From contig NC_014166.1 of the NCBI RefSeq assembly GCF_000092245.1, forward strand, positions 2,666,001-2,730,000: a stretch of DNA of 64,000 nt, read 5' to 3'. This document shows, one piece after another, positions 1-64,000 of this stretch (position 1 is the first letter of the stretch; every line of letters starts with the position of its first letter). The position numbers and the translations under genes were made by a program. The notes beneath the pieces were generated by a model, which ran no database searches, was not told the DNA's origin, and saw nothing but the letters and a program-made list of their open reading frames with translations. This stretch comes from Arcobacter nitrofigilis DSM 7299. GTDB taxonomy: Bacteria; Campylobacterota; Campylobacteria; Campylobacterales; Arcobacteraceae.

Positions 1-1375
1 AACTGCTTATATAACTTCATTTTTTACTTTTTCAGGCTCTAACTTTTTCCATTATGCACTAATTCTTCCCTTTGCAATACCAACTTATATTGTTTCTTAT
101 GCTTATGGAGGTATGTTTGATATAACAGGAAGTGTTACAACTTTTATTTTGCATCTACTTGGTAAAAACTTAGGAGAGGTTTACTTTTTTGATATTATGT
201 CAATAGAAGGTGCTATTTTAGTAATGTCATTTGTTTTATATCCATATGTATACTTAATCTCTAAAACATACTTAAACTCTGAATCTTCTTCTATAGTTGA
301 TGCTTCAAAAACAATGGGACTTACAAACTTCCAAATATTTTATAAAGTTATTATTCCCATATCAAGACCAGCAATCGTAGCAGGTGTTATTTTAGCAGTT
401 ATGGAAGCTGTTTCTGATTTTGGGGTTATGGATTATTATGGAGTTTCTACTTTTGTAACAGGTATCTTTAGAACTTGGTTTGGAATGGGAAGTGTAGAAG
501 ATGCTTCAAAATTAGCTTCTATGCTTATGTTATTTATATTTGTATTAATCTTTTTAGAGAGATATCAAAGAAAAAACACACGATATAGAAGTGCGGGAAA
601 AGATTTTAAACCAATCAAAAAAGAAAAATTAAGTGGATATAAAAATATATTAGCTTTTATTTTATGTTTTATTCCCTTTTTCTTAGGCTTTTTACTTCCT
701 TTTTCTCAAATGAGTTATTGGTTTTATTTATCTTATAAATCAACTATAAATGATGATTTTTTAACTATCTTTTATCAAACTTTATCTTTGGGAATTGGAA
801 CATCTATCCTAATCACTTTTTTAGCCTTTGTTTTTACCTATAATGTTAGGGTACACAAAAGTAAATTAGCAGATTATATAACACAAATATCAAAGCTTGG
901 ATACTCTATTCCAGGTTCAGTTATAGCTGTTGGAATTTTATCATTCTTTTTGATTATAAACAAAGCCTTTGATATCTTACTTGTGGGAAGTATTGTTGCT
1001 GTTATTTTTGGATATGTAGTTAGATTCTTAGCAATTTCAATCAACAACTATGAATCTGGATTTGCAAAGATACCTCAAACTTATGATGATGCTTGTAAAA
1101 CTATGGATATAAGTACATTTGGAACTTTTTTTAGAGTAATATTCCCTTTGATAAAAAACTCAATAATTGTAAGCTTGATAATTATATTTATAGAAGTAAT
1201 AAAAGAGTTACCTTTAACTATGATATTAAGACCATTTAACTTTGACACACTTGCAGTATTTTCACATGAATTAGTTGGGCAAGCCCAAATATTTGAATCA
1301 AGTGTTCCTGCAATGTTTATTGTAATACTTGGAATTATATCTGTTTTAATTCTCGCACAAAAAATGAAAAATTAA
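1..1375 (+). CDS. Iron-type ABC transporter permease (FbpB/AfuB family), 5' end outside window
   Basis: This is the inner-membrane permease of a binding-protein-dependent importer, most likely for ferric iron. The reading frame is open from base 2 with no stop, so the gene starts upstream; the ATG at 113 is internal. The visible protein has two copies of the binding-protein-dependent permease fold. Each carries an EAA-type loop: DASKTMGLTNFQIFYKVIIP in the first half and DACKTMDISTFGTFFRVIFP in the second. That doubled architecture is typical of FbpB-like permeases. About ten hydrophobic helices can be counted. The matching ATPase starts 11 bp downstream. Iron as the substrate is inferred from the family; no binding protein is visible to confirm it. 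Confidence 0.85.
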   Translation, partial: TAYITSFFTFSGSNFFHYALILPFAIPTYIVSYAYGGMFDITGSVTTFILHLLGKNLGEVYFFDIMSIEGAILVMSFVLYPYVYLISKTYLNSESSSIVDASKTMGLTNFQIFYKVIIPISRPAIVAGVILAVMEAVSDFGVMDYYGVSTFVTGIFRTWFGMGSVEDASKLASMLMLFIFVLIFLERYQRKNTRYRSAGKDFKPIKKEKLSGYKNILAFILCFIPFFLGFLLPFSQMSYWFYLSYKSTINDDFLTIFYQTLSLGIGTSILITFLAFVFTYNVRVHKSKLADYITQISKLGYSIPGSVIAVGILSFFLIINKAFDILLVGSIVAVIFGYVVRFLAISINNYESGFAKIPQTYDDACKTMDISTFGTFFRVIFPLIKNSIIVSLIIIFIEVIKELPLTMILRPFNFDTLAVFSHELVGQAQIFESSVPAMFIVILGIISVLILAQKMKN

Positions 1376-1386
1376 TAAGGAATTTA

Positions 1387-2376
1387 ATGATTGGCATTAG
1401 TATAAAAAACTTTTCTATAGCTTTTGGAGACAATGAGATATTAAATGACATCTCTTTTGATGTTCAAGCTGGAGAAATAGTTACAATATTAGGACCTAGT
1501 GGTTGTGGTAAGAGTACTATTTTAAGAAGTATATCCTCACTAGAGAGTGGTTACACTGGCTCTATATTTTTAAATGAAACATGTTTATTAAATGGAGCAA
1601 ATAAGTGTAATAAAGATATTGGTTATATCTTTCAAGATTATGCTTTATTTCCCCATTTAAATGTAAAAGAAAATATAGAATTTGCACTATTTAAACTAAA
1701 AGCAAATGAGAGACAAAAAAGAGTTGATAAGTTATTAAAACAATTCGATTTAGTAGAACATAAAAATAAACAAATTCATGAATTAAGTGGTGGTCAACAA
1801 CAAAGGGTTTCAATAGCAAGAGTAATAGCCTATGAACCAAAGATATTGCTTCTTGATGAACCTTTTGCAAATCTCGATTCTATTTTAAGAGCAAAAACAA
1901 AATTCTGGTTAAAAAACCTAATAAAAGAGTTGGGATTATCAGCTATTTTAGTTACCCATGACCAAAAAGAAGCTTTATCTATGTCTGATAAGATAGGAAT
2001 TATTCATAATAAAAGAATTGTACAATTTGATACTCCAAAAAATATATATAAAAATCCAAATAGCTTTTATATTGCAAACTTTTTAGGGGAAGTTAATACT
2101 TTACCAAAATTTATTGCAGAAGATTTAAATTTGGATTTGAGTAAAACAAGTATCATAAGAATACATGAAACAAAAATAACAAATAAAGCAAACAACTACA
2201 AATTAAATATTGTAAATAGATTATATTGTGGTGAATATGAAGAAGTAATTCTTAGCTTTGAAAAAGAGTTAAAATCTCAAATTAAGCTAAGAGTATATAT
2301 AGATAGTGATATCTCTTTAGAAGAAGAGATATATTTAGATATAAATAAAGACAAAATCATAGAAGTAAACAACTAA
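1387..2376 (+). CDS. Iron-type ABC transporter ATP-binding protein (FbpC-like)
   Basis: This is the cytoplasmic ATPase that powers the preceding permease. It has Walker A GPSGCGKST, Q-loop in FQDYALFPH, signature LSGGQQQRVSIARV, Walker B ILLLDEPFANLD and the switch histidine in LVTHDQKEA. At 329 aa it has about 100 residues beyond the nucleotide-binding domain, consistent with the TOBE-like C-terminal region of the FbpC/PotA group. The ATG at 1387 follows an AAGGA ribosome-binding site and lies 11 bp after the permease stop, so the two genes form one operon. A hairpin terminator follows at once. Iron specificity is inferred from the permease type. Confidence 0.88.
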   Translation: MIGISIKNFSIAFGDNEILNDISFDVQAGEIVTILGPSGCGKSTILRSISSLESGYTGSIFLNETCLLNGANKCNKDIGYIFQDYALFPHLNVKENIEFALFKLKANERQKRVDKLLKQFDLVEHKNKQIHELSGGQQQRVSIARVIAYEPKILLLDEPFANLDSILRAKTKFWLKNLIKELGLSAILVTHDQKEALSMSDKIGIIHNKRIVQFDTPKNIYKNPNSFYIANFLGEVNTLPKFIAEDLNLDLSKTSIIRIHETKITNKANNYKLNIVNRLYCGEYEEVILSFEKELKSQIKLRVYIDSDISLEEEIYLDINKDKIIEVNN

Positions 2377-2404
2377 AGTAGATTACTACTTTAGTTTATA
2401 TTTT
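2371..2404. terminator. Bidirectional hairpin terminator, copy 1 of a pair
   Basis: An 8-bp stem CTAAAGTA/TACTTTAG (2373-2380 and 2387-2394) with a 6-nt loop is followed by TTTATATTTT on the + strand. It ends the ABC transporter operon and also lies downstream of the converging FRG gene. A near-identical copy lies at 3505-3538; only the loop differs. Confidence 0.7.
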
Positions 2405-2424
2405 ATCGACTTTCTTAGTATAAT

Positions 2425-3315
2425 TTATTTAAGCAAATTATCTACTAAATACCACTTATTTAATGTGTCTTTGATACCAATTTCAATACCTTGAGTATTA
2501 GGGAATACTGCAGTTGAAGTTATTCCCACTTTTTCACATAGATTATATAAATTAATAGATTCACTTATGGGTAATGTTATTTTTAACAAAGGAGTATCTG
2601 GTAGGATAGAAAATTCTTCTTCTAAAGCTTTGATTATACAATCATCATTAGATTCTCTTATATGTGGATGAACTGTGAATAAACCTTTTTGTGCAGACAA
2701 ATGATTAGTAGAGCTTCTAGGTATGTTTAGAATTTTTAAATCATATAAATTCTTTAATTCTGTATTTAAAATCCATATTGCTAATTTCTGGTTTTTATGC
2801 TCTTTTTTTTTCAATAATTTTATATATTCTTTCATAGCAGATGAACTAGTAAAATACAATGCAACATAAGGAGATTCTGTCCAGTCTAATAATCTAGTAG
2901 GAACTCCATGATGTTGAGCCATTGCCATAAGTTCAAATAGTTCTTCATTTGGCCATAGAGATGGATTATAATAATATTTGTCCAATTTATTTTCATCTAA
3001 ATTTTCTTTTCTAAATTTAAGAGAATCATTTGGTATTTTAATACCTAAATCATCACAATATTTTACAAATTGTTTTAAAATTATCAATTCATTAAATATT
3101 TGCTCATATGCCTTTGCTTCATTTTTATATATTCTCATAAGTTGATTATTCTCTGAATATCGTAATAATGAGGGGATAAGACCCCAATTAGCATTACCTT
3201 GTCCCCTATAAATTAAATTACAGGGTTCTTTAAATAATTTGTTTGTTGGACTTACTAAATTCCAATGTTCATTCGCTGTTTTACAATGTTTTTCTACAAA
3301 TAATTTATATTTCAT
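2425..3315 (-). CDS. FRG domain-containing protein
   Basis: This 296-aa protein carries an FRG domain, named after its conserved F-R-G residues. The visible motifs are LIYRGQGNANWGLIPSLLR near residue 35 and the strongly conserved QHHGVPTRLLDW followed by SPYVALYF around residues 135-155. No signal peptide or membrane segment is seen. The biochemical role of FRG proteins is poorly defined, and they often occur as accessory genes near mobile or defence loci. The start has a strong AGGAGG five bases upstream, and that site overlaps the stop of a 22-codon ORF at 3324-3392. The gene sits between two copies of one terminator, which suggests a mobile islet. Function not assigned. Confidence 0.85.
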   Translation of the reverse strand: MKYKLFVEKHCKTANEHWNLVSPTNKLFKEPCNLIYRGQGNANWGLIPSLLRYSENNQLMRIYKNEAKAYEQIFNELIILKQFVKYCDDLGIKIPNDSLKFRKENLDENKLDKYYYNPSLWPNEELFELMAMAQHHGVPTRLLDWTESPYVALYFTSSSAMKEYIKLLKKKEHKNQKLAIWILNTELKNLYDLKILNIPRSSTNHLSAQKGLFTVHPHIRESNDDCIIKALEEEFSILPDTPLLKITLPISESINLYNLCEKVGITSTAVFPNTQGIEIGIKDTLNKWYLVDNLLK

Positions 3316-3323
3316 TAATCCTC

Positions 3324-3392
3324 CTAAAACCCTTTTAGAAGTTCATCAACGAAATAAAATAAGTCTTCTAAATTACCAATACCAAGTTTCAT
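3324..3392 (-). CDS. 22-aa upstream ORF (leader peptide candidate) of the FRG gene
   Basis: A short ORF encodes MKLGIGNLEDLFYFVDELLK plus two more residues. It has its own AAAGGA ribosome-binding site about six bases before ATG, and its TAG stop lies inside the AGGAGG site of the FRG gene, eight bases before that start. This arrangement would allow translational coupling. The peptide is acidic and amphipathic, with no recognised domain. It could be a leader peptide, a very small antitoxin-like partner, or the remnant of a longer gene. Confidence 0.4.
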   Translation of the reverse strand: MKLGIGNLEDLFYFVDELLKGF

Positions 3393-3416
3393 ATATAGTC
3401 CTTTTTTCTTTTTTTA

Positions 3417-3422
3417 ATTATA
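3417..3422 (-). promoter_or_regulatory. Likely -10 box for the FRG gene and its leader ORF
   Basis: TATAAT reads on the minus strand about 25 bases upstream of the 22-aa ORF start. No clear -35 box is seen, which is common in Campylobacterota. The surrounding DNA is A/T-rich, so chance occurrence is possible. Confidence 0.4.
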
Positions 3423-3504
3423 ATATAAAAAAAGGATATCAAATTTCATTTTTATATCTTAGATTAAAATAAGATGAAACAAGTAAAAAGTCATAAGTGT
3501 AAAA

Positions 3505-3538
3505 AACTAAAGTAGCTTTACTACTTTAGTTTATATTT
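3505..3538. terminator. Bidirectional hairpin terminator, copy 2 of a pair
   Basis: A perfect stem AACTAAAGTAG/CTACTTTAGTT around a 5-nt loop. On the minus strand it is followed by a T run, so it can terminate the UbiD-family gene, whose stop codon it overlaps. The stem and 3' flank match the hairpin at 2371-2404 except in the loop. Confidence 0.75.
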
Positions 3539-5342
3539 GGAACTTAGAAATAAGTTCATCTGAGCAATCTAAAATCCCACGACTTCTCAAATCATCAATT
3601 ACACTTTTTGTGCAATCAACATCATCAGGCCATCTTCTTTGAAAATTATCATATGAGTTTTTATTTGTAGCATCAACACCTAAAGTATCATTTACTATAA
3701 AAATATCTCTATTTGAATCAATATTATTACAAACTCTCCAAATAAGCATGTAAGGATTACTTACATCATTTTTAGCCTCATCTACTATAATTAATATTCT
3801 TAGGTGCTCATAGAGAGGTTTAAGCTCTTCAAATAGATATTTTTGGCTTCTAGTTTTATTTACAGTTATTATTGTAACTGGATTTTTTGTATATTTATAA
3901 TATTGTTTTAGATTAATAATATCACTTGAAATATCTTTCATCTTAGTTAATAGTTCATCATCAGCTAAAACTTTTACTCCACTATCACTTATCTCTTTTC
4001 CTGTACAATCAAGTCCTAGTTTTCCACCAACTGCAAATTTTGGACTTGAGTGATCAAGTGCATCAACTACACCTCTTGAGATAAAAAGATCATTTATATC
4101 TATTCTATTTAAAATATGTTTTGTTATCTCTTCATGGTTTGTGAGTTCTGGCGCATCATGGTTTACAAAAATAGCATGTTTTACAAAACTCATTTGCCCT
4201 ACTCCCCAAAATGCATGCATCATTTGACTTGCATGTCCAGGATAAAGTGTTTTAATTTTTGCAATTATTAGATTATGAAAAACTCCATTTTCAGGCATAT
4301 AATAATCAATCAAATCAGGTGCTGTAGTTTTAAGTAGTGGCAAGAATATTCTCTCTGTTGCATGTCCCATATATTTATCTTCTAAAGGTGGCTTTCCAAC
4401 AACTGTTGCTAAAAATGTAGATTTTGCTTTACTTGTAATAGCTGTAACTTCCATAAATGGATATTCTTCCTCCAAAGTATAGTAACCAGTATGGTCACCA
4501 AAAGGTCCTTCTATTCTCATTTTTGAAGGATCTACAAAACCTTCTATTATAAAGTCATTATCCTTTGGTACATAGATATCATTTGTTATACTTTTTACAA
4601 GCTGTGCATTTTTATTTTTAACAAAACCATAAAGCATAAGTTCAAAAACTCCAATAGGTAAAGGGGCTTGTCCACACCAAATATACATAGGATCTCCACC
4701 AACACCTATTGATACTGGCATTTTTTTACCTGCAGCTTTATATTCATGGAAGAAGTGATTACTATCTTTATGTATTTGCCAATGCATACCTAAAGTATGG
4801 TCATCATAAACTTGAAGCCTATACATTCCTAAGTTTTTAAGTTCACCATTTAAACTAGTTGTATAAACTTGTCCCATAGTAATAAATGGTCCACCATCTT
4901 GCTCCCAAGTAGTCAAAATTGGTAAATCAGATAATTTAGCCTCAGCGCCAAGTTTTATCACTTGTTGACATTCACCTTTTCCTTTATTTTTTTTAGGAAT
5001 TGTGTTTTTAAGTGCAAATAATTTTCCAAAAGTTGAAAGTTTTTCACTAAAAGTTGTAGGTGGCTTCATTTTTAGTAAGCTTTCAATCTCATTTCCTATC
5101 TTATCTCCATCGCCAATGAAGAGTTTTACTGCTTTTTCATTACAAAATACATTCATCAGCACTGGAATATCAAATTTTTTTCCATTTTTTTTATCAATAG
5201 GATTTGTAAATAAAATCGCCTTTGAATCTTCTTTTTTAACCTCTACATATGCGATATGTGGTATCTCTAAGTAAATATCCAATTCATCATCAATCACTAT
5301 TAATAAATCGTTTTTTCTAAGTAGCTCTATTGCTTTTTCCAT
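3531..5342 (-). CDS. UbiD-family decarboxylase, menaquinone biosynthesis type
   Basis: This cytoplasmic UbiD-family enzyme would use prenylated FMN to decarboxylate an aromatic acid. Its 603-aa length and overall sequence fit the group usually annotated as menaquinone biosynthesis decarboxylase in organisms using the futalosine route. Visible family features include VVGKPPLEDKYMGHATERIF and EGPFGDHTGYYTLEEEYPF near the middle. The frame stays open to a TTG at 5363, but ATG at 5342 follows GAGGGA and is preferred. The gene stands alone, divergent from the C-S lyase gene, and ends in a hairpin. A role in menaquinone synthesis is inferred from the family and fits the quinone-dependent complexes encoded nearby. 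Confidence 0.85.
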   Translation of the reverse strand: MEKAIELLRKNDLLIVIDDELDIYLEIPHIAYVEVKKEDSKAILFTNPIDKKNGKKFDIPVLMNVFCNEKAVKLFIGDGDKIGNEIESLLKMKPPTTFSEKLSTFGKLFALKNTIPKKNKGKGECQQVIKLGAEAKLSDLPILTTWEQDGGPFITMGQVYTTSLNGELKNLGMYRLQVYDDHTLGMHWQIHKDSNHFFHEYKAAGKKMPVSIGVGGDPMYIWCGQAPLPIGVFELMLYGFVKNKNAQLVKSITNDIYVPKDNDFIIEGFVDPSKMRIEGPFGDHTGYYTLEEEYPFMEVTAITSKAKSTFLATVVGKPPLEDKYMGHATERIFLPLLKTTAPDLIDYYMPENGVFHNLIIAKIKTLYPGHASQMMHAFWGVGQMSFVKHAIFVNHDAPELTNHEEITKHILNRIDINDLFISRGVVDALDHSSPKFAVGGKLGLDCTGKEISDSGVKVLADDELLTKMKDISSDIINLKQYYKYTKNPVTIITVNKTRSQKYLFEELKPLYEHLRILIIVDEAKNDVSNPYMLIWRVCNNIDSNRDIFIVNDTLGVDATNKNSYDNFQRRWPDDVDCTKSVIDDLRSRGILDCSDELISKFQI

Positions 5343-5369
5343 ATTTCCCTCTAAAGTAAACAAATAATT

Positions 5370-5375
5370 AGTATA
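5370..5375 (-). promoter_or_regulatory. Likely -10 box of the UbiD-family gene
   Basis: TATACT on the minus strand lies about 28 bases upstream of the preferred ATG. It shares a short divergent intergenic region with the C-S lyase promoter. Confidence 0.4.
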
Positions 5376-5408
5376 AATCTTATATCATTTTATCGTTAAA
5401 AAATAGTT

Positions 5409-5414
5409 TATAAT
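5409..5414 (+). promoter_or_regulatory. Likely -10 box of the MalY/PatB gene
   Basis: TATAAT lies 13 bases before the ATG at 5428, leaving only a very short 5' leader that contains the AGAGG ribosome-binding site. Confidence 0.5.
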
Positions 5415-5427
5415 AGAGGTTTTAAAT

Positions 5428-6576
5428 ATGTTTGATAAAATAATTGATAGAAAAAATAGTTCGTGTAGTAAATATGATAATTTAGAACAGTATTTTGGGA
5501 AAACTGACCTAGACCCATTTTGGGTGGCAGACATGGATTTTGAAATACCACCTTTTTTACAAGAGGCTATCCAAAAAAGAGCACAACACAATGTCTTTGG
5601 ATATGGAAAACAAAATAAAGAGATATTTGAAGCAATAAAAAACTGGATGAGTTCTCAACACCAATGGGAAATAAATACTTCTTCAATATCATTATGTAAT
5701 GGTGTAGTTCCAGCATATGCAGCTTGTATTGAAGCTTTTAGTAATATTGATGATGAGATTATAGTTCAAACTCCTGTTTATTTTCCTTTATTTCAATGTA
5801 TTAAAGCAAATAATAGAAAAATCTTAGAAAATCCATTAAAAGAAGATAATGGATACTATACAATGGATTTAGAACATCTAAAATCAATTATTACACCAAA
5901 AACAAAAATGATAGCTTTATGTTCTCCCCACAATCCAGTTGGAAGAGTTTGGGATGAAAAGGAGTTAGAAGATTTAGCAAATATTTGTATTGAAAATAAC
6001 ATCACAATTATCAGTGATGAGATACATTCGGATTTAATATTTAAAAAATTCACTCCAATTGCCTCTATTAATGAGAAAATTGCTAATATTACTGTAACCT
6101 TAAATTCTCCTGGAAAGACATTTAACATTGCAGGCTTAAATGCTTCATATTGTATCACTTTAAATGATGAATTAAAAAATAAATTGGATGAAGTTATAAA
6201 ACAAAGAGTAATAGGAACTATAAATGTCTTTGGTTTGATTGCTATGCAATGTGCATATGAAAATGGAACACAATGGTTAGAAAGTCTAAGAAAATACCTT
6301 GAATCTAATATTGATTTTACAATTGAAACACTTAAAAACAACACTAAAATAAAAGTTCAAAAGCCCGAAGCTACTTATCTTTTATGGCTTAATTTTGAAA
6401 AATATAATTTATCACATCAAAAGATAAAAGAGATATTACTCAATGATTGTAAAGTTGCTTTAAACGATGGATTAACTTTTGGAAAAAATGGAAATTCACA
6501 CTTCAGATTTAATGTAGCAACATCAAAAAATCAACTTAAAAAAGGTTTAAATAAAATAATTAGTTTTAACAAATAA
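5428..6576 (+). CDS. MalY/PatB-type PLP-dependent C-S beta-lyase
   Basis: This fold-type I PLP enzyme of the MalY/PatB subgroup is expected to cleave cystathionine or cysteine conjugates to pyruvate, ammonia and a thiol. The N-terminal FWVADMDFEIPP motif is diagnostic. The aspartate/asparagine region LCSPHNPVGRVW and the PLP lysine K230 in NSPGKTFNIAGL are present. Length (382 aa) matches the family. No membrane segment or signal is seen. It is monocistronic, divergent from the UbiD-family gene. It could act in methionine synthesis or cysteine breakdown; sequence alone does not choose. Aminotransferase activity is less likely given the MalY-type motifs. Confidence 0.85.
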   Translation: MFDKIIDRKNSSCSKYDNLEQYFGKTDLDPFWVADMDFEIPPFLQEAIQKRAQHNVFGYGKQNKEIFEAIKNWMSSQHQWEINTSSISLCNGVVPAYAACIEAFSNIDDEIIVQTPVYFPLFQCIKANNRKILENPLKEDNGYYTMDLEHLKSIITPKTKMIALCSPHNPVGRVWDEKELEDLANICIENNITIISDEIHSDLIFKKFTPIASINEKIANITVTLNSPGKTFNIAGLNASYCITLNDELKNKLDEVIKQRVIGTINVFGLIAMQCAYENGTQWLESLRKYLESNIDFTIETLKNNTKIKVQKPEATYLLWLNFEKYNLSHQKIKEILLNDCKVALNDGLTFGKNGNSHFRFNVATSKNQLKKGLNKIISFNK

Positions 6577-6668
6577 AATTAAATAAAAAATAAAGTATTA
6601 CCTTTTTTCTCACTTTTTTCTCTTTGCTTTTTTTTGTAACAAATGATAGCTGTTTGAAATAAACTTAG

Positions 6669-6676
6669 TGTACAAT
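6669..6676 (+). promoter_or_regulatory. Probable nuo operon promoter (extended -10)
   Basis: TGTACAAT lies about 32 bases before nuoA and resembles an extended -10 box. Periodic T-rich runs upstream (6600-6645) are typical of Campylobacterota promoters, which often lack a -35 box. Confidence 0.5.
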
Positions 6677-6708
6677 CAATTTACATATTATTATGAAATG
6701 GATTAAGC

Positions 6709-7071
6709 ATGTCAAATGAACTATTATTGTCAGCAGCAATTTTTGTTGTTATAGGTATTGTTGTAGTATCAATATTTATACTTTCAAAATTTGTTGGACC
6801 TCAAAATAAAGAGGATAAATCAAAAAATACCGTTTATGAATCTGGGGTAAGTAACCCAGTTGGTGGTACTAAACTTAGATTTAGTATCAAATTTTATTTA
6901 GTAGCAATTTTATTTGTACTATTTGATGTCGAAATAATTTTTATGTTTCCATGGGCTGTAAATATTAGAGAACTAGGATTTTTAGGTCTTGGAGAAATGT
7001 TTATGTTTATGGGATTATTATTTGCAGGTTTAATTTACATCTATAAGAAAAAGGCATTATCATGGGAGTAG
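6709..7071 (+). CDS. nuoA: NADH-quinone oxidoreductase subunit A
   Basis: NuoA is a small membrane subunit of respiratory complex I, located at the junction of the hydrophilic and membrane arms. The 120-aa protein has three predicted helices. It carries the family loop YESGVSNPVGGTKLRFSIKF followed by VLFDVEIIFMFPWA, which contains the conserved acidic residues. It is the first gene of the nuo operon, about 130 bp after the preceding gene, and overlaps nuoB by 10 bp. Length is normal. Confidence 0.97.
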   Translation: MSNELLLSAAIFVVIGIVVVSIFILSKFVGPQNKEDKSKNTVYESGVSNPVGGTKLRFSIKFYLVAILFVLFDVEIIFMFPWAVNIRELGFLGLGEMFMFMGLLFAGLIYIYKKKALSWE

Positions 7072-7577
7072 GAGCAGAATCAGTATTAGGTGATTCAGTA
7101 ATCACAACAAGACTAGACAAAGCAGTAAACTGGGCAAGATCATATTCATTGTGGCCAATGGTATTTGGTACAGCATGTTGTGGGATTGAGTTTATGTCAG
7201 TGGCAGCTGCTAAATACGATATATCAAGATTTGGAGCAGAAGTTGTAAGATTTTCTCCAAGACAAGCAGACTTATTAATTATTGCAGGAACTATTACATA
7301 TAAACAAGCACCTGTATTAAAAAAGATTTATGATCAAATGTGTGAGCCTAAATGGGTTATATCAATGGGAGCATGTGCTAGTTCTGGTGGTTTTTATGAT
7401 AACTACACAACTTTACAAGGAGTAGATCAAATTATTCCAGTTGATGAATATGTTTCAGGTTGTCCTCCAAGACCAGAAGCAGTACTTGATGCAATTATAA
7501 GTATCCAGAAAAAAGCTCAAAATGAATCTATTATAGTAGATAGAGTAAAAAAGTTCAAAGGAATCCTTGATGCTTAA
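7062..7577 (+). CDS. nuoB: NADH-quinone oxidoreductase subunit B
   Basis: NuoB is the peripheral-arm subunit that binds the terminal cluster N2, which passes electrons to quinone. The four N2 ligands can be seen: adjacent C39 and C40 in TACCGIEFM, C105 in SMGACASSGG and C134 in VSGCPPRPE. The ATG at 7062 lies inside the end of nuoA, and the gene overlaps nuoCD. Length (171 aa) is normal for the short bacterial form. Confidence 0.97.
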   Translation: MGVGAESVLGDSVITTRLDKAVNWARSYSLWPMVFGTACCGIEFMSVAAAKYDISRFGAEVVRFSPRQADLLIIAGTITYKQAPVLKKIYDQMCEPKWVISMGACASSGGFYDNYTTLQGVDQIIPVDEYVSGCPPRPEAVLDAIISIQKKAQNESIIVDRVKKFKGILDA

Positions 7578-9204
7578 ACCAGATATGTTAATTTCACAAA
7601 ATGAAGTTAAATCAACTATCAAAAGATTAAAAGATGAAGAAGGTTATAACTTACTTCTTGATATCACTGCAATTGATTATTTAAAATATCCAGATATAAC
7701 TCCTTCAAGATTTGGACTTATCTATATACTAAGAGATAAAACTTTCAAAAAACAAATTGTTATAAAAACTTATGTTGCTGATAATAACTTAAATGTTGAT
7801 ACCATTAGTGATTTATATGAAGCTGCAAATTGGGCAGAGAGAGAAACTTATGATCAATATGGTATTAATTTTGTTGGTCATCCAAATATGAAAAGACTTT
7901 TAAATCATCATCAATTTGTTGGATATCCATTAAGAAAAGATTACAATATTACTGATGGGCAAATTTGTACTGAAACTGAAGATTTGATGGATGAAATGGT
8001 TCCATTACTAAAATCAAAAGGTTATAGCCAAGATGATTTAGAAGAGTTGATGTTATTAAATGTAGGTCCATCACACCCTGCTTCTCATGGTACTATTAGA
8101 AACTTTGTTGCAATGGAAGGTGAAACAATCACTGCCTGTGTTACAGAGATTGGTTATTTACATAGAGGTTTTGAAAAAGCCTGTGAAACACATAACTATT
8201 CACAAGTTATTCCATATACAGATAGGCTTAATTATTGTAGTGCTATTTTAAATAATATTGGATATGCAAAAGCAGTTGAAGATATGCTAAATATAGACAT
8301 TACGCCAAGAGCAAAAATGATTAGAATTGTTATTGGGGAACTAAGTAGAATAACTGACCACCTTGTTTGTAATGCCGCAAATATGGTTGATATGGGTGGT
8401 TTAACAAACTATTGGTATCTTTTTGCTCCAAGAGATAAAGCTTACGATATCTTATCAAAACTAACTGGTGCTAGATTAACTAACTCTTATACTAGAATTG
8501 GTGGTTTAGAGTTTGACTTGTATGATGGTTTTGAAAGAGATTTAAATGAAGTTTTAAGAGATGTTGAAAAAGCTATTGAAGATGCTTTATCATTAGTTGA
8601 AAGAAATAGAATATTCCAAGATAGAACACAAGATGTTGGTATTATAGATGCAGAATTTGCTTTAAGTGCTGGAATTACAGGTCCTAACTTAAGAGCAACT
8701 GGAGTTGCTTTTGACTTAAGAAAAGACAAACCTTACTATGGTTATGAAAACTTTGACTTTGATGTTGTAGTTGGTTCTCATGGTGATGTTTATGATAGAT
8801 TTATGTGTAGATTTGAAGAGATGAAACAATCTATTAGAATCATTGAACAAGCAATGAAAGAGATGCCAGATGGTCCTATTAATGTAGGGGCTCCAGGAAT
8901 ATTCTTACCAGCCAAAAAAGATGTTTATGGAAATATTGAAGGTTTAATGAATCAATTCAAACTTACATTTGAAGGTATTAAAGTTCCAAAAGGTGAATAC
9001 TATGGATTTACTGAAGGTGGAAATGGAGAGTTAGGTTTCCACATTACAAGTGATGGAACAGGAACACCTTATAAAGTAAAATGTAGACCACCTAGTTTTT
9101 ATTCACTTGCAGCTTATGCAAAAATTGTAGAAAATTCAATGTTAGCTGATGCGGTTATTACAATGGCATCAATGAACTTTATTGCAGGGGAGTTTGATAG
9201 ATAA
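7570..9204 (+). CDS. nuoC: NADH-quinone oxidoreductase fused subunit C/D
   Basis: This gene encodes a fusion of NuoC (30 kDa, about residues 1-140) and NuoD (49 kDa, about residue 160 to the end); NuoD helps form the quinone pocket. The NuoC signature appears as AANWAERETYDQYGINFVGHP. NuoD is marked by NVGPSHPASHGTIR, the conserved Tyr in EIGYLHRGFEK, and the C-terminal GEFDR. Fusion of C and D also occurs in enterobacteria. A TTG at 7567 precedes the ATG at 7570 in frame; ATG is chosen. It overlaps nuoB and is followed by nuoE with overlapping TAATG. Predicted length is 544 aa. Confidence 0.95.
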   Translation: MLKPDMLISQNEVKSTIKRLKDEEGYNLLLDITAIDYLKYPDITPSRFGLIYILRDKTFKKQIVIKTYVADNNLNVDTISDLYEAANWAERETYDQYGINFVGHPNMKRLLNHHQFVGYPLRKDYNITDGQICTETEDLMDEMVPLLKSKGYSQDDLEELMLLNVGPSHPASHGTIRNFVAMEGETITACVTEIGYLHRGFEKACETHNYSQVIPYTDRLNYCSAILNNIGYAKAVEDMLNIDITPRAKMIRIVIGELSRITDHLVCNAANMVDMGGLTNYWYLFAPRDKAYDILSKLTGARLTNSYTRIGGLEFDLYDGFERDLNEVLRDVEKAIEDALSLVERNRIFQDRTQDVGIIDAEFALSAGITGPNLRATGVAFDLRKDKPYYGYENFDFDVVVGSHGDVYDRFMCRFEEMKQSIRIIEQAMKEMPDGPINVGAPGIFLPAKKDVYGNIEGLMNQFKLTFEGIKVPKGEYYGFTEGGNGELGFHITSDGTGTPYKVKCRPPSFYSLAAYAKIVENSMLADAVITMASMNFIAGEFDR

Positions 9205-9680
9205 TGGCAAAATTTCAATATACAAAAGAAAATGAAGAAAAATTCCAAATAACAGCTAAAAAATACCCAAAAATAGATGCTATGTTATTACCAGCTTTAT
9301 GGTTAGTGCAAGAGCAAGAGGGATGGGTAAGCCCTGAAGCTATGATTTTCGTAGCTGATAAAATTGGAAAACAACCAATTGAAGTTTATGAATTCGCAAC
9401 ATTTTATACAATGTTCAACTTAAAACCTATTGGAACATATCATATTGAGTTATGTAAAACTTTATCATGTATGTTAATGGGTGCAAATAATCTTAAAAAA
9501 TTTATAAAAGATACAATTGGAATAGAACCAGGTCAAACTTCTGCAGATGGAAAATTTCACTTAAGTGAAGTTGAATGTTTAGGAGCTTGTGGTGGTGCAC
9601 CAATGTTTGCATTAAATGGTCAATACCATGAAAACCAAACAGTTGAATCTCTTAAAAATCTTATAGAGGAGTGTAAATAA
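9204..9680 (+). CDS. nuoE: NADH-quinone oxidoreductase subunit E
   Basis: NuoE belongs to the NADH-dehydrogenase module and binds the [2Fe-2S] cluster N1a in a thioredoxin-like fold. The four ligands are C84 and C89 in ELCKTLSCM, and C125 and C129 in ECLGACGGAP. Length (158 aa) is normal. Campylobacter and Helicobacter lack a standard NuoE/NuoF pair, so its presence here shows that this complex I probably oxidises NADH directly. Start and stop overlap the neighbouring genes by one base. Confidence 0.95.
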   Translation: MAKFQYTKENEEKFQITAKKYPKIDAMLLPALWLVQEQEGWVSPEAMIFVADKIGKQPIEVYEFATFYTMFNLKPIGTYHIELCKTLSCMLMGANNLKKFIKDTIGIEPGQTSADGKFHLSEVECLGACGGAPMFALNGQYHENQTVESLKNLIEECK

Positions 9681-10951
9681 TGGCTGCAAATGACATGATT
9701 ATAAAAATCGTAAGTAAAAATTTTGACATTCCTGATTCTCATAAACTTGATGTTGCACTAAAAAATGGGAGATATACTTCTATTGAAAAACTATTTACTA
9801 TGGCTCCTGAAGATGTTACAGAAGAAGTTTGTAAAAGTGGATTAAGAGGAAAAGGTGGTGGAGGTGCTGCATGTGGACCTAAGTGGAAACTTATGCCACC
9901 AGTTGATGAAAGACCTAGATACTTAATTGTAAACGGGGATGAATCAGAACCAGGAACTTTCAAAGATAGACAAATATTCCAATATGATCCGCACCTTTTA
10001 ATAGAAGGTATTATTTGCTCTTGTTATGCAATTGGAGCACATGATGCTTATATTTATATTAGAGGTGAATATAAATGGTTTATTGATAGATTAAATGAAG
10101 CTATCGATGAAGCTTATGCTGCAGGAATCATTGGAGATAAAATCATGGGTAAACATGATTTTAGAGTTGATATAACTGTTCATAGAGGTGGTGGAGCATA
10201 TATTTGTGGTGAAAAATCTGCACTTATTGAATCTCTAGAAGGTAAAAGAGGACATCCAAGACTTAAACCACATGGTAAAGAGTGTGAGTGGTTCTATGAT
10301 ATGCCAGCAACTGTAAATAATGTTGAAACAATTGCATCAGTACCAAATATTGTTGAGAATGGTTATGAGTCATATACAAAATATGGGACTGAGAAAGCTC
10401 CTGGAACTATGCTTTTTGCAATGAGTGGTCCAGTTAAAAACCCAGGTGTTTATGAATTACAATATGGTTGTAAAATGGCGGATGTAATTAATGAAATCGG
10501 TGGAGGAATGCAAGATGGGCTTAAATTAAAAGCTGTAATCCCAGGTGGAGCTTCTTGTCCTATCTTAACTGCTGCTGATGTTGAAAAAGCATATTTGGAT
10601 TATGAATCTATGTGGGATATTGGTTCAACTTTAGGAACAGGTGGGATGATGATAATTCCAGAAGGCGTTTCTATGGTTGATGTTGCTAAAAACCTAATTG
10701 AATTTTATCACCATGAATCTTGCGGTCAGTGTACACCTTGTAGAGAAGGAACTGGTTGGATTGATAAGATTTTAAGAGAGTTAATAGAAGGTGTTGCAAA
10801 AGAAGATGATATAGAGACGCTTTTAGATGTTTGTGACACTATGAATGGAAAAACCATTTGTGTTTTTGCACCTGCTGTAAAAGATATTATAAAAAGTATT
10901 GTTGAAAAATATAAACATGAATTTCTTGAATTAATTGAAAATAAACTATAA
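9680..10951 (+). CDS. nuoF: NADH-quinone oxidoreductase subunit F
   Basis: NuoF is the NADH- and FMN-binding subunit carrying [4Fe-4S] cluster N3. The glycine-rich nucleotide loop appears as GLRGKGGGGAACGPKW (about residue 54), the second binding loop as RGGGAYICGEKSALIESLEG, and the cluster motif as ESCGQCTPCREGT near residue 345, with a further cysteine in GKTICVFAPA. Length (423 aa) is normal. The usual proline/threonine of the family loop (GAGFPTG) is replaced by GGGAACG, a mild variation. It overlaps nuoE by one base and is followed after 9 bp by citrate synthase. Confidence 0.95.
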   Translation: MAANDMIIKIVSKNFDIPDSHKLDVALKNGRYTSIEKLFTMAPEDVTEEVCKSGLRGKGGGGAACGPKWKLMPPVDERPRYLIVNGDESEPGTFKDRQIFQYDPHLLIEGIICSCYAIGAHDAYIYIRGEYKWFIDRLNEAIDEAYAAGIIGDKIMGKHDFRVDITVHRGGGAYICGEKSALIESLEGKRGHPRLKPHGKECEWFYDMPATVNNVETIASVPNIVENGYESYTKYGTEKAPGTMLFAMSGPVKNPGVYELQYGCKMADVINEIGGGMQDGLKLKAVIPGGASCPILTAADVEKAYLDYESMWDIGSTLGTGGMMIIPEGVSMVDVAKNLIEFYHHESCGQCTPCREGTGWIDKILRELIEGVAKEDDIETLLDVCDTMNGKTICVFAPAVKDIIKSIVEKYKHEFLELIENKL

Positions 10952-10960
10952 GGAAAATAG

Positions 10961-12247
10961 ATGGCAAAAGATACATTTACATTAACAGACAATAGAAGTG
11001 GAAAAGCTTATGAGTACAATATTATAGATGGTACAAGAGGCCCAAGTGTTGTTGATATTAGAACATTCTACAAAGATACTGGTATGTTTACATATGACCC
11101 TGGTTATACATCAACTGCATCTTGTGATTCAAAAATCACATTTATTGATGGTGAAAATTCTGAATTAAGATACAGAGGATATGATATTGCTGATTTAGCT
11201 GGTAAACACTCATTTTTAGATGTTTCTTACTTACTTATGAGAGGTCAACTTCCAACAGAAGAAGCTTCAAAAAACTTTGATTTAGAAATAAGACATAGAT
11301 CATTTTTAAATGAAGGGATTATTAGATTATTTGATGCTTTACCTGATGGTGCTCACCCAATGGCAACTATGGGAGCTGCAACTATGGCATTAGCAGCATT
11401 TTATAAAGATCACTTACATTTAGAAGATGAAGAACAATTCAAAATGATGAGAAGAAGAATCTTAGCTAAAATGCCAACAATTGCTGCAATGGCTTACAGA
11501 AATTCTATTGGTACACCACTTATTTATCCAGATGTAGATAAATATTTCACTGAAAACTTCTTATATATGTTAAGAGCATATCCAGGTGGAAAAATGAAAT
11601 ACCTAGGAAATGGTAAAAGCCAAGAGATAAGACAAGTTGAAGTAGATGCTCTTGATGCTATTTTTACTTTACATGCTGACCATGAACAAAATGCTTCTAC
11701 AACAACAGTAAGAAATGTTGGTTCTACAGAAGCTCACCCTTATGTTGCAATTGCTTCTGGTATTTCTGCTTTATGGGGTTCTGCACATGGTGGAGCAAAT
11801 GAAAAAGTTATGGATCAATTAAGAATGATTGGTGATGTTAAAAATGTACCTTCATATATTGCAAAAGCAAAAGATAAAAATGATCCATTTAGATTAATGG
11901 GATTTGGACATAGAGTTTATAAAAACAGAGATCCAAGAGCTGAAGCATTAAAAGGATTACAAGATAAATTAAGAGAAGAATTACATCTTGACTCTAAACT
12001 ACTTGATATCGCAGCAGCAGTTGAAGAAGCAGCATTAAGTGATGATTACTTTAAAGAAAGAGGCTTATATCCAAATATTGATTTCTATTCAGGTGTTATT
12101 TTAACTGCTCTTAGAATTCCAATTGCAATGTTTACACCAATCTTTGTTATTGGTAGAACTCCAGGATGGTTAGCACAATGGTCAGAATTAAAACATGATA
12201 AAACTGCAAAAATTGCAAGACCTAGACAGTTATATACTGGAAAATAA
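10961..12247 (+). CDS. gltA: Citrate synthase (type II), inserted in the nuo operon
   Basis: Citrate synthase condenses oxaloacetate and acetyl-CoA in the first step of the TCA cycle. The catalytic residues are visible: His in WGSAHGGANE (about residue 275), His in MGFGHRVYKNRDPRA (about 316) and Asp in NIDFYSGVI (about 373). The 428-aa length and the N-terminal extension indicate the hexameric, NADH-sensitive type II form. It starts 9 bp after nuoF behind AAGGA and is followed by nuoG after 34 bp, with no terminator in either gap, so co-transcription with complex I is very likely. This placement links TCA entry to NADH oxidation. Confidence 0.96.
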   Translation: MAKDTFTLTDNRSGKAYEYNIIDGTRGPSVVDIRTFYKDTGMFTYDPGYTSTASCDSKITFIDGENSELRYRGYDIADLAGKHSFLDVSYLLMRGQLPTEEASKNFDLEIRHRSFLNEGIIRLFDALPDGAHPMATMGAATMALAAFYKDHLHLEDEEQFKMMRRRILAKMPTIAAMAYRNSIGTPLIYPDVDKYFTENFLYMLRAYPGGKMKYLGNGKSQEIRQVEVDALDAIFTLHADHEQNASTTTVRNVGSTEAHPYVAIASGISALWGSAHGGANEKVMDQLRMIGDVKNVPSYIAKAKDKNDPFRLMGFGHRVYKNRDPRAEALKGLQDKLREELHLDSKLLDIAAAVEEAALSDDYFKERGLYPNIDFYSGVILTALRIPIAMFTPIFVIGRTPGWLAQWSELKHDKTAKIARPRQLYTGK

Positions 12248-12281
12248 TTTATACAATAAAATTTTAAAGAGGATTTATTAA

Positions 12282-13718
12282 ATGAGCGAAATGGTAAAAC
12301 TGATAATCAATGATCAGGAGATGGAGGCAGAAAAAGGAAGTCTCTTAATTGATAAATTATTAGATGAAGATATACATATTCCTCATTTTTGTTATCACAA
12401 AGCATTGGGGAAAGATGGAAACTGTAGAATGTGTATGGTTGAAATCGCTGGACAAAAAAGACCCCAAATTGCCTGTGATACTCCTGTAAAAGAAGGTATG
12501 GTAGTTAGTACAACAAGTGATAATATTATGGCAGTAAGAAGAGATATCTTAGAGTTAGAACTAATCAATCACCCTATTGACTGTCCTACCTGTGATCAAG
12601 CAGGAGAGTGTAAACTACAAGATTTTTACATGGAATCAGGTTTTTATGAATCTAGAATAAATGTTGAAGAAAAAAATCATGCTAGAAAAAGAGAAGACTT
12701 AGGTGCTAATGTAATGTTAGACCAAGAAAGATGTGTTCTTTGTACTAGATGTGTTAGATTTTGTTCAGACATAACAGGAACAAATGAGTTAGGTGTAATC
12801 AATAGAGCTGACCATTCAGTTATTGGTACATTCCCAGGAAGACCACTTAGCAATCCTTATGCTATGAATGTAGTAGACTTATGTCCTGTTGGTGCTTTAA
12901 CTTCAAAAGATTTTAGATTTAAACAAAGAGTTTGGTTTATGGAGACATTTAATGCTATTTGTAATGGTTGTTCAAAGGGATGTAATATCTTTGTTGACCA
13001 TAGAAAAGAAAAGTATGAAAATGACAAAATTTACAGATTTAGACCTAGATTGAATAATGATGTTAATGGTTATTTCATGTGTGATTACGGTAGATTATCA
13101 TATAAAAATGAAGAAGAAAATAGATTAGAAAAAGCACTAGTTAATGGGAAAGAAGATACTACAAGTAATGCAATAGCTTCTTTATATACAGAAGTTGCAA
13201 AAAATAACAATGCCTTATTTCTTGTAAGTCCAAACCTATGTTTAGAAGAATTACAAAATGTAAAGGCATTTGCAGATGCAGTTAAAGCAAATATTTCTGG
13301 ATACTCACCTCAGTACATAGATGAAACTTTTGGAGATGATTATTTGAAGAAAAATGATAAAAGTGCAAATAGAGCATCTTTTAAAGAAGTAGGTATAACT
13401 GAAGATGAGTCTTCATTTAAATCTTATTTTGATGCAGCATCACTTGTAGTAGTTTTTGATAATAACTATTTTGATGATAATCTTGAATTACTTAGTGGTA
13501 AAAAAGTTATCTCTTGTTTTTCTCACAAATCTAAAACTATTGAAAAATCAGACGTTGCAATTCCAACTGCCTCATTTTATGAAAAAAGTGGAACTTATAT
13601 AAATGTTGATGGAATAAAACAAAAAACTATTTCAGGTATGAAAAAAGATAATCAAGCAAAAACAATATCATCAATAGTTGAAACTATTAAAACTATGATA
13701 GAAAAAGGAAATATATGA
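12282..13718 (+). CDS. nuoG: NADH-quinone oxidoreductase subunit G, shortened
   Basis: NuoG carries iron-sulfur clusters of the peripheral arm. The N-terminal [2Fe-2S] domain has cysteines in HFCYHKALGKDGNCRMCMVE. The N5-type motif HPIDCPTCDQAGECKLQ and the N4-type motif CVLCTRCVRFC follow. An N7-type set CNGCSKGC with a later C in YFMCDYGR is also present. At 478 aa the protein is much shorter than the usual 700-900. Most of the molybdopterin-oxidoreductase-like C-terminal domain is missing, although the final part (AIPTASFYEKSGTYINVDG) is kept. The next gene starts before the stop, so a frameshift is not indicated. ATG follows GAGGA. Confidence 0.93.
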   Translation: MSEMVKLIINDQEMEAEKGSLLIDKLLDEDIHIPHFCYHKALGKDGNCRMCMVEIAGQKRPQIACDTPVKEGMVVSTTSDNIMAVRRDILELELINHPIDCPTCDQAGECKLQDFYMESGFYESRINVEEKNHARKREDLGANVMLDQERCVLCTRCVRFCSDITGTNELGVINRADHSVIGTFPGRPLSNPYAMNVVDLCPVGALTSKDFRFKQRVWFMETFNAICNGCSKGCNIFVDHRKEKYENDKIYRFRPRLNNDVNGYFMCDYGRLSYKNEEENRLEKALVNGKEDTTSNAIASLYTEVAKNNNALFLVSPNLCLEELQNVKAFADAVKANISGYSPQYIDETFGDDYLKKNDKSANRASFKEVGITEDESSFKSYFDAASLVVVFDNNYFDDNLELLSGKKVISCFSHKSKTIEKSDVAIPTASFYEKSGTYINVDGIKQKTISGMKKDNQAKTISSIVETIKTMIEKGNI

Positions 13719-14998
13719 ATACAGCATCAATAGTTGTTATTATAGTAAATATTCTTTTAGCTGTAGTACTAGCAGTTGGTTTAACACCTGTGTTTGTATG
13801 GTGGGAGAGAAGAATAGCTGGATTTATCCAAGATAGATCAGGACCAAATAGATGTCATATTGGACCAATGAGACTAGGTGGATTGATACAAAGTTTAGCA
13901 GATATGCTAAAACTTGTATTTAAAGAAGACTTCACACCAGGACATATTAAATATAAATTTATGTTTACTATTGCTCCTTCAATAGTATTTGTTTGTTACT
14001 TCCTAACATTTGCAGTTATTCCTTTTGCAGATAACGTTGTAATTGACGGTCAAAGTCATGCAATGCAAGCCCTACCAATGCAATTAGGCATTATGTGGTT
14101 TTTAGCATATGCTGGATTATCTGTATACGGAATCATTTTAGGTGGTTATGCATCAGGAAGTAAATATGGTCTTTTAGGTGCAATTAGAGCATCTGCTCAA
14201 GTTATCTCTTATGAAGCATCAATGGCATTAGCTTTAATCTCTATGTTATTAACATATGGTTCTATTCACTTAAATGACATTGTACATTTTCAAGGTGGAA
14301 CTTTTTGGGAAATAATTCCTTCATGGGGTGCATTTATGCAACCTCTTGCTGCTATTATTTTTATTGTTTGTGCTTTTGCTGAAACAAATAGAACTCCTTT
14401 TGATATTGCAGAAGGTGAATCAGAAATTGTTGCTGGATATCATACAGAATATAGTGCGATGAGATTTGGACTTTTTCAAGTATCAGAATTTGCAGCAATG
14501 GCAGGAGCATCAGCTATTATTGTAACACTTTTCTTTGGTGGATATCAAATTCCTTGGTTAGATACCCAAACATTAAAAGCAAATATTGATATTGTTATTA
14601 TCATACTTATGGCTTTATTACCTATTAAAATTTATATCTTCACAAAATGGATTAAGAAAAATAATAACTGGTATGATAAAAATGATATTAGAGCAAAAGA
14701 AACAGGTATTTTAGTAAAAGCATTTTGGACTATAGGTATAGTTTCATTTATAGCCTTAGGTGCTTTACTAGCTACAGGTATAGGTGAAAATGGTTCAAGT
14801 ATTGCAGTTGCTGTTATTCAAGTAGTAACTTTCTTAGTAAAATTTCTTCTTATGGTATTTGTATTTATGTGGGTTAGATGGACTTTATTAAGATTTAGAT
14901 ATGACCAACTACAAATGTTAGGATGGAAAATTTTACTACCACTATCACTATTAAATATTATTATAACTGCTTCAGTTATAGTTTTGACAGGAATGTAA
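13715..14998 (+). CDS. nuoH: NADH-quinone oxidoreductase subunit H
   Basis: NuoH is the membrane subunit forming part of the quinone chamber. Family motifs include WWERRIAGFIQDRSGPNR near residue 29, AETNRTPFDIAEGESEIVAGYH (about 225) and the C-terminal FMWVRWTLLRFRYDQLMLGW-like segment. At 427 aa it is about 100 residues longer than the E. coli protein. The extra sequence lies mainly after TM6, around residues 300-350, and includes a hydrophilic stretch (TKWIKKNNNWYDKNDIRAKE) and an added hydrophobic segment. It overlaps nuoG by 4 bp. Confidence 0.95.
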   Translation: MNTASIVVIIVNILLAVVLAVGLTPVFVWWERRIAGFIQDRSGPNRCHIGPMRLGGLIQSLADMLKLVFKEDFTPGHIKYKFMFTIAPSIVFVCYFLTFAVIPFADNVVIDGQSHAMQALPMQLGIMWFLAYAGLSVYGIILGGYASGSKYGLLGAIRASAQVISYEASMALALISMLLTYGSIHLNDIVHFQGGTFWEIIPSWGAFMQPLAAIIFIVCAFAETNRTPFDIAEGESEIVAGYHTEYSAMRFGLFQVSEFAAMAGASAIIVTLFFGGYQIPWLDTQTLKANIDIVIIILMALLPIKIYIFTKWIKKNNNWYDKNDIRAKETGILVKAFWTIGIVSFIALGALLATGIGENGSSIAVAVIQVVTFLVKFLLMVFVFMWVRWTLLRFRYDQLQMLGWKILLPLSLLNIIITASVIVLTGM

Positions 14999-14999
14999 G

Positions 15000-15512
15000 A
15001 TGGGTATTAAAATAATAAAAAGACAGGGTCAAACTTTTAAAGATAAGCTTTTTATACCAGCTATTATGGGTGGTATGAAAACAACCTTAGGTCACTTTAC
15101 AAAAAATTTAAAAGATGTTTCAAATTTAACAACTATTCAGTATCCAGAAGAACAACCAACAGATGTAGCTACAAATCCTAGATATAGAGGGGTTCATAGA
15201 CTTACAAAATGGGAAGATGAATCTGAAAAATGTGTTGCATGTTATATGTGTGCAACTGCATGTCCTGCTGAATGTATCTTTATTGATGCAGAAGAGAGAT
15301 TTGATGGTAAGGCTGAAAAAAGACCAAAAGAGTTTAAAATAGACCTTTTAGAGTGTGTATATTGTGGATATTGTGTTGAGGCTTGTCCATGTGATGCAAT
15401 TAGAATGGATACAGGTATTTTAAGTTTTACAGGAAGTTCGAGAGAAGAATTTGTTGTAGATAAAAAATACTTAATGAATAACGAAAGAGCAAAGGATTTA
15501 TCAAATGACTGA
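15000..15512 (+). CDS. nuoI: NADH-quinone oxidoreductase subunit I
   Basis: NuoI is an 8Fe ferredoxin-like subunit carrying clusters N6a and N6b, which bridge NuoG to NuoB. Both motifs are complete: CVACYMCATACPAECIFI and CVYCGYCVEACPCDAIRM. Length (170 aa) is normal. The ATG is one base after the nuoH stop, and the 3' end overlaps nuoJ. Confidence 0.97.
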   Translation: MGIKIIKRQGQTFKDKLFIPAIMGGMKTTLGHFTKNLKDVSNLTTIQYPEEQPTDVATNPRYRGVHRLTKWEDESEKCVACYMCATACPAECIFIDAEERFDGKAEKRPKEFKIDLLECVYCGYCVEACPCDAIRMDTGILSFTGSSREEFVVDKKYLMNNERAKDLSND

Positions 15513-16020
15513 TATTTTATTTATTGGTTTAAGTTTTATGGCAATAGCTGGTGGACTCACTATGCTAATACATAAACAACCTATGTATGCAGCACTTGGA
15601 TTATTAATCTCTATTTTATCTGTATCTGGACTTTTTGCATTATTAAGTGCAACTTTCCTTTTTATGGTTCAAATAATAGTTTATGCAGGTGCAATTATGA
15701 CACTTCTACTATTTATATTAATGTTTTTAAATATTGATGAACATGATTTACCAAAAGAGCCTAAAAAAGTTAGAAATATTATTATAGGTGCGATTGTTAT
15801 GTTGCCATTAAACATTGTAATTTTAACAGCTGTATCAGCTTTACCAAAAAAAGACATGAGTATTATTGAGACAAATTTTGGTGGAATAAAAGAGATTGGA
15901 ATGCTTTTATATCAAAACTGGTTAATCTCATTTGAGTTAATTTCAATACTACTTTTAGTTGCCTTAGTTGGTGCTATTGTATTGGCTAAAAGAAAAAAAA
16001 CTAGAGGAATACAATCATGA
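15505..16020 (+). CDS. nuoJ: NADH-quinone oxidoreductase subunit J
   Basis: NuoJ is a membrane subunit of complex I with five predicted helices in 171 aa. The conserved segment FLFMVQIIVYAGAIMTLLLFILMFLN contains the pi-bulge helix of the family. It overlaps nuoI by 8 bp and nuoK by 4 bp. Length is normal. Confidence 0.95.
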   Translation: MTDILFIGLSFMAIAGGLTMLIHKQPMYAALGLLISILSVSGLFALLSATFLFMVQIIVYAGAIMTLLLFILMFLNIDEHDLPKEPKKVRNIIIGAIVMLPLNIVILTAVSALPKKDMSIIETNFGGIKEIGMLLYQNWLISFELISILLLVALVGAIVLAKRKKTRGIQS

Positions 16021-16328
16021 TATCACTAACATCATATGCATTTGTTTCAATGATGCTTTTTTCAATTGGTGCAATTGGAGTTATTGCAAGAAGAAATATT
16101 TTTGTAATATATATGTCAATAGAACTTATGTTAAATGGAATAAATCTATTTTTGGTTACTTTTGCTAGATACCATTTCAATATGGATCCACAAGTAATTA
16201 CAGTAATGGTTATAGCAATTGCTGCTGCTGAAGCTGCCATTTTCTTATCAGTAATAATTCTTTTATTTAGAACAAAAAGATCATTAGATACTGATTTATT
16301 TACAGCACTTAAACAAGGAGAAAAATAA
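16017..16328 (+). CDS. nuoK: NADH-quinone oxidoreductase subunit K
   Basis: NuoK is a three-helix membrane subunit (103 aa) that takes part in proton translocation. The key glutamates are visible in IYMSIELMLNGINLFLV and in the third helix AIAAAEAAIFLSVII. The gene overlaps nuoJ and nuoL by a few bases. Confidence 0.96.
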   Translation: MISLTSYAFVSMMLFSIGAIGVIARRNIFVIYMSIELMLNGINLFLVTFARYHFNMDPQVITVMVIAIAAAEAAIFLSVIILLFRTKRSLDTDLFTALKQGEK

Positions 16329-18217
16329 TGCATACAGATCTATTAGTATGGATAATATTAGCTCCACTACTTGGTGCTATATTAAATGGTGGATTCTATT
16401 TTTATAATATAAAGAAAAGAGCCTTACCACAAAGATTATTTTCATTAATAGGAACATTAGCTCCAATTATTGGTTTTATTTTTACTTTAATAATCTTTAT
16501 AGATATGGTTAATACTAACTCTACATATCATCAAACTATCTTTACATGGTTAGAAGTAGATAAATTAACTATTGAAATGAAATTTTTAGGTGATAATCTA
16601 TCAATCTTCATGGCTATGTTCGTAACTTTTGTAGGATCTTTAATTCACATTTATGCTGTTGGTTATATGCACAAAGATGAAGGTTTTGGAAAGTTTTTTG
16701 CTTATTTCAACCTTTTCTTAGCATCAATGTTAATTCTGGTACTTGCTGATAATCCAATTATTTTATTTATTGGATGGGAAGGTGTTGGTGTTTGTTCTTA
16801 CTTATTAATTAAATTTTATTATGGTAACAAAGAGAATGTACTTGCAGCAAACAAAGCATTTATTGTAAATAGAGTTGGAGATTTTGGATTTATTTTAGGT
16901 GTAATTACTCTATTTTTTGCAATAGGACAAGGAAACTTATCTTTTGAATCAATAGAAGCAAACTTAAGTAATGCGTCTCCTAGTTTACTTATTTTATCTG
17001 GTTTCTTACTATTTGTAGGAGCGATGGGTAAATCAGCACAGATTCCATTATATACTTGGCTTCCAGATGCGATGGCAGGACCTACACCGATTTCAGCACT
17101 TATTCACGCAGCAACAATGGTAACAGCTGGGGTTTATATGGTTGCAAGATTTCATTTTCTTTATTCAGGAATTGAAGGTGTTGGTACATTTATTGCTTAT
17201 ATTGGTGCTTTTTCAGCTCTTTTTGCAGCAATTATTGCAACTAAGCAACAAGATATTAAAAAGATACTTGCATATTCAACTATGTCACAACTTGGATATA
17301 TGTTTATAGGTGTTGGTTTAGGTTTTTATTCAACAGGTTTATTTCATGTATTTACACATGCATTTTTTAAAGCAATGTTATTCATGGCAGCAGGTGGTAT
17401 GATTATGGCTCAACACCATGAACAAAACATCTTCAAAATGGCACAACATAGAGTTAGTACTCCAATCGTTGGATTTTGTATGTTAGTTGGTGTTATTGCA
17501 ATTTCAGGTATTCCTCCATTTTCTGGTTTCTTTTCAAAAGATGCAATTTTAGGTGCAGCGTTTCATGAAGGTCAATATGGAATTTGGGCAATTGGAATGT
17601 TTACAGCATTTTTAACAGCATTTTATATGTTTAGATTATATTTTATTCTTTTTGTTGCTCCAAATAAAAATAATACTACTGCATATGTGTACACATCTAA
17701 AACAATAACATTACCATTGTTAGTTTTAGCAGTTGGTGCAATATCTGCTGGTTTCTTAAACTTACCAGAAGTTTTAGGTGGTCATCACATGGTTGACACA
17801 TGGTTAGCACAACTTGATTCAAAAGAGCTACATATGAGTCATAGTACAGAATATATTTTAATGGTAGTATCTGTAGTATTTGCAGTTGCAGGAATATATG
17901 CAGCATATAAAAAATATGCAAACTTTGATATATACAATCCTGAAAGCGAAGAAGGACTTGTTGCTAATAAATTCTATGTTGATGAGATATATAATGCAGT
18001 ATTTGTTCAAAGTGCAAAAAAATTATCAACTTTTATTGATAAAGTTGTAGATGAAAAAATCATTGATAGCTTCATCATGGGAAGTTGTAACCAGTTTATC
18101 AACCTTGGTAAAGTAGTTGGAAGACTTCAAAATGCAAATGTAAGATTTTATGGATTATTCATGCTTGTTGGTATGAGTGCAATCTTCATTTATTTATTTA
18201 TTTCGTTAGGATTGTAG
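16328..18217 (+). CDS. nuoL: NADH-quinone oxidoreductase subunit L
   Basis: NuoL is the distal antiporter-like proton-pumping subunit. It has the family signatures FIGWEGVGVCSYLLI (with the key Glu), the lysine-bearing FVGAMGKSAQIPLYTWLPDAM and ALIHAATMVTAGVYM. At 629 aa it includes the C-terminal lateral helix and last transmembrane segment, so it is full length. It is co-transcribed with nuoK, which it overlaps by one base, and nuoM, one base downstream. Confidence 0.97.
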   Translation: MHTDLLVWIILAPLLGAILNGGFYFYNIKKRALPQRLFSLIGTLAPIIGFIFTLIIFIDMVNTNSTYHQTIFTWLEVDKLTIEMKFLGDNLSIFMAMFVTFVGSLIHIYAVGYMHKDEGFGKFFAYFNLFLASMLILVLADNPIILFIGWEGVGVCSYLLIKFYYGNKENVLAANKAFIVNRVGDFGFILGVITLFFAIGQGNLSFESIEANLSNASPSLLILSGFLLFVGAMGKSAQIPLYTWLPDAMAGPTPISALIHAATMVTAGVYMVARFHFLYSGIEGVGTFIAYIGAFSALFAAIIATKQQDIKKILAYSTMSQLGYMFIGVGLGFYSTGLFHVFTHAFFKAMLFMAAGGMIMAQHHEQNIFKMAQHRVSTPIVGFCMLVGVIAISGIPPFSGFFSKDAILGAAFHEGQYGIWAIGMFTAFLTAFYMFRLYFILFVAPNKNNTTAYVYTSKTITLPLLVLAVGAISAGFLNLPEVLGGHHMVDTWLAQLDSKELHMSHSTEYILMVVSVVFAVAGIYAAYKKYANFDIYNPESEEGLVANKFYVDEIYNAVFVQSAKKLSTFIDKVVDEKIIDSFIMGSCNQFINLGKVVGRLQNANVRFYGLFMLVGMSAIFIYLFISLGL

Positions 18218-18218
18218 T

Positions 18219-19700
18219 ATGAGTGCAGAAAGTTTATCATTTATTATATTTTTACCAGCAATTGTTGCCTTTGGTCTGATGATTACAACAGCAAATGTTG
18301 AAGCAGTTAGAAATATAGCATTTTTAACTACTACTGTTATTTTAGCATTAGTATTAAAAATCTATATCAACTTTGACCCAAATGCAGGAATGCAATTTGT
18401 TACAAATGCACCTTGGATTCAAACTTACGGTATAAACTATTATATTGGAGTTGACGGTTTTTCTTTAACAATTTTAATGCTTATTGCTATTTTAATTCCT
18501 ACCTCGTATTTATTATTATGGGAAGGTAGAACAAAAGGTTATTGGATCAATATGTTACTTGTACAAACAGGTGTTACAGGTGCATTATTATCTTTAGATG
18601 TTATTTTATTCTACTTCTTTTGGGAAGTTATGTTATTACCAGTATTCTTAATGATTGGTATTGATGGTTTTGGGGATAAAGTATTTACAACTATTAAAGT
18701 TACTATTTACACAATGGCTGGTTCATTGTTGATGTTTATTGGTATTATTTACCTTGGTGTTACATTTTATAATGAATTTGGTTTTTGGTCTTTCCAATAC
18801 AATGACTTTACAAAAATCACAACATTATCTTACCATGAACAAGTATACTTATTTTTAACATTTGTTATTGCCTTTGGGATTAAAATTCCAATTTTTCCAT
18901 TACATACTTGGATAATGGATACATATAAAAATGCTCCTACTGGTGCAGTTTTCTTATTATCTTCTATCATGGCAAAACTTGGAGTTTATGCAATCGTTAG
19001 ATTTATGATTCCAATATTTCCAGAAATTTACATTGAATACTCTACTTGGTTTGTATTTATTGGATTATTTGGTTTAGTTTATTTTGGAATTGCAGCATTA
19101 ATGCAAAATGACATTAAAAGAATGTTTGCATATTCATCAGCATCTCACTTAAGTTTTATAGCTGCTGGTATATTTTCTTTAAATGCTTATGGTATTAATG
19201 GAGCACTATACTTAATTATCGCCCATGCAATTGCAACAGGTGCATTATTTTTACTTGTTGGTGTTTTACATGATGAGTCAAAATTCAAAACAATTAGTGA
19301 CTTAGGTGGAATTGCGAAAGTTGCTCCTATATTTACTTTTATTTTTGCCATCATGTTATTTGCAAATATTGGATTACCAGGAACAAATGGATTTGTTTCA
19401 GAATTATTAATTATTTTTGGAATCTATGAATTCAATCATACATTAGGTTATATCTCAGCTCTTACAGTTATTATTGGTGCTTCATATATGTTATGGATGT
19501 TCCAAAGAGCTATTTTACAAGATAGAGTTGGAGAGCCAAGAAAAATGAGAGACCTTAAAATTAAAGAGATTATTGGTTTAGCACCATGGATAATCTTAGT
19601 TTTTCTAATGGGTGTTTACCCAGAACCATTCATTGATAAGTTTGAGCCAACCGTAACTCACTTTTTAAATGACATATTAAAAATTGGAGTGATGAGATAA
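18219..19700 (+). CDS. nuoM: NADH-quinone oxidoreductase subunit M
   Basis: NuoM is an antiporter-like proton-pumping subunit with about 14 helices. The conserved Glu lies in [15 protein letters not shown]. The lysine helix [20 protein letters not shown] and the segment [19 protein letters not shown] are present. The 493-aa length is normal. It abuts nuoL and overlaps nuoN by one base. Confidence 0.97.
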
Positions 19701-21202
19701 TGACTGAATTCTTATATCTAGTACCCCTTATAACTGTACTTGTAGGTGCTCTTGTATTGATGTTTATGAGTATGTATGACAAGTTTACACTTAAACATTT
19801 TATTACGACTACATCAATATTTTTGATAATTGCCTTAGGTTTTTCTGTTGCAGAATTTGGTGATCTTTTTTCTGCTAAACCATATAATGAGCTATTTAAT
19901 AATGCTTTAGTTTTCGATACATATGCGAACTTTTTTGGCGTATTGTTGATTTTTGGTACATTGTTAATTGTATTAATTGGTGAACACTACTTTTATGACC
20001 ACTCATACTTTAAAGGTGAATTCTTTTCAGTATTAATGTTTGCTCTATTTGGAATGATGTTAATTGCTAATTCAAATGAACTAATCACTGCATATATTTC
20101 ACTTGAAATTGCATCATTTGCCATATACATATTAGTTGGTTTCCAAAGTGAAGATGCAAAAAGAGTTGAGGCTATGTTTAAATACTTAGTTTTAGGTTCA
20201 TTTATTGGGTCATTTTTCCTATTAGGAACAGTATTAATTTATGGGGTAAGTGGAAGTACAAACTTAAATGATATTTCAACTTATATTACAACACATAGCG
20301 GAAGTGATTTAAATCTTATTTATATTGGTATAACACTATTATTATTTACTTTCCTTTTCAAAATTGCAGCTTTCCCATTCCAATCTTGGGTTTTAGATGT
20401 GTACAGAGGTGCTCCAATGCTTGTTACTGCATATATGGCATCTACATTTAAAGTAGCTATATTTTCATTATTTTTAAGAGCATATTTGCAAACATTCTCA
20501 ACTATTCAGAATTTTTGGGATCCTATTTTATATGTACTTATTATCTTTACATTGGCATATGGTACATGGATTGCAATTACGCAAAAAATTATTAAAAGAA
20601 TGCTTGCTGCATCTTCAATAGTTCATACAGGATATATCTTATTGGGATTTATATCTTTAGGACAAAATATTGATAATGCTTATGCAATTATGTTTTATTT
20701 AATATCTTATTTATTAACTGCAATTGGTGCATTTGGACTTATTTCTCATATTATTTCTGAAACAAAAGTTAGAGTAACATACGAAGATTTCAAAGGTTTA
20801 GCTCATGAAAGACCTTTCTTAGCAGCTGCTATGACTATATTTTTATTTTCATTGGCTGGAATTCCTTCTACTATTGGATTTATTGGGAAATTTTATATCT
20901 TTACAGAAGCTATTAATTCAGGATATGCAAGTTTAACGATAGTTGCAATTATTGCAACTATCATTTCAGTATATTACTACTTTAGACTAATTGCTATGAT
21001 GTACTTCTATCCAGCAAGTGATGCTTGTACAAGTGAAGGCTTTGATGACAAAAGAATATCTACATACATTGTGGCATTTTTAGCTGCTTTAGTTGTATGG
21101 GGTGGTATAGGTTCTGCTATAGTATTTTTCATTCCTGCACCAAATATTGATGCGATAATTGAAGTTTCAAAATTAGCAATTGAATCTTTGTTTCTAAAGT
21201 AA
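19700..21202 (+). CDS. nuoN: NADH-quinone oxidoreductase subunit N
   Basis: NuoN is the third antiporter-like subunit and the last gene of the operon. It has the conserved acidic helix [20 protein letters not shown], the lysine-bearing [20 protein letters not shown] and the later segment [15 protein letters not shown]. Length is 500 aa. A hairpin terminator follows about 60 bp downstream. Confidence 0.96.
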
Positions 21203-21261
21203 ACACTCTCAATAAATTACTATATTAGTGCTAAAAGTTATTTTTTTAGTACTAATTGTTT

Positions 21262-21290
21262 AAAGGTCGATTTAATCGACCTTTTTTTTA
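21262..21290 (+). terminator. Rho-independent terminator of the nuo operon
   Basis: Stem AAAGGTCGA/TCGACCTTT (21262-21270, 21276-21284) with a 5-nt loop runs directly into a run of eight T. It closes the complex I operon. Confidence 0.9.
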
Positions 21291-21364
21291 TAGCAAAAAT
21301 TATTAAAGATTATTATTGAAAGAATTAATTGGATTTTTAAAATTCATTTCAAGATTATCTTCGC

Positions 21365-21370
21365 TATAAT
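21365..21370 (+). promoter_or_regulatory. Likely -10 box of the frdCAB operon
   Basis: TATAAT lies about 70 bases upstream of the frdC ATG, within the gap that follows the nuo terminator. No clear -35 box is seen. Confidence 0.5.
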
Positions 21371-21439
21371 AATGCTATGTTTTAAAAGGAATATTCTAAT
21401 ATATATATTCCATCATAAATTAAACACAAAGGATTGATA

Positions 21440-22231
21440 ATGAGTGACCTAATAGAAGGTTATTTAGGCAAAACAGTTGAGGGGAAGAAAAGTAGAACTC
21501 CTGCAAAATTGGATTATCTACAAAGTGCGACAGGATTATTCCTTGGTCTTTTTATGTGGGGACACATGCTTTTTGTCTCAACAATTTTAATCAGCAAAGA
21601 TTTTATGTATTCAGTTACAAAATTCTTTGAAGGTAGTTTTATTTTCAATGAAGGACAACCAATAATTGTGTCAGGAATTGCGCTTGTTGTATTTATTATA
21701 TTTATTGCACATGCGGCAATGGGGATGAGAAAATTACCAGCTAACTTCAAACAGTACCAAGTTATGAAAGCACATGCAAATAACATGGGTCATGAAGATA
21801 CAAAATTATGGTTTATTCAAGCATTTACAGGTTTTGCTATGTTCTTCTTAGGGTCAGTTCACTTATACATTATTATGACTCAAGCAGATGCAATCGGACC
21901 ATATGCAAGTGCAGATAGAGTTTGGTCTAATTGGATGTGGCCTTTATATATTCTTTTATTATTAGCAGTTGAATTTCATGGAACAATTGGATTATATAGA
22001 CTTGCTGTTAAATGGGGATGGTTTGACGGTAAAGATCCAAAAGCTTCAAGAAAAAAATTAAAAGCTTATAAAAAAATCCTTACAGTATTCTTTTTAGTTT
22101 TAGGGTTCGCTACATTAGCAGCTTATATGAAAATTGGTATGGATCACGCAGCTGCTGGAAAAGTTGGGGAAAGATATACTCCAACAGCACAAATAATGGA
22201 ATATAAAATAAACAATGGGAGAGTGGCATAA
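21440..22231 (+). CDS. frdC: Quinol:fumarate reductase dihaem cytochrome b subunit
   Basis: FrdC anchors the fumarate reductase in the membrane and carries two haems b that link menaquinone to FrdB. The 263-aa protein closely matches the Wolinella succinogenes type, with five helices. Candidate haem ligands are H42 (LFMWGHMLF), H91 (FIAHAAMGM), H141 (GSVHLYIIM) and H180, with the E-pathway glutamate at E178 ([13 protein letters not shown]). The frame is open from a TTG at 21434, but ATG at 21440 follows AAAGGA and gives the family N-terminus. First gene of frdCAB. The complex may also work as the cell's succinate dehydrogenase, as known for Campylobacter. Confidence 0.95.
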
Positions 22232-24216
22232 TGAAAATTAATTATTGTGATGCATTAGTTATTGGTGGTGGTTTAGCAGGTCTAAGAGCTGCAGTTGCTG
22301 CACAAAAAAAAGGCTTAAATACAGTAGTTTTATCACTTGTTCCAGTTAAAAGATCTCATAGTGCTGCTGCACAAGGTGGTATGCAAGCATCTTTAGGTAA
22401 CTCTAAAATGTCAGATGGGGATAATGAAGATTTACACTTTGCAGATACAGTAAAAGGTTCGGATTGGGGATGCGACCAAGAAGTTGCAAGAATGTTCGTA
22501 AATACTGCACCAAAAGCTATTAGAGAATTAGCTGGTTGGGGTGTGCCTTGGACAAGAGTTAGAGAAGGTGCAAGAGAAGCAGTTATCAATGCTAAAAAAA
22601 CAACAATTACTGAAGATGCTGATAGACATGGATTAATTACATCAAGAGACTTTGGTGGTACTAAAAAATGGAGAACATGTTATACAGCTGATGCAACAGG
22701 TCATACAATGTTATTTGGTGTTGCAAATGAAGCATTAAAACATGAAGTTGACATTAGAGATAGAAAAGAAGCTGTATCAATTATCCATGAAGATGGAAGA
22801 TGTTATGGAGCTATTGTAAGAGATTTAATTTCTGGTGAATTAGAAGCTTATGTTGCTAAGGGAACATGTATAGCAACTGGTGGATATGGAAGAGTATTTA
22901 AACAAACAACTAATGCTGTTATTTGTGAAGGAATTGGTGCAGCTATTGCACTTGAAACAGGAATTGCAACTTTAGGAAATATGGAAGCTGTTCAATTTCA
23001 CCCAACTCCAATCGTACCATCAGGTATTTTATTAACTGAAGGGTGTAGAGGTGATGGTGGAATTCTAAGAGATGTAGATGGACATAGATTTATGCCAGAT
23101 TACGAACCTGAGAAAAAAGAACTTGCTTCAAGAGACGTTGTTTCAAGAAGAATGATTGAACATATCAGAAATGGTAAAGGTGTTCCTTCTCCATATGGTG
23201 ATCATATTTGGTTGGATATCTCTATTTTAGGTAGAGAACATATTGAGAAAAACTTAAGAGATGTACAAGAAATTTGTCAAATATTTAATGGTATTGATCC
23301 AGCTGATGAAGGTCCAAAAGGTTGGGCTCCAGTTTTACCTATGCAACATTATTCTATGGGTGGAATTAGAACAAAACCAACAGGAGAATCACAAACATTA
23401 AAAGGATTATTTGCTTGTGGAGAAGCTTCTTGTTGGGATATGCATGGATTTAATAGACTTGGAGGAAACTCTGTTTCTGAAACAGTTGTTGCTGGTATGA
23501 TTATTGGTAATTATTTTGCTGATTTTTGTTTAGAAAATGATGTAACAATTGGTACTAAAACAGTTCAAAAATTCCTTGATGAAGAAGATGCATATTTAGA
23601 TGAAATTTTATCTTACAATGGAACTGAAGACATCTTTAGAATCAAAAATAGAATGCAAAATCTAATGGATCAAAAAGTAGGTATCTTTAGAGATGGTCCT
23701 CACTTAAGTGAAGCAGTTGAAGAGTTAAAAGAATTATTAGTTAAAACTAAACAAATCACTGTAAAATCAAAAGAAAGAGTTGGAAATCCAGAACTTGAAG
23801 AAGCTTATAGAGTTCCAAAAATGTTAAAAATCGCATTATGTGTTGCTAAAGGTGCTAGAGATAGAACTGAATCTAGAGGTGCACACTATAGAGAAGATTA
23901 TTTAAAAAGAGACGATGCAAACTGGTTAAACAGAACATTAACTTCTTGGCCTTCTAAAGATGCTTTAGAACCAGAAATTACATATGAGCCATTAGATATA
24001 ATGAAAATGGAAATGCCTCCTGCATTTAGAGGTTATGGTGCTAAGGGTATGATTATTGAGCATGAATTATCTGCAAAAAGACAAGCTGAAGTTGACGAAA
24101 TAACTGAAAGAATGCAAGCAGAAGGTAAAGATAGACATGAACTACAACATGCGCTTATGCCATTTGAATTACCAATGAATTATAAAGAAAAAAATGAAAG
24201 AGTAGGAGATAAATAA
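22231..24216 (+). CDS. frdA: Fumarate reductase flavoprotein subunit
   Basis: FrdA is the catalytic subunit with covalent FAD, interconverting fumarate and succinate. It has the FAD-binding loop [16 protein letters not shown] at residue 9, the FAD-linking histidine in [14 protein letters not shown], the active-site region [13 protein letters not shown] and the C-terminal FAD motif [15 protein letters not shown]. The 661-aa length matches the epsilonproteobacterial enzyme. It overlaps frdC and frdB by one base each. No export signal is seen, so the active site is expected to face the cytoplasm, unlike the periplasmic Mfr enzymes. Confidence 0.96.
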
Positions 24217-24947
24217 TGAGTGACCACAAAGGTAGAGAAGTTACTATAAAAGTACTTAAATTTAATCCAAGAAGTAAAATTTCTAAACCTCATTATGTAG
24301 AGTATAAATTAGAAGAGACACCAGGTATGACTCTTTTTATTGCACTAATGAAAATTAGAGAAGAACATGATGCAGATTTATCTTTTGACTTCGTTTGTAG
24401 AGCTGGGATTTGTGGATCTTGTGGAATGGTAGTTAATGGAAAACCTGCCCTTGCTTGTAGAACACTAATTGCCAATTATCCAGACGGAGTTATAACTTTA
24501 CTTCCAATGCCTGCATTCGAACTAATCAAAGATTTATCAGTAAATACTGGTAAATGGATGGATGCAATGTCTAATAGAGTTGAATCATGGATTCATACAA
24601 ATCATAAACCAGACATCACAAAAATCGAAGAAAAAATTGATCCAGATATTGCAGATCAAACATTTGAATTAGATAGATGTATTGAGTGTGGAATTTGTGT
24701 TGCTTCTTGTGGAACAATGCTTATGAGACCTGATTTCGTAGGACCTGTTGGATTAAACAGAATTGCAAGATTTGAAGTTGACCCACATGATAATAGAACT
24801 GCTGAGGATTTTTATGAATTAGTTGGTGATGATAATGGTATCTTTGGTTGTATGTCATTAATGGCATGTGAAGACCATTGTCCAAAACATTTACCATTAC
24901 AAAATAAAATTGCTTACTTAAGAAGAAGATTAGTAGCATTAAGATAA
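24216..24947 (+). CDS. frdB: Fumarate reductase iron-sulfur subunit
   Basis: FrdB passes electrons between FrdC and FrdA through three clusters. The [2Fe-2S] ligands are C61, C66, C69 and C81 in [10 protein letters not shown] and the following ALAC. The [4Fe-4S] motif is [11 protein letters not shown] (C155, C158, C161, C165). The [3Fe-4S] region is [13 protein letters not shown]. Length (243 aa) is normal. Last gene of frdCAB; two strong hairpins follow. Confidence 0.96.
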
Positions 24948-24975
24948 TTATACAAGAGAGTTTTCTCTTGTATAA
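24948..24975. terminator. Hairpin directly after frdB
   Basis: An 11-bp perfect stem (TTATACAAGAG with its complement) begins at the base after the frdB stop. It lacks a long T tract, so it may stabilise the 3' end or terminate weakly. Confidence 0.55.
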
Positions 24976-24986
24976 ATAAAAAGTAT

Positions 24987-25023
24987 AAAAAGTTAATTAC
25001 CCAAAAGGGTAATTAACTTTTTG
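24987..25023. terminator. Rho-independent terminator after frdCAB
   Basis: A 16-bp perfect stem (AAAAAGTTAATTACCC and its complement) around an AAAA loop, with T runs on both strands. It can act in both directions and separates frdCAB from the GTPase genes. Confidence 0.85.
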
Positions 25024-25102
25024 TATTTTAGGGATATCAAAACTAATTTTATTTTTTAAATTATTCTTTATATGTACAGAAAAAGCCTTTAATGGAGATT
25101 GA

Positions 25103-27439
25103 ATGTCATTAGTTAACGATTATTTTTTGCTTTATCATGGTAAAAACTGTGAGCAAAAAATTACATATGGAACAGACCACTATAAAAATAGAGATGAATT
25201 TTTTGAAGTAGCAGCATTAGTATTAGCCCCTACAAGAAAAGATTATGAAAAGTATATAACATTAGATAGTTTTAAAAAATTAATTACTCATGTTACAAAT
25301 AAAAAAGTAAAAAGTTTAGATGATTTAAATCAACTACAATATTGCATAATAGATTCAATTGAAAATGATACCCAAAACTGTCAAATAGAAAAACTTCATG
25401 AAAGTTTAGAATATCTTAAAAAAGAACGTATTTTAGACTCATCAAATTTTAATAAACTTATATCTCTTTTTGATCCAAATGAATTAGGACTTTGTGATGA
25501 AGATTCAAAAGATGAACATATTCAAATTGATGAATCAAAATCATTCAAAGAAATAAAAATTGACTTTGAAAACCTAATAATAGAACTAGAAGAAATTTTT
25601 CAATCTCAAGAATACAAAGAAGAATTAAAAAGTACAAAAGAGTATTTAGAAAACCAAAAATTCTCAATAGGGATTACAGGTGTTATGAATGCTGGTAAAT
25701 CTACAATGTTAAATGCTCTAATGGGAAAAGAGATTCTAGGTAGTGCAGTTGTTCCAGAAACAGCAAATTTAACTATTGTAAAGCATGGTATTCCTGAAGC
25801 AAACGTTTTTTATTGGAATAAAGAAGAGTGGAATAGAATTGAACAATCAGGAAAACAATTAGAATCAATCAAAGAGTTTGTAAATGAAACAAAAAAAATA
25901 TTTGGTGAAGAGATAAATAATTATATTCATGATGATTCTTATAGTGAAAAAGTTGATATAAATAATCTTGCAGCATATACATCAGCAGAAGCTAGTGGTA
26001 AAAAATGTAACTTAGTAAAATATGTTGAGCTTAAATCCGATTTAAGATTTTTAGAAAATGGAATAGAAATTGTTGATACTCCAGGACTAGATGACCCCGT
26101 AATTCAAAGGGAAGAGATAACAAAAGAGTACTTAAATCAGTGTGATTTAATGATTCACTTAATGAATGTATCTCAAAGTGCAACACTAAAAGATGTAGAG
26201 TTTATAATAGATGCCCTACTTTATCAAAATATAACAAAACTTTTAATCGTAATAACAAGAGCAGATACTGTTGAGAAAGCACAATTACAAGAGGTAATAG
26301 ACTATACAAAAACTTCTATTGAGGCTCAATTAAAAGCTCAGAATAAAGATAGCCAACTAGATTATATACTTAGAAATATAAAATTTATACCAATCTCTGG
26401 AAAAATGGCATTATATCATAGAACAGGGAGAGAAAAAGAGGCACTAGAAGCTGGATTTAAAGAAGAAGATACAGGTATTTTAGAAATTGAAAACTACCTT
26501 GAAGAGACACTATTTGGTAAAAGTTCATCAAAAACTGATTTAATAATAAAAGGTATTAAAACTCAACTTAGAAAAACTATAGAAAAAGAGATAAAATCTT
26601 TTAATTATGAGTTGATTTTATTGGGTAAAACTAAAGAAGAATTAGAAGAAGATTTAAAAGATTTTGCCAAAAGAAAATCTACAAATGAATCAATATTTGA
26701 AGCAATGAATGAAGATATCGCTGTATATAAAAATGATGCCAAAAGTTATATTCTTACTTTAAAAACATTTTTAGAAAATGAACTTCTAGATTTACAAGAA
26801 ATTATTAGAAAAAGAGTCTTTTCAGATGTAAAATACTCTTTTGAAAAAACCAAAAAAAGACCAGAATCAAAAAGAATCAAAACAATAGTTGAAACAGCTA
26901 TAAAAGATGGAATTGTAGATGTAATTAGAGATTATAGATATAAGTTTATCAAAAAATCTCAAAATATAGGTGAAGTATTTGAACAAAAATATCAAGAAAT
27001 GGGATTTACTATTGGACACAAAAATGAAAATTTTGATGCTAGAGGATTTTTTGAAAATGACTTTAAATCAGGATTTTTAACATCATCAAATGAAGTACTA
27101 ATAAATAAAATAACAAATGAAGTTTCAAAAAGTAAAGACTCAAAACTAGGTGAATTGGATAGAAGTTTACAAGAATTTATAAAAGATGAGTTTGAACCAA
27201 TAGAAAAAAACATAAAAGAAAAAGCTCAAAATGTTTCAAAAGTATTAATTGATAACTTCTTTGCACAAATTTCTGAACCACTTAAAGTCTTTGAGAAAAA
27301 GCTGTTAAAAGATGAGAAAGCTTTAGAAGATAGAATCTCTTCTTTTGAAGAAAATGATTCACAAAAAGATGAATTAACAATAGAGATTCATAAAAAAGTC
27401 AAAAAACTTGAAACATTTAGTAAGGAGCTTAAAGCATGA
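25103..27439 (+). CDS. Dynamin-like GTPase, larger partner of a tandem pair
   Basis: This large GTPase has a 190-residue N-terminal region, then a dynamin-type G domain: P-loop GVMNAGKST with K199, a switch-I threonine in VPETANLTIVKH, DTPGLDDP near residue 325, and TRAD near 392 as the G4 motif. Long charged helices fill the remainder, with predicted coiled coil up to the C-terminus. The next gene, overlapping by 4 bp, encodes a second dynamin-like protein. Campylobacter jejuni has such a pair (Cj0411/Cj0412, DLP1/DLP2), which forms a mixed membrane-bridging complex. A role in membrane remodelling or repair is inferred from that resemblance. Confidence 0.88.
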   Translation: MSLVNDYFLLYHGKNCEQKITYGTDHYKNRDEFFEVAALVLAPTRKDYEKYITLDSFKKLITHVTNKKVKSLDDLNQLQYCIIDSIENDTQNCQIEKLHESLEYLKKERILDSSNFNKLISLFDPNELGLCDEDSKDEHIQIDESKSFKEIKIDFENLIIELEEIFQSQEYKEELKSTKEYLENQKFSIGITGVMNAGKSTMLNALMGKEILGSAVVPETANLTIVKHGIPEANVFYWNKEEWNRIEQSGKQLESIKEFVNETKKIFGEEINNYIHDDSYSEKVDINNLAAYTSAEASGKKCNLVKYVELKSDLRFLENGIEIVDTPGLDDPVIQREEITKEYLNQCDLMIHLMNVSQSATLKDVEFIIDALLYQNITKLLIVITRADTVEKAQLQEVIDYTKTSIEAQLKAQNKDSQLDYILRNIKFIPISGKMALYHRTGREKEALEAGFKEEDTGILEIENYLEETLFGKSSSKTDLIIKGIKTQLRKTIEKEIKSFNYELILLGKTKEELEEDLKDFAKRKSTNESIFEAMNEDIAVYKNDAKSYILTLKTFLENELLDLQEIIRKRVFSDVKYSFEKTKKRPESKRIKTIVETAIKDGIVDVIRDYRYKFIKKSQNIGEVFEQKYQEMGFTIGHKNENFDARGFFENDFKSGFLTSSNEVLINKITNEVSKSKDSKLGELDRSLQEFIKDEFEPIEKNIKEKAQNVSKVLIDNFFAQISEPLKVFEKKLLKDEKALEDRISSFEENDSQKDELTIEIHKKVKKLETFSKELKA

Positions 27440-29451
27440 GTATCTTAGATAGTTTTGTAAAAGAGTATAGTGATAAGTTCTTTGAAAAAGAAGAGGTTTT
27501 TGAAACTGGTTTAGTAGGTGATATAAAAAGAGTAAGTCTAAAACTTATGGATGAGAAATTTCATCCATCTTTTCAATTAAAATCTATTTTAGATAAACAA
27601 TTAAGACGAGCAAGATATCCTATGGAAGTTGCAATTACAGGACAATTTTCTTCAGGTAAATCTACATTTTTAAATGCCTTACTTTCAAAAAATATTTTAC
27701 CAACAGGAATTACACCTGTTACATCAAAAGTTAACTTTTTAAATTATGGCGAAGAATATAAATTAAAAATAACTTATTATTCAGGTGCACAAGAGTATGC
27801 CCCTATTGAAGCAATAGCTGACTTCACAGATCAAAGAAAAAGTGAAATGAGTGAGATCAAGTATCTTACACTGTATGCGCCTATGGATATATTAAAAGAT
27901 ATCTCTTTTGTAGATACTCCAGGACTTAATTCTCAAAGTCAAAGTGATACAGATACTACAAGAAAAGTACTAAGAGATGTGGGTGGCATTATTTGGTTAA
28001 CACTTATTGATAATGCAGGAAAAAAATCTGAAGCAGAAGTACTAGAAGAGTACATGGAACAATTTAAAAACAAATCCCTTTGTGTACTTAATCAAAAAGA
28101 TAAGTTTACCGAAGAGCAAATCGAAACTACAACAAAATATGTAAGTGAAAAGTTCTCTAAATATTTTGCCCAAGTTACTCCAATCTCAGCTAAAATGGCA
28201 CTTCAAGCAAGAGCCCATGATAAAGATGTTTTGATGAATGATGAATATGAAAAATTCATTAGTGAATTTAAAAATGATTTAAAAAATAACGAAGTAGAAT
28301 CTTTAAACTTTTTTGAAAATAAATTTTCAGAATACAAAAATAAAATATCTAAAATAAATCTTCAAGATTCAAAAGATAATATGAAACTTCAAGAAAAATC
28401 AAATATACAACAAGTAATTGATTTCATAGAAAATACAATAAGACCTCAAGCCTTAGAGTCAAAAGAGTTTGCTATAAAAAGAGACCTTATGGGAATTTGC
28501 GATATTCTAGTAAATGAATATAATAATATCTTGGGAGTATATGATAACTTAATAGAGATTTTAAAATCATCAGAAAATGATATTTTAAATGCTTTAGATA
28601 ATATTCATAAAAAATACTCTAAAGAGTTATTTGCTATCTATAACTCATTAGAAGTTATTATGGAAAAAATGGCACATGAAACATTTAAAAATATCAAAAC
28701 AGTAAAAGCAAATAGATATGAAAATAAAACAGGTTTTTTAAATAAAGAGAACTATGCAAAAATAGAATACAACACTTATTGGATAGATAGTGATAATGTA
28801 TATAAAAATCTATTTTATGATGATCAAACAATTGATAAGATGTTTAAAAAATCAATTAAAGATTTAAAACAAATAGAACTGAATGCTGATGAATCATTTA
28901 GAGATGTTTACAGAACAATAAAAAATAATGTTCATAGATGGCAAGAACCTTATGAGTTAATTAAAAAGAATAGAGATGTTGCCTCAGATGTAGAGTTTTC
29001 AACAACAAGACACTTTGCAGCAAAAGTTTATGAAAATGTACTAATTTCATACCATAGAGCAATATTAGAAAATATCTCAGCACTTAGAAAGAAATTTGCC
29101 TACTTTAATGGAGCCTTATCATATAGTTATATTCAAACAACACAAGCTACCATTGCTCACTTTGAACAACAAATAGCTGAATCGATAATTTTATATGAGA
29201 AAGAGCCTACTAAATTTGCAGTTTATCACCCAAGAGAAGATGAAATACTTACTAAATTAAAAGCAAATTTTGCCTTTGAAAAAATTGAGGATTTTTTAAC
29301 TTCAAAAAGAAACTACTTATTTAAAATTATTAAATACTCAAAAGAACAATACTTAGAGATAAATGAAGAGAGAATAAACTTTGTTGAGTCAAGAAAAGGT
29401 GAATATATCGATAAAATAGAGGATTTAAAAAAGATAAAAGATGAGATTTAA
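27436..29451 (+). CDS. Dynamin-like GTPase, second partner of a tandem pair
   Basis: This 671-aa dynamin-family protein has its G domain near the N-terminus. P-loop GQFSSGKST contains K75, ITPVTSK is the switch-I region, FVDTPGLNSQ is G3 (about residue 160) and LNQKDKF is G4 (about 218). A helical region follows, with ALSYSYIQTTQATIAHFEQQ near residue 560, possibly part of the membrane-contacting tip. The start lies inside the preceding GTPase gene, pointing to translational coupling and a joint complex. No terminator is seen before the tRNA promoter 50 bp downstream. Confidence 0.88.
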   Translation: MSILDSFVKEYSDKFFEKEEVFETGLVGDIKRVSLKLMDEKFHPSFQLKSILDKQLRRARYPMEVAITGQFSSGKSTFLNALLSKNILPTGITPVTSKVNFLNYGEEYKLKITYYSGAQEYAPIEAIADFTDQRKSEMSEIKYLTLYAPMDILKDISFVDTPGLNSQSQSDTDTTRKVLRDVGGIIWLTLIDNAGKKSEAEVLEEYMEQFKNKSLCVLNQKDKFTEEQIETTTKYVSEKFSKYFAQVTPISAKMALQARAHDKDVLMNDEYEKFISEFKNDLKNNEVESLNFFENKFSEYKNKISKINLQDSKDNMKLQEKSNIQQVIDFIENTIRPQALESKEFAIKRDLMGICDILVNEYNNILGVYDNLIEILKSSENDILNALDNIHKKYSKELFAIYNSLEVIMEKMAHETFKNIKTVKANRYENKTGFLNKENYAKIEYNTYWIDSDNVYKNLFYDDQTIDKMFKKSIKDLKQIELNADESFRDVYRTIKNNVHRWQEPYELIKKNRDVASDVEFSTTRHFAAKVYENVLISYHRAILENISALRKKFAYFNGALSYSYIQTTQATIAHFEQQIAESIILYEKEPTKFAVYHPREDEILTKLKANFAFEKIEDFLTSKRNYLFKIIKYSKEQYLEINEERINFVESRKGEYIDKIEDLKKIKDEI

Positions 29452-29501
29452 TAAATTTTATCTTAAATTTTCAAATTTAGATAGATTTAAGCGAAATACT
29501 A

Positions 29502-29530
29502 TTGACAATATTGCATTTTTTTAATATTAT
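29502..29530 (+). promoter_or_regulatory. Sigma-70 promoter of the tRNA cluster
   Basis: A full consensus -35 box TTGACA (29502-29507) is separated by exactly 17 bases from TATTAT (29525-29530). Transcription would start about 10 bases before tRNA-Gln. It is the clearest two-box promoter seen in the window, as expected for stable RNA. Confidence 0.85.
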
Positions 29531-29546
29531 TTCAGTCCATTTTGAT

Positions 29547-29621
29547 TGGGGTATCGCCAAGTGGTAAGGCCTCGGCTTTTGGTGCCGATATTCGCAGGTT
29601 CGAATCCTGCTACCCCATCCA
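29547..29621 (+). tRNA. tRNA-Gln (anticodon TTG)
   Basis: Cloverleaf with acceptor TGGGGTA/TACCCCA, T-loop GTTCGAATC and anticodon loop TTTTGGT giving TTG. CCA is encoded. The discriminator base reads as T, which is unusual. Confidence 0.93.
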
Positions 29622-29637
29622 AATTGTTTTTTTATGT

Positions 29638-29724
29638 GCGAGTGTGGCGGAATAGGTAGACGCGTGGGACTTAAAATCCCATTCCGGTTTCGGAGTATCG
29701 GTTCGATTCCGATCATTCGCACCA
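29638..29724 (+). tRNA. tRNA-Leu (anticodon TAA)
   Basis: Class II tRNA of 87 nt with a long variable arm (CCGGTTTCGG region). Acceptor GCGAGTG/CATTCGC, anticodon loop with TAA, T-loop GTTCGATTC, encoded CCA. Confidence 0.95.
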
Positions 29725-29731
29725 TAAAAGA

Positions 29732-29808
29732 GCGGGAGTAGCTCAGTTGGCTAGAGCTTCTGCCTTCCAAGCAGATTGTCGCGAGTTCGAGTCTCGTCTC
29801 CCGCTCCA
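29732..29808 (+). tRNA. tRNA-Gly (anticodon TCC)
   Basis: Acceptor GCGGGAG/CTCCCGC, anticodon loop CTTCCAA giving TCC, T-loop GTTCGAGTC, encoded CCA, 77 nt. Confidence 0.95.
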
Positions 29809-29822
29809 CTTTTTCATGTAAT

Positions 29823-29898
29823 GACCCGTTAGCTCAGTTGGTAGAGCATCTCACTTTTAATGAGGGGGCCAATGGTTCGAATCCATTACGGGTCACCA
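29823..29898 (+). tRNA. tRNA-Lys (anticodon TTT)
   Basis: Acceptor GACCCGT/ACGGGTC, anticodon loop CTTTTAA giving TTT, T-loop GTTCGAATC, encoded CCA, 76 nt. Confidence 0.95.
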
Positions 29899-29914
29899 TT
29901 ACAATTATTTATAC

Positions 29915-29991
<77 letters not shown>

Positions 29992-30005
29992 ATATTAGCC
30001 ATAGT

Positions 30006-30082
30006 GTCAAGGTAGCTCAGCTGGCTAGAGCGCTGGTCTCATAAGCCGGAGGTCGGGAGTTCAAGTCTCCCTCTTGACACCA
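30006..30082 (+). tRNA. tRNA with CAT anticodon (elongator Met, or Ile2)
   Basis: Acceptor GTCAAGG/TCTTGAC, anticodon loop CTCATAA, T-loop GTTCAAGTC, encoded CCA, 77 nt. It lacks initiator features. Elongator Met is preferred, but a lysidine-modified Ile tRNA cannot be excluded from sequence alone. Confidence 0.88.
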
Positions 30083-30094
30083 TTTCTAACACAC

Positions 30095-30171
30095 GCTGGT
30101 GTAGCTCAGTTGGCTAGAGCAGCTGATTTGTAATCAGCAGGTCGGGGGTTCAACTCCCTTCACCAGCTCCA
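30095..30171 (+). tRNA. tRNA-Thr (anticodon TGT)
   Basis: Acceptor GCTGGTG/CACCAGC, anticodon loop TTTGTAA giving TGT, T-loop GTTCAACTC, encoded CCA, 77 nt. Confidence 0.95.
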
Positions 30172-30201
30172 TTTTATAAATTACACACTAATAACAAACA
30201 T

Positions 30202-30290
30202 AGAGAGTTGCCAGAGTTGGTCGAATGGACCGGTTTTGAAAACCGGCGAGGTTCACGCCTCCGAGGGTTCGAATCCCTTGCTCTCTGCCA
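30202..30290 (+). tRNA. tRNA-Ser (anticodon TGA)
   Basis: Class II tRNA of 89 nt with a long variable arm. Acceptor AGAGAGT/GCTCTCT, anticodon loop TTTGAAA giving TGA, T-loop GTTCGAATC, encoded CCA. Last tRNA of the cluster. Confidence 0.95.
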
Positions 30291-30349
30291 CTATTTAATT
30301 ACTTTTTAAAACTTATCTTCTTTTAAACAAAAAATAATAATACTTGGAA

Positions 30350-30355
30350 TATACT
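30350..30355 (+). promoter_or_regulatory. Possible -10 box of the PsiE-like/S24 gene pair
   Basis: TATACT lies about 26 bases before the ATG at 30381. It is the only good -10 match in the gap after tRNA-Ser. Confidence 0.4.
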
Positions 30356-30380
30356 TCGCAAAAATAGTAGGACTTCACAA

Positions 30381-30893
30381 ATGAGCGAAGAAATAGAAAA
30401 CATTGTCACTAAAAAAGATAAAAATTTATTTGAAAGATTTTTCTCAAATATTACAAATTTTGACCGTTTTTTAGATCAAAAAATTGACTTTGTATTATTA
30501 AAAATAATCAATATCCTTAGATATGCTTTTATTATAGTTATGATTATGTATCTTGCCGTTTGTCTAATGAGCCTATCTCATAAAGTTATTGCTATGACTA
30601 TCAATCAGGGTGTATTAGACTTTGACTCAATAAAAAATATTTTAACAGATGGTTTATTTATATTGATTATTTTAGCAATCGTAAAATCTTTTTTTATCAA
30701 ACATAGTTTTGATTATTCTATTACATTTTTAGAAATAGCCTTTGTTGTTTTAGTTCGAAAATTGATATTACTTCAAACTGAACCATCAGAAACATTTCTT
30801 TTACTTGTTTTAGGATTAACATCTGCTTTATTTTTTATTCTTATAATATATGTACATCAATACATAAAAAAAGATAAGGTGGAAAATAAATGA
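30381..30893 (+). CDS. Small four-helix membrane protein, PsiE-like
   Basis: The 170-aa protein has a charged N-terminus of about 45 residues, then four hydrophobic segments (about 45-70, 88-108, 115-130 and 140-160) and a lysine-rich tail. The pattern, including the ITFLEIAFVVLVRKLILL segment, resembles the phosphate-starvation-inducible PsiE family of unknown function. This rests on pattern only. It overlaps the S24-like gene by 4 bp, so the two are co-translated. Phosphate control cannot be seen here. Confidence 0.6.
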   Translation: MSEEIENIVTKKDKNLFERFFSNITNFDRFLDQKIDFVLLKIINILRYAFIIVMIMYLAVCLMSLSHKVIAMTINQGVLDFDSIKNILTDGLFILIILAIVKSFFIKHSFDYSITFLEIAFVVLVRKLILLQTEPSETFLLLVLGLTSALFFILIIYVHQYIKKDKVENK

Positions 30894-31249
30894 TTAATTT
30901 AGAATATACAGATATTTTTGATGATAATAAAATAAAAAAAATACAATTTTCTAAGAACCTTTTAAAAACTCCATTCAAGGAGAAGTCACTCTTTGCCATT
31001 TTAGTTGATGGTAAGTCAATGGAGCCTGTTATAAATCACAAAGCAGTAATAATTGCAGACTTATCAAATAAAAAATTAGAAGATGAGAATGTCTATTTAG
31101 TCTATTATGAAAATAAGATGTGGGTTAAAAAATATGACTTAGAGAATAAAACATTTATATCTATCAATCCTAATTTTTCCCATTTGGTTTATAAAGAAGA
31201 AGAGATTCATTTAGTAGCTAAAGTAATACTTACTTTTACAAATCTCTAA
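30890..31249 (+). CDS. S24-type (LexA C-terminal-like) peptidase without DNA-binding domain
   Basis: The 119-aa protein consists almost only of a LexA/UmuD-type S24 fold. The catalytic dyad is visible as S43 in VDGKSMEPV and K80 in MWVKKYD. The spacing of 37 residues equals that of LexA. No helix-turn-helix precedes the domain, unlike LexA or phage repressors, so it is not a repressor by itself. It overlaps the PsiE-like membrane protein gene upstream. Its target, which could be its partner or a self-cleavage site, is unknown. Confidence 0.75.
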   Translation: MINLEYTDIFDDNKIKKIQFSKNLLKTPFKEKSLFAILVDGKSMEPVINHKAVIIADLSNKKLEDENVYLVYYENKMWVKKYDLENKTFISINPNFSHLVYKEEEIHLVAKVILTFTNL

Positions 31250-31259
31250 ACTTCTTTTT

Positions 31260-31649
31260 TTATATTCTAATATTTCTTTGTAAATAACCAATCATATCTT
31301 TATTTACAAAATCCATACTACTTTCCATTCTTCTTGTACTTTTAAGCTTTATAAGAGTGTTTGTGTATGTTTCTATCTTATTGGTTAATTTTCTATCATC
31401 TAGTAATAAAATTATTTTAGCAGAGGTTTTTTTTATATCTCTTAGCCTTTCATCAATATCCCCATCCCCCATTGATAAAATATCTTCTGTTAATTTTGAA
31501 AACAGCTCTAATTTAGTATTTCTAAGCCATTTATTTTGTTCTATTTTATTATTTATTTTTGTAGAAACAAAGGTATCAACCAATTTTGTGGCAACTGCTC
31601 CAACTAATGCACTTTTGGCTACTGAAGAAATCAAAGTAAAATTTAGCAT
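31260..31649 (-). CDS. Hypothetical protein with N-terminal membrane anchor
   Basis: I do not recognise this 129-aa protein. A weakly hydrophobic stretch (SSVAKSALVGAVATKLVDTF, residues 8-27) is followed by a charged, mostly helical region with no cysteine or metal motif. The start has a good AAGGA site. It converges on the S24-like gene with 10 bp between stops. Its promoter lies in the gap that also holds Fur-box-like sequences, so iron control is possible but unproven. Confidence 0.6.
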   Translation of the reverse strand: MLNFTLISSVAKSALVGAVATKLVDTFVSTKINNKIEQNKWLRNTKLELFSKLTEDILSMGDGDIDERLRDIKKTSAKIILLLDDRKLTNKIETYTNTLIKLKSTRRMESSMDFVNKDMIGYLQRNIRI

Positions 31650-31704
31650 AATATATCCTTTTTTATTTCCCGATTATATGAACAATAAACTTAAATCTAA
31701 ATTA

Positions 31705-31725
31705 TAATGATAATAAGTATCATTA
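31705..31725. promoter_or_regulatory. Fur-box-like palindrome upstream of the metal locus
   Basis: Centre AATGATAATAAGTATCATT: 8-bp perfect inverted arms (including one flanking base each side) with a 5-base spacer. It fits the 19-bp Fur box pattern and lies between the divergent hypothetical gene and the small ORF at 31783. Confidence 0.65.
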
Positions 31726-31749
31726 ATATTACTTTAAGGTCACAATAAG

Positions 31750-31762
31750 TATCATATTGATA
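31750..31762. promoter_or_regulatory. Second Fur-box-like half-site pair
   Basis: TATCATATTGATA has 5-bp inverted arms and lies 20 bases before the small ORF at 31783. Together with 31705-31725 it suggests tandem operators. Confidence 0.45.
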
Positions 31763-31782
31763 ACAATAATCAAGGTTAGAAA

Positions 31783-31914
31783 ATGAAAAATATTAAAAAG
31801 TTTTCTTTATATGAAAAAAATTTAAAGATTCATAGTAATCTATGGAAAGTCTATTATTCTGCAATATTTATTGCCATTTCCTTTGTCATAATAAAAGATT
31901 TAATTAATGCCTGA
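31783..31914 (+). CDS. 43-aa single-helix membrane protein upstream of the Fur-family gene
   Basis: ATG at 31783 opens a 43-codon frame: a lysine-rich N-terminus followed by one hydrophobic helix (VYYSAIFIAISFVIIKDL). The stop overlaps the next gene's start by 8 bp, which favours a real, coupled gene. The ribosome-binding site is weak (AAGG about 9 bases upstream). Function unknown. Confidence 0.45.
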   Translation: MKNIKKFSLYEKNLKIHSNLWKVYYSAIFIAISFVIIKDLINA

Positions 31915-32356
31915 AAAAAACGAACTTCAATTTAATAACTTATTAAAAAAATACAGACAACACTTTAAAAACCTAAGATTAAAAAATACTATACAAAAAG
32001 ATTATCTACTAAAGACTTTATACTATTCAGAATCTCACTTAAGCGCAGAAAAACTAACTAAAGAATTAAAAGCTCAATACAAAATAAATATATCTATTAC
32101 AACAGTGTATAAGATTTTAAAGTTATTTGAAGAACTTAAAATAGTAAAATGTTTAAAAGTCCTTGAAAATGCAAAATTCTATGAATTAAACTTTTCTAAC
32201 CATAACCATCTTATTTGTAACTCTTGCCATACGATTATTGAATTTAAAGATCAAGTTATAGAAAAAAAACAACTATCAATAGCAAAAAGCAATAATTATA
32301 TTCTTAAAGATAATGTAATGACTATATATGGGTTATGCCCCAAATGCCAAAAATAA
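31907..32356 (+). CDS. Fur-family metal-responsive repressor
   Basis: This 149-aa protein has the Fur family layout: an N-terminal winged helix (about residues 25-90, with SAEKL and ISITTVYKILKLFEEL as recognition region), then a dimerisation domain. The regulatory metal ligands HNHLIC and two CxxC pairs (C104/C107 and C144/C147) form the structural zinc site. The length and N-terminal extension fit Fur or PerR; sequence alone does not separate them. It lies at the head of a metal-related cluster between Fur-box-like palindromes, so local and self-regulation is likely. Confidence 0.85.
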   Translation: MPEKNELQFNNLLKKYRQHFKNLRLKNTIQKDYLLKTLYYSESHLSAEKLTKELKAQYKINISITTVYKILKLFEELKIVKCLKVLENAKFYELNFSNHNHLICNSCHTIIEFKDQVIEKKQLSIAKSNNYILKDNVMTIYGLCPKCQK

Positions 32357-32371
32357 AGCAAAATCTTTTTT

Positions 32372-32384
32372 GATAATGATTATA
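32372..32384. promoter_or_regulatory. Fur-box-like site before the HMA_2 gene
   Basis: GATAATGATTATA, with palindromic core ATAAT-G-ATTAT at 32373-32383, resembles the GATAATGAT repeat of Fur boxes. It is in the 86-bp gap between the Fur-family gene and the HMA_2 gene. Confidence 0.55.
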
Positions 32385-32442
32385 AATTTACAATAAGATA
32401 TTATTAAGATTATACATATAATATTCTACAAAAGGACTAAAG

Positions 32443-32757
32443 TTGATTACTACAGAAGAGATTATAAATATTGCAAAATTTTTTACAATAATTGCACATA
32501 CTCCAGGAAGATTAAGAGTAAGAGTTAATCCTAAAATAAAAGATTCTGCTGGGAATATTTCCATTGAAGATATAGAAAAACTACCAGAAAAGATATCTGG
32601 AATAGAACATATTAAAATAAATAAAATTATTGCCTCAGTTACAATTAAATATGACCCAAAAATATTCAAACCTAAAACTTGGGAAGATTTAATAAATCAA
32701 AAAAACATAGATGAAATAACTATTTTAATAAACAATTTAGCAAAGGAGGTTATTTAA
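32443..32757 (+). CDS. HMA_2-type small protein (ferrosome FezC-like candidate)
   Basis: This 104-aa protein has a ferredoxin-like heavy-metal-associated fold of the HMA_2 type. It contains IIAHTPGRLRVRV, then a helix, then HIKINKIIASVTIKYDP. It has no CxxC, so classical soft-metal binding is unlikely. The P1B ATPase at 34346 has a related N-terminal domain (VHQTSSRLRYKYF). The start is TTG with AAAGGA seven bases upstream; no ATG is available nearby. It abuts the next gene. Ferrosome (fez) loci are reported to pair HMA-domain proteins with a P1B-6 ATPase, so a role in that context is inferred. Confidence 0.7.
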   Translation: MITTEEIINIAKFFTIIAHTPGRLRVRVNPKIKDSAGNISIEDIEKLPEKISGIEHIKINKIIASVTIKYDPKIFKPKTWEDLINQKNIDEITILINNLAKEVI

Positions 32758-33435
32758 TTGGAAACAAATATAGATGAGCAACTTTTAACAAGTGCCAGAG
32801 TTGATATAAATAGTCAAATACCTATCACAACTCAAATACTTAGAATTGCTGTATATGATGAATACAAAGCTTATGAAACCTATACAAAGATAATCGAAAA
32901 GTTTGGTTTAGTACAGCCATTTGTAAATATCAAAGAAGCAGAAGCAATTCATTATGGTGCTTTGATTAAGCTAATGGAAAAGTACGCAGTTGAAGTGCCT
33001 GTTAATGATTGGTATGAAAAGATTGAAATTCCAAATACAATTATTGAGTGTTGTGAGATGGGTGTTGCAGCTGAAATTAATAATATAGCAATGTATAATA
33101 ATCTATTAAGTCATGTAACTCAAGATGATATAAAAAATGTACTTTATCAATTACAAGCGGCATCTTTTAATAACCATTTACCAGCTTTTAGAAATGCTGT
33201 ACTTATGCATTATACAAGCAATACAAATGCAAATGTAAATCAAGAAAATATGATGGAAAAACTTGGGGAATATCAAGTATTACTAGATGAGATTATGTCA
33301 GGAAATATTGATGAAAATTCAATTACAAAAATATTTTCAAAACTTAATTTATCTATGACAAGTGGGGCTGTTTTTGGTGGTGCAATCATTGCACTTATGA
33401 ATAATTATATTTCTAAAAATCAAAATGAGGAGTAG
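32758..33435 (+). CDS. Ferritin-like domain protein
   Basis: The 225-aa protein has four predicted helices of a ferritin-like bundle. Candidate iron ligands are E35 and E40 (YDEYKAYETY), E62 and H65 (EAEAIHY), E106 (VAAEINNIAMY) and H140 (SFNNH). The second site lacks the usual Glu of an ExxH motif. A C-terminal segment (GAVFGGAIIALMNNYI) is hydrophobic and could anchor it in a membrane. It starts with TTG directly after the previous stop, behind AAGGAGG. Function in iron oxidation or storage is inferred from fold and neighbours. It resembles DUF2202-like proteins. Confidence 0.65.
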   Translation: METNIDEQLLTSARVDINSQIPITTQILRIAVYDEYKAYETYTKIIEKFGLVQPFVNIKEAEAIHYGALIKLMEKYAVEVPVNDWYEKIEIPNTIIECCEMGVAAEINNIAMYNNLLSHVTQDDIKNVLYQLQAASFNNHLPAFRNAVLMHYTSNTNANVNQENMMEKLGEYQVLLDEIMSGNIDENSITKIFSKLNLSMTSGAVFGGAIIALMNNYISKNQNEE

Positions 33436-33438
33436 AAA

Positions 33439-33660
33439 ATGCCATTACCATTCTTAATCGGTGTAGCCGTAGGAGCAGGTGCTGTACTTGCATATAACAA
33501 ATCAGATAAAGTGAAAACAAAAACAGATGAAATAGTTGGTAAATCAAAAGAATTTGCAAATGAAACATTAACCAAAACTAAAAAAAATGTTAGTGAATTA
33601 AAAGATAATTTATGTTCAAAAAAAGAGACTAAAGAAAAAATAGAAAAGGAAGAAAAATGA
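33439..33660 (+). CDS. Small membrane protein, YtxH-like
   Basis: The 73-aa protein has one N-terminal glycine/alanine-rich helix (LIGVAVGAGAVLAYN) and a long, lysine-rich amphipathic helix. This YtxH-like layout is seen in small envelope proteins. It starts 3 bp after the ferritin-like gene and overlaps the next gene by 4 bp. Several proteins of this cluster share the pattern, which suggests membrane scaffolding. Function unknown. Confidence 0.65.
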   Translation: MPLPFLIGVAVGAGAVLAYNKSDKVKTKTDEIVGKSKEFANETLTKTKKNVSELKDNLCSKKETKEKIEKEEK

Positions 33661-34019
33661 AAGAGATCGTTATAAATACAGGAACTCCAAGAAATGTTCT
33701 AGGACATGTAATTAGTGGAGCTATTGCATCTGCTGTTGTTAGTGGAGCTATAAATTATAAAAAAGTAAAAGCAAATGAAGTAGAAAAAAAAGCTGCAATA
33801 AAAGATACTATTAAAAAGACTTCACAAGGAGCAATTGCAACTGGTGCTGCTATTGCTACTGCTAATTATTTAGGTGAAAAAGGTGGCTTATTAAAAGCTG
33901 TTACTGCACTTTCTGTTGGAGCAATGGGAATTTATGCCATAGAAGTTATTGAAGAACAGCTTGATAAAAAATATCTAACAAATGAAAACTGTCTTTTGGA
34001 AGAGGAAATAAATGAATAA
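33657..34019 (+). CDS. Small two-helix membrane protein resembling MamC
   Basis: The 120-aa protein has two glycine/alanine-rich hydrophobic segments (about 15-35 and 85-103). The connecting part is EVEKKAAIKDTIKKTSQGAIATGAAIATAN, and an acidic tail follows. The order of elements recalls magnetosome protein MamC/Mms13: helix, EAxxDTxKEAxGAGxATA-like link, second helix, then YAxxxxxxxIEKEL-like end (here YAIEVIEEQL). The similarity is by eye. MamC contacts magnetite in magnetotactic bacteria, so an iron-mineral-related role is conceivable. It overlaps both neighbours. Confidence 0.55.
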   Translation: MKEIVINTGTPRNVLGHVISGAIASAVVSGAINYKKVKANEVEKKAAIKDTIKKTSQGAIATGAAIATANYLGEKGGLLKAVTALSVGAMGIYAIEVIEEQLDKKYLTNENCLLEEEINE

Positions 34020-34353
34020 TAAATACGATATAAACATAGAAAATAGTAGACCAAGTGATATAAAAACTACTGCTAATATAAACCAAAACCCATATATAAA
34101 TCAAAATGCAAATTTTATAAATAATCCACAACAACAAAATATTGAACAAGCACAAAGCGGATTTAATACAGGAGATTTTGTAAAAGGTGCGTTAATAGGT
34201 GCAGCAGTTACATATTTACTTACAAATAAAAATGCCCAAGAAAAAGCTATGCAAGTCTTTGGAAAAGGAAGTGAACTTTTTCAAGCAGGAATTGAAGAGT
34301 TAAAAGAGAAGTATGAAGATATGAAAGCCCAAATGCAAGCAAATAATGAATAA
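34012..34353 (+). CDS. Small membrane protein with Asn/Gln-rich N-terminus
   Basis: In this 113-aa protein the first 50 residues are rich in N and Q and look disordered. One helix (FVKGALIGAAVTYLLTN) is followed by an amphipathic stretch (ELFQAGIEELKEKYEDMKAQ). It overlaps its neighbours on both sides by 8 bp, so it is translated within the operon. The GAxxGAA helix matches those of the other small proteins here. Function unknown. Confidence 0.6.
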   Translation: MNNKYDINIENSRPSDIKTTANINQNPYINQNANFINNPQQQNIEQAQSGFNTGDFVKGALIGAAVTYLLTNKNAQEKAMQVFGKGSELFQAGIEELKEKYEDMKAQMQANNE

Positions 34354-36460
34354 AGCTATGAGTAATAAATTTATTAAAGTACATCAAACCTCTTCAAGGC
34401 TTAGATATAAATATTTTTTACTAAAAGAAAAATTTATAGATGAAGGTATCTTAAAAAAATACCTTGAAAAAATCAAGCATGTTGAAAGTGTACGAATAAA
34501 TAAAAAAGCCTATTCAATTATATTTGAGATAAATAAAGACATTACAAGTGAAATTGAGTCTATTTTAAGTAAATTAACACTTGATGAACTCTTAAGTAAT
34601 TGTCAAAATGAAGCCGTTTGTGTATCTTGCATAAGTGATGAAGAACCATCAATAAAAGGTATGGTAAGAGCTTCTAGTGCACTAATTTCTGAAAGATTTG
34701 TTAGCAATAATTTATTAAAAGCTAGCATTACTACAAGTGCATCTATCCCTCTTCTAATTGATGGTTCAAAAGAACTTTTAGAGGAAGGTCTTACTTCAAA
34801 GGTTTTAGAAAGTGCAGCTGTTGCCATCTCAATTTATAGAAAAGATTATCTTGCTGCAAATTCTACAAATATGATGCTTGAACTTGGTGAATATATAGAA
34901 GAGACTACTGTTCATAAAAGTGATGATTTATTAAAAGAGTTAGCCAAACCAAATGTAGAAGAAGCTTGGGTTGAAAAAGTAGTTGATGGAAAGATAACTG
35001 AGGTTTTAATCAAAAGTAATGAAGTACAAGTTGGAGATATAGTGGTTGTTGGTATTGGAAATACAATACCAGTTGATGGACATATTCTTGAAGGAACAGG
35101 TAGTGTAAACCAAGTATCTATGACAGGAGAAGCTGAACCAGTTGTAAGATATAGAGGTGATAGAGTTATCTCTGGAACTATTGTAGAAGAAGGAAGATTT
35201 AGAATCTGGGCTGAACATGTAGGTTCAGATACAGCAACTCAAAGAATCAAACATTACATAGAAAATTCACTAAATGAAAAATCATCAGTTCAATTAAAAG
35301 CAAATAAATTAGCAAATAAATTAGTTCCTGTAACACTTGGACTTGCTGGTGTTTCATATATATTTGCAAGGGATTTTGAAAGGGTTGCTTCTATTTTGCA
35401 AGCAGATTACTCTTGTGCTTTAAAACTAGCAACTCCAGTTGCTTTTAAATCAACTATTTCAAAAGCTGGACATAATGGTATTATGATAAAAGGTGCAAAA
35501 TCTATTGAAGCACTTAGCAATGCAGATACCTTTGTATTTGATAAAACTGGTACTTTAACTTGTGGGGAGCTTGAAGTAATCTCAGTAGAATCTTATAGTG
35601 ATGATTGGACAGAAGAGGAAGTATTAAATCTAACTGCTTCAACGGAAGAGCACTATTTCCATCCAGTTGCTGAAGCTGTTGTAAAAGCAGCAAAAGAGAG
35701 AGGTTTTGTACATATGCACCATGAAGAAGTAGAGTTCATAGTTGCACATGGAGTTAAAACAGAAGTAAAAGGAAAATCTGTAGTAATAGGAAGTAGACAT
35801 TTTGTTGAAGATGATGAAAAAATAGACTTCTCTGAACATAAAGATAAAATCAATAATTCACTAAAAAATGGTAAAACTCTACTTTATATTGGTTATGATG
35901 AAAAGCTTTTAGGAACTATTGGACTCTCTGATGAATTAAGGGAAAATACAAAAGAATCTATTAGTAAACTAAGAAAACTAGGTGTCAAAAATATCATAAT
36001 GTTAACAGGTGATACGAAAGAAAAAGCAAAACTTATTGCCGATGAAATTGGTATTGATGAAATACGAGCAGAATTACTCCCACAAGACAAAGCAAAAATA
36101 GTAAAAGAGCTTATGAGTGAAGGGAAAAAAGTTGCATTTATTGGAGATGGAATAAATGATGCACCTGCATTAATATCTGCCCATGTTGGAATATCTATGA
36201 GCAGAGGTGCCGATATTGCAAAAGCAACTGCTGATATTAGTCTTTTAAAGGATGATATCGCCTGCGTTGTTGAAGCAAAAGAGTATGCTAATAAAACGAT
36301 GAATTTGATTAATAACAATTTCAATGCAACAGTTGGAATCAACTCTTGCATACTTGCAGGTGCTACATTTGGCTTATTTTCTCCAATTGTAACAGCTGTT
36401 TTACATAATGGGACAACCATTGGATTATTGCTTAATTCAATAAGGGGTGTCAAGCAGTAG
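34346..36460 (+). CDS. fezB: P1B-type ATPase with SCA motif (P1B-6; ferrosome FezB-like)
   Basis: This 704-aa heavy-metal P-type ATPase has an HMA_2-like N-terminal domain (VHQTSSRLRYKYF). The actuator motif MTGEAEPV lies near residue 258, the phosphorylation site DKTGTLT at D399, the P1B-typical His-Pro of the nucleotide domain at H439 (YFHPVAE) and the hinge GDGINDAPAL near 600. The ion-binding membrane motif is Y-S-C-A-L (S356, C357, A358) instead of CPC, SPC or TPC. As I recall the families, SCA marks the P1B-6 group that includes ferrosome FezB. Copper transport is therefore unlikely. It is co-translated with the small membrane proteins. Iron specificity is inferred. Confidence 0.8.
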   Translation: MNKAMSNKFIKVHQTSSRLRYKYFLLKEKFIDEGILKKYLEKIKHVESVRINKKAYSIIFEINKDITSEIESILSKLTLDELLSNCQNEAVCVSCISDEEPSIKGMVRASSALISERFVSNNLLKASITTSASIPLLIDGSKELLEEGLTSKVLESAAVAISIYRKDYLAANSTNMMLELGEYIEETTVHKSDDLLKELAKPNVEEAWVEKVVDGKITEVLIKSNEVQVGDIVVVGIGNTIPVDGHILEGTGSVNQVSMTGEAEPVVRYRGDRVISGTIVEEGRFRIWAEHVGSDTATQRIKHYIENSLNEKSSVQLKANKLANKLVPVTLGLAGVSYIFARDFERVASILQADYSCALKLATPVAFKSTISKAGHNGIMIKGAKSIEALSNADTFVFDKTGTLTCGELEVISVESYSDDWTEEEVLNLTASTEEHYFHPVAEAVVKAAKERGFVHMHHEEVEFIVAHGVKTEVKGKSVVIGSRHFVEDDEKIDFSEHKDKINNSLKNGKTLLYIGYDEKLLGTIGLSDELRENTKESISKLRKLGVKNIIMLTGDTKEKAKLIADEIGIDEIRAELLPQDKAKIVKELMSEGKKVAFIGDGINDAPALISAHVGISMSRGADIAKATADISLLKDDIACVVEAKEYANKTMNLINNNFNATVGINSCILAGATFGLFSPIVTAVLHNGTTIGLLLNSIRGVKQ

Positions 36461-36508
36461 TAATTGATAATAGTTATTAGTTTTATTTAAGTTTCTTTAG
36501 ATAAAATA

Positions 36509-36525
36509 TTGATAATTATTATCAA
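36509..36525. promoter_or_regulatory. Fur-box-like perfect palindrome
   Basis: TTGATAATTATTATCAA: 7-bp perfect arms with a 3-base centre, 11 bases before the small ORF at 36536. A weaker related palindrome is at 36468-36479. It suggests a separate iron-responsive promoter for the last two genes of the cluster. Confidence 0.65.
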
Positions 36526-36535
36526 AAGGATAAAT

Positions 36536-36655
36536 ATGCCATTTTTATTACCACTTGCCACAACTTTAACAGCAATTTTAACAGTGAAAACTATAAATAA
36601 AACTGCAAAAGTTCTAGATAAAAGGAAAAAAAGAAATGAAAGAAATGCCAATTGA
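36536..36655 (+). CDS. 39-aa membrane peptide of the metal locus
   Basis: ATG preceded by AAAAGGA, then one hydrophobic segment (FLLPLATTLTAILTV) and a very basic tail (DKRKKRNERN). The start MPFLLP recalls MPLPFLIG at the start of the YtxH-like protein. It overlaps the next ORF by 20 bp. Too short to assign. Confidence 0.5.
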   Translation: MPFLLPLATTLTAILTVKTINKTAKVLDKRKKRNERNAN

Positions 36656-36872
36656 TTTAGAGATTCAAAAAGAAGCTGCAAAAATTGGAATGACAGCAAC
36701 ACTTGGAGCTACGGTTGTAACTTCAATGTTTATGAAAAATAAAACTGCTAAAAGAGTGCATGTAATAGCTGGCGTTGCTTTTTGTGGATTTGCATTATGG
36801 CATCACATGTTGTACCAACCAAAAAATAAAAGTAAAAAATCTAATACCTTACAAGAAAGCGAAGGGTATTAA
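36636..36872 (+). CDS. Small membrane protein at the end of the metal locus
   Basis: The 78-aa protein has two short hydrophobic stretches (TATLGATVVTSMFM and VIAGVAFCGFALWHHMLY) and a lysine-rich tail. The WHHMLY end of the second helix could bind haem or metal, which is speculative. It overlaps the upstream 39-aa ORF and ends at a palindrome shared with the converging ORF at 36869-36994. Confidence 0.55.
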   Translation: MKEMPIDLEIQKEAAKIGMTATLGATVVTSMFMKNKTAKRVHVIAGVAFCGFALWHHMLYQPKNKSKKSNTLQESEGY

Positions 36873-36893
36873 TACCCTATTGCTTTTTTTAAC
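36862..36893. terminator. Bidirectional hairpin between converging genes
   Basis: AGGGTATTAATACCCT is a perfect 16-bp palindrome (36864-36879), followed on the + strand by TTGCTTTTTTT. It covers the stop codons of the genes converging from both sides. Confidence 0.6.
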
Positions 36894-36994
36894 TCTTTGT
36901 TTTTAACAATTTTTTTGTTTGTTAAACCAACCTCTTCTTTTAAAATCTGTATTTTTGCCAATAACTTTTCTATATTTACTTCTTTGTTATTCAT
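36869..36994 (-). CDS. 41-aa charged helical protein
   Basis: A 41-codon ORF encodes MNNKEVNIEKLLAKIQILKE and onwards to KAIGY. It is highly charged and probably a single long helix or short coiled coil. AGGAG is placed five bases before ATG. It lies 8 bp beyond the flavodoxin stop on the same strand, so it may be the last gene of that operon. Function unknown. Confidence 0.5.
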   Translation of the reverse strand: MNNKEVNIEKLLAKIQILKEEVGLTNKKIVKNKELKKAIGY

Positions 36995-37002
36995 TTTAAC
37001 TC

Positions 37003-37503
37003 CTAATTAAAATCATTTTTTATGTAAGAGATCCATTTTGAAACTCTTTGCTCGGTCAAATCATCTTGAGTATCTTCGTCTAAAGCTAAACCTACAAATT
37101 TATTATCGATAAAAGCTTTTGAGTCATCAAAATCATATGAATCATCTCTCTCCCATTCCCCTACTACATTTGCACCCAAACTTTTTATTTCTTCGTAAAC
37201 AATTCCCATAGCATCTAGATAAGTATCTGGATAGCCATCTTGATCTCCCAAGCCAAATAAGGCTACTTTTTTTGATGAAAAATCTACTTTTTTCAACTGC
37301 TCAAAATTGTCATCCCAATCATCTTGTAAATCACCATCTCCCCAAGTAGAGATTCCAAATATTACATTTTCATATTCGTTCATTTTTTCTAAACTTACAT
37401 CTGCAATATCATGTATTTCATCTATTGATAACTCTTTTGCTATTTGTTCTGCTATATTTGAAGTATTTCCAGTACTACTTGCATAAAATATTGCTGTTTT
37501 CAT
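37003..37503 (-). CDS. fldA: Flavodoxin (long-chain)
   Basis: Flavodoxin is a soluble FMN electron carrier that can replace ferredoxin when iron is scarce, or serve oxidoreductases such as pyruvate or 2-oxoglutarate oxidoreductase. The phosphate-binding loop SSTGNTSNIAEQIA begins at residue 9, the isoalloxazine-contact region FGISTWGDGDLQDDW follows near 50, and GLGDQDGYPD near 88. The 166-aa length indicates the long-chain type, and the protein is strongly acidic. It overlaps the upstream 147-aa gene by 29 bp. Fur-box-like palindromes upstream of that gene suggest iron control. Confidence 0.93.
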   Translation of the reverse strand: MKTAIFYASSTGNTSNIAEQIAKELSIDEIHDIADVSLEKMNEYENVIFGISTWGDGDLQDDWDDNFEQLKKVDFSSKKVALFGLGDQDGYPDTYLDAMGIVYEEIKSLGANVVGEWERDDSYDFDDSKAFIDNKFVGLALDEDTQDDLTEQRVSKWISYIKNDFN

Positions 37504-37918
37504 TACAACCCCTTTTTTTTATAATGTCATTTAACGAATAAGGTATCAATTTAACCATATATTCATCACCAGATTCTTCAAGCAATGGAATTTTTACTTG
37601 AATATGTTTATTGAAGTTTCTATTTTTTGGATAAACAAAATATACGTATTTATATTCACTATTTAATACTATGTTGCATGCCATTTTTACTTCATCTTTT
37701 ATTGATAAGCTTTTTTTATCCATATTTGTACATAAAGGAATAACTCTAATAGATGGGTGATTTGATAAAACAATATCGATGCAACCTTCATATTTTTCAA
37801 CAAATCTATTTTTTGTATTTCTTGCTATTTTTTTATACACATAATTAAAAAAGTTTTCATTTGTGTTTTTATTATCATGTATTGAATTAATTAAATTAGT
37901 ACATTCATTAAAACTCAT
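37475..37918 (-). CDS. Conserved-looking hypothetical protein upstream of flavodoxin
   Basis: I do not recognise this 147-aa soluble protein. It has a central region with EKYEGCIDIVLSNHPSIRVI, then YKYVYFVYPKNRNFNKHIQ and a conserved-looking acidic/basic C-terminus. No membrane segment or classic catalytic motif is evident. The gene overlaps flavodoxin by 29 bp, which implies tight co-expression, and its start follows AAGGAT. In Campylobacter jejuni, hypothetical genes also accompany fldA, so this may be an equivalent partner; homology was not tested. Confidence 0.65.
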   Translation of the reverse strand: MSFNECTNLINSIHDNKNTNENFFNYVYKKIARNTKNRFVEKYEGCIDIVLSNHPSIRVIPLCTNMDKKSLSIKDEVKMACNIVLNSEYKYVYFVYPKNRNFNKHIQVKIPLLEESGDEYMVKLIPYSLNDIIKKRGCNENSNILCK

Positions 37919-37933
37919 ATTCTATCCTTTATA

Positions 37934-37950
37934 TTGATAATCAATATCAA
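37934..37950. promoter_or_regulatory. Fur-box-like palindrome for the flavodoxin operon
   Basis: TTGATAATCAATATCAA: 6-bp arms with a 5-base centre, 16 bases before the first gene of the flavodoxin operon. Confidence 0.6.
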
Positions 37951-37987
37951 GTATTATAAATAAATAGAACTTAATATTTTCTTATTA

Positions 37988-38002
37988 TGATAATAATTAT
38001 CA
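37988..38002. promoter_or_regulatory. Fur-box-like palindrome between flavodoxin operon and sucC
   Basis: TGATAATAATTATCA: perfect 7-1-7 palindrome matching the 7-1-7 model of a Fur box. It lies 70 bases upstream of 37918 and 123 bases before sucC, so it could serve either promoter. Confidence 0.6.
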
Positions 38003-38068
38003 AAATATATTTGTTTTATGCTTCCTTTCTTTCTAAACTAATTAAGCAAATTTCTATATCAATTTAGA

Positions 38069-38074
38069 TATAAA
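38069..38074 (+). promoter_or_regulatory. Possible -10 box of sucCD
   Basis: TATAAA followed by TG lies 50 bases before sucC. The ribosome-binding site CGGAG is seen before the ATG. Confidence 0.35.
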
Positions 38075-38124
38075 TGTGCAATTAAAACTAATAAACATTA
38101 CTATGATTAAAATTCGGAGAAATA

Positions 38125-39297
38125 ATGAATTTACATGAGTATCAAGCAAAAAACTTATATAGAAAATACGACATTCCTACTACAAAAGGGAAACTTTTAA
38201 CTCACCCCTCTCAACTAGATGATATATTAAGAAGCGTTGGAAAAAACAAGTGGGTAATTAAAGCTCAAGTTCATGCAGGTGGAAGAGGAAAAGCTGGTGG
38301 AGTTGTTTTGGTTAATTCCAAAAAAGAAGCAAATGAAGAAGTAAGAAGATTATTAGGAAGTAATTTAGTTACTCACCAAACAAATGCCCAAGGACAAGCT
38401 GTAAATTCTATTTACATAGAAGAGCCTTGTGAGATAAAAGATGAAATATACTTAGCCTTTATTGTTGATAGAACAAGTCAAAGAATTATGATAATTACTT
38501 CTAGTGAAGGTGGTATGGATATTGAAGAAGTAGCAGAGCGATTTCCTGAAAAGATTCTAAGAAATCCAATAAACCCTATTGTTGGAATAATGCCAGCTCA
38601 ATGTAGACAAATCTGTGAAGACCTAGGTTTTGACAAAGATTTAAGTGTTCAAATGATAGATTTGATGAAAAATATTTATAAAATGTTTGTACAAAAAGAT
38701 TTATCTCTAGTAGAAATAAATCCTTTAGTTGTAACAAAAGATAATAAACTTATTTGTTTAGATGGAAAAGTTGTAGTTGATAATTCAGCCCTTTATAGAC
38801 AACCCAAAATGAATGAGATAAGAGATGATTCACAAGAAGATGAAAGAGAACTAAAAGCTGAAAAACTAGATTTAAATTATGTAAGTTTAGATGGAAATAT
38901 TGCTTGTATGGTAAATGGTGCTGGTTTGGCAATGGCAACTATGGACTTAATCAAAACCCATGGTGGAGAACCTGCAAACTTCCTTGATGTTGGTGGAAGT
39001 GTAAATGAAAAAAGAGTTATAGAAGCCTTTGAAATTATTCTTTCTGATACAAAAGTAAATGGTATCTTAGTAAATATTTTTGGTGGAATTGTAAGATGTG
39101 ATATTATCGCGGCTGGTATTATTGGAGCGGCTGAAAAGATGAATATAAATATTCCTATTGTAGTAAGACTTGAAGGTACAAATGCAAAAGAAGGACTTGA
39201 ATTGATAAAAAATTCAAATGTAACAGTTTATGAAGAGGCTGATTTAGATAAAGCTGCATTAAAAATCATTGAACTATCAAATAAAGGAGCTAAATAA
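38125..39297 (+). CDS. sucC: Succinyl-CoA synthetase beta subunit
   Basis: SucC forms, with SucD, the ligase that converts succinyl-CoA to succinate with nucleotide phosphorylation. It opens with the family [15 protein letters not shown] and has the ATP-grasp features [15 protein letters not shown] and [21 protein letters not shown]. The C-terminal domain contains [14 protein letters not shown] and [13 protein letters not shown]. Length (390 aa) is normal. It overlaps sucD by one base. In this cell it connects to the fumarate reductase and citrate synthase of the same window. Confidence 0.96.
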
Positions 39298-40169
39298 TGG
39301 CTATTTTAATTGATAAAAATACAAAAGTATTAGTTCAAGGTTTAACAGGTTCACAAGCAAGTTTCCATACTCAAAGAGCTATTGCCTATGGTACAAATGT
39401 AGTTTCAGGGGTAGTTCCAGGGAAACGTGGTCAAAGACATCTTGATCTTCCTGTTTATAACACAGTTGAGTGTGCTAAAAGATTAACAGGAGCAAATGCT
39501 TCAATTATCTATGTTCCAGCTCCATTTTGTAAAGATGCAATTATAGAAGCTAGTGAAAATGGCATAGAGACAATTGTTTGTATAACAGAGGGAATACCTA
39601 CAATTGACATGTTAGATATAAAAGCAGTTGTTGATTTAAATGGTTCAAGACTAATAGGTCCAAATTGTCCGGGAATAATAACTCCCAATCAATGTAAAAT
39701 GGGAATTATGCCTGAGAGCATTCATATGGCTGGAAGTGTTGGTATTGTATCTCGTTCAGGAACACTTACTTATGAAGCAGTAAATCAATCAACTCTAGCA
39801 GGATTTGGTCAAAGTACTTGTGTAGGTATTGGAGGAGATCCAGTTCCAGGAAGTGATTTTATAGATATATTAAAAATGTTTGAAGAAGACCCTGATACTA
39901 AAGCAATCGTAATGATTGGTGAAATTGGTGGAGCAAAAGAAGAAGCTGCTGCTGAATATATCAAATACAATATCACAAAACCAGTTGTTTCTTATATCGC
40001 AGGAGTAACTGCTCCTAAGGGTAAAAGAATGGGTCATGCAGGTGCAATTATAGATGGTGGCAAAGGAACAGCTGAAGAAAAATACTTAGCCCTAGAGAGA
40101 GCAGGAGTAACAACAGTTAGAACAATTACTGCCATTGGTGCAGCGTTAAAAGAAGTTCATCCTAAATAA
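39297..40169 (+). CDS. sucD: Succinyl-CoA synthetase alpha subunit
   Basis: SucD binds CoA and carries the phosphohistidine. The CoA-binding N-terminus reads [19 protein letters not shown], and the phosphorylated histidine is H247 in [19 protein letters not shown]. Length (290 aa) is normal. It is followed after 13 bp by a PhyH-family gene on the same strand. Confidence 0.96.
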
Positions 40170-40182
40170 TAGTGAGTAGTAA

Positions 40183-40917
40183 ATGAAATTAGCACAAGAA
40201 CAAATAGAACAATTCGACAAAGATGGTTTTTTACTTATCAAGGATTTTGCACCACATGAATTGTGTGAAAAAATCTTAGAAAAAGCAACTTATCATTTAG
40301 AAAATAAGATTAAACCAATAGAGACAGAATCTGAGTATTTAGAAGCTAATGATGAAACAAATACAGTAAGACGTCTAAGACAAGTTTATCAAAGGGAAGA
40401 TATTTTTAAAGAGTGGATGACATATGAAGAAACACTACCAATGCTTCAACAACTATTTGGAGAAGAGGTAGTTTTAACCTTAGCTCATCATAACTCTATT
40501 ATGACAAAGATGCCAAAGGATTCATCAAGAACATCTTGGCACCAAGATAGAAGATATTGGCATTTTGAAAACAATGATTTAATTTCTATTTGGCTAAGTC
40601 TTGATGATGAATTTATAGAAAATGGTCTTTTAGAATTTGTTCCAGGAAGTCATAAACTAAATCTTGAAAAAGATCAATTTGATGAAAAATCAAACTTTCT
40701 AGATGAACACCCTAAAAATATAGAGATAATCAAAAATAGAGTTCATACAAACCTAAAAAGAGGAGATATAGTTCTGTTTCACTGTAAAACTCTGCACCAT
40801 GCAGGAAAAAACATAACAGACAGACCAAAAATCTCTTTTGTTTATACAACAAGAGCTATTAGCAACAAACCTTTAAAAAACACAAGAAGTGATGTAGAAG
40901 AGGTATTGCTTGGATAA
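40183..40917 (+). CDS. Phytanoyl-CoA dioxygenase (PhyH) family protein
   Basis: A 244-aa non-haem Fe(II)/2-oxoglutarate-dependent oxygenase of the PhyH family. The facial triad appears as H-x-D in SWHQDRRYWHF and a distal His in LFHCKTLHHAGKN. The 2-oxoglutarate arginine is likely in TDRPKISFVY. Substrate unknown. It starts 13 bp after sucD and overlaps the following tex gene, so it belongs to the sucCD transcript; succinate is a product of this enzyme class, which may be coincidental. Confidence 0.8.
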   Translation: MKLAQEQIEQFDKDGFLLIKDFAPHELCEKILEKATYHLENKIKPIETESEYLEANDETNTVRRLRQVYQREDIFKEWMTYEETLPMLQQLFGEEVVLTLAHHNSIMTKMPKDSSRTSWHQDRRYWHFENNDLISIWLSLDDEFIENGLLEFVPGSHKLNLEKDQFDEKSNFLDEHPKNIEIIKNRVHTNLKRGDIVLFHCKTLHHAGKNITDRPKISFVYTTRAISNKPLKNTRSDVEEVLLG

Positions 40918-43018
40918 CTTAATAACACTTTTAGAAGAGAAAACTTCTTTTTCTAAAAGTGTTATTCGAAATATTTTGCAACTTCTTGATGATGGTTGTA
41001 CTATTCCTTTTATTGCAAGATATAGAAAAGAACAAACTTCAAATGCAAGTGATGAAGAACTAAGAGTTTTTGAAGAGATTTATAACTACTCTTTAAAACT
41101 TTTAAAAAGAAAAGAAGAAATTCTAAATCTTCTACAAGAAAAAAACTTCTTAGATGATAAAATCAAAACAAATATAAATAGTGCCACAACCCTTCAGGCT
41201 CTAGAAGACATATACACACCCTTTAAAGACAAGAAATCATCTAGGACTACAATTGCTATAGAAAATGGATTAGAGCCTTTAGCAAACTTTATACAATCTT
41301 TAAAATACTCTAAAAAAGAGTGTGAAGAGAAGGCAAAATCTTTTTTAAATAAAGAAGTTACAAGTGTAGATATTGCACTAAAAGGTGCAAGTGATATTAT
41401 CGCCCAAAGATATGCAGATGATTTTAAATCAAAAGAAATAGTTAGAAACAATATTTTAAATCATGGGACACTTCAAACAAAACCCACAAAAACATTCAAT
41501 GAAAATGGGCTTTACAAAAACCTAGCAAATATAAATGAAAAAATAAAATATATAAAATCATATAGATTTTTAGCCATAAATAGAGCAACAAATGAAAAAG
41601 AGCTAACTTTTAAAATAGAAGTTGATGAAGATTTTATTTGTGAAAATATAAAAAAATATAAAATCCCAACTTGGGCAAATAGTTCAAGTGAACTTGTATA
41701 TGAAGCCTACAAAGATGGACTTAAAAGATTATTACTTCCTAGTTTAAAAAGAGAAGCTATAACAATCTTGAAAGAAAAAGCTTCATATGAAGCAATAAAC
41801 CTTTTTGGTAAAAACTTAAAAGAGTTACTTCTAACTCCTCCTTTAGTTAATCAAACTATTTTAGGAATAGACCCTGGCTTTAGAACTGGTTGTAAAGTAG
41901 CAGTTATAAGTGATGATGGACTATTTTTAGATAGTGCAGTTATTTATCCAACAAAACCAAAAGAGGATTTCGCTAACTCAGCTAAAACTCTGTTGGCTTT
42001 GATAAAAAAACATAAGGTAAACTCAATAGCCATAGGAAATGGAACAGCTTCAAATGAAACAGCCTCTTTTGTATCAAACTTTATAAAAGAGAACTCTTTA
42101 GATGTAAAATTTGCAGTTGTAAGTGAAATAGGAGCAAGTGTTTATTCTGCTTCAAAAATAGCCAATGAAGAGTACCCTCAACTTGATGTTACAATTAGAG
42201 GTGCTATTTCAATAGCAAGTAGACTTCGAGACCCAATGGCGGCTTTAGTTAAAATAGATCCAAAATCACTTGGTATCGGACAATATCAACACGATGTAAA
42301 TCAAAAAGATTTGGCTTCAAAATTAGAAAATGTAACAATAGACTTAGTAAATAAAGTAGGAGTTGACATAAACTCCGCTTCATATAAGCTTCTATCTTTT
42401 GTATCAGGATTTAGTGAGACTATGGCAAAAAACATTATAGCTCACAGAGAAAAAATCAAAAAATTTAAATCAAAAAAAGAACTACTTGATGTAAAAGGAA
42501 TAGGCTCAAAAGCTTATGAACAAGGGGTTGGATTCTTACGAATAAAAGATGGAAGTTCTATTTTAGATAACACAGCAATTCATCCAGAAAATTATGCTTT
42601 AGTAAATACCTTACAAAAAAAATACAAAATAGAAGATATAAAAGCAAATGATATTGAAAATATAGCTAAAGAGCTAAACACTTCAAAGCTTCTTTTAGAA
42701 GATATTATAAATGAGTTACAAAAACCAGGCTTTGATGTAAGAAGTGAATTTGATGAGATAGAGTTTTCAGATGATATCAAAACAATAGAAGACCTAAAAG
42801 AAGGCTTTTTTGTCTCTGGAATTGTGCGAAACATTACAGACTTTGGAGCTTTTGTAGATATAGGTCTAAAAAATGATGGCATGATACACATCTCACAAAT
42901 GAGCGAAAAAAGAGTCTCTCACCCAAGCGAAATACTTAGTATAAACCAACAACTAAAAAAGATAAAAGTAATATCTATAGATTTAGAAAAAAATAAAGTT
43001 GGGCTTAGTTTAAAATAA
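40910..43018 (+). CDS. tex: Tex family RNA-binding transcription accessory protein
   Basis: Tex proteins are nucleic-acid-binding factors with a helical N-terminal region, a YqgF/RNase H-like fold, helix-hairpin-helix motifs and a C-terminal S1 domain. Visible here: CTIPFIARYRKEQTSNASDE near the N-terminus, TILGIDPGFRTGCKVAVI (YqgF-like), REKIKKFKSKKELLDVKGIG (HhH) and GIVRNITDFGAFVDIGLKND (S1). The 702-aa length is normal to slightly short. The start is TTG with AGAAGAGG upstream, overlapping the PhyH gene by 8 bp. Confidence 0.93.
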   Translation: MDNLITLLEEKTSFSKSVIRNILQLLDDGCTIPFIARYRKEQTSNASDEELRVFEEIYNYSLKLLKRKEEILNLLQEKNFLDDKIKTNINSATTLQALEDIYTPFKDKKSSRTTIAIENGLEPLANFIQSLKYSKKECEEKAKSFLNKEVTSVDIALKGASDIIAQRYADDFKSKEIVRNNILNHGTLQTKPTKTFNENGLYKNLANINEKIKYIKSYRFLAINRATNEKELTFKIEVDEDFICENIKKYKIPTWANSSSELVYEAYKDGLKRLLLPSLKREAITILKEKASYEAINLFGKNLKELLLTPPLVNQTILGIDPGFRTGCKVAVISDDGLFLDSAVIYPTKPKEDFANSAKTLLALIKKHKVNSIAIGNGTASNETASFVSNFIKENSLDVKFAVVSEIGASVYSASKIANEEYPQLDVTIRGAISIASRLRDPMAALVKIDPKSLGIGQYQHDVNQKDLASKLENVTIDLVNKVGVDINSASYKLLSFVSGFSETMAKNIIAHREKIKKFKSKKELLDVKGIGSKAYEQGVGFLRIKDGSSILDNTAIHPENYALVNTLQKKYKIEDIKANDIENIAKELNTSKLLLEDIINELQKPGFDVRSEFDEIEFSDDIKTIEDLKEGFFVSGIVRNITDFGAFVDIGLKNDGMIHISQMSEKRVSHPSEILSINQQLKKIKVISIDLEKNKVGLSLK

Positions 43019-43042
43019 CTACTAAAGAAAGGTGAGCATTTT

Positions 43043-43153
43043 CAAAATAGCGTTAAGAAAAATCAAATAAAATCTGTAGAGAAATTTAAACTGTTTGAGC
43101 GATTTAGCGAGTTTTTAAATTTTAAGTTTTTATTTTATTTTTTAGCTATTTTG
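43043..43153. repeat. Imperfect extragenic palindrome with a GAGCGATTTAGCGAG core
   Basis: Outer arms CAAAATAGC (43043-43051) and GCTATTTTG (43145-43153) are exact complements. Inner segments pair partly (AAATTTAAA against TTTAAATTT). The centre is GTTTGAGCGATTTAGCGAG (43093-43111). This architecture is typical of repetitive extragenic palindromes; a genome-wide copy count is needed. Confidence 0.5.
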
Positions 43154-43176
43154 GAATCTGTGAACGCTTTTCTTTT

Positions 43177-43206
43177 GTTTCTTTTCTTTATAAAAAGAAA
43201 AGAAAC
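43177..43206. terminator. 13-bp perfect hairpin downstream of tex
   Basis: GTTTCTTTTCTTT and its exact complement around an ATAA loop. It is AT-rich and purine/pyrimidine asymmetric. There is no T tract on the + strand, so termination is only a possibility. Confidence 0.4.
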
Positions 43207-43344
43207 AAGCATCACAATAAAGAAATATTTAATCCCCAATTAATAACTCAAACACACATATACTCGTATTTTGTATTAATAATCAATTAATAAAATAATC
43301 TTATACTTCCATATATATAAGCAATTATTAAAGGCATACATTAT

Positions 43345-44211
43345 ATGAGTATCACTCGAAGACAATTTACTTACTTAGCAGGTATTAGCACCCTTCTTGC
43401 AAGCCTACCGTCATGGGCAAAAGAAGGTAATAAAATAACCCCTGCTTTATTTATAGGACATGGAACACCTATGAATGCCTTTGTCGAAAATAGATTTACT
43501 AAAGAGTGGGAAAAAATTGCTCGTATATTAAAAAAACCAAAAGCTATCTTAGTAGTTTCAGCACATTGGGAGACTATGTTTCCAGCTGTTAGTACAACTG
43601 CTAATCCTGAGACATTATATGATTATTATGGCTTCCCTGAATTTATGTATGAATTTAAATACCCAGCCCCAGGAGCTCCAAAAATTGCAAAACATGTTTC
43701 AGAGACATTTAAAGAAGAGGTCTTTACAGACCCAATACGAGGTTTAGACCATGGCGCTTGGACTGTATTATCAAGACTTTTTCCAAAAGCTGATGTTCCA
43801 GTATTTGAGTTTAGCTTAGCCCAATCAATGACTCCAAAAGAGCACTTTTTATTAGCAAATGAGATGTATGAGTTAAGAAAACAAGGGGTCATGATAATAG
43901 GTTCAGGAAATATTGTTCATAATATTCCAAGTGCAAAAAGTGATACTATGCATGGAACTAGAGATATAGTACATGATTGGGCAAAAAGTTTTGATGAAAA
44001 AGTAGCTTCAAAAATAGATAGTGGTGATTATGAAGCTTTAATAGATTATAAAAATATGGGTAAAGATGCTCTAATGGCAGTTCCTACCCCTGAGCACTTT
44101 TTACCACTTTTATATGTTTTAGGATGTGTAAAAAAAGATGAACCATACAAATACTTTGCTAAAGGTTTTCAAGAAGGCTCTTTTTCTATGAGATCTATTA
44201 TATTCTCATAA
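43345..44211 (+). CDS. DODA-type extradiol dioxygenase family protein with Tat-like signal
   Basis: This belongs to the YgiD/4,5-DOPA extradiol dioxygenase family, metal-dependent ring-cleaving enzymes. Metal ligands are visible: H39 (FIGHGTPMNAF), H74 (VVSAHWETMF) and a later His in GLDHGAW, with a conserved PTPEHFLPLLY near the C-terminus. The N-terminus SITRRQFTYLAGISTLLASL followed by PSWAKE is a twin-arginine-type signal, so the enzyme is probably exported to the periplasm, whereas E. coli YgiD is cytoplasmic. Length is 288 aa including the signal. The gene stands alone, converging on a thioesterase gene. The natural substrate is unknown. Confidence 0.82.
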   Translation: MSITRRQFTYLAGISTLLASLPSWAKEGNKITPALFIGHGTPMNAFVENRFTKEWEKIARILKKPKAILVVSAHWETMFPAVSTTANPETLYDYYGFPEFMYEFKYPAPGAPKIAKHVSETFKEEVFTDPIRGLDHGAWTVLSRLFPKADVPVFEFSLAQSMTPKEHFLLANEMYELRKQGVMIIGSGNIVHNIPSAKSDTMHGTRDIVHDWAKSFDEKVASKIDSGDYEALIDYKNMGKDALMAVPTPEHFLPLLYVLGCVKKDEPYKYFAKGFQEGSFSMRSIIFS

Positions 44212-44214
44212 AAA

Positions 44215-44589
44215 CTATTTAGCCATTTTTTCCTTATAAAGTTTATGGGGAGTTGGTTTTTTATTAAAATCAATCGTTACTAAAACTACTTCTTCTACTT
44301 GTACTATTACTTTATTTGTCGTTTTATTTCTAAGTTCACATTTCAATGTAATTGAAGTTTTCCCTACTCTTACTAGTTCAACTCCTGTAATTAAAATATC
44401 ACCAATATTTGCAGCACTATTAAATACCACTTCTGAAACTTTTGCTGTAGCGATTCTACTTGTTTCTAACAAATTTGCAGCATAAACCATAGCATCTTGG
44501 TCAATCCAAGATAAAGCTGTCCCACCAACTAAAATACCAGCAGCATTTAGATGAGGATAAGTTACCATTCTTTGTGTTGTATATTCCAA
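44215..44589 (-). CDS. Acyl-CoA thioesterase (hotdog fold, YciA-like)
   Basis: A single-domain hotdog thioesterase of 124 aa. The segment HLNAAGILVGGTALSWIDQDAMVYA contains the conserved Asn/Gly and catalytic Asp of the YciA/BACH group, and DILITGVELVRVGKTSITLK forms the central strand region. The start is read as TTG at 44589, behind AAAGG; ATG at 44568 is an alternative but would remove N-terminal family residues. It probably hydrolyses medium- or short-chain acyl-CoA in the cytoplasm. Confidence 0.82.
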   Translation of the reverse strand: MEYTTQRMVTYPHLNAAGILVGGTALSWIDQDAMVYAANLLETSRIATAKVSEVVFNSAANIGDILITGVELVRVGKTSITLKCELRNKTTNKVIVQVEEVVLVTIDFNKKPTPHKLYKEKMAK

Positions 44590-44698
44590 TCCAAAACCTT
44601 TTTTCTTATTTTCGACTATTTTTTATAAAAACTTGATTAAACCTAGGGTAAAAATCAACTGTATTTCGAAATGCTTTTTTAATGCTATGAAAAATTAG

Positions 44699-44704
44699 TA
44701 TACT
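44699..44704 (+). promoter_or_regulatory. Likely -10 box of the glycosyltransferase gene
   Basis: TATACT lies 22 bases before the ATG at 44726; AAGGAG is the ribosome-binding site. Confidence 0.45.
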
Positions 44705-44725
44705 CGGAAGTAAAAAGGAGTATTT

Positions 44726-45838
44726 ATGCAAAAGTTTTTATATATTACTGACCAAACAGAATATAGTGATAATAGTTTCATTGGCCCTTTATTTGAAAAA
44801 TACTTAACAAAACACTTCGAAATACACATTATTTATTTCTCTAAATATAAATCATCTTTTGAGAGAAAAGAGAATAATAAAATTATTATACCCCTTGCAG
44901 ATAAATTAAATGTTATAGATGTTTTAGGACATAATGGCATAGATTTAAAAGAGTATAAAATAGTAGCTGTAAGAAATGATACAAAAATATTAAAAGAAGT
45001 TCTTAAAAAAAGAATTGTTTTTGATTATAAAGTAGCTTTTAGATTATCATTTCCAAAAAGAATTGCTAAACTTCAAATTGATGAAGCAAATAATAAAAAA
45101 AGCTATTTTGACATCATCTCAAATAAAATCAAACTACACCAAGAAACATCGTTAATAAATGATTGTGACCTATTTCTACCAACAACTATAAAAATGAGAG
45201 ATAACTATTTAAAAGATGTGAAAACAAAAACTTTTGTTATTCCCTCAGCTATTGATCCACAAGTTTTACATGAAAATATACAACATGAAGGTGAAGAAAA
45301 AAGATTTTTTTATGCTGGTACTTTAGATAAATTAAGAGAGTTTGAAATAGTACTAGATGCCTTTTCTGAGATTGAAAGTAAAAGCTTTAAAATCATGATT
45401 TCTACAAAAGACCCAGAATATGCCCAAGAGTTATTGGGTAAATACCCTAATTTAAGAGCAAACTTTGAATTAGATAATGCAACAACAAAAGACGAGCTAT
45501 TAGATTTGATTGCTAAAGCTGATATTGGTTTATCAATTTTACCTGATATCGCCCTTTTTAATACCTCAACACCTGTTAAAATAATGGATTATTACTCTTC
45601 AGCTGTTCCTTGTATTATGTCAAAAAATGATAACAATCTTTCTATTTTTGAGGATAACAAAACAGCTTGGCTTTGTGATTTTAATAAAGAATCTATTAAA
45701 TCAAAACTTGAAGAGATAATTGCCTTATCAAAAGAAGAGATTACTCAAATTGGAGAAGATGGACAGAAAAGACTCTTAGATATAAGAAATTATGAAAGAA
45801 TAGCTGACGCTTTAGCACATCAGTTAAATATCTTATAA
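44726..45838 (+). CDS. Glycosyltransferase, GT-B fold (GT4-like)
   Basis: A 370-aa GT-B-type glycosyltransferase. The C-terminal donor domain starts at FFYAGTLDKLREFEIVLDAF and includes the typical end region IGLSILPDIALFNTSTPVKIMDYYSSAVPCI, where acidic residues contact the nucleotide-sugar. The N-terminal acceptor domain is more divergent. No membrane segment is seen. It is monocistronic, with no polysaccharide cluster around it, so the acceptor cannot be inferred. Confidence 0.8.
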   Translation: MQKFLYITDQTEYSDNSFIGPLFEKYLTKHFEIHIIYFSKYKSSFERKENNKIIIPLADKLNVIDVLGHNGIDLKEYKIVAVRNDTKILKEVLKKRIVFDYKVAFRLSFPKRIAKLQIDEANNKKSYFDIISNKIKLHQETSLINDCDLFLPTTIKMRDNYLKDVKTKTFVIPSAIDPQVLHENIQHEGEEKRFFYAGTLDKLREFEIVLDAFSEIESKSFKIMISTKDPEYAQELLGKYPNLRANFELDNATTKDELLDLIAKADIGLSILPDIALFNTSTPVKIMDYYSSAVPCIMSKNDNNLSIFEDNKTAWLCDFNKESIKSKLEEIIALSKEEITQIGEDGQKRLLDIRNYERIADALAHQLNIL

Positions 45839-45859
45839 AAATATGCACCTAGCATATTT

Positions 45860-46687
45860 TTATAGTTCAAGTTCTTTTAGATAATCTGCAATTTTAGGAA
45901 TATTATCTTTTCTACATACTAAACAAGTAGGCATATCCCAAGCATTTTTATTCAACTTCAAAACTTTGACCTCATCTTCAAATCTTAATTTTTTTACAAT
46001 ACTTAAAGGCAATATTGATTTTCCCATTCCAGCTTTTACACACCCTAAAATAGTATCATAACTACCAAATTCTAACTTTTTGTGTTCCACTTGTGTTAGT
46101 TCAAAAAGATAATCTTGAGCAAAATTACTGTATGCACATCCTTTTTTAAAACTCAAAAATACATTTGGAACTACTTCCTCAAGTGGTTGAACTAAAACTA
46201 GCTCTTCATCTATTTTATTTAACACAATAAGTTCATTCTCTTTTGGTATTCCACTAATAAAAGCGATATCTACTTTATACTCCATTATCATTTCTTTAAT
46301 CACATTTGTTGTATTTGTAATAAGTTCTAATTGGGTATTTGGAAATTCCTTATGCATATTTATTAAAAAATTTACTATTCTCGTAACAGCATTTGATTCA
46401 GTTGAAGCAATAATTAATTGCTCTTGTTTTAACATATCTTTCACATCTAAAACTGCCAATTCAATCTTTTTTATAATCTCTACAGCATGTGGGTAAAGCC
46501 TTTCTCCTTCTTGTGTTAAAAGAACTCCTGAAGGAACCCTATGAAAGAGTTTACAACCAAGATTTTTTTCTAATTGTTTTATTCTAGAAGTTACATTTGA
46601 TTGGGCATATTTTAAACTATCTGCTGCCTTTGAAATTGATTTTTTATTAGCAACGCTTACAAATACTTTTAATAATTTAGAATCCAT
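45860..46687 (-). CDS. LysR-family transcriptional regulator
   Basis: A LysR-type regulator: N-terminal helix-turn-helix (LKVFVSVANKKSISKAADSL, then AQSNVTSRIKQLEKNLGCKL) and a C-terminal co-inducer domain. The frame is open to an ATG at 46714, but ATG at 46687 has AAGGA eight bases upstream and is preferred, giving 275 aa. It is divergent from an MFS transporter, with an elaborate palindrome in the 89-bp gap, so it very likely controls that transporter and itself. The ligand is unknown. Confidence 0.9.
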   Translation of the reverse strand: MDSKLLKVFVSVANKKSISKAADSLKYAQSNVTSRIKQLEKNLGCKLFHRVPSGVLLTQEGERLYPHAVEIIKKIELAVLDVKDMLKQEQLIIASTESNAVTRIVNFLINMHKEFPNTQLELITNTTNVIKEMIMEYKVDIAFISGIPKENELIVLNKIDEELVLVQPLEEVVPNVFLSFKKGCAYSNFAQDYLFELTQVEHKKLEFGSYDTILGCVKAGMGKSILPLSIVKKLRFEDEVKVLKLNKNAWDMPTCLVCRKDNIPKIADYLKELEL

Positions 46688-46700
46688 ATCACTTTTCCTT

Positions 46701-46760
46701 ATATCACTAATCATGATTAATTATTTGACATAATATCATTTTTAGTGATATTATGTCAAA
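46701..46760. promoter_or_regulatory. LysR operator region with a 15-bp perfect palindrome
   Basis: TTTGACATAATATCA (46724-46738) and its exact complement (46746-46760) flank a 7-base centre. ATATCACTAA (46701-46710) is repeated in inverse as TTAGTGATAT (46742-46751). TAATCATGATTA (46708-46719) is a further 12-bp palindrome. This fits paired recognition and activation sites of a LysR regulator between divergent genes. Confidence 0.7.
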
Positions 46761-46776
46761 AACAAAGGAATAGAGT

Positions 46777-47961
46777 TTGAAAAAAATAAACCTTTTAGAT
46801 AAAAATTCAAACGCTTCTATTATACTTGCAGGAATCCTTGCACTAATTATTGGAGTTGGAGTAGCAAGATTTGTATTTACATCTTTACTTCCTCCTATGC
46901 TTGAAGATTATTTGACTGTTAGTTTTGCTGGAATTTTAGCTTCTGTTAATTATGCAGGATATTTAGCTGGTTCTATTTTTGCTGTATTCATAAAAGACAT
47001 ATATGCAAAGGTAAAGTTTTTTAGACTTGGGATGATTATCTCTATTCTGACAACCTTAGTTTTAGCTACAACTCATAATGAAACTTTATGGCTAATCTCA
47101 AGAATAATCGCAGGATTTGGAGCAGCTATGGCTTTAGTTGTGGGTTCTGCAATTGTAATGTATAAATTAAAAATAGATAATAAAACAAAAGCTATGGGGA
47201 TACATTTTTCAGGTATTGGGTTTTCTATTTTAGTTACTGATTTAATTGTTCGTGCAGTATTTTATTTCCATGGGACTTGGCAAGAGGCTTGGTTAGTTTT
47301 AACTATCTTTGCATTTTTTGCATCTTTTTATTCTATGTACATTTTATCTTTTGGTAAAAGAATAGATGCAAATGTAGTAAAACATCATTTTGATATAAAA
47401 CTATTTTCACCCTTTGTAATACTTCTTATTATCGCATATTTTTGTGAAGGTGTTGGATTTGTTGTTCAAGCAACTTTTATTCCTGATATTATTAATTCAC
47501 TTGAAGGTCTAAAAGGATATGGTAATCTTACTTGGACTCTTGTTGGACTAGCAGGTATTCCCTCTTGTATTATTTGGATGAATTTAGCACACAAATATGG
47601 AAGTGTCAATATAATCATTATTGCTATGTTATTACAAGTAGTTGGAATACTAATTTCAGCACTTACAAATAATCTATACCTTAACTTATTATCTGGTGTT
47701 TTATATGGAGGTACTTTTATAGGTCTCGTAGCACTATTTATGAACCTAGGAGGTAAACTCTCAGGTGCAAACCCTGTTGTTCTAATGGGAGCCCTTACAA
47801 CTGCTTATGGAGTAGGACAAGTTTTAGCACCATTGTATAGTATAGCCTTAATAGACAAATTTGGAAACTACACCTATGCACTTTATTTAACTGCTTTTAT
47901 TGTATTTTCAGGGGTAGCATTGTTGTTTATTTCAAAAATTTTAAATATAGTAAAGGAATAA
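46777..47961 (+). CDS. MFS transporter, YbfB/YjiJ-like
   Basis: A 394-aa major facilitator protein with 12 predicted helices. The N-terminal ILALIIGVGVARFVFTSLLP and LASVNYAGYLAGS resemble the YbfB/YjiJ group. The start is TTG behind AAGGA. It is divergent from a LysR regulator across a palindromic operator and is followed by a tautomerase gene. The substrate is unknown; an organic acid or aromatic compound is a guess from the neighbours. Confidence 0.85.
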   Translation: MKKINLLDKNSNASIILAGILALIIGVGVARFVFTSLLPPMLEDYLTVSFAGILASVNYAGYLAGSIFAVFIKDIYAKVKFFRLGMIISILTTLVLATTHNETLWLISRIIAGFGAAMALVVGSAIVMYKLKIDNKTKAMGIHFSGIGFSILVTDLIVRAVFYFHGTWQEAWLVLTIFAFFASFYSMYILSFGKRIDANVVKHHFDIKLFSPFVILLIIAYFCEGVGFVVQATFIPDIINSLEGLKGYGNLTWTLVGLAGIPSCIIWMNLAHKYGSVNIIIIAMLLQVVGILISALTNNLYLNLLSGVLYGGTFIGLVALFMNLGGKLSGANPVVLMGALTTAYGVGQVLAPLYSIALIDKFGNYTYALYLTAFIVFSGVALLFISKILNIVKE

Positions 47962-48004
47962 AAAGATTTTTTACTAATCTTGTTAAAAGAAGTTATTAAA
48001 TATA

Positions 48005-48035
48005 GGTTCCCTTTAAAATGGGAACATTTTAAAGG
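48005..48035 (+). promoter_or_regulatory. Two mutually exclusive hairpins over the tautomerase ribosome-binding site
   Basis: Hairpin A: GTTCCC (48006-48011) pairs with GGGAAC (48020-48025). Hairpin B: CCTTTAAAATG (48010-48020) pairs perfectly with CATTTTAAAGG (48025-48035) around GGAA. Hairpin B covers the AAAGG ribosome-binding site. The two cannot form together. Confidence 0.5.
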
Positions 48036-48042
48036 AATAAAT

Positions 48043-48258
48043 ATGCCATATATAAACGTAAAAATGACTCACGAAGATGCAGGAGCAACAAAAGAGCAAA
48101 AAGAAAAACTTGCAAAAGGTATCACTGAACTTTTTTCAGAGATTTTTGGAAGAGGAGCCTCTAGTGCTGTTATTCTTATAGAAGAGGTTTCTACTGATAA
48201 TTATGCAATTGGTGGAAAGACAGTTACAAATATAAGAGAAGAGCAAAAGAAGAATTGA
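48043..48258 (+). CDS. 4-oxalocrotonate tautomerase family protein
   Basis: A 71-aa member of the 4-OT superfamily, with catalytic proline directly after the initiator Met (MPYINVKMTHEDAGATKEQK). The usual C-terminal part with VSTDNYAIGGKTV is present. The frame is open from 47980, but only ATG at 48043 exposes the N-terminal proline and has AAAGG upstream. Family members tautomerise unsaturated keto acids. It follows the MFS transporter by 81 bp and may share its transcript. Confidence 0.85.
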   Translation: MPYINVKMTHEDAGATKEQKEKLAKGITELFSEIFGRGASSAVILIEEVSTDNYAIGGKTVTNIREEQKKN

Positions 48259-48297
48259 TTTAAATCATACTTTTACTTTTAGCTTTTTGCTAAAATT

Positions 48298-48317
48298 CAT
48301 TTATTTCTTAATAAATG
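48298..48317. promoter_or_regulatory. 8-bp hairpin in the leader of the HPP gene
   Basis: CATTTATT and AATAAATG flank TCTT, 10 bases before the HPP start and just after a TAAAAT -10-like box (48291-48296). It could fold over the start region of the mRNA. Confidence 0.3.
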
Positions 48318-48326
48318 GATTAATAT

Positions 48327-48890
48327 ATGAAAAAGTTTTTTAAACAATTCAAGAAAGTAAATACAGAACCTATTGAAAGAGCTAATATTATTTGGTCTTG
48401 GATAGGTTCATTTCTAGGTATTTTAGCTATCTCTTTATTTCACAGTGATATTCTAAATGATAATGATTTGACCTTAGTAATTGGTTCTTTTGGTGCAAGT
48501 GCTGTATTAGTTTATGGAGCTGTAAATTCTCCCCTTGCCCAACCTAGAAATCTCATTGGTGGACATATTTTATCCGCACTTATAGGAGTTATATCTTTTA
48601 AACTATTTCATAATCATATATTATTTTGTTCTGCTTTTGCAGTTGCCACTTCTATTTTGATTATGCAAGTAACTTTAACACTTCATCCTCCAGGAGGTGC
48701 AACAGCACTCATTGCTGTAATTGGTAGTAATCAAATACATAACTTAGGATTTTTATATGTTTTATATCCAGTAGCATCTGGAGCTTTTATTCTTTTGATA
48801 ATTGCAGTAGTTGTGAATAATATCCCTGCACATAGACATTATCCACATTCTCATAAAATCTTCAATTTTAAATGGTTTGCAGATGATTAA
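48327..48890 (+). CDS. HPP family integral membrane protein
   Basis: A 187-aa protein with four predicted helices and the name-giving His-Pro-Pro motif in TLHPPGGATALIAVIG (about residue 128), preceded by VNSPLAQPRNLIGGHILSAL. HPP proteins of cyanobacteria have been linked to nitrite transport, but most bacterial members have unknown substrates. It ends one base before the converging folA stop. Monocistronic. Confidence 0.85.
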   Translation: MKKFFKQFKKVNTEPIERANIIWSWIGSFLGILAISLFHSDILNDNDLTLVIGSFGASAVLVYGAVNSPLAQPRNLIGGHILSALIGVISFKLFHNHILFCSAFAVATSILIMQVTLTLHPPGGATALIAVIGSNQIHNLGFLYVLYPVASGAFILLIIAVVVNNIPAHRHYPHSHKIFNFKWFADD

Positions 48891-49394
48891 TTAATCTCTT
48901 TTAACCCAAACCTTAAATTTCCAAGCTGGACTTTTTATTTTGCCATCTTCAATTATGGCTTCATAATCTTTTTGTTGGGCTAAATCCCAAGTAGAGAAAT
49001 CGATCTCTTCAAGGTAAGCATCTGCTTCTCCTGAGTAATCAACTTCACTTAAATACATTTTATCAACATAATCAAATAAAGTTTTATAAATAGTAGCCCC
49101 TCCTATTATAAATAGTTCTTCTTCACCTCTTTGTCTAGCGAAGTTCAAAGCTTCATGTATATCATTAAAGGAATGAACACCCTCATGTTCAAAATCACCA
49201 TTTGATAATACAAGTGAAGTTCTATTTGGTAAAGGTTTACCTATTGATTCAAAGGTTTTTCTTCCCATTAAAAGATGGTGCCCTGAAGTAATAGTTTTAA
49301 AGTTTTTAAAATCTTCAGAGATATGCCATAGCATTTGATTATTTAAACCTATTTCCCAGTTTTTTCCATAAGCCACTATCATTGATACAATCAT
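48891..49394 (-). CDS. folA: Dihydrofolate reductase
   Basis: DHFR reduces dihydrofolate with NADPH. Family motifs are visible: AYGKNWEIGLNNQMLWHISEDF at the N-terminus with substrate Asp/Glu region, LLMGRKTFESIGKPLPNR, and ELFIIGGATIYKTLFDYVDKMYLSEV. Length (167 aa) is normal. ATG at 49394 has AAGGA upstream; a second in-frame Met is four codons on. It lies downstream of thyA, which makes dihydrofolate, separated by 150 bp of hairpin-rich DNA. Confidence 0.95.
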   Translation of the reverse strand: MIVSMIVAYGKNWEIGLNNQMLWHISEDFKNFKTITSGHHLLMGRKTFESIGKPLPNRTSLVLSNGDFEHEGVHSFNDIHEALNFARQRGEEELFIIGGATIYKTLFDYVDKMYLSEVDYSGEADAYLEEIDFSTWDLAQQKDYEAIIEDGKIKSPAWKFKVWVKRD

Positions 49395-49544
49395 ACGGTA
49401 TTCCTTTTAATTGGTTCCCAATAAAAAGGAACCATTTTTTATATATCTACTTTTTAACAAAGGAAATAAATTCCTTTTAAAAGTAGCTTGTGCTCGTCAC
49501 TCTCTTTGAGAAAATTCTAAAGAAGGCAACAAGTTGCCTTTTGG
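49395..49544. other. Hairpin-rich gap between thyA and folA
   Basis: Three inverted repeats occupy this gap: GGTTCC/GGAACC (49413-49418, 49428-49433) followed by a T run on the + strand; a long imperfect stem CTACTTTT/AAAAGTAG (49447-49486) extended by AAGGAA/TTCCTT; and AAGGCAAC/GTTGCCTT (49523-49540), probably the thyA terminator. No ORF is seen. Confidence 0.6.
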
Positions 49545-50408
49545 CTATACAGCCATTACTCCCTTGATATGTTCATGAGCTTGGTAATTACTAAGTTCAA
49601 AGTCTTCCATTTTAAAATCAAAGATATTTTTAATATCTGGGTTTATTTTCATAGTTGGTTTAGGAAATGGCTCCCTTGTAATTTGTAGGTTTGCTTGTTC
49701 TAAATGGTTTGAATAAAGGTGTGCATCTCCAAAAGTATGTACAAAATCCCCTACTTCTAAATCACAAACTTGTGCAACCATCATAGTTAGAAGTGCATAA
49801 GAAGCAATATTAAAAGGTACTCCTAAAAATATATCCGCACTTCTTTGATAAAGTTGGCATGATAACTTCCCATTTGCAACATAAAATTGAAAAAAAGTAT
49901 GGCAAGGAGGAAGTGCCATTTTTTCTATTTCTGCCACATTCCAAGCACTTAAAATAAGTCTTCTCGAATCAGGATTATTTTTGATTTGTTCTATTAATTC
50001 AGATACTTGATCAATAGCTTTCCCATCATTTGTTTTCCAACTTCTCCATTGGCTTCCATAAACAGGACCTAACTCTTTTACTGTATCACTATTCTCATAC
50101 CCTAGAGCCACACCTTGATTATCTGCATTTGCAGTCCATACTGTTTTTTTACCTATAATATTTTCTGCTTTATCTCCATAATGAATCTCAGCTAATCTTC
50201 TCTCATCAGTTGAGCCTTCTAAGAACCAAAGAAGCTCTGAAATAATAGCTTTCAAATGGCATTTTTTAGTAGTTACTAAAGGGAATCCTTCACTTAAGTC
50301 AAATCTCATTTGATAACCAAATACAGATTTTGTTCCAGTCCCTGTTCTATCTTCTTTTAGTGTTCCATTTTCTAATACATGTTTCATCAAGTCTAAATAT
50401 TGCTTCAT
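49545..50408 (-). CDS. thyA: Thymidylate synthase (ThyA type)
   Basis: ThyA methylates dUMP using methylenetetrahydrofolate. The nucleophile is C169 in [12 protein letters not shown]. Other signatures are [32 protein letters not shown] and [19 protein letters not shown]. Length is 287 aa. Campylobacter and Helicobacter mostly use the flavin-dependent ThyX, so ThyA with FolA is a notable difference. A hairpin follows the stop. Confidence 0.96.
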
Positions 50409-50493
50409 TTCGTTCCTTACATAAGTAGTAAATGTACTACTAAATATTGAAGAATATTTTATCTAAGATTATATTTTTTATTAATAAATTTGA

Positions 50494-51111
50494 TTAAAAG
50501 ATGAGTAAATGTGTTAAAGAATAAGCAATATATAACATCAAACAACCAATTGTAATATCCAAGATTTTCCAGGTATTTGGATTTTTGAATAAAGGGATTA
50601 AAACCCTTGCCCCATAACCTAAAGCAAAAAACCAAGTTGCAGAAGCCATAGAGGTACCTAGTATAAAATAGATTTTTAAACTATCTTCTATATTTGCTCC
50701 AATACCACCTATCAAAAAAACCGTATCCAAATAAACATGTGGATTTAAAAATGTAAACATAAAAAGTAGAGAAAATACTTTTTTAATAGGGTCTGTTTTT
50801 ATCTCATTATCTATCTTAAGACTCTCATTTTTAAATGCAGATTTAAAAGAAGTAAAAGCATAAAAAACTAAAAATGATATGCCAAATATTGCCATTGCAT
50901 TTACAAAGGTTTGGTTTCCTTTGATAAAAAAACCTAAACCTAAAACCCCTAAAGTGATTAAAAGAATATCAGTCAAAATACAAAAAATTGTTGCTTTAAA
51001 TACATGTTGCTTAAGTAATCCAAGCTTTAAGATATAAGCATTTTGTGCACCAATTGCAACAATTAGAGGAAGACCAACAAAGTAGCCTTTTAAAAAGATA
51101 TCAAATTCCAT
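50494..51111 (-). CDS. LysE/ArgO-family amino-acid exporter
   Basis: A 205-aa protein with about six helices and the family start GLPLIVAIGAQNAYILKLGL, matching LysE/ArgO exporters of basic amino acids. It ends an operon that also encodes an amino-acid ABC importer and a MarC protein, and it overlaps marC by one base. Export of lysine or arginine is inferred from the family. Confidence 0.85.
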   Translation of the reverse strand: MEFDIFLKGYFVGLPLIVAIGAQNAYILKLGLLKQHVFKATIFCILTDILLITLGVLGLGFFIKGNQTFVNAMAIFGISFLVFYAFTSFKSAFKNESLKIDNEIKTDPIKKVFSLLFMFTFLNPHVYLDTVFLIGGIGANIEDSLKIYFILGTSMASATWFFALGYGARVLIPLFKNPNTWKILDITIGCLMLYIAYSLTHLLIF

Positions 51112-51740
51112 TAAATATACGTTTTAGATAAATGAATGATTCCAGAGACTATAAATTGTATAGCAAGTGCTCCAACAATAAGTCCCATAAGTTTAGTTAC
51201 GACATTTTGTCCTGTAACTCCTAAATACTTTTTAATATAAACTGAATTCCTCAATACCAAATAAAATAAAAAAGCATTAATACAAAAAGCAAGTACAAGG
51301 GTAAAAAGTTCTATTGAATTTTCAACTTGATTTTTAAAAATAATAATTGTAGTAAAAAGTCCAGCTCCAAAGGTAATTGGAATACCTATTGGAATAACTG
51401 CCATCTCTTCATCTTTTTTGCTACTTCTTGTATCATCCTGAGCTTCACTAGAAGAGCTACCTCTTACCATAGTAAGTGCCATCAATAATAGTACCAATCC
51501 ACCCATAACTTGAAGGGAATCTTCACCTATACCAAATAACTTTAAAACTAAATCTCCACTAATTAGTACAACAAAAAATGCTACTATAATAGTAATACTT
51601 GTTTTTCTAGCGATTATAGAAATTTGTGTTTTTGAAATATTTGGACTAAGGATTGATAAGGCAATTGCACTTATTCCAATAGGATCAATTATTGCAAAAA
51701 ATGTAATACTTTGTTGTAAAAAATTTTGAAAAATTTCCAA
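51111..51740 (-). CDS. MarC family integral membrane protein
   Basis: A 209-aa membrane protein with six predicted helices and MarC motifs (ITFFAIIDPIGISAIALSIL at the N-terminus, AVIPIGIPITFGAGLFTTII in the middle). A hydrophilic loop SSSSEAQDDTRSSKKDEE lies between them. MarC proteins have no settled function; export of small metabolites has been suggested. It abuts the permease gene and overlaps the ArgO-like gene. Confidence 0.88.
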   Translation of the reverse strand: MEIFQNFLQQSITFFAIIDPIGISAIALSILSPNISKTQISIIARKTSITIIVAFFVVLISGDLVLKLFGIGEDSLQVMGGLVLLLMALTMVRGSSSSEAQDDTRSSKKDEEMAVIPIGIPITFGAGLFTTIIIFKNQVENSIELFTLVLAFCINAFLFYLVLRNSVYIKKYLGVTGQNVVTKLMGLIVGALAIQFIVSGIIHLSKTYI

Positions 51741-52706
51741 TTAATTCATTCCGCCTTTTAAAGTCATTTTTTTCTCTATTCTATGTCCTATAAAACTTAA
51801 TACAGAAGTTATACAAAGATAAAGAAGTGCTACAATTATCCATGTCTCAAAAGGAGAAAAAGTATTTGCAACAATCTCTTTTCCTACCTTTGTCAAATCT
51901 GTAATAGAAATAACAGAAACCAATGATGAATCTTTTACTAAAGCAATCATTTCACCAATAAGTGTTGGTAAAGCTCTTTTAAAAGCTTGAGGTAAAATTA
52001 TATATCTCATAGCTTGAAAATTAGATATTCCCAAAGATTTTGAAGCTTCAAGTTGACCTTTATCAATAGATTGAATAGCTCCTCTTAGAATCTCTGCCAT
52101 ATATGCACCAAAGAATATACCCAAAGATAATACCCCTGCTACAAAACGATCAAATTCAAAAATATTTGCAACAATAAAATAAAATAAAAAGATTTGTACT
52201 AATAAAGGAGTACCTCTTACAATTGTTACATATACTGTTGCTAAATCTTTTATGAATACTATTGGGGATAGCTTCATAAAAGCAACAATAATACCAATAA
52301 AAAAAGTTAAAACAGCTGCAAAAAAGGATATTTTTAGAGTTATCCATAAACCATTTAAAATAGGTCCTGGCTTGGTAACTGTTTTTGAAGCAATATAATC
52401 GCCAGTGTATACATTTTCACCCACATTATATACAAATGAAAAACTACTATCTAACTTATCAAGTTTGATAGTCTCACTACCCTTAATATAGTATTTACCA
52501 TTGTCTAATACTAGTTTTCCATCTATTGGGGCTTCTATTGTTACAGTATCTTTATAGGCAAAATATTTTGGAACAGAATTCCACTTCCAAACATAATTAA
52601 TATGTGAAGCTGCTGCATATAAAAAATATCCTAAAACAATAAATAAAGCTAAGGCAATAACATGCCCTAGCTTTTTATTTTGTGTCCATGATTCTCTTCT
52701 TGCCAT
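51741..52706 (-). CDS. Polar amino-acid ABC transporter permease with extended N-terminus
   Basis: A 321-aa permease of the HisMQ/GlnP type. The EAA loop appears as LEASKSLGISNFQAMRYIILP, preceded by RGTPLLVQIFLFYF. Before the core there are about 115 extra residues: one helix (VIALALFIVLGYFLYAAAS) and a probable periplasmic segment (about 35-110). Such N-terminal inserts are seen in some Campylobacterota amino-acid permeases. It starts 3 bp after the binding protein and is part of the ATPase-SBP-permease operon. Confidence 0.88.
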   Translation of the reverse strand: MARRESWTQNKKLGHVIALALFIVLGYFLYAAASHINYVWKWNSVPKYFAYKDTVTIEAPIDGKLVLDNGKYYIKGSETIKLDKLDSSFSFVYNVGENVYTGDYIASKTVTKPGPILNGLWITLKISFFAAVLTFFIGIIVAFMKLSPIVFIKDLATVYVTIVRGTPLLVQIFLFYFIVANIFEFDRFVAGVLSLGIFFGAYMAEILRGAIQSIDKGQLEASKSLGISNFQAMRYIILPQAFKRALPTLIGEMIALVKDSSLVSVISITDLTKVGKEIVANTFSPFETWIIVALLYLCITSVLSFIGHRIEKKMTLKGGMN

Positions 52707-52709
52707 AAG

Positions 52710-53525
52710 TTATTGAACTCTTTTTAACCAAGTAGTGTCTTTTAACCACTTATCATTAATTTGTCCATAAAAGTCAACTACTTTGTCACCTTTTATTTGT
52801 CTTAAAAAGTTATTTAACCAATTTAAAAAATCAGGGTCACCTTTTCTAATTGCCCATGCTAAAGGTTCAAAAGTCAAAGGAGTATCTAAATGAACTAATT
52901 TACCTTTACCTTTGTCTGCCATAAATAAAATATTATATGGTTGGTCATAAACAAAAGCATCTGCATTATTATTTAAAACTTCGCTTACTGCATCTGCTTC
53001 AGTTTCAAATGTAACGATTTTTGCTTTTTTATAGAATTTTCTTATAGCAATTTCAGCTGATGTTCCAAGTTTTGTTACAATTGTATATTTTGGGTTATCT
53101 AACTCTTTTGCAGATTTGATTTTACCTTCTAAAGATTTGTTCATTAATACAGTTTGTCCAACTACTAAATATGGATCTGCAAAATTAACTTTTAAATTTC
53201 TTTGTTGAGTAACTGTCATACCAGAGATTATAATATCACATTTTCCAGTTACAAGTGCCGCAATAATACCATCCCAAGCTGTAGGAAGAAGTTTTAATTT
53301 AACTCCCATTTCTTTAGCCATTAATTGCGCTACATCTACATCATAACCGATAATTCTACCCTTTTTATCTTTCATCTCAAATGGCATATAACCAGGTTCT
53401 AAACAAACTTGAAGCTCACCTCTTTCTAAAACCTTATTCAATGTAGAATTCTTCCACAAATTTATATCCGATGCTACTAAATTAACTGTAGCAAATACTA
53501 AAATAGCTAAAAGCATTTTTTTCAT
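52710..53525 (-). CDS. Amino-acid ABC transporter substrate-binding protein
   Basis: A 271-aa periplasmic binding protein of the SBP_bac_3 family. Its Sec signal is MKKMLLAILVFATVNLVAS. Typical motifs are RGELQVCLEPGYMPFEMKD and GYDVDVAQLMAKEMGVKLKL, then VTGKCDIIISGMTVTQQR. An amino acid is the expected ligand; which one cannot be told. It lies between the ATPase and permease genes. Confidence 0.92.
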   Translation of the reverse strand: MKKMLLAILVFATVNLVASDINLWKNSTLNKVLERGELQVCLEPGYMPFEMKDKKGRIIGYDVDVAQLMAKEMGVKLKLLPTAWDGIIAALVTGKCDIIISGMTVTQQRNLKVNFADPYLVVGQTVLMNKSLEGKIKSAKELDNPKYTIVTKLGTSAEIAIRKFYKKAKIVTFETEADAVSEVLNNNADAFVYDQPYNILFMADKGKGKLVHLDTPLTFEPLAWAIRKGDPDFLNWLNNFLRQIKGDKVVDFYGQINDKWLKDTTWLKRVQ

Positions 53526-53538
53526 TTTTTTTCCTTTT

Positions 53539-54279
53539 TTAATGTGTTAAAATTTCATTTAAGAATTTTTTTGCTCTATCACTTTTTGGATTTTCAAAAA
53601 ATTCTTTTGGTGTAGCTTCTTCAACTACAACACCATGATCCATAAATACTATTCTGTCCCCAACTTCTTTTGCAAAACCCATTTCGTGAGTTACACATAC
53701 TATTGTAAAACTTTCATGTGCTAAGTCTTTCATAACAGCTAAAACATCACCGATTGTTTCTGGGTCTAACGCAGAGGTAGGTTCATCAAAAAGTATTATT
53801 TTAGGCTTCATTGCTAAACTTCTAGCAATAGCAACACGCTGTTTTTGACCACCTGATAAATCTCCTGGGTAAGAGTTTGCTTTATCTTCTAATTTCACTT
53901 TTTTTAAAAGTTCCATTGCAATAGTATTAGCTTCTTCTTTTTTGATATTTTTAACTAAACCAGGTGCTAAAGTAATATTTTCAAGTATAGTTAAATGTGG
54001 AAAAAGATTAAAGTGCTGGAATACCATACCAACTTCACTTCTAATAGTTTGTAGATTTTTTTTACTTCCATGAATATCAATGTTATCAACAAAAATTTCA
54101 CCACTATCTATCTCTTCCAAACCATTAATACATCGGATTAATGTTGATTTTCCTGAACCTGAAGGTCCACAAACAACAACAATTTCACCTTTTTTTACGT
54201 TGAAATCAATTCCTTTTAAGACATGAAACTTGTCATAAAACTTATCGATTTTCTTCATACTTATAATATTATCCATCAT
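53539..54279 (-). CDS. Amino-acid ABC transporter ATP-binding protein
   Basis: A 246-aa ATPase of the GlnQ/HisP type with Walker [14 protein letters not shown]-loop [12 protein letters not shown], signature [15 protein letters not shown], Walker [14 protein letters not shown] and H-loop VTHEMGFA. It is the first gene of the operon ATPase-SBP-permease-marC-argO-like on the minus strand. The start has two adjacent Met codons behind AGAGAG. Confidence 0.95.
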
Positions 54280-54340
54280 CTCTCTTTAATTAGACTAAGA
54301 TGATATCATAGCTAAATTTATTTTAACATTCCTATAGAGC

Positions 54341-54359
54341 ATGTATATATTTTATACAT
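54341..54359. promoter_or_regulatory. 7-bp palindrome in a divergent promoter region
   Basis: ATGTATA and TATACAT flank TATTT, in the gap between the amino-acid transporter operon and the EamA gene. It could be an operator or part of the leftward promoter. Confidence 0.35.
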
Positions 54360-54387
54360 AAAATAATCTTTTGCTTAAATAAACTAT

Positions 54388-54396
54388 GGGTACAAT
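54388..54396 (+). promoter_or_regulatory. Likely -10 region of the EamA transporter gene
   Basis: GGGTACAAT resembles an extended -10 box and lies 25 bases before the TTG start at 54421; GGAG is the ribosome-binding site. Confidence 0.45.
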
Positions 54397-54420
54397 GCAG
54401 ATTTTATTTTAGGAGTATAA

Positions 54421-55293
54421 TTGAATAAAAAACTATTAGAACTAAGAGCAGACATTTTGCTTTTAACTGTCGCTATTGCTTGGGGTGTGACTTTTTTGAT
54501 GGTGCAAGATGCTATTAAATCTGTACCTGTTTATGCATTTTTATTTTGGCGATTTGGAATTGCTACTATTTTAATGGCAATAATTGCATATAAATATTTT
54601 GACAAATTAAATAAGCAAACTATCCTTTATGGAGTTATTTTAGGTTGTTTTTTATTCTCTGCCTTTGCCACTCAAACCTTTGGATTAGCCTATACAAAAA
54701 GTTCAATAATAGCTTTTTTAACAGGACTAAATGTAATAATTGTACCTTTTCTAGCCTATGTTGTTTTTAAAGAGCATGTTAGAAAAATGGTCTTTCTAAG
54801 CTCACTTATAGCAGTTTGTGGTCTTTATTTATTAACTATGAGTGGAAGTTTATCACTTGGTGAGGGTGAAATATTAGGAATACTATGTGCTTTACTTTTT
54901 GCTTTACAAATACTTTTTACAGATAAATATTCAAAAAGAGTTAATGTATATCTCTTAGTACTTTTTCAATTTATTACGGTGACAATATTATCTTTAATTT
55001 TCTCTCTAAGTTTAGATAGTGTAACTTTTAATTTAGATTTTAATCAAACATTTTTAAAAGCATTGATAATCACTTCTATCTTTGCAACTGTTTATGCCTT
55101 TTTGATACAAACTTATATGCAACAGTTTACAACTCCTACAAAAACAGCAGTTATCTTTTCCATGGAACCTGTAAGTGCTGGTATTTATGGCTATTTTGTA
55201 GGAAATGAACTTCTAAATTCAATCCAACTTTTCGGAGCTACCTTAATCATACTTGCCCTACTTTTAGCAGAAATCAAATTCAAAAAAAAATAA
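54421..55293 (+). CDS. DMT-superfamily transporter (EamA domains)
   Basis: A 290-aa membrane protein with ten predicted helices in two EamA repeats (first beginning LLLTVAIAWGVTFLMVQDAI, second EGEILGILCALLFALQILF). The C-terminal AVIFSMEPVSAGIYGYFVGNE is typical of drug/metabolite transporters. The start is TTG behind GGAG; no ATG lies nearby in frame. Substrate unknown. Monocistronic. Confidence 0.88.
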   Translation: MNKKLLELRADILLLTVAIAWGVTFLMVQDAIKSVPVYAFLFWRFGIATILMAIIAYKYFDKLNKQTILYGVILGCFLFSAFATQTFGLAYTKSSIIAFLTGLNVIIVPFLAYVVFKEHVRKMVFLSSLIAVCGLYLLTMSGSLSLGEGEILGILCALLFALQILFTDKYSKRVNVYLLVLFQFITVTILSLIFSLSLDSVTFNLDFNQTFLKALIITSIFATVYAFLIQTYMQQFTTPTKTAVIFSMEPVSAGIYGYFVGNELLNSIQLFGATLIILALLLAEIKFKKK

Positions 55294-55358
55294 TTTACTT
55301 TTAATTTACCTCATAGTTTTACAATTTCAATATAAATTTTATTTTGAAAAGGTAAAAC

Positions 55359-57155
55359 ATGTTAGCCAATCAGTTATTCGATATCAAAAGTATCCATGAC
55401 TCATACAAAAAAGGTGTAACTCCTAAGGATATTGTAACTGAGGTTTACAATAGAATTAAAAAAGTAAATGATGATGGAATATTTATTCATCTACAAGCAA
55501 TAGAAGATATATTTGCTCAAATTTCATCTTTAGAAGAGATGAATTTAAGTGAAAAACCACTTTGGGGAATCCCTTTTACAGTAAAAGATAATATTGATGT
55601 AGAAGGTATTCCTACAACTGCTGCTTGTCCTGCATATGAATATATTGCAAAAGAAGATGCCTTTATAGTAAAGGTTTTAAAACAAGCAGGTGCCATTTGT
55701 ATAGGAAAAACAAATCTAGACCAATTTGCAACTGGCTTAGTAGGAATTAGAACTCCTTATGGAGCACCTAAAAATGCCCTTGATGAAAAAATTATTCCAG
55801 GTGGTTCTAGTTGTGGTTCTGCTGTTGCTGTTTCTCACCAACTATTTAGCTTCTCCCTTGGAACTGATACAGCAGGTTCAGGAAGAATCCCAGCAGCACT
55901 TAATAATCTAGTTGGACTAAAACCTACTTTAGGGGCTTTTTCAAAAAGAGGTGTTGTACCTGCTTGTCTTACAGTTGATACTGTTTCAGTTTTTGCTTTA
56001 AATATTGAAGATGCTTATGATATTTTTGAAATTGCTAGTAAGCATGATGAAAAAGATCCTTACTCTAAAAAAAGACCTAAAAATAAATATAAAGATACAC
56101 AAAATGTAGTTGTTGCTATTCCAAATAGCAAATCACAAATCTTTATTGATGATGAAATTCAAAGAAAATCATACCAAGAGACAATTTCTCTTATAAAGGA
56201 AAAAGGCTTTAAAACTATAGAAATAGATTTAAAACCTTTTTTTGAAGTTGCTCAATTATTATATGAAGGTACTTGGTTAGCTGAAAGATATACAGTAATT
56301 GGGGATATGATAAAAAATCAACCAGCTGATATTTTAGATATTACTAGAACACTAATTCAAAAAGCAGAAACCTTTTCTGCAAGTGATGTTTATAGAGATA
56401 TTTATAGATTTAATGAACTTAAAAAAGAGATTGAACCAGTATTAGAACAATTTGATATCTTATGTTTACCTTCAATGCCAAGGGTTGCAAGTGTAAAAGA
56501 GATAGAAGATGACCCAATAAAAGCAAACTCTAGACTTGGTATTTATACAAACTTTGTAAATCTATTAGACCTAAGTGCCATAGCAATTCCAGTAAATAAA
56601 AGAGAAGATGGTTTTGCAGGAGGAGTTACTATCATAGCAAATGCCTTTGAAGAACTAAAGCTTGCTAAATTTGCAAAATATATCCAAAAAGATATGAGTT
56701 TGACTTATGGAAATAGTGATGTTGAAGTAAAGCTAAGTGATGATGATACTTTTGGCGTAAGTTATGATGAGATAGAAGTAGCTGTTGTGGGAGCACATCT
56801 TAGAGGAATGCCACTAAATAAAGACCTAATTAAATTAAATGCAAGATTTTTATACGAGGCAAAAACGACTCCAAATTACAAACTTTTTAAACTTCAAGGA
56901 GAGGAAATACTAAAACCGGGACTTATTCAAGATGAGAATGGAGTTTCAATTGACTTAGAAGTTTGGGCAATGCCAATTGAAAATTTAGGAGAATTTGAAA
57001 GAACTATTCCAAAACCATTATGCATTGGTTCAATTGAATTAGAAAATAAAAAAACTGTAAAAGGTTTTTTATGTGAACCAAGTGGATTAATTGGTGCTGT
57101 TGATATTTCAAATTTTGGTGGCTGGAAAGCTTTTTTAAATTCAAAAAAAAATTAA
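55359..57155 (+). CDS. Allophanate hydrolase (AtzF-like)
   Basis: The enzyme hydrolyses allophanate to ammonia and CO2. The amidase-signature triad is K76 (FTVKDNID), S150 (PGGSSCGSA) and S174 (DTAGSGRIP); its spacing equals that of characterised AtzF. A C-terminal domain of about 120 residues (from EVAVVGAHLRGMPLNK) matches the extra domain of allophanate hydrolases, so plain amidase or GatA is unlikely. Length is 598 aa. No urea carboxylase or biuret hydrolase is in the window. It is followed after 15 bp by a peptide/nickel-type ABC importer, suggesting uptake of a urea- or amide-like nitrogen source. Confidence 0.88.
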   Translation: MLANQLFDIKSIHDSYKKGVTPKDIVTEVYNRIKKVNDDGIFIHLQAIEDIFAQISSLEEMNLSEKPLWGIPFTVKDNIDVEGIPTTAACPAYEYIAKEDAFIVKVLKQAGAICIGKTNLDQFATGLVGIRTPYGAPKNALDEKIIPGGSSCGSAVAVSHQLFSFSLGTDTAGSGRIPAALNNLVGLKPTLGAFSKRGVVPACLTVDTVSVFALNIEDAYDIFEIASKHDEKDPYSKKRPKNKYKDTQNVVVAIPNSKSQIFIDDEIQRKSYQETISLIKEKGFKTIEIDLKPFFEVAQLLYEGTWLAERYTVIGDMIKNQPADILDITRTLIQKAETFSASDVYRDIYRFNELKKEIEPVLEQFDILCLPSMPRVASVKEIEDDPIKANSRLGIYTNFVNLLDLSAIAIPVNKREDGFAGGVTIIANAFEELKLAKFAKYIQKDMSLTYGNSDVEVKLSDDDTFGVSYDEIEVAVVGAHLRGMPLNKDLIKLNARFLYEAKTTPNYKLFKLQGEEILKPGLIQDENGVSIDLEVWAMPIENLGEFERTIPKPLCIGSIELENKKTVKGFLCEPSGLIGAVDISNFGGWKAFLNSKKN

Positions 57156-57170
57156 ATTAAAGGATAAAAA

Positions 57171-58787
57171 ATGCAAAGAAGAGATTTTATGAAAATAGCA
57201 GGGGCTGCTTCAATACTGCCTTTTTTAAGATATTTACCAACCCAAGCGAATGCAGCAACAGGAAGCAATGATGTTTTAGTAGTTGTAAGTGGAAACAATA
57301 TTAATAGTTTAGATTTACATAGAAAAGGTACAAATAGACCTAGTTATCAAGTTACAGTAAATATTTATGACAGACTTGTAAAATTTGGAGTTAAAACTCT
57401 TCCTGATGGTTCAATGTCATATGATTCTACAAAAATAGAACCAGAAGTTGCCCAATCATGGGAGTTTTCAGATGATAAAAAATCAATTACTTTTAAACTC
57501 AATCCAAAAGCGAAATTTTGGGATGGTACACCAGTTACTGCACATGATGTAAAATGGTCTTTTGATAGAGCTGTTACTTTAGGTGGTTTCCCAACGGTAC
57601 AGATGAAAGCTGGTTCTATGTCAGATCCAAAACAGTTTGTGGTTGTAGATGATATCACATTTAGAATTGATTTACCATTTCCTTCTAAATTAACACTTCC
57701 TGATTTAGCTGTTCCAATTCCTTTTATTATCAACTCAAAAGTAGCTAAAGCAAATGCTACTGCAAATGACCCTTGGGCTACGGAATATTTACATAAAACG
57801 CCTGCTGGTTCAGGACCATATAAAATTCTAAGATGGGATCCGGGTCAACAATTTGTTTACCAAAGAAATGAAGATTATGCAATAGCTCCAAAACCTGCAA
57901 TAAAAAGAGTAATAGTAAGAGAAGTACCATCAGCTTCTACAAGAAGAGCATTATTAGAGAGAAAAGATGCAGACCTATATACAAATGTTCCTCCAAAAGA
58001 TGTAAAAGAGTTCAAAGAAGAGGGCAAAATAAAAGTTTCTGGTGCTCCTATTGATAACTGTATACATGTTTTAGGATTAAATGTAAAATATAAACCTTTT
58101 GATAATAAAAAAGTTAGACAAGCTATTGCTTATGCTATTCCTTATGAAGAGATTTTATCATCAGCAGCTTATGGAAGAGGAAAACCTATGTTTGGAGCAA
58201 GTAATAAAACTCCATCAAATATTGTATGGCCTCAACCATCTCCTTATAATACAAATATAGAAAAAGCTAAAAAACTATTAGAAGAAGCTGGATTTAAAGA
58301 TGGGTTTGAAACAACACTTTCATATAATTTAGGTCTTGCATCATGGCAAGAACCAACAGCACTTCTAATCCAAGAAGGATTGAAAAAAATAGGTATAAAA
58401 GCTAAGTTAGACAAAATTCCAGGGGCAAATTGGAGAACAGCGGCACTTGTTGAAAAAAGACTTCCTATGCACTTAGAAAACTTTGGAGGATGGTTGAATT
58501 ATCCTGATTATTATTTCTTCTGGGCTTATAAATATGGTCACTTATTTAATTCATCAAATTATAAAAATGAAAAAATTGAGAAACTAACAGATGAAACACT
58601 TCATATGGAAATAGATAATCCAAAATATGAAAATATGATTAAAGAGATGATTGAAATAGTTTATGATGATGTTCCTAGAATTCCATTATATCAACCATAT
58701 CTAGACGCAGCAATGCAAAAAAATATAAATGGCTATGTTTCATGGTTCCATAGACAACTTGATTGTACAACCATTACAAAATCATGA
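57171..58787 (+). CDS. ABC transporter substrate-binding protein, SBP_bac_5 family, with Tat-like signal
   Basis: A 538-aa periplasmic binding protein of the peptide/nickel family. The N-terminus MQRRDFMKIAGAASILPFL is a twin-arginine-type signal with a likely cleavage site after NAA. Family motifs are EPEVAQSWEFSDDKKSITFKL and AKFWDGTPVTAHDVKWSFDR. It overlaps the permease gene by 4 bp. Peptides are the usual ligands, but placement behind allophanate hydrolase suggests a nitrogen compound. Confidence 0.9.
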   Translation: MQRRDFMKIAGAASILPFLRYLPTQANAATGSNDVLVVVSGNNINSLDLHRKGTNRPSYQVTVNIYDRLVKFGVKTLPDGSMSYDSTKIEPEVAQSWEFSDDKKSITFKLNPKAKFWDGTPVTAHDVKWSFDRAVTLGGFPTVQMKAGSMSDPKQFVVVDDITFRIDLPFPSKLTLPDLAVPIPFIINSKVAKANATANDPWATEYLHKTPAGSGPYKILRWDPGQQFVYQRNEDYAIAPKPAIKRVIVREVPSASTRRALLERKDADLYTNVPPKDVKEFKEEGKIKVSGAPIDNCIHVLGLNVKYKPFDNKKVRQAIAYAIPYEEILSSAAYGRGKPMFGASNKTPSNIVWPQPSPYNTNIEKAKKLLEEAGFKDGFETTLSYNLGLASWQEPTALLIQEGLKKIGIKAKLDKIPGANWRTAALVEKRLPMHLENFGGWLNYPDYYFFWAYKYGHLFNSSNYKNEKIEKLTDETLHMEIDNPKYENMIKEMIEIVYDDVPRIPLYQPYLDAAMQKNINGYVSWFHRQLDCTTITKS

Positions 58788-59806
58788 AAAATAAAGTAAC
58801 ACAAATACTAAATAGATTGTTTCAATCAATCCCTTCAATTATAGGTATTGTCATAATCTCTTTTTTATTGACACGTGCACTTCCAGGTGACCCAGCAGTT
58901 TATTTTGCTGGGGCTATGGCAGATAAAGAATCTATTGAACAAGTACGGATTTCTTTGGGTTTAGATAAAGGCATTGTTGAACAATTTTTTATCTATGTAC
59001 AAAATCTTTCTCATGGCAATTTAGGTATGTCTTTAAATACTGGTCTTCCCGTTTTAAAAGAGTTAACTACTAGACTTCCAGCCTCTTTAGAATTGACTTT
59101 TTTAGGGCTTAGTTTTGCATTAATAATCGCAATTCCTTTGGGTATTTTATCAGCTACGAAACCTGGAACTTGGATTGACCATTTAACTAGAGTATTAGTT
59201 ACTATGGGAGTATCTTTGCCTACGTTTTTTACGGGACTTTTTTTGATATATATTTTTTATTATCTTTTAGGTATTGCTCCTTCTCCCATTGGACGATTAG
59301 AGATTATGTATTTATCCCCTCCCCATGTAACAGGATTTTATACTATTGATTCTTTACTTGCAAATGATATGGAAACATTTTGGGCAAGTGTAAGACAGCT
59401 AATGTTACCTGCAATTACACTAGGAATATTTGCTCTAGCACCAATTGCTAGGATGACAAGATCTTCCATGTTAAATGCTTTGTCAAGTGATTTTATAAGA
59501 ACTGCAAGAGCAAATGGTCTGCCAAGAAGTAAGATATTAATAACTTATGCCCTTAGAAACTCTTTATTATCAATACTTACAACCCTAGGAATGGTTTTTT
59601 CATTTCTTTTAGGTGCAAATGTATTGGTTGAAAAAGTATTTTCTTGGCCTGGGATTGGTTCTTTTGCTATTGAAGCACTTGTGGCTTCTGATTATGCAGC
59701 GGTTCAAGGTTTTGTACTTACTATGGCATTACTTTTTGTTGTGGTAAATTTAACTATTGACATAATTTTAACTCTTATTGACCCACGTGTCTCTATAGAT
59801 AATTAG
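58784..59806 (+). CDS. Peptide/nickel-type ABC permease (DppB-like)
   Basis: A 340-aa permease of the DppB/OppB family with about six helices. The N-terminal FLLTRALPGDPAVYFAG and the EAA loop region FIRTARANGLPRSKILITYA are diagnostic. The ATG at 58784 overlaps the binding-protein stop (ATGA); an upstream ATG in frame at 58763 is less likely. It pairs with the DppC-like permease 8 bp downstream. Confidence 0.92.
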   Translation: MKNKVTQILNRLFQSIPSIIGIVIISFLLTRALPGDPAVYFAGAMADKESIEQVRISLGLDKGIVEQFFIYVQNLSHGNLGMSLNTGLPVLKELTTRLPASLELTFLGLSFALIIAIPLGILSATKPGTWIDHLTRVLVTMGVSLPTFFTGLFLIYIFYYLLGIAPSPIGRLEIMYLSPPHVTGFYTIDSLLANDMETFWASVRQLMLPAITLGIFALAPIARMTRSSMLNALSSDFIRTARANGLPRSKILITYALRNSLLSILTTLGMVFSFLLGANVLVEKVFSWPGIGSFAIEALVASDYAAVQGFVLTMALLFVVVNLTIDIILTLIDPRVSIDN

Positions 59807-59814
59807 GAAAAAAT

Positions 59815-60660
59815 ATGAAACAATTTTTTACACATTTTAAATATATTTTAAAAGATAATTTAATTACTGCATTTTCATTTTTCATGTTTTTTGCCTTTGT
59901 ATTTTTGGCTATATTTGGTTCATTCATTGCACCTTATGATCCACTTTTGACAAATGCACATGCAGTTTTATCTCCTCCTACTTGGGAGCATCTATTTGGA
60001 ACTGATAACTTAGGAAGAGATGTTTTAAGTAGAGTAATAGTTGCCACAAAACTTGATTTGTGGATAGCCTTTTCAGCAGTAATTTTATCATTTTTCATTG
60101 GTAGTGCTTTTGGGGCAATTGCTGGTTATTTAGGTGGTTGGGCTGATAAAATAATTGGTCGATTTTCTGATGCAATTATGGCTTTTCCACTTTTTGTTTT
60201 AGCAATGGGAATTGTGGCAACTTTAGGAAATTCTATTGAAAATATTATTTATGCAACAGCTGTTATTAATATACCTTTTTATGCAAGAGTAACAAGAGCC
60301 GAAGTTCTAATAAGAAGAGATGCAGGATATGTACAAGCTGCAAGACTTAATGGAAATTCAGATTTTAGAATCCTTGCTTTTCACATATTTCCAAACTGTA
60401 TGCCCCCTATGATGATACAAATTTCTCTAAATATGGGTTGGGCAATATTAAATGCAGCAGGATTATCATTTATAGGATTAGGTGTTAGACCACCTGATGC
60501 AGAGTGGGGAATTATGGTAGCTCAAGGAGCCACATATATTGTTTCAGGAGAGTGGTGGTTAGCCTTGTTTCCAGGACTTGCACTTATGCTTGCAGTATTT
60601 TGTTTTAATCTATTAGGTGATGGATTAAGAGATTTAGTAGACCCTAAAAAAAGAACATAA
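59815..60660 (+). CDS. Peptide/nickel-type ABC permease (DppC-like)
   Basis: A 281-aa permease of the DppC/OppC family. Signatures are LFGTDNLGRDVLSRVI near residue 60, the EAA loop AGYVQAARLNGNSDFRILAFHI, and SFIGLGVRPPDAEWGIMVAQG. It has six predicted helices. It lies between the DppB-like gene and the fused ATPase gene in the same operon. Confidence 0.93.
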   Translation: MKQFFTHFKYILKDNLITAFSFFMFFAFVFLAIFGSFIAPYDPLLTNAHAVLSPPTWEHLFGTDNLGRDVLSRVIVATKLDLWIAFSAVILSFFIGSAFGAIAGYLGGWADKIIGRFSDAIMAFPLFVLAMGIVATLGNSIENIIYATAVINIPFYARVTRAEVLIRRDAGYVQAARLNGNSDFRILAFHIFPNCMPPMMIQISLNMGWAILNAAGLSFIGLGVRPPDAEWGIMVAQGATYIVSGEWWLALFPGLALMLAVFCFNLLGDGLRDLVDPKKRT

Positions 60661-60672
60661 GGAGATAGTATT

Positions 60673-62382
60673 ATGTATTCATTTTTAAAAATAGATAACT
60701 TATCAATAGATTTTAAAACACGAAATGGAACTGTCCATGGACTTAAAAATGCCTCAATGAATATCCAAAAAGGTGAAGTTTTAGGAGTAATTGGAGAGAG
60801 TGGTTCTGGTAAATCAATTACAGCTTTTACAGTAATGGGATTATTAGATAGTGCAGGAAGTGTAACAAATGGAAAAATAGAGTTTGAAGGATTTACTTTA
60901 ACAACTGCAAAAGAGAAGGATTTAAAAGAAATTAGAGGAAGAGAAATTTCTATGATATTTCAAAATCCAAGAGCTGCTTTAAATCCCATAAGATGCGTAG
61001 GTAAACAAATAGAAGATGTACTTATCTGCCACCATCAAGCAAGTCCACAGAATGCAAAAGAAAAAGCAATAAAAATGCTTGAAAAAGTAAAAATAGTAAA
61101 TCCACAAGATAGATATTGGTCTTATCCTTTTGAACTATCAGGGGGAATGTGCCAAAGGGTTATGATAGCAATTGCAATTGCTTGTAATCCAAGACTTTTA
61201 ATAGCAGATGAACCAACAACAGGACTTGATGTTACTACTCAAAAAGTAATAATGGATTTGATAAAAGAGTTAGCAAAAGAACATCATATGGCTGTTATGC
61301 TAATAACCCATGACCTTGGAATGGCAGCAATGTATTGTGATAATATTTGTGTTATGCAAAAGGGTGAGATAGTAGAAAAAAATAGTGTTTATGAACTTTT
61401 TACAAAACCAAAACACCCATATACCATAAAACTAATAGCAGCATCCCCTGGTCCAAAATCTAAACTTTCAGATTTGACTGCTATTCCTGAAGAGATGGAA
61501 GGTGAAAAGGTAGTCTCAAAAAAGCAAATACACAATGAAATAACAAAAAAAGGTGAAGTTATTTTAGAAGTTTTAAACTTGGTTAAAAAGTTTCCTCTAA
61601 GGGACAAAAGTAGCTTTTTTGCAAAGAAAAAAGAAGAGAATACCTTCACAGCAGTAAATGGAATAAGCTTTAATTTAAAAAAAGGTGAAAGTTTAGGATT
61701 AGTAGGAGAATCGGGTTGTGGTAAATCTACAACATCAAATATGATTACAAAACTTTTAGACCCAACTTCTGGTGATATAATTTTAGAAAACGAAAATATC
61801 ACAGCTTACACATCTAAACAATTTGCAGCCATGAAACAAAGAAATAAAATACAAATGGTATTTCAAGATCCAACAGATAGTTTAAATCCTAGATTTAATG
61901 CTTTTGATTGTATTGCGGAGCCCCTTAGACGACTTTTGAAAATGAGAGACAGAAAAAAAATAAAAGAAAAAGTAGAAGAATTATCTTTAATGGTAGGACT
62001 TCCTATTCATTTACTTTCTAGATTCCCCCACCAACTTTCAGGTGGCCAAAAAGCAAGAGTAGGAATAGCAAGAGCAATATCAGTAAATCCAAAGATATTG
62101 ATTCTAGATGAGCCAACTTCTGCTCTTGATGTATCTGTTCAAGCTGTAGTTTTACAATTATTAGATAGATTAAAAAAAGAGTTAGGTATGAGTTATATCT
62201 TTGTTTCACATGATTTAAATGTTGTAAAGCTATTATGTGAAAGGGTTATTGTGATGAATAGAGGTGAAATAGTTGAACAAGGAACTGTACATGATATTTT
62301 AGAAAATCCACAAAAAGATTATACAAAAAAACTCATTGCATCGATTCCTCATTTTGAACCAAATAAACTAAAAATGGCTTAA
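60673..62382 (+). CDS. Fused dual ATP-binding protein of peptide-type ABC transporter (DppD-DppF)
   Basis: A 569-aa ATPase with two complete nucleotide-binding domains. The first has [24 protein letters not shown] and [11 protein letters not shown]. The second has [25 protein letters not shown] and [11 protein letters not shown], then the oligopeptide-type C-terminal region. Fusion of the D and F ATPases into one chain resembles GsiA/YejF. In the first signature the usual Q of GGQ is replaced by M, a common variation. It is the last gene of the allophanate/ABC operon. Confidence 0.93.
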
Positions 62383-62415
62383 TTTGCAAAGAAGAAGAAT
62401 AGGATATAATTTCAT

Positions 62416-63096
62416 ATGAAAAATATATTGAAATACCTTACTGTACTATATGTTGAAGATGATAATGAAGTAAGAGAAAATATCACAAACACTATTTCAA
62501 ATATTGTTAAAAAAGTCTATTCAGCTTCAAACGCAAAAGAGGCTTTAGAGATATATGATGATATAAAACCTGATATTATCTTCACAGATATTGATATGGA
62601 AGGTATGAATGGACTAGAACTTATCAAAGAGATAAGAGAAGAAGATAGCCAAATTCCAGTTGTAGTGCTAACAGCTTATAAAACAGAGAGCTTTCTTATG
62701 GAAGCTGTCTCTTTACATCTAGAATCTTATATCATAAAACCTATCTCTTATACCTCTTTAAAAGAGGCTTTATTTACTTGTTCTCAAAAACTACTAGAAA
62801 GAAATAGATTCGAAATAACATTCCCAAATGGCTCTAGATATAACTTACATAGCCATATATTTACAAACAATGCAAATGAAATAGAAAAACTACAAAATAA
62901 AGAGAGACTTCTTTTAGAAACGTTAATTGAGTATAAAAATGAACTTGTTTTTTATGATATTATAGAAGAAAATGTTTGGGAAGGAGACCTTCTAAATAAA
63001 GGAACACTAAAAGTATTAATTGGAAAACTTCGTCAAAAAATTGGGAAAGAGAGTATTTTAAATGAAAATGAACAGGGTTATAGGCTTTTAACTTGA
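62416..63096 (+). CDS. Response regulator with winged-helix output domain
   Basis: A 226-aa two-component regulator. In the receiver domain the acidic pocket is in YVEDDNEVR, the phospho-acceptor is D58 (IIFTDIDM), T86 lies in VVLTAYK and K108 in YIIKPIS. The C-terminal part (ERLLLETLIEYKNELVFYD to NEQGYRLLT) matches an OmpR-type winged helix, although the linker is longer than usual. A TATAAT (62405-62410) lies only 5 bases before ATG, so a leaderless mRNA is possible. The kinase gene overlaps the stop. Confidence 0.88.
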   Translation: MKNILKYLTVLYVEDDNEVRENITNTISNIVKKVYSASNAKEALEIYDDIKPDIIFTDIDMEGMNGLELIKEIREEDSQIPVVVLTAYKTESFLMEAVSLHLESYIIKPISYTSLKEALFTCSQKLLERNRFEITFPNGSRYNLHSHIFTNNANEIEKLQNKERLLLETLIEYKNELVFYDIIEENVWEGDLLNKGTLKVLIGKLRQKIGKESILNENEQGYRLLT

Positions 63097-64000
63097 TAGG
63101 AAATAAATATAAACTACATGTATCTTCCATAATAATTATTGGACTATTTTTATCCATATCTATTAGTTATCTTATTAATAATATTGAAGAAAAAAATATA
63201 CAAAGTAGATTTCAAAATATAGTCGATGATAAAATGAAATCTTTTTATAGGGAAATTTTAATAAATCTTGAAACTCTTTATACCCTATCAATTCTTTATA
63301 ATAATGACCAAATACCAAGTAGAGAAGAATTTTCAATAGAAGCAAAAAAGATTATAAAAAGACATAGTGCTATTCATGCTTTAGAGTGGATTCCAATAGT
63401 TTCAAATGAGAAAAGAAAACTTTTTGAAAAGAACTTCTTTTTTACAGAAGAGTCAAAAAACAATAATATGGTAAAAGTTGGGAAAAAAGATGAATATTTT
63501 CCTGTATATTATGTGGAACCCTTTAAAAATAATGAAAAGGCCTTAGGCTTTGATTTATCAAGTGATGAAAATAGATATAAAACCATAAAAAAAGCTTTAG
63601 AAACAAAAAGCCCACAAGTTACTCAAGCAATAGAGTTGGTACAAAAAAAGAATAAAAAAGGTTTTTTAGCTTTTTTACCTATTTTTGATGAAAATCAAAA
63701 TATCAAAAGTTTTGTTCTTGGTGTTTTTGTTATAGAAGATATATTTAAAAAATCAATTTTAGAAGAGGACAAAACCTCAAATGAAATAAATTTTAAAATA
63801 TTTGATACTACTAATAATATAAATGAAGAGATTTATTCTCACAACTCTTTAAACAAAATATACAAACACCTAAAATATAAAAAAGACCTACCAGTTATTT
63901 GGTCTAGACAATGGACCTTTGAGGCAATTCCTAGTTTAAAATATATAAATGAAAGAAGAAGTTTTGTTACAGAACTAAGTCTGTTTATCGGAATTCTTTT
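63093..64000 (+). CDS. CHASE-domain sensor (histidine kinase expected), 3' end outside window
   Basis: The frame is open from TTG at 63093, which overlaps the response-regulator stop, to the window edge. An N-terminal helix (HVSSIIIIGLFLSISISYL) precedes a periplasmic CHASE domain. That domain is marked by IHALEWIPIVSNEKRKLFEK, YFPVYYVEPFKNNEKALGFD and QVTQAIELVQ, then KGFLAFLPIFD. A second helix begins at LSLFIGIL. Catalytic domains are not in the window; a histidine kinase is expected from the coupled response regulator, but a diguanylate cyclase or other output is possible. Ligand unknown. Confidence 0.8.
   Translation, partial: MIGNKYKLHVSSIIIIGLFLSISISYLINNIEEKNIQSRFQNIVDDKMKSFYREILINLETLYTLSILYNNDQIPSREEFSIEAKKIIKRHSAIHALEWIPIVSNEKRKLFEKNFFFTEESKNNNMVKVGKKDEYFPVYYVEPFKNNEKALGFDLSSDENRYKTIKKALETKSPQVTQAIELVQKKNKKGFLAFLPIFDENQNIKSFVLGVFVIEDIFKKSILEEDKTSNEINFKIFDTTNNINEEIYSHNSLNKIYKHLKYKKDLPVIWSRQWTFEAIPSLKYINERRSFVTELSLFIGIL

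Follow-up and report, generated by a model that had tools for sequence, protein, structure and literature searches.

The window, a 64-kb stretch of DNA, contains a fez (ferrosome)-type locus at 31783-36872 (Table 1). Ferrosomes are small membrane-bound compartments that store iron in some bacteria, and the founding papers on them are reportedly those of Grant in 2022 and Pi in 2023. The parts named in the original prediction are all present. These are a Fur-family protein (PF01475, E=4e-26), an HMA_2-type protein lacking CxxC, which in fact has no cysteine at all (PF19991, 31.2 bits at a cut-off of 30), a ferritin-like protein (DUF2202, 26.2 bits at a cut-off of 22), very small membrane proteins, of which there are six (o1, sA, sB, sC, o9, and o10), and a P1B ATPase with the SCA motif, its ion-binding site reading DYSCALK. 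The near-complete translational coupling was also confirmed. Genes overlap at o1/fur (8 nt), sA/sB (4 nt), sB/sC (8 nt), sC/ATPase (8 nt), and o9/o10 (20 nt), and the spacing is 0 nt between hma and ferl and 3 nt between ferl and sA. The two real gaps, of 86 nt between fur and hma and 75 nt between the ATPase gene and o9, each contain a Fur-box-like sequence. The order hma-ferl-sA-sB-sC-ATPase-o9-o10 recurs in approximately 20 related genomes, with protein identities of 30-95%, and therefore the arrangement is not due to chance. The o1 gene is present in about nine relatives, where it mostly adjoins fur.

Table 1 Genes and sequence features of the fez-type locus, in window coordinates
Feature	Position	Strand	Description
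Fur-box cluster before o1/fur	31703-31771		19-mers at 31703 (16/19), 31709 (15/19), 31753 (14/19)
o1	31783-31914	+	43-aa single-TM protein, coupled to fur
fur	31907-32356	+	Fur-family repressor
Fur box before hma	32372-32390		15/19
hma	32443-32757	+	HMA_2 protein without cysteine
ferl	32758-33435	+	Ferritin-fold DUF2202 protein, C-terminal glycine-zipper tail
sA	33439-33660	+	Small glycine-zipper membrane protein, FezA-like architecture
sB	33657-34019	+	MamC-family membrane protein
sC	34012-34353	+	FezA-type protein, directly upstream of fezB
fezB	34346-36460	+	FezB-type P1B ATPase, SCA motif, HMA_2-like N-terminus
Fur box before o9-o10	36505-36525		16/19, plus 8+8 inverted repeat TTGATAAT-T-ATTATCAA at 36509-36525
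o9	36536-36655	+	39-aa single-TM protein, conserved in Arcobacteraceae
o10	36636-36872	+	FezC-like (DUF4405-like) small heme-protein candidate
Terminator-like hairpin	36863-36878		Consensus match only; at locus end

The phylogenetic tree places the window ATPase in a well-supported FezB clade (n = 89 sequences; 98*) together with pumps from Rhodopseudomonas palustris, Desulfovibrio, and Firmicutes. CPC pumps lie outside this clade, and the two CPC paralogs of the host genome belong to another group of the tree. The CPC motif of Cu/Zn P1B exporters is absent from the window ATPase, which carries SCA instead. The motif and the tree together rule out a Cu, Zn, or Co exporter and agree with the predicted P1B-6-like character. 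The original prediction was checked against two contrary outcomes, an ATPase among Cu/Zn/Co exporters and a lack of fez relatives elsewhere; the ATPase is of the FezB type, and fez relatives were found among its neighbours.

The small protein sC is, by profile comparison, a FezA-type protein (hhalign E=2e-6). Residues G59, G63, K98, E99, D103, and A106 do not vary among 23 sequences, including those from Desulfovibrio and Firmicutes, and an sC-type protein is encoded just upstream of fezB in other organisms too. The protein sA also matches the FezA type (hhalign E=3e-6). In a Desulfovibrio FezC-like protein, the N-terminal half corresponds to the HMA protein (hhalign E=2e-9), which also has a counterpart in the R. 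palustris fez operon (E=1e-11 in a profile search). At the opposite end of the operon, o10 is a candidate FezC-like (DUF4405-like) heme protein. DUF4405 was matched by 17 of 21 o10 homologs at E<=0.05 (best 3e-5), with o10 of the window itself below the cut-off, and the homologs share an invariant histidine pair, H42 and H56, spaced by 14 as in the Desulfovibrio protein. The direct profile comparison of o10 with the FezC C-terminus is weak (hhalign E=6e-4, probability 29%). FezC binds heme b (PMC11334425). This last gene, at 36636-36872, was unrecognised in the original prediction.

The fez operon of R. palustris (six genes, RPA2333-2338 in CGA009) was compared through strain XCP. There, genes for an HMA_2 protein, a small zipper protein (matched by position and motif only), MamC-family sB, FezA-type sC, and FezB are ordered as in the window, and the operon is directly preceded by feoB. 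The R. palustris operon differs in being without a ferritin-like gene, and no o9 was seen in it; its first gene is FeoC-like, and its FezC-like protein is encoded at a distance of approximately 3 kb on the upstream side. Our sample comprised 80 loci, with those of Shewanella putrefaciens, D. magneticus, and C. difficile outside it, and the Desulfovibrio fezABC (D. magneticus type) and C. difficile fezAB systems were compared via related loci, not the type strains. In loci of both types, as in the window, a small FezA-type protein is encoded immediately before FezB, and those of Desulfovibrio also share an HMA_2 part and a heme-type membrane part (FezC). However, Desulfovibrio FezC is one fused protein, whereas in the window operon its halves are split between two genes, one at either end. 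Relative to these related loci, ferl, sA, sB, and o9 are extra genes in the window.

The small proteins had been taken for non-standard fez parts, which was not borne out: sC is of the FezA type, and the HMA protein, sB, and sC are matched in the R. palustris operon. Profile comparison with the R. palustris, gammaproteobacterial, and Desulfovibrio operons rules out that they are new non-fez parts. The FezB clade, the FezA-type sC, and the R. palustris counterparts bear out the assignment to the fez (ferrosome) type, for which we relied on the match to the species R. palustris, on secondary papers, and on gene order. The fez locus is conserved in Arcobacteraceae and beyond, in Campylobacter, Helicobacter, and Sulfurospirillum; a fez locus with a ferritin-like gene is also present in Thauera/Pseudothauera. 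Thus, of the predicted Arcobacteraceae version with an added ferritin-like protein, the addition stood, but the restriction to that family did not.

Matches to the Fur consensus of at least 16/19 are expected 0.17 times per 64 kb. The seven best matches of the window all belong to the fez locus or precede the flavodoxin operon next to it. In relatives, enrichment of Fur boxes upstream of hma is only mild (26% versus 6% at >=14/19). The genome encodes four Fur paralogs, including the fur of this locus. In many relatives, although not in all, a fur gene lies near the fez locus, in some with feoB between; its separation or absence in many relatives rules out Fur as an obligatory part of the locus. 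The genes feoA and feoB are found near fezB in relatives, and feoB and a FeoC-like gene accompany the R. palustris operon. Fur boxes and these feo neighbours point to ferrous iron as the metal of the locus, and the predicted iron regulation is supported at the sequence level. P1B ATPases are usually exporters, and the ATPase could instead export Fe2+ or another metal across the inner membrane to the periplasm under stress, with the small proteins as accessories and no organelle formed. The nearby feo genes would fit iron balance either way, and vesicles are beyond what sequence alone can show. However, the ATPase groups with FezB-type pumps, away from the CPC exporters, its FezA-type, MamC-family, and HMA partners match those of the R. 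palustris operon, and the Fur boxes suggest expression during starvation, which is the wrong time for an exporter. Therefore, we consider efflux improbable, and the locus is very likely a fez operon that builds ferrosomes.

The small genes of the locus are mostly standard fez parts. Two features stand out in the locus, ferl and sB. The prediction of a ferritin-like addition is supported by the DUF2202 profile and the ferritin fold of ferl. The protein matches MJ0754 (PDB 3q4n; E=3e-8), with which it shares the four-helix fold (Z 16.6, 26% identity) and the E, ExxH, E, H pattern, in ferl formed by E35, E62xxH65, E106, and H140. It differs from DUF2202 protein MJ0754 in its C-terminal glycine-zipper tail (residues ~197-216) and in its exclusive linkage to fezB in Campylobacterota: among 200 genomes of this phylum, ferl adjoins fezB in 61 of the 61 that have it and never occurs elsewhere. 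The classical ferritin/bacterioferritin profile PF00210 gave no match to ferl, in which F/Y replaces the helix-D glutamate of classical ferritins. Down to ~30% identity, residues E35, E62, H65, E106, and H140 show almost no variation in Arcobacteraceae, many Helicobacteraceae, and Thauera, which would be unexpected without metal binding. This conservation speaks against an alternative within the ferrosome reading, in which ferl is a structural scaffold or adaptor with a vestigial metal site and no role as an iron enzyme. Nevertheless, most sampled Campylobacteraceae homologs have lost the ExxH motif and the histidine yet kept the tail, and in Gammaproteobacteria the gene at this position lacks a ferritin domain, encoding instead a Pro-rich domain attached to a zipper of this kind. 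We regard a purely structural ferl as rather unlikely.

Reciprocal profile searches established homology over ~96 positions between sB and the magnetosome protein MamC (Mms13), in agreement with the predicted MamC-like part, yet sB is not classed as MamC. Its score against the MamC family NF038051 is 17.1 bits, well below the curated cut-off of 100 bits. A profile built solely from Campylobacterota sB proteins recovered, among 491 ORFs, each of the 22 sampled loci with a MamC above the family cut-off; in 10,846 ORFs, fez sB genes were its only matches. Nine locally shuffled sB proteins did not match MamC, nor did other glycine-rich fez proteins (E ~0.01 or worse). The shuffles, the reciprocal profile, and the glycine-rich controls rule out a chance match due to low complexity. 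Single weak MamC matches were excluded as evidence because the MamC profile at E<=0.05 gave such matches in 4 of 14 control genomes. R. palustris and Gammaproteobacteria also have sB genes in their fez operons. The acidic pair of the MamC loop helix that acts on magnetite is Asp66/Glu70 (PMC6206293). Mapped by motif spacing, it reads D-x3-E in nearly all MamC but D-x3-K/R in Arcobacteraceae sB. The homology is real and could suggest a magnetosome-like, magnetite-forming system. Nevertheless, sB scores far below the MamC cut-off, the sB group is separate from 16 true MamC, the second acidic loop residue is missing in Arcobacteraceae, and no other magnetosome genes were seen in the locus. Such a system is therefore extremely improbable. 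The gene neighbourhoods of sB and MamC also differ.

Based on these comparisons, a mechanism of ferrosome formation can be proposed, in which we infer the metal, the direction of transport, vesicle formation, the membrane side, and ferroxidase activity. Iron starvation would lift Fur repression, as the Fur boxes suggest, so that the fez proteins are made. The glycine-zipper proteins sC and sA and the MamC-family sB may enter the membrane and shape the vesicle. When iron returns, FezB would pump Fe2+ from the cytosol into the vesicle, and the cysteine-free HMA protein and the HMA-like domain of FezB may dock or meter iron. The FezC-like o10 would carry electrons across the vesicle membrane for iron storage or release. 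The ferl protein would be held at the ferrosome membrane by its tail, with the ferritin domain probably on its cytosolic side, where it may bind or oxidise Fe2+ and feed or buffer FezB. In most Campylobacteraceae, ferl may have turned into a scaffold without a metal site.

We speculate, with somewhat less than even confidence in the combined proposal, that fez sB and MamC represent a mineral-control membrane protein shared by descent, and that Campylobacterota ferrosomes store iron in a hybrid manner, a vesicle-borne, tail-anchored ferritin-fold ferroxidase working with FezB, a function then lost in most Campylobacteraceae while the protein was kept as a scaffold. MamC may have been derived from a fez protein, although the tree is unrooted.

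Iron storage in lipid-bound organelles, in ferritins, and in magnetosomes is generally regarded as a set of unrelated solutions. The operon brings a FezB pump together with a MamC homolog and a membrane-tethered ferritin-fold protein, so that genetics can test how these solutions are related. The group offers natural variants, with ferl intact, degenerate, or absent and FezC fused or split, which bear on vesicle shaping, mineral control, and iron movement. Ferrosomes are predicted in Arcobacter and in species of the Campylobacter and Helicobacter types, whose storage of iron under host iron limitation is of medical interest.

The ten genes of the putative ferrosome locus, o1-fur-hma-ferl-sA-sB-sC-P1B ATPase-o9-o10, have overlapping or almost touching junctions, except for two gaps, upstream of hma and of o9, each containing Fur-box-like sequences. 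The first gene, o1, encodes a protein of 43 residues. In family searches, the fur product matched the Fur family (4e-26), the cysteine-free hma product matched HMA_2 above the cut-off, the ferl product matched DUF2202/Rubrerythrin, and the ATPase matched heavy-metal P-type ATPases. The small membrane proteins sB and sC and the product of o10 matched weakly to MamC, YtxH, and DUF4405, respectively.

Coordinates of features in the window and in the loci of relatives (L labels)
Feature	Position	Strand	Description
Putative fez locus	31783-36872	+	o1 to o10
Fur boxes	37930-38007		before the adjacent operon
Adjacent operon	37475-37918	opposite	147-residue protein without Pfam match
Adjacent operon	37003-37503	opposite	flavodoxin
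Reading frame	29477-29809	-	translation resembles read-through of tRNA cluster; probably spurious
Interrupted FezB	L037:7601-9700		stop codon; same-genus genome
Second P1B ATPase	L050:2957-5110, L052:2865-5051, L060:3013-5205		CPC-type, directly upstream of hma
FezC-like o10 domain	L050:9368-10006, L091:10416-11018		fused to SpoIIAA-like domain (PF11964)

Judged from its genes, the locus is a fez locus. In a tree of 112 ATPases, 89 SCA-type sequences, including those from the window, Rhodopseudomonas palustris, Desulfovibrio, and Firmicutes, formed one clade (98*), outside which lie CPC pumps, including the two paralogs of the window genome, and, just outside, a single divergent Fusobacterium ATPase with SCG. 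In three Arcobacteraceae genomes, the CPC-type ATPase encoded next to hma sits on a long branch. Five FezB relatives without SCA (L125, L128, L131, L133, L134) carry DFATG, DYGTG, or similar at the site and group separately (98*) next to the FezB clade; in cyanobacteria, such relatives have HMA-like genes upstream. In Desulfovibrio and Firmicutes, fezB is immediately preceded by a small gene whose product aligns with the sC protein; GxxxG, KE, D, and A are invariant columns of this alignment. C. difficile has fezAB (PMC11651100), and the position of sC corresponds to that of fezA, a likeness of gene position.

Ferrosomes of R. palustris CGA009 are made from six genes, RPA2333-2338 (PMC12016538). 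The 80 loci collected by a scan of named genomes included R. palustris XCP, whose cluster can be interpreted as a set of six genes, for a FeoC-like protein (PF09012, 3e-12), HMA, a small zipper protein, sB, sC, and FezB. Its HMA (1e-11), sB (5e-5), sC (5e-22), and FezB (2e-224) were matched by profiles of the Campylobacterota and plasmid loci; the zipper gene was assigned by position and motif.

The ATPase was found at E<=1e-100 in 26 of 60 related genomes, and most of these neighbourhoods keep the order hma-ferl-sA-sB-sC-ATPase-o9-o10, with protein identities of 30-95%. Among 200 sampled Campylobacterota genomes, which are related to one another, 65 contain the ATPase and 61 contain ferl, located in all 61 on the same strand 0.8-1.2 kb upstream of the ATPase and nowhere else. 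The cluster is also carried by 133-kb Arcobacter plasmids. Two of these, from chicken meat, hold it whole (L030, CP129951.1; L035, CP134847.1); one of these plasmids has a split FezB, and in one, genes for TonB receptors and a ChaN lipoprotein lie nearby.

Seven Fur boxes matching at least 15 of 19 positions occur in the 64-kb window, compared to 0.9 expected, and the seven best matches are all in the fez locus or upstream of the adjacent flavodoxin operon. Several relatives have feoB between fez operon and fur. Genes resembling feoB occur in the flanks of 23 of 112 loci, in R. palustris immediately before the operon, and feoA occurs in the flanks of 13. In the literature searched, outside the founding fez papers, no paper names both ferrosomes and Arcobacter, and those examined among the papers that name ferrosomes together with MamC or ferritin-like proteins mention ferrosomes only incidentally.

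FezC, which is DUF4405-like, binds heme b (PMC11334425). A Desulfovibrio protein encoded downstream of fezB consists of an HMA_2 domain and, fused to it, a membrane part whose two histidines are 14 residues apart; in the window, hma and o10 are separate. In hhalign comparisons, hma matched the first half of the fusion protein (E=2e-9) and o10, weakly, the second (E=6e-4). DUF4405 was matched by 17 of 21 o10 homologs, and o10 has an invariant pair, H42 and H56, spaced as in the fusion protein. We interpret hma and o10 as a FezC divided in two, o10 being the likely, though not proven, heme half.

The NCBIfam MamC profile matched 31 of 33 sB proteins (best 6e-10) and none of nine locally shuffled sB versions. 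A whole-genome search reported one MamC-like place each in R. palustris, where it is the fez sB, and in Rhodomicrobium, Rhodospira, Kluyvera, and Photobacterium. In the reverse search of loci with true MamC, MamC was the top match of sB profiles (E down to 3e-17); a Campylobacterota-only profile reached 1e-10 to 6e-4, and the profile-profile comparison gave 3e-9. Other glycine-rich fez proteins matched MamC at about 0.01 or worse. Two Rhodospirillales intermediates were found inside fez clusters, and MamC and sB separated in a short unrooted tree (100/98). The sB model has three helices (mean pLDDT 91). The MamC loop affects magnetite size and shape via an acidic pair (PMC6206293). In Arcobacteraceae sB, the first acid is retained and K/R stands at the second position. 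We therefore take sB and MamC to be the same family by descent, a MamC function for sB being not proven.

AlphaFold models ferl with high confidence as a bundle of four helices (about residues 23-156), followed by a low-confidence tail. The DUF2202 protein MJ0754 is closest in sequence (E=3e-8) and fold (Z 16.6, rmsd 1.8, 26% identity), and bacterioferritins share the fold. The genome also encodes an ordinary ferritin and further ferritin-superfamily proteins. Arcobacteraceae (except L049), many Helicobacteraceae, and Thauera conserve residues E35, E62xxH65, E106, and H140; Arcobacteraceae ferl has F or Y in place of the helix-D Glu of classical ferritins. We infer the membrane side and enzyme activity of ferl. 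In most sampled Campylobacteraceae, the ExxH and helix-D His are gone and the tail glycines retained, and this degenerate ferl is, by its residues, a pseudo-ferritin retained in the operon. Loci L174-L198, mostly Campylobacteraceae, and L094 mostly lack ExxH and the helix-D His and keep E106 and the zipper tail. The ferl tail resembles the zipper of other fez proteins and that of the Pro-rich gene product which takes the place of ferl in Gammaproteobacteria (hhalign E=5e-5); ferl therefore seems to be a ferritin domain joined to the standard zipper anchor.
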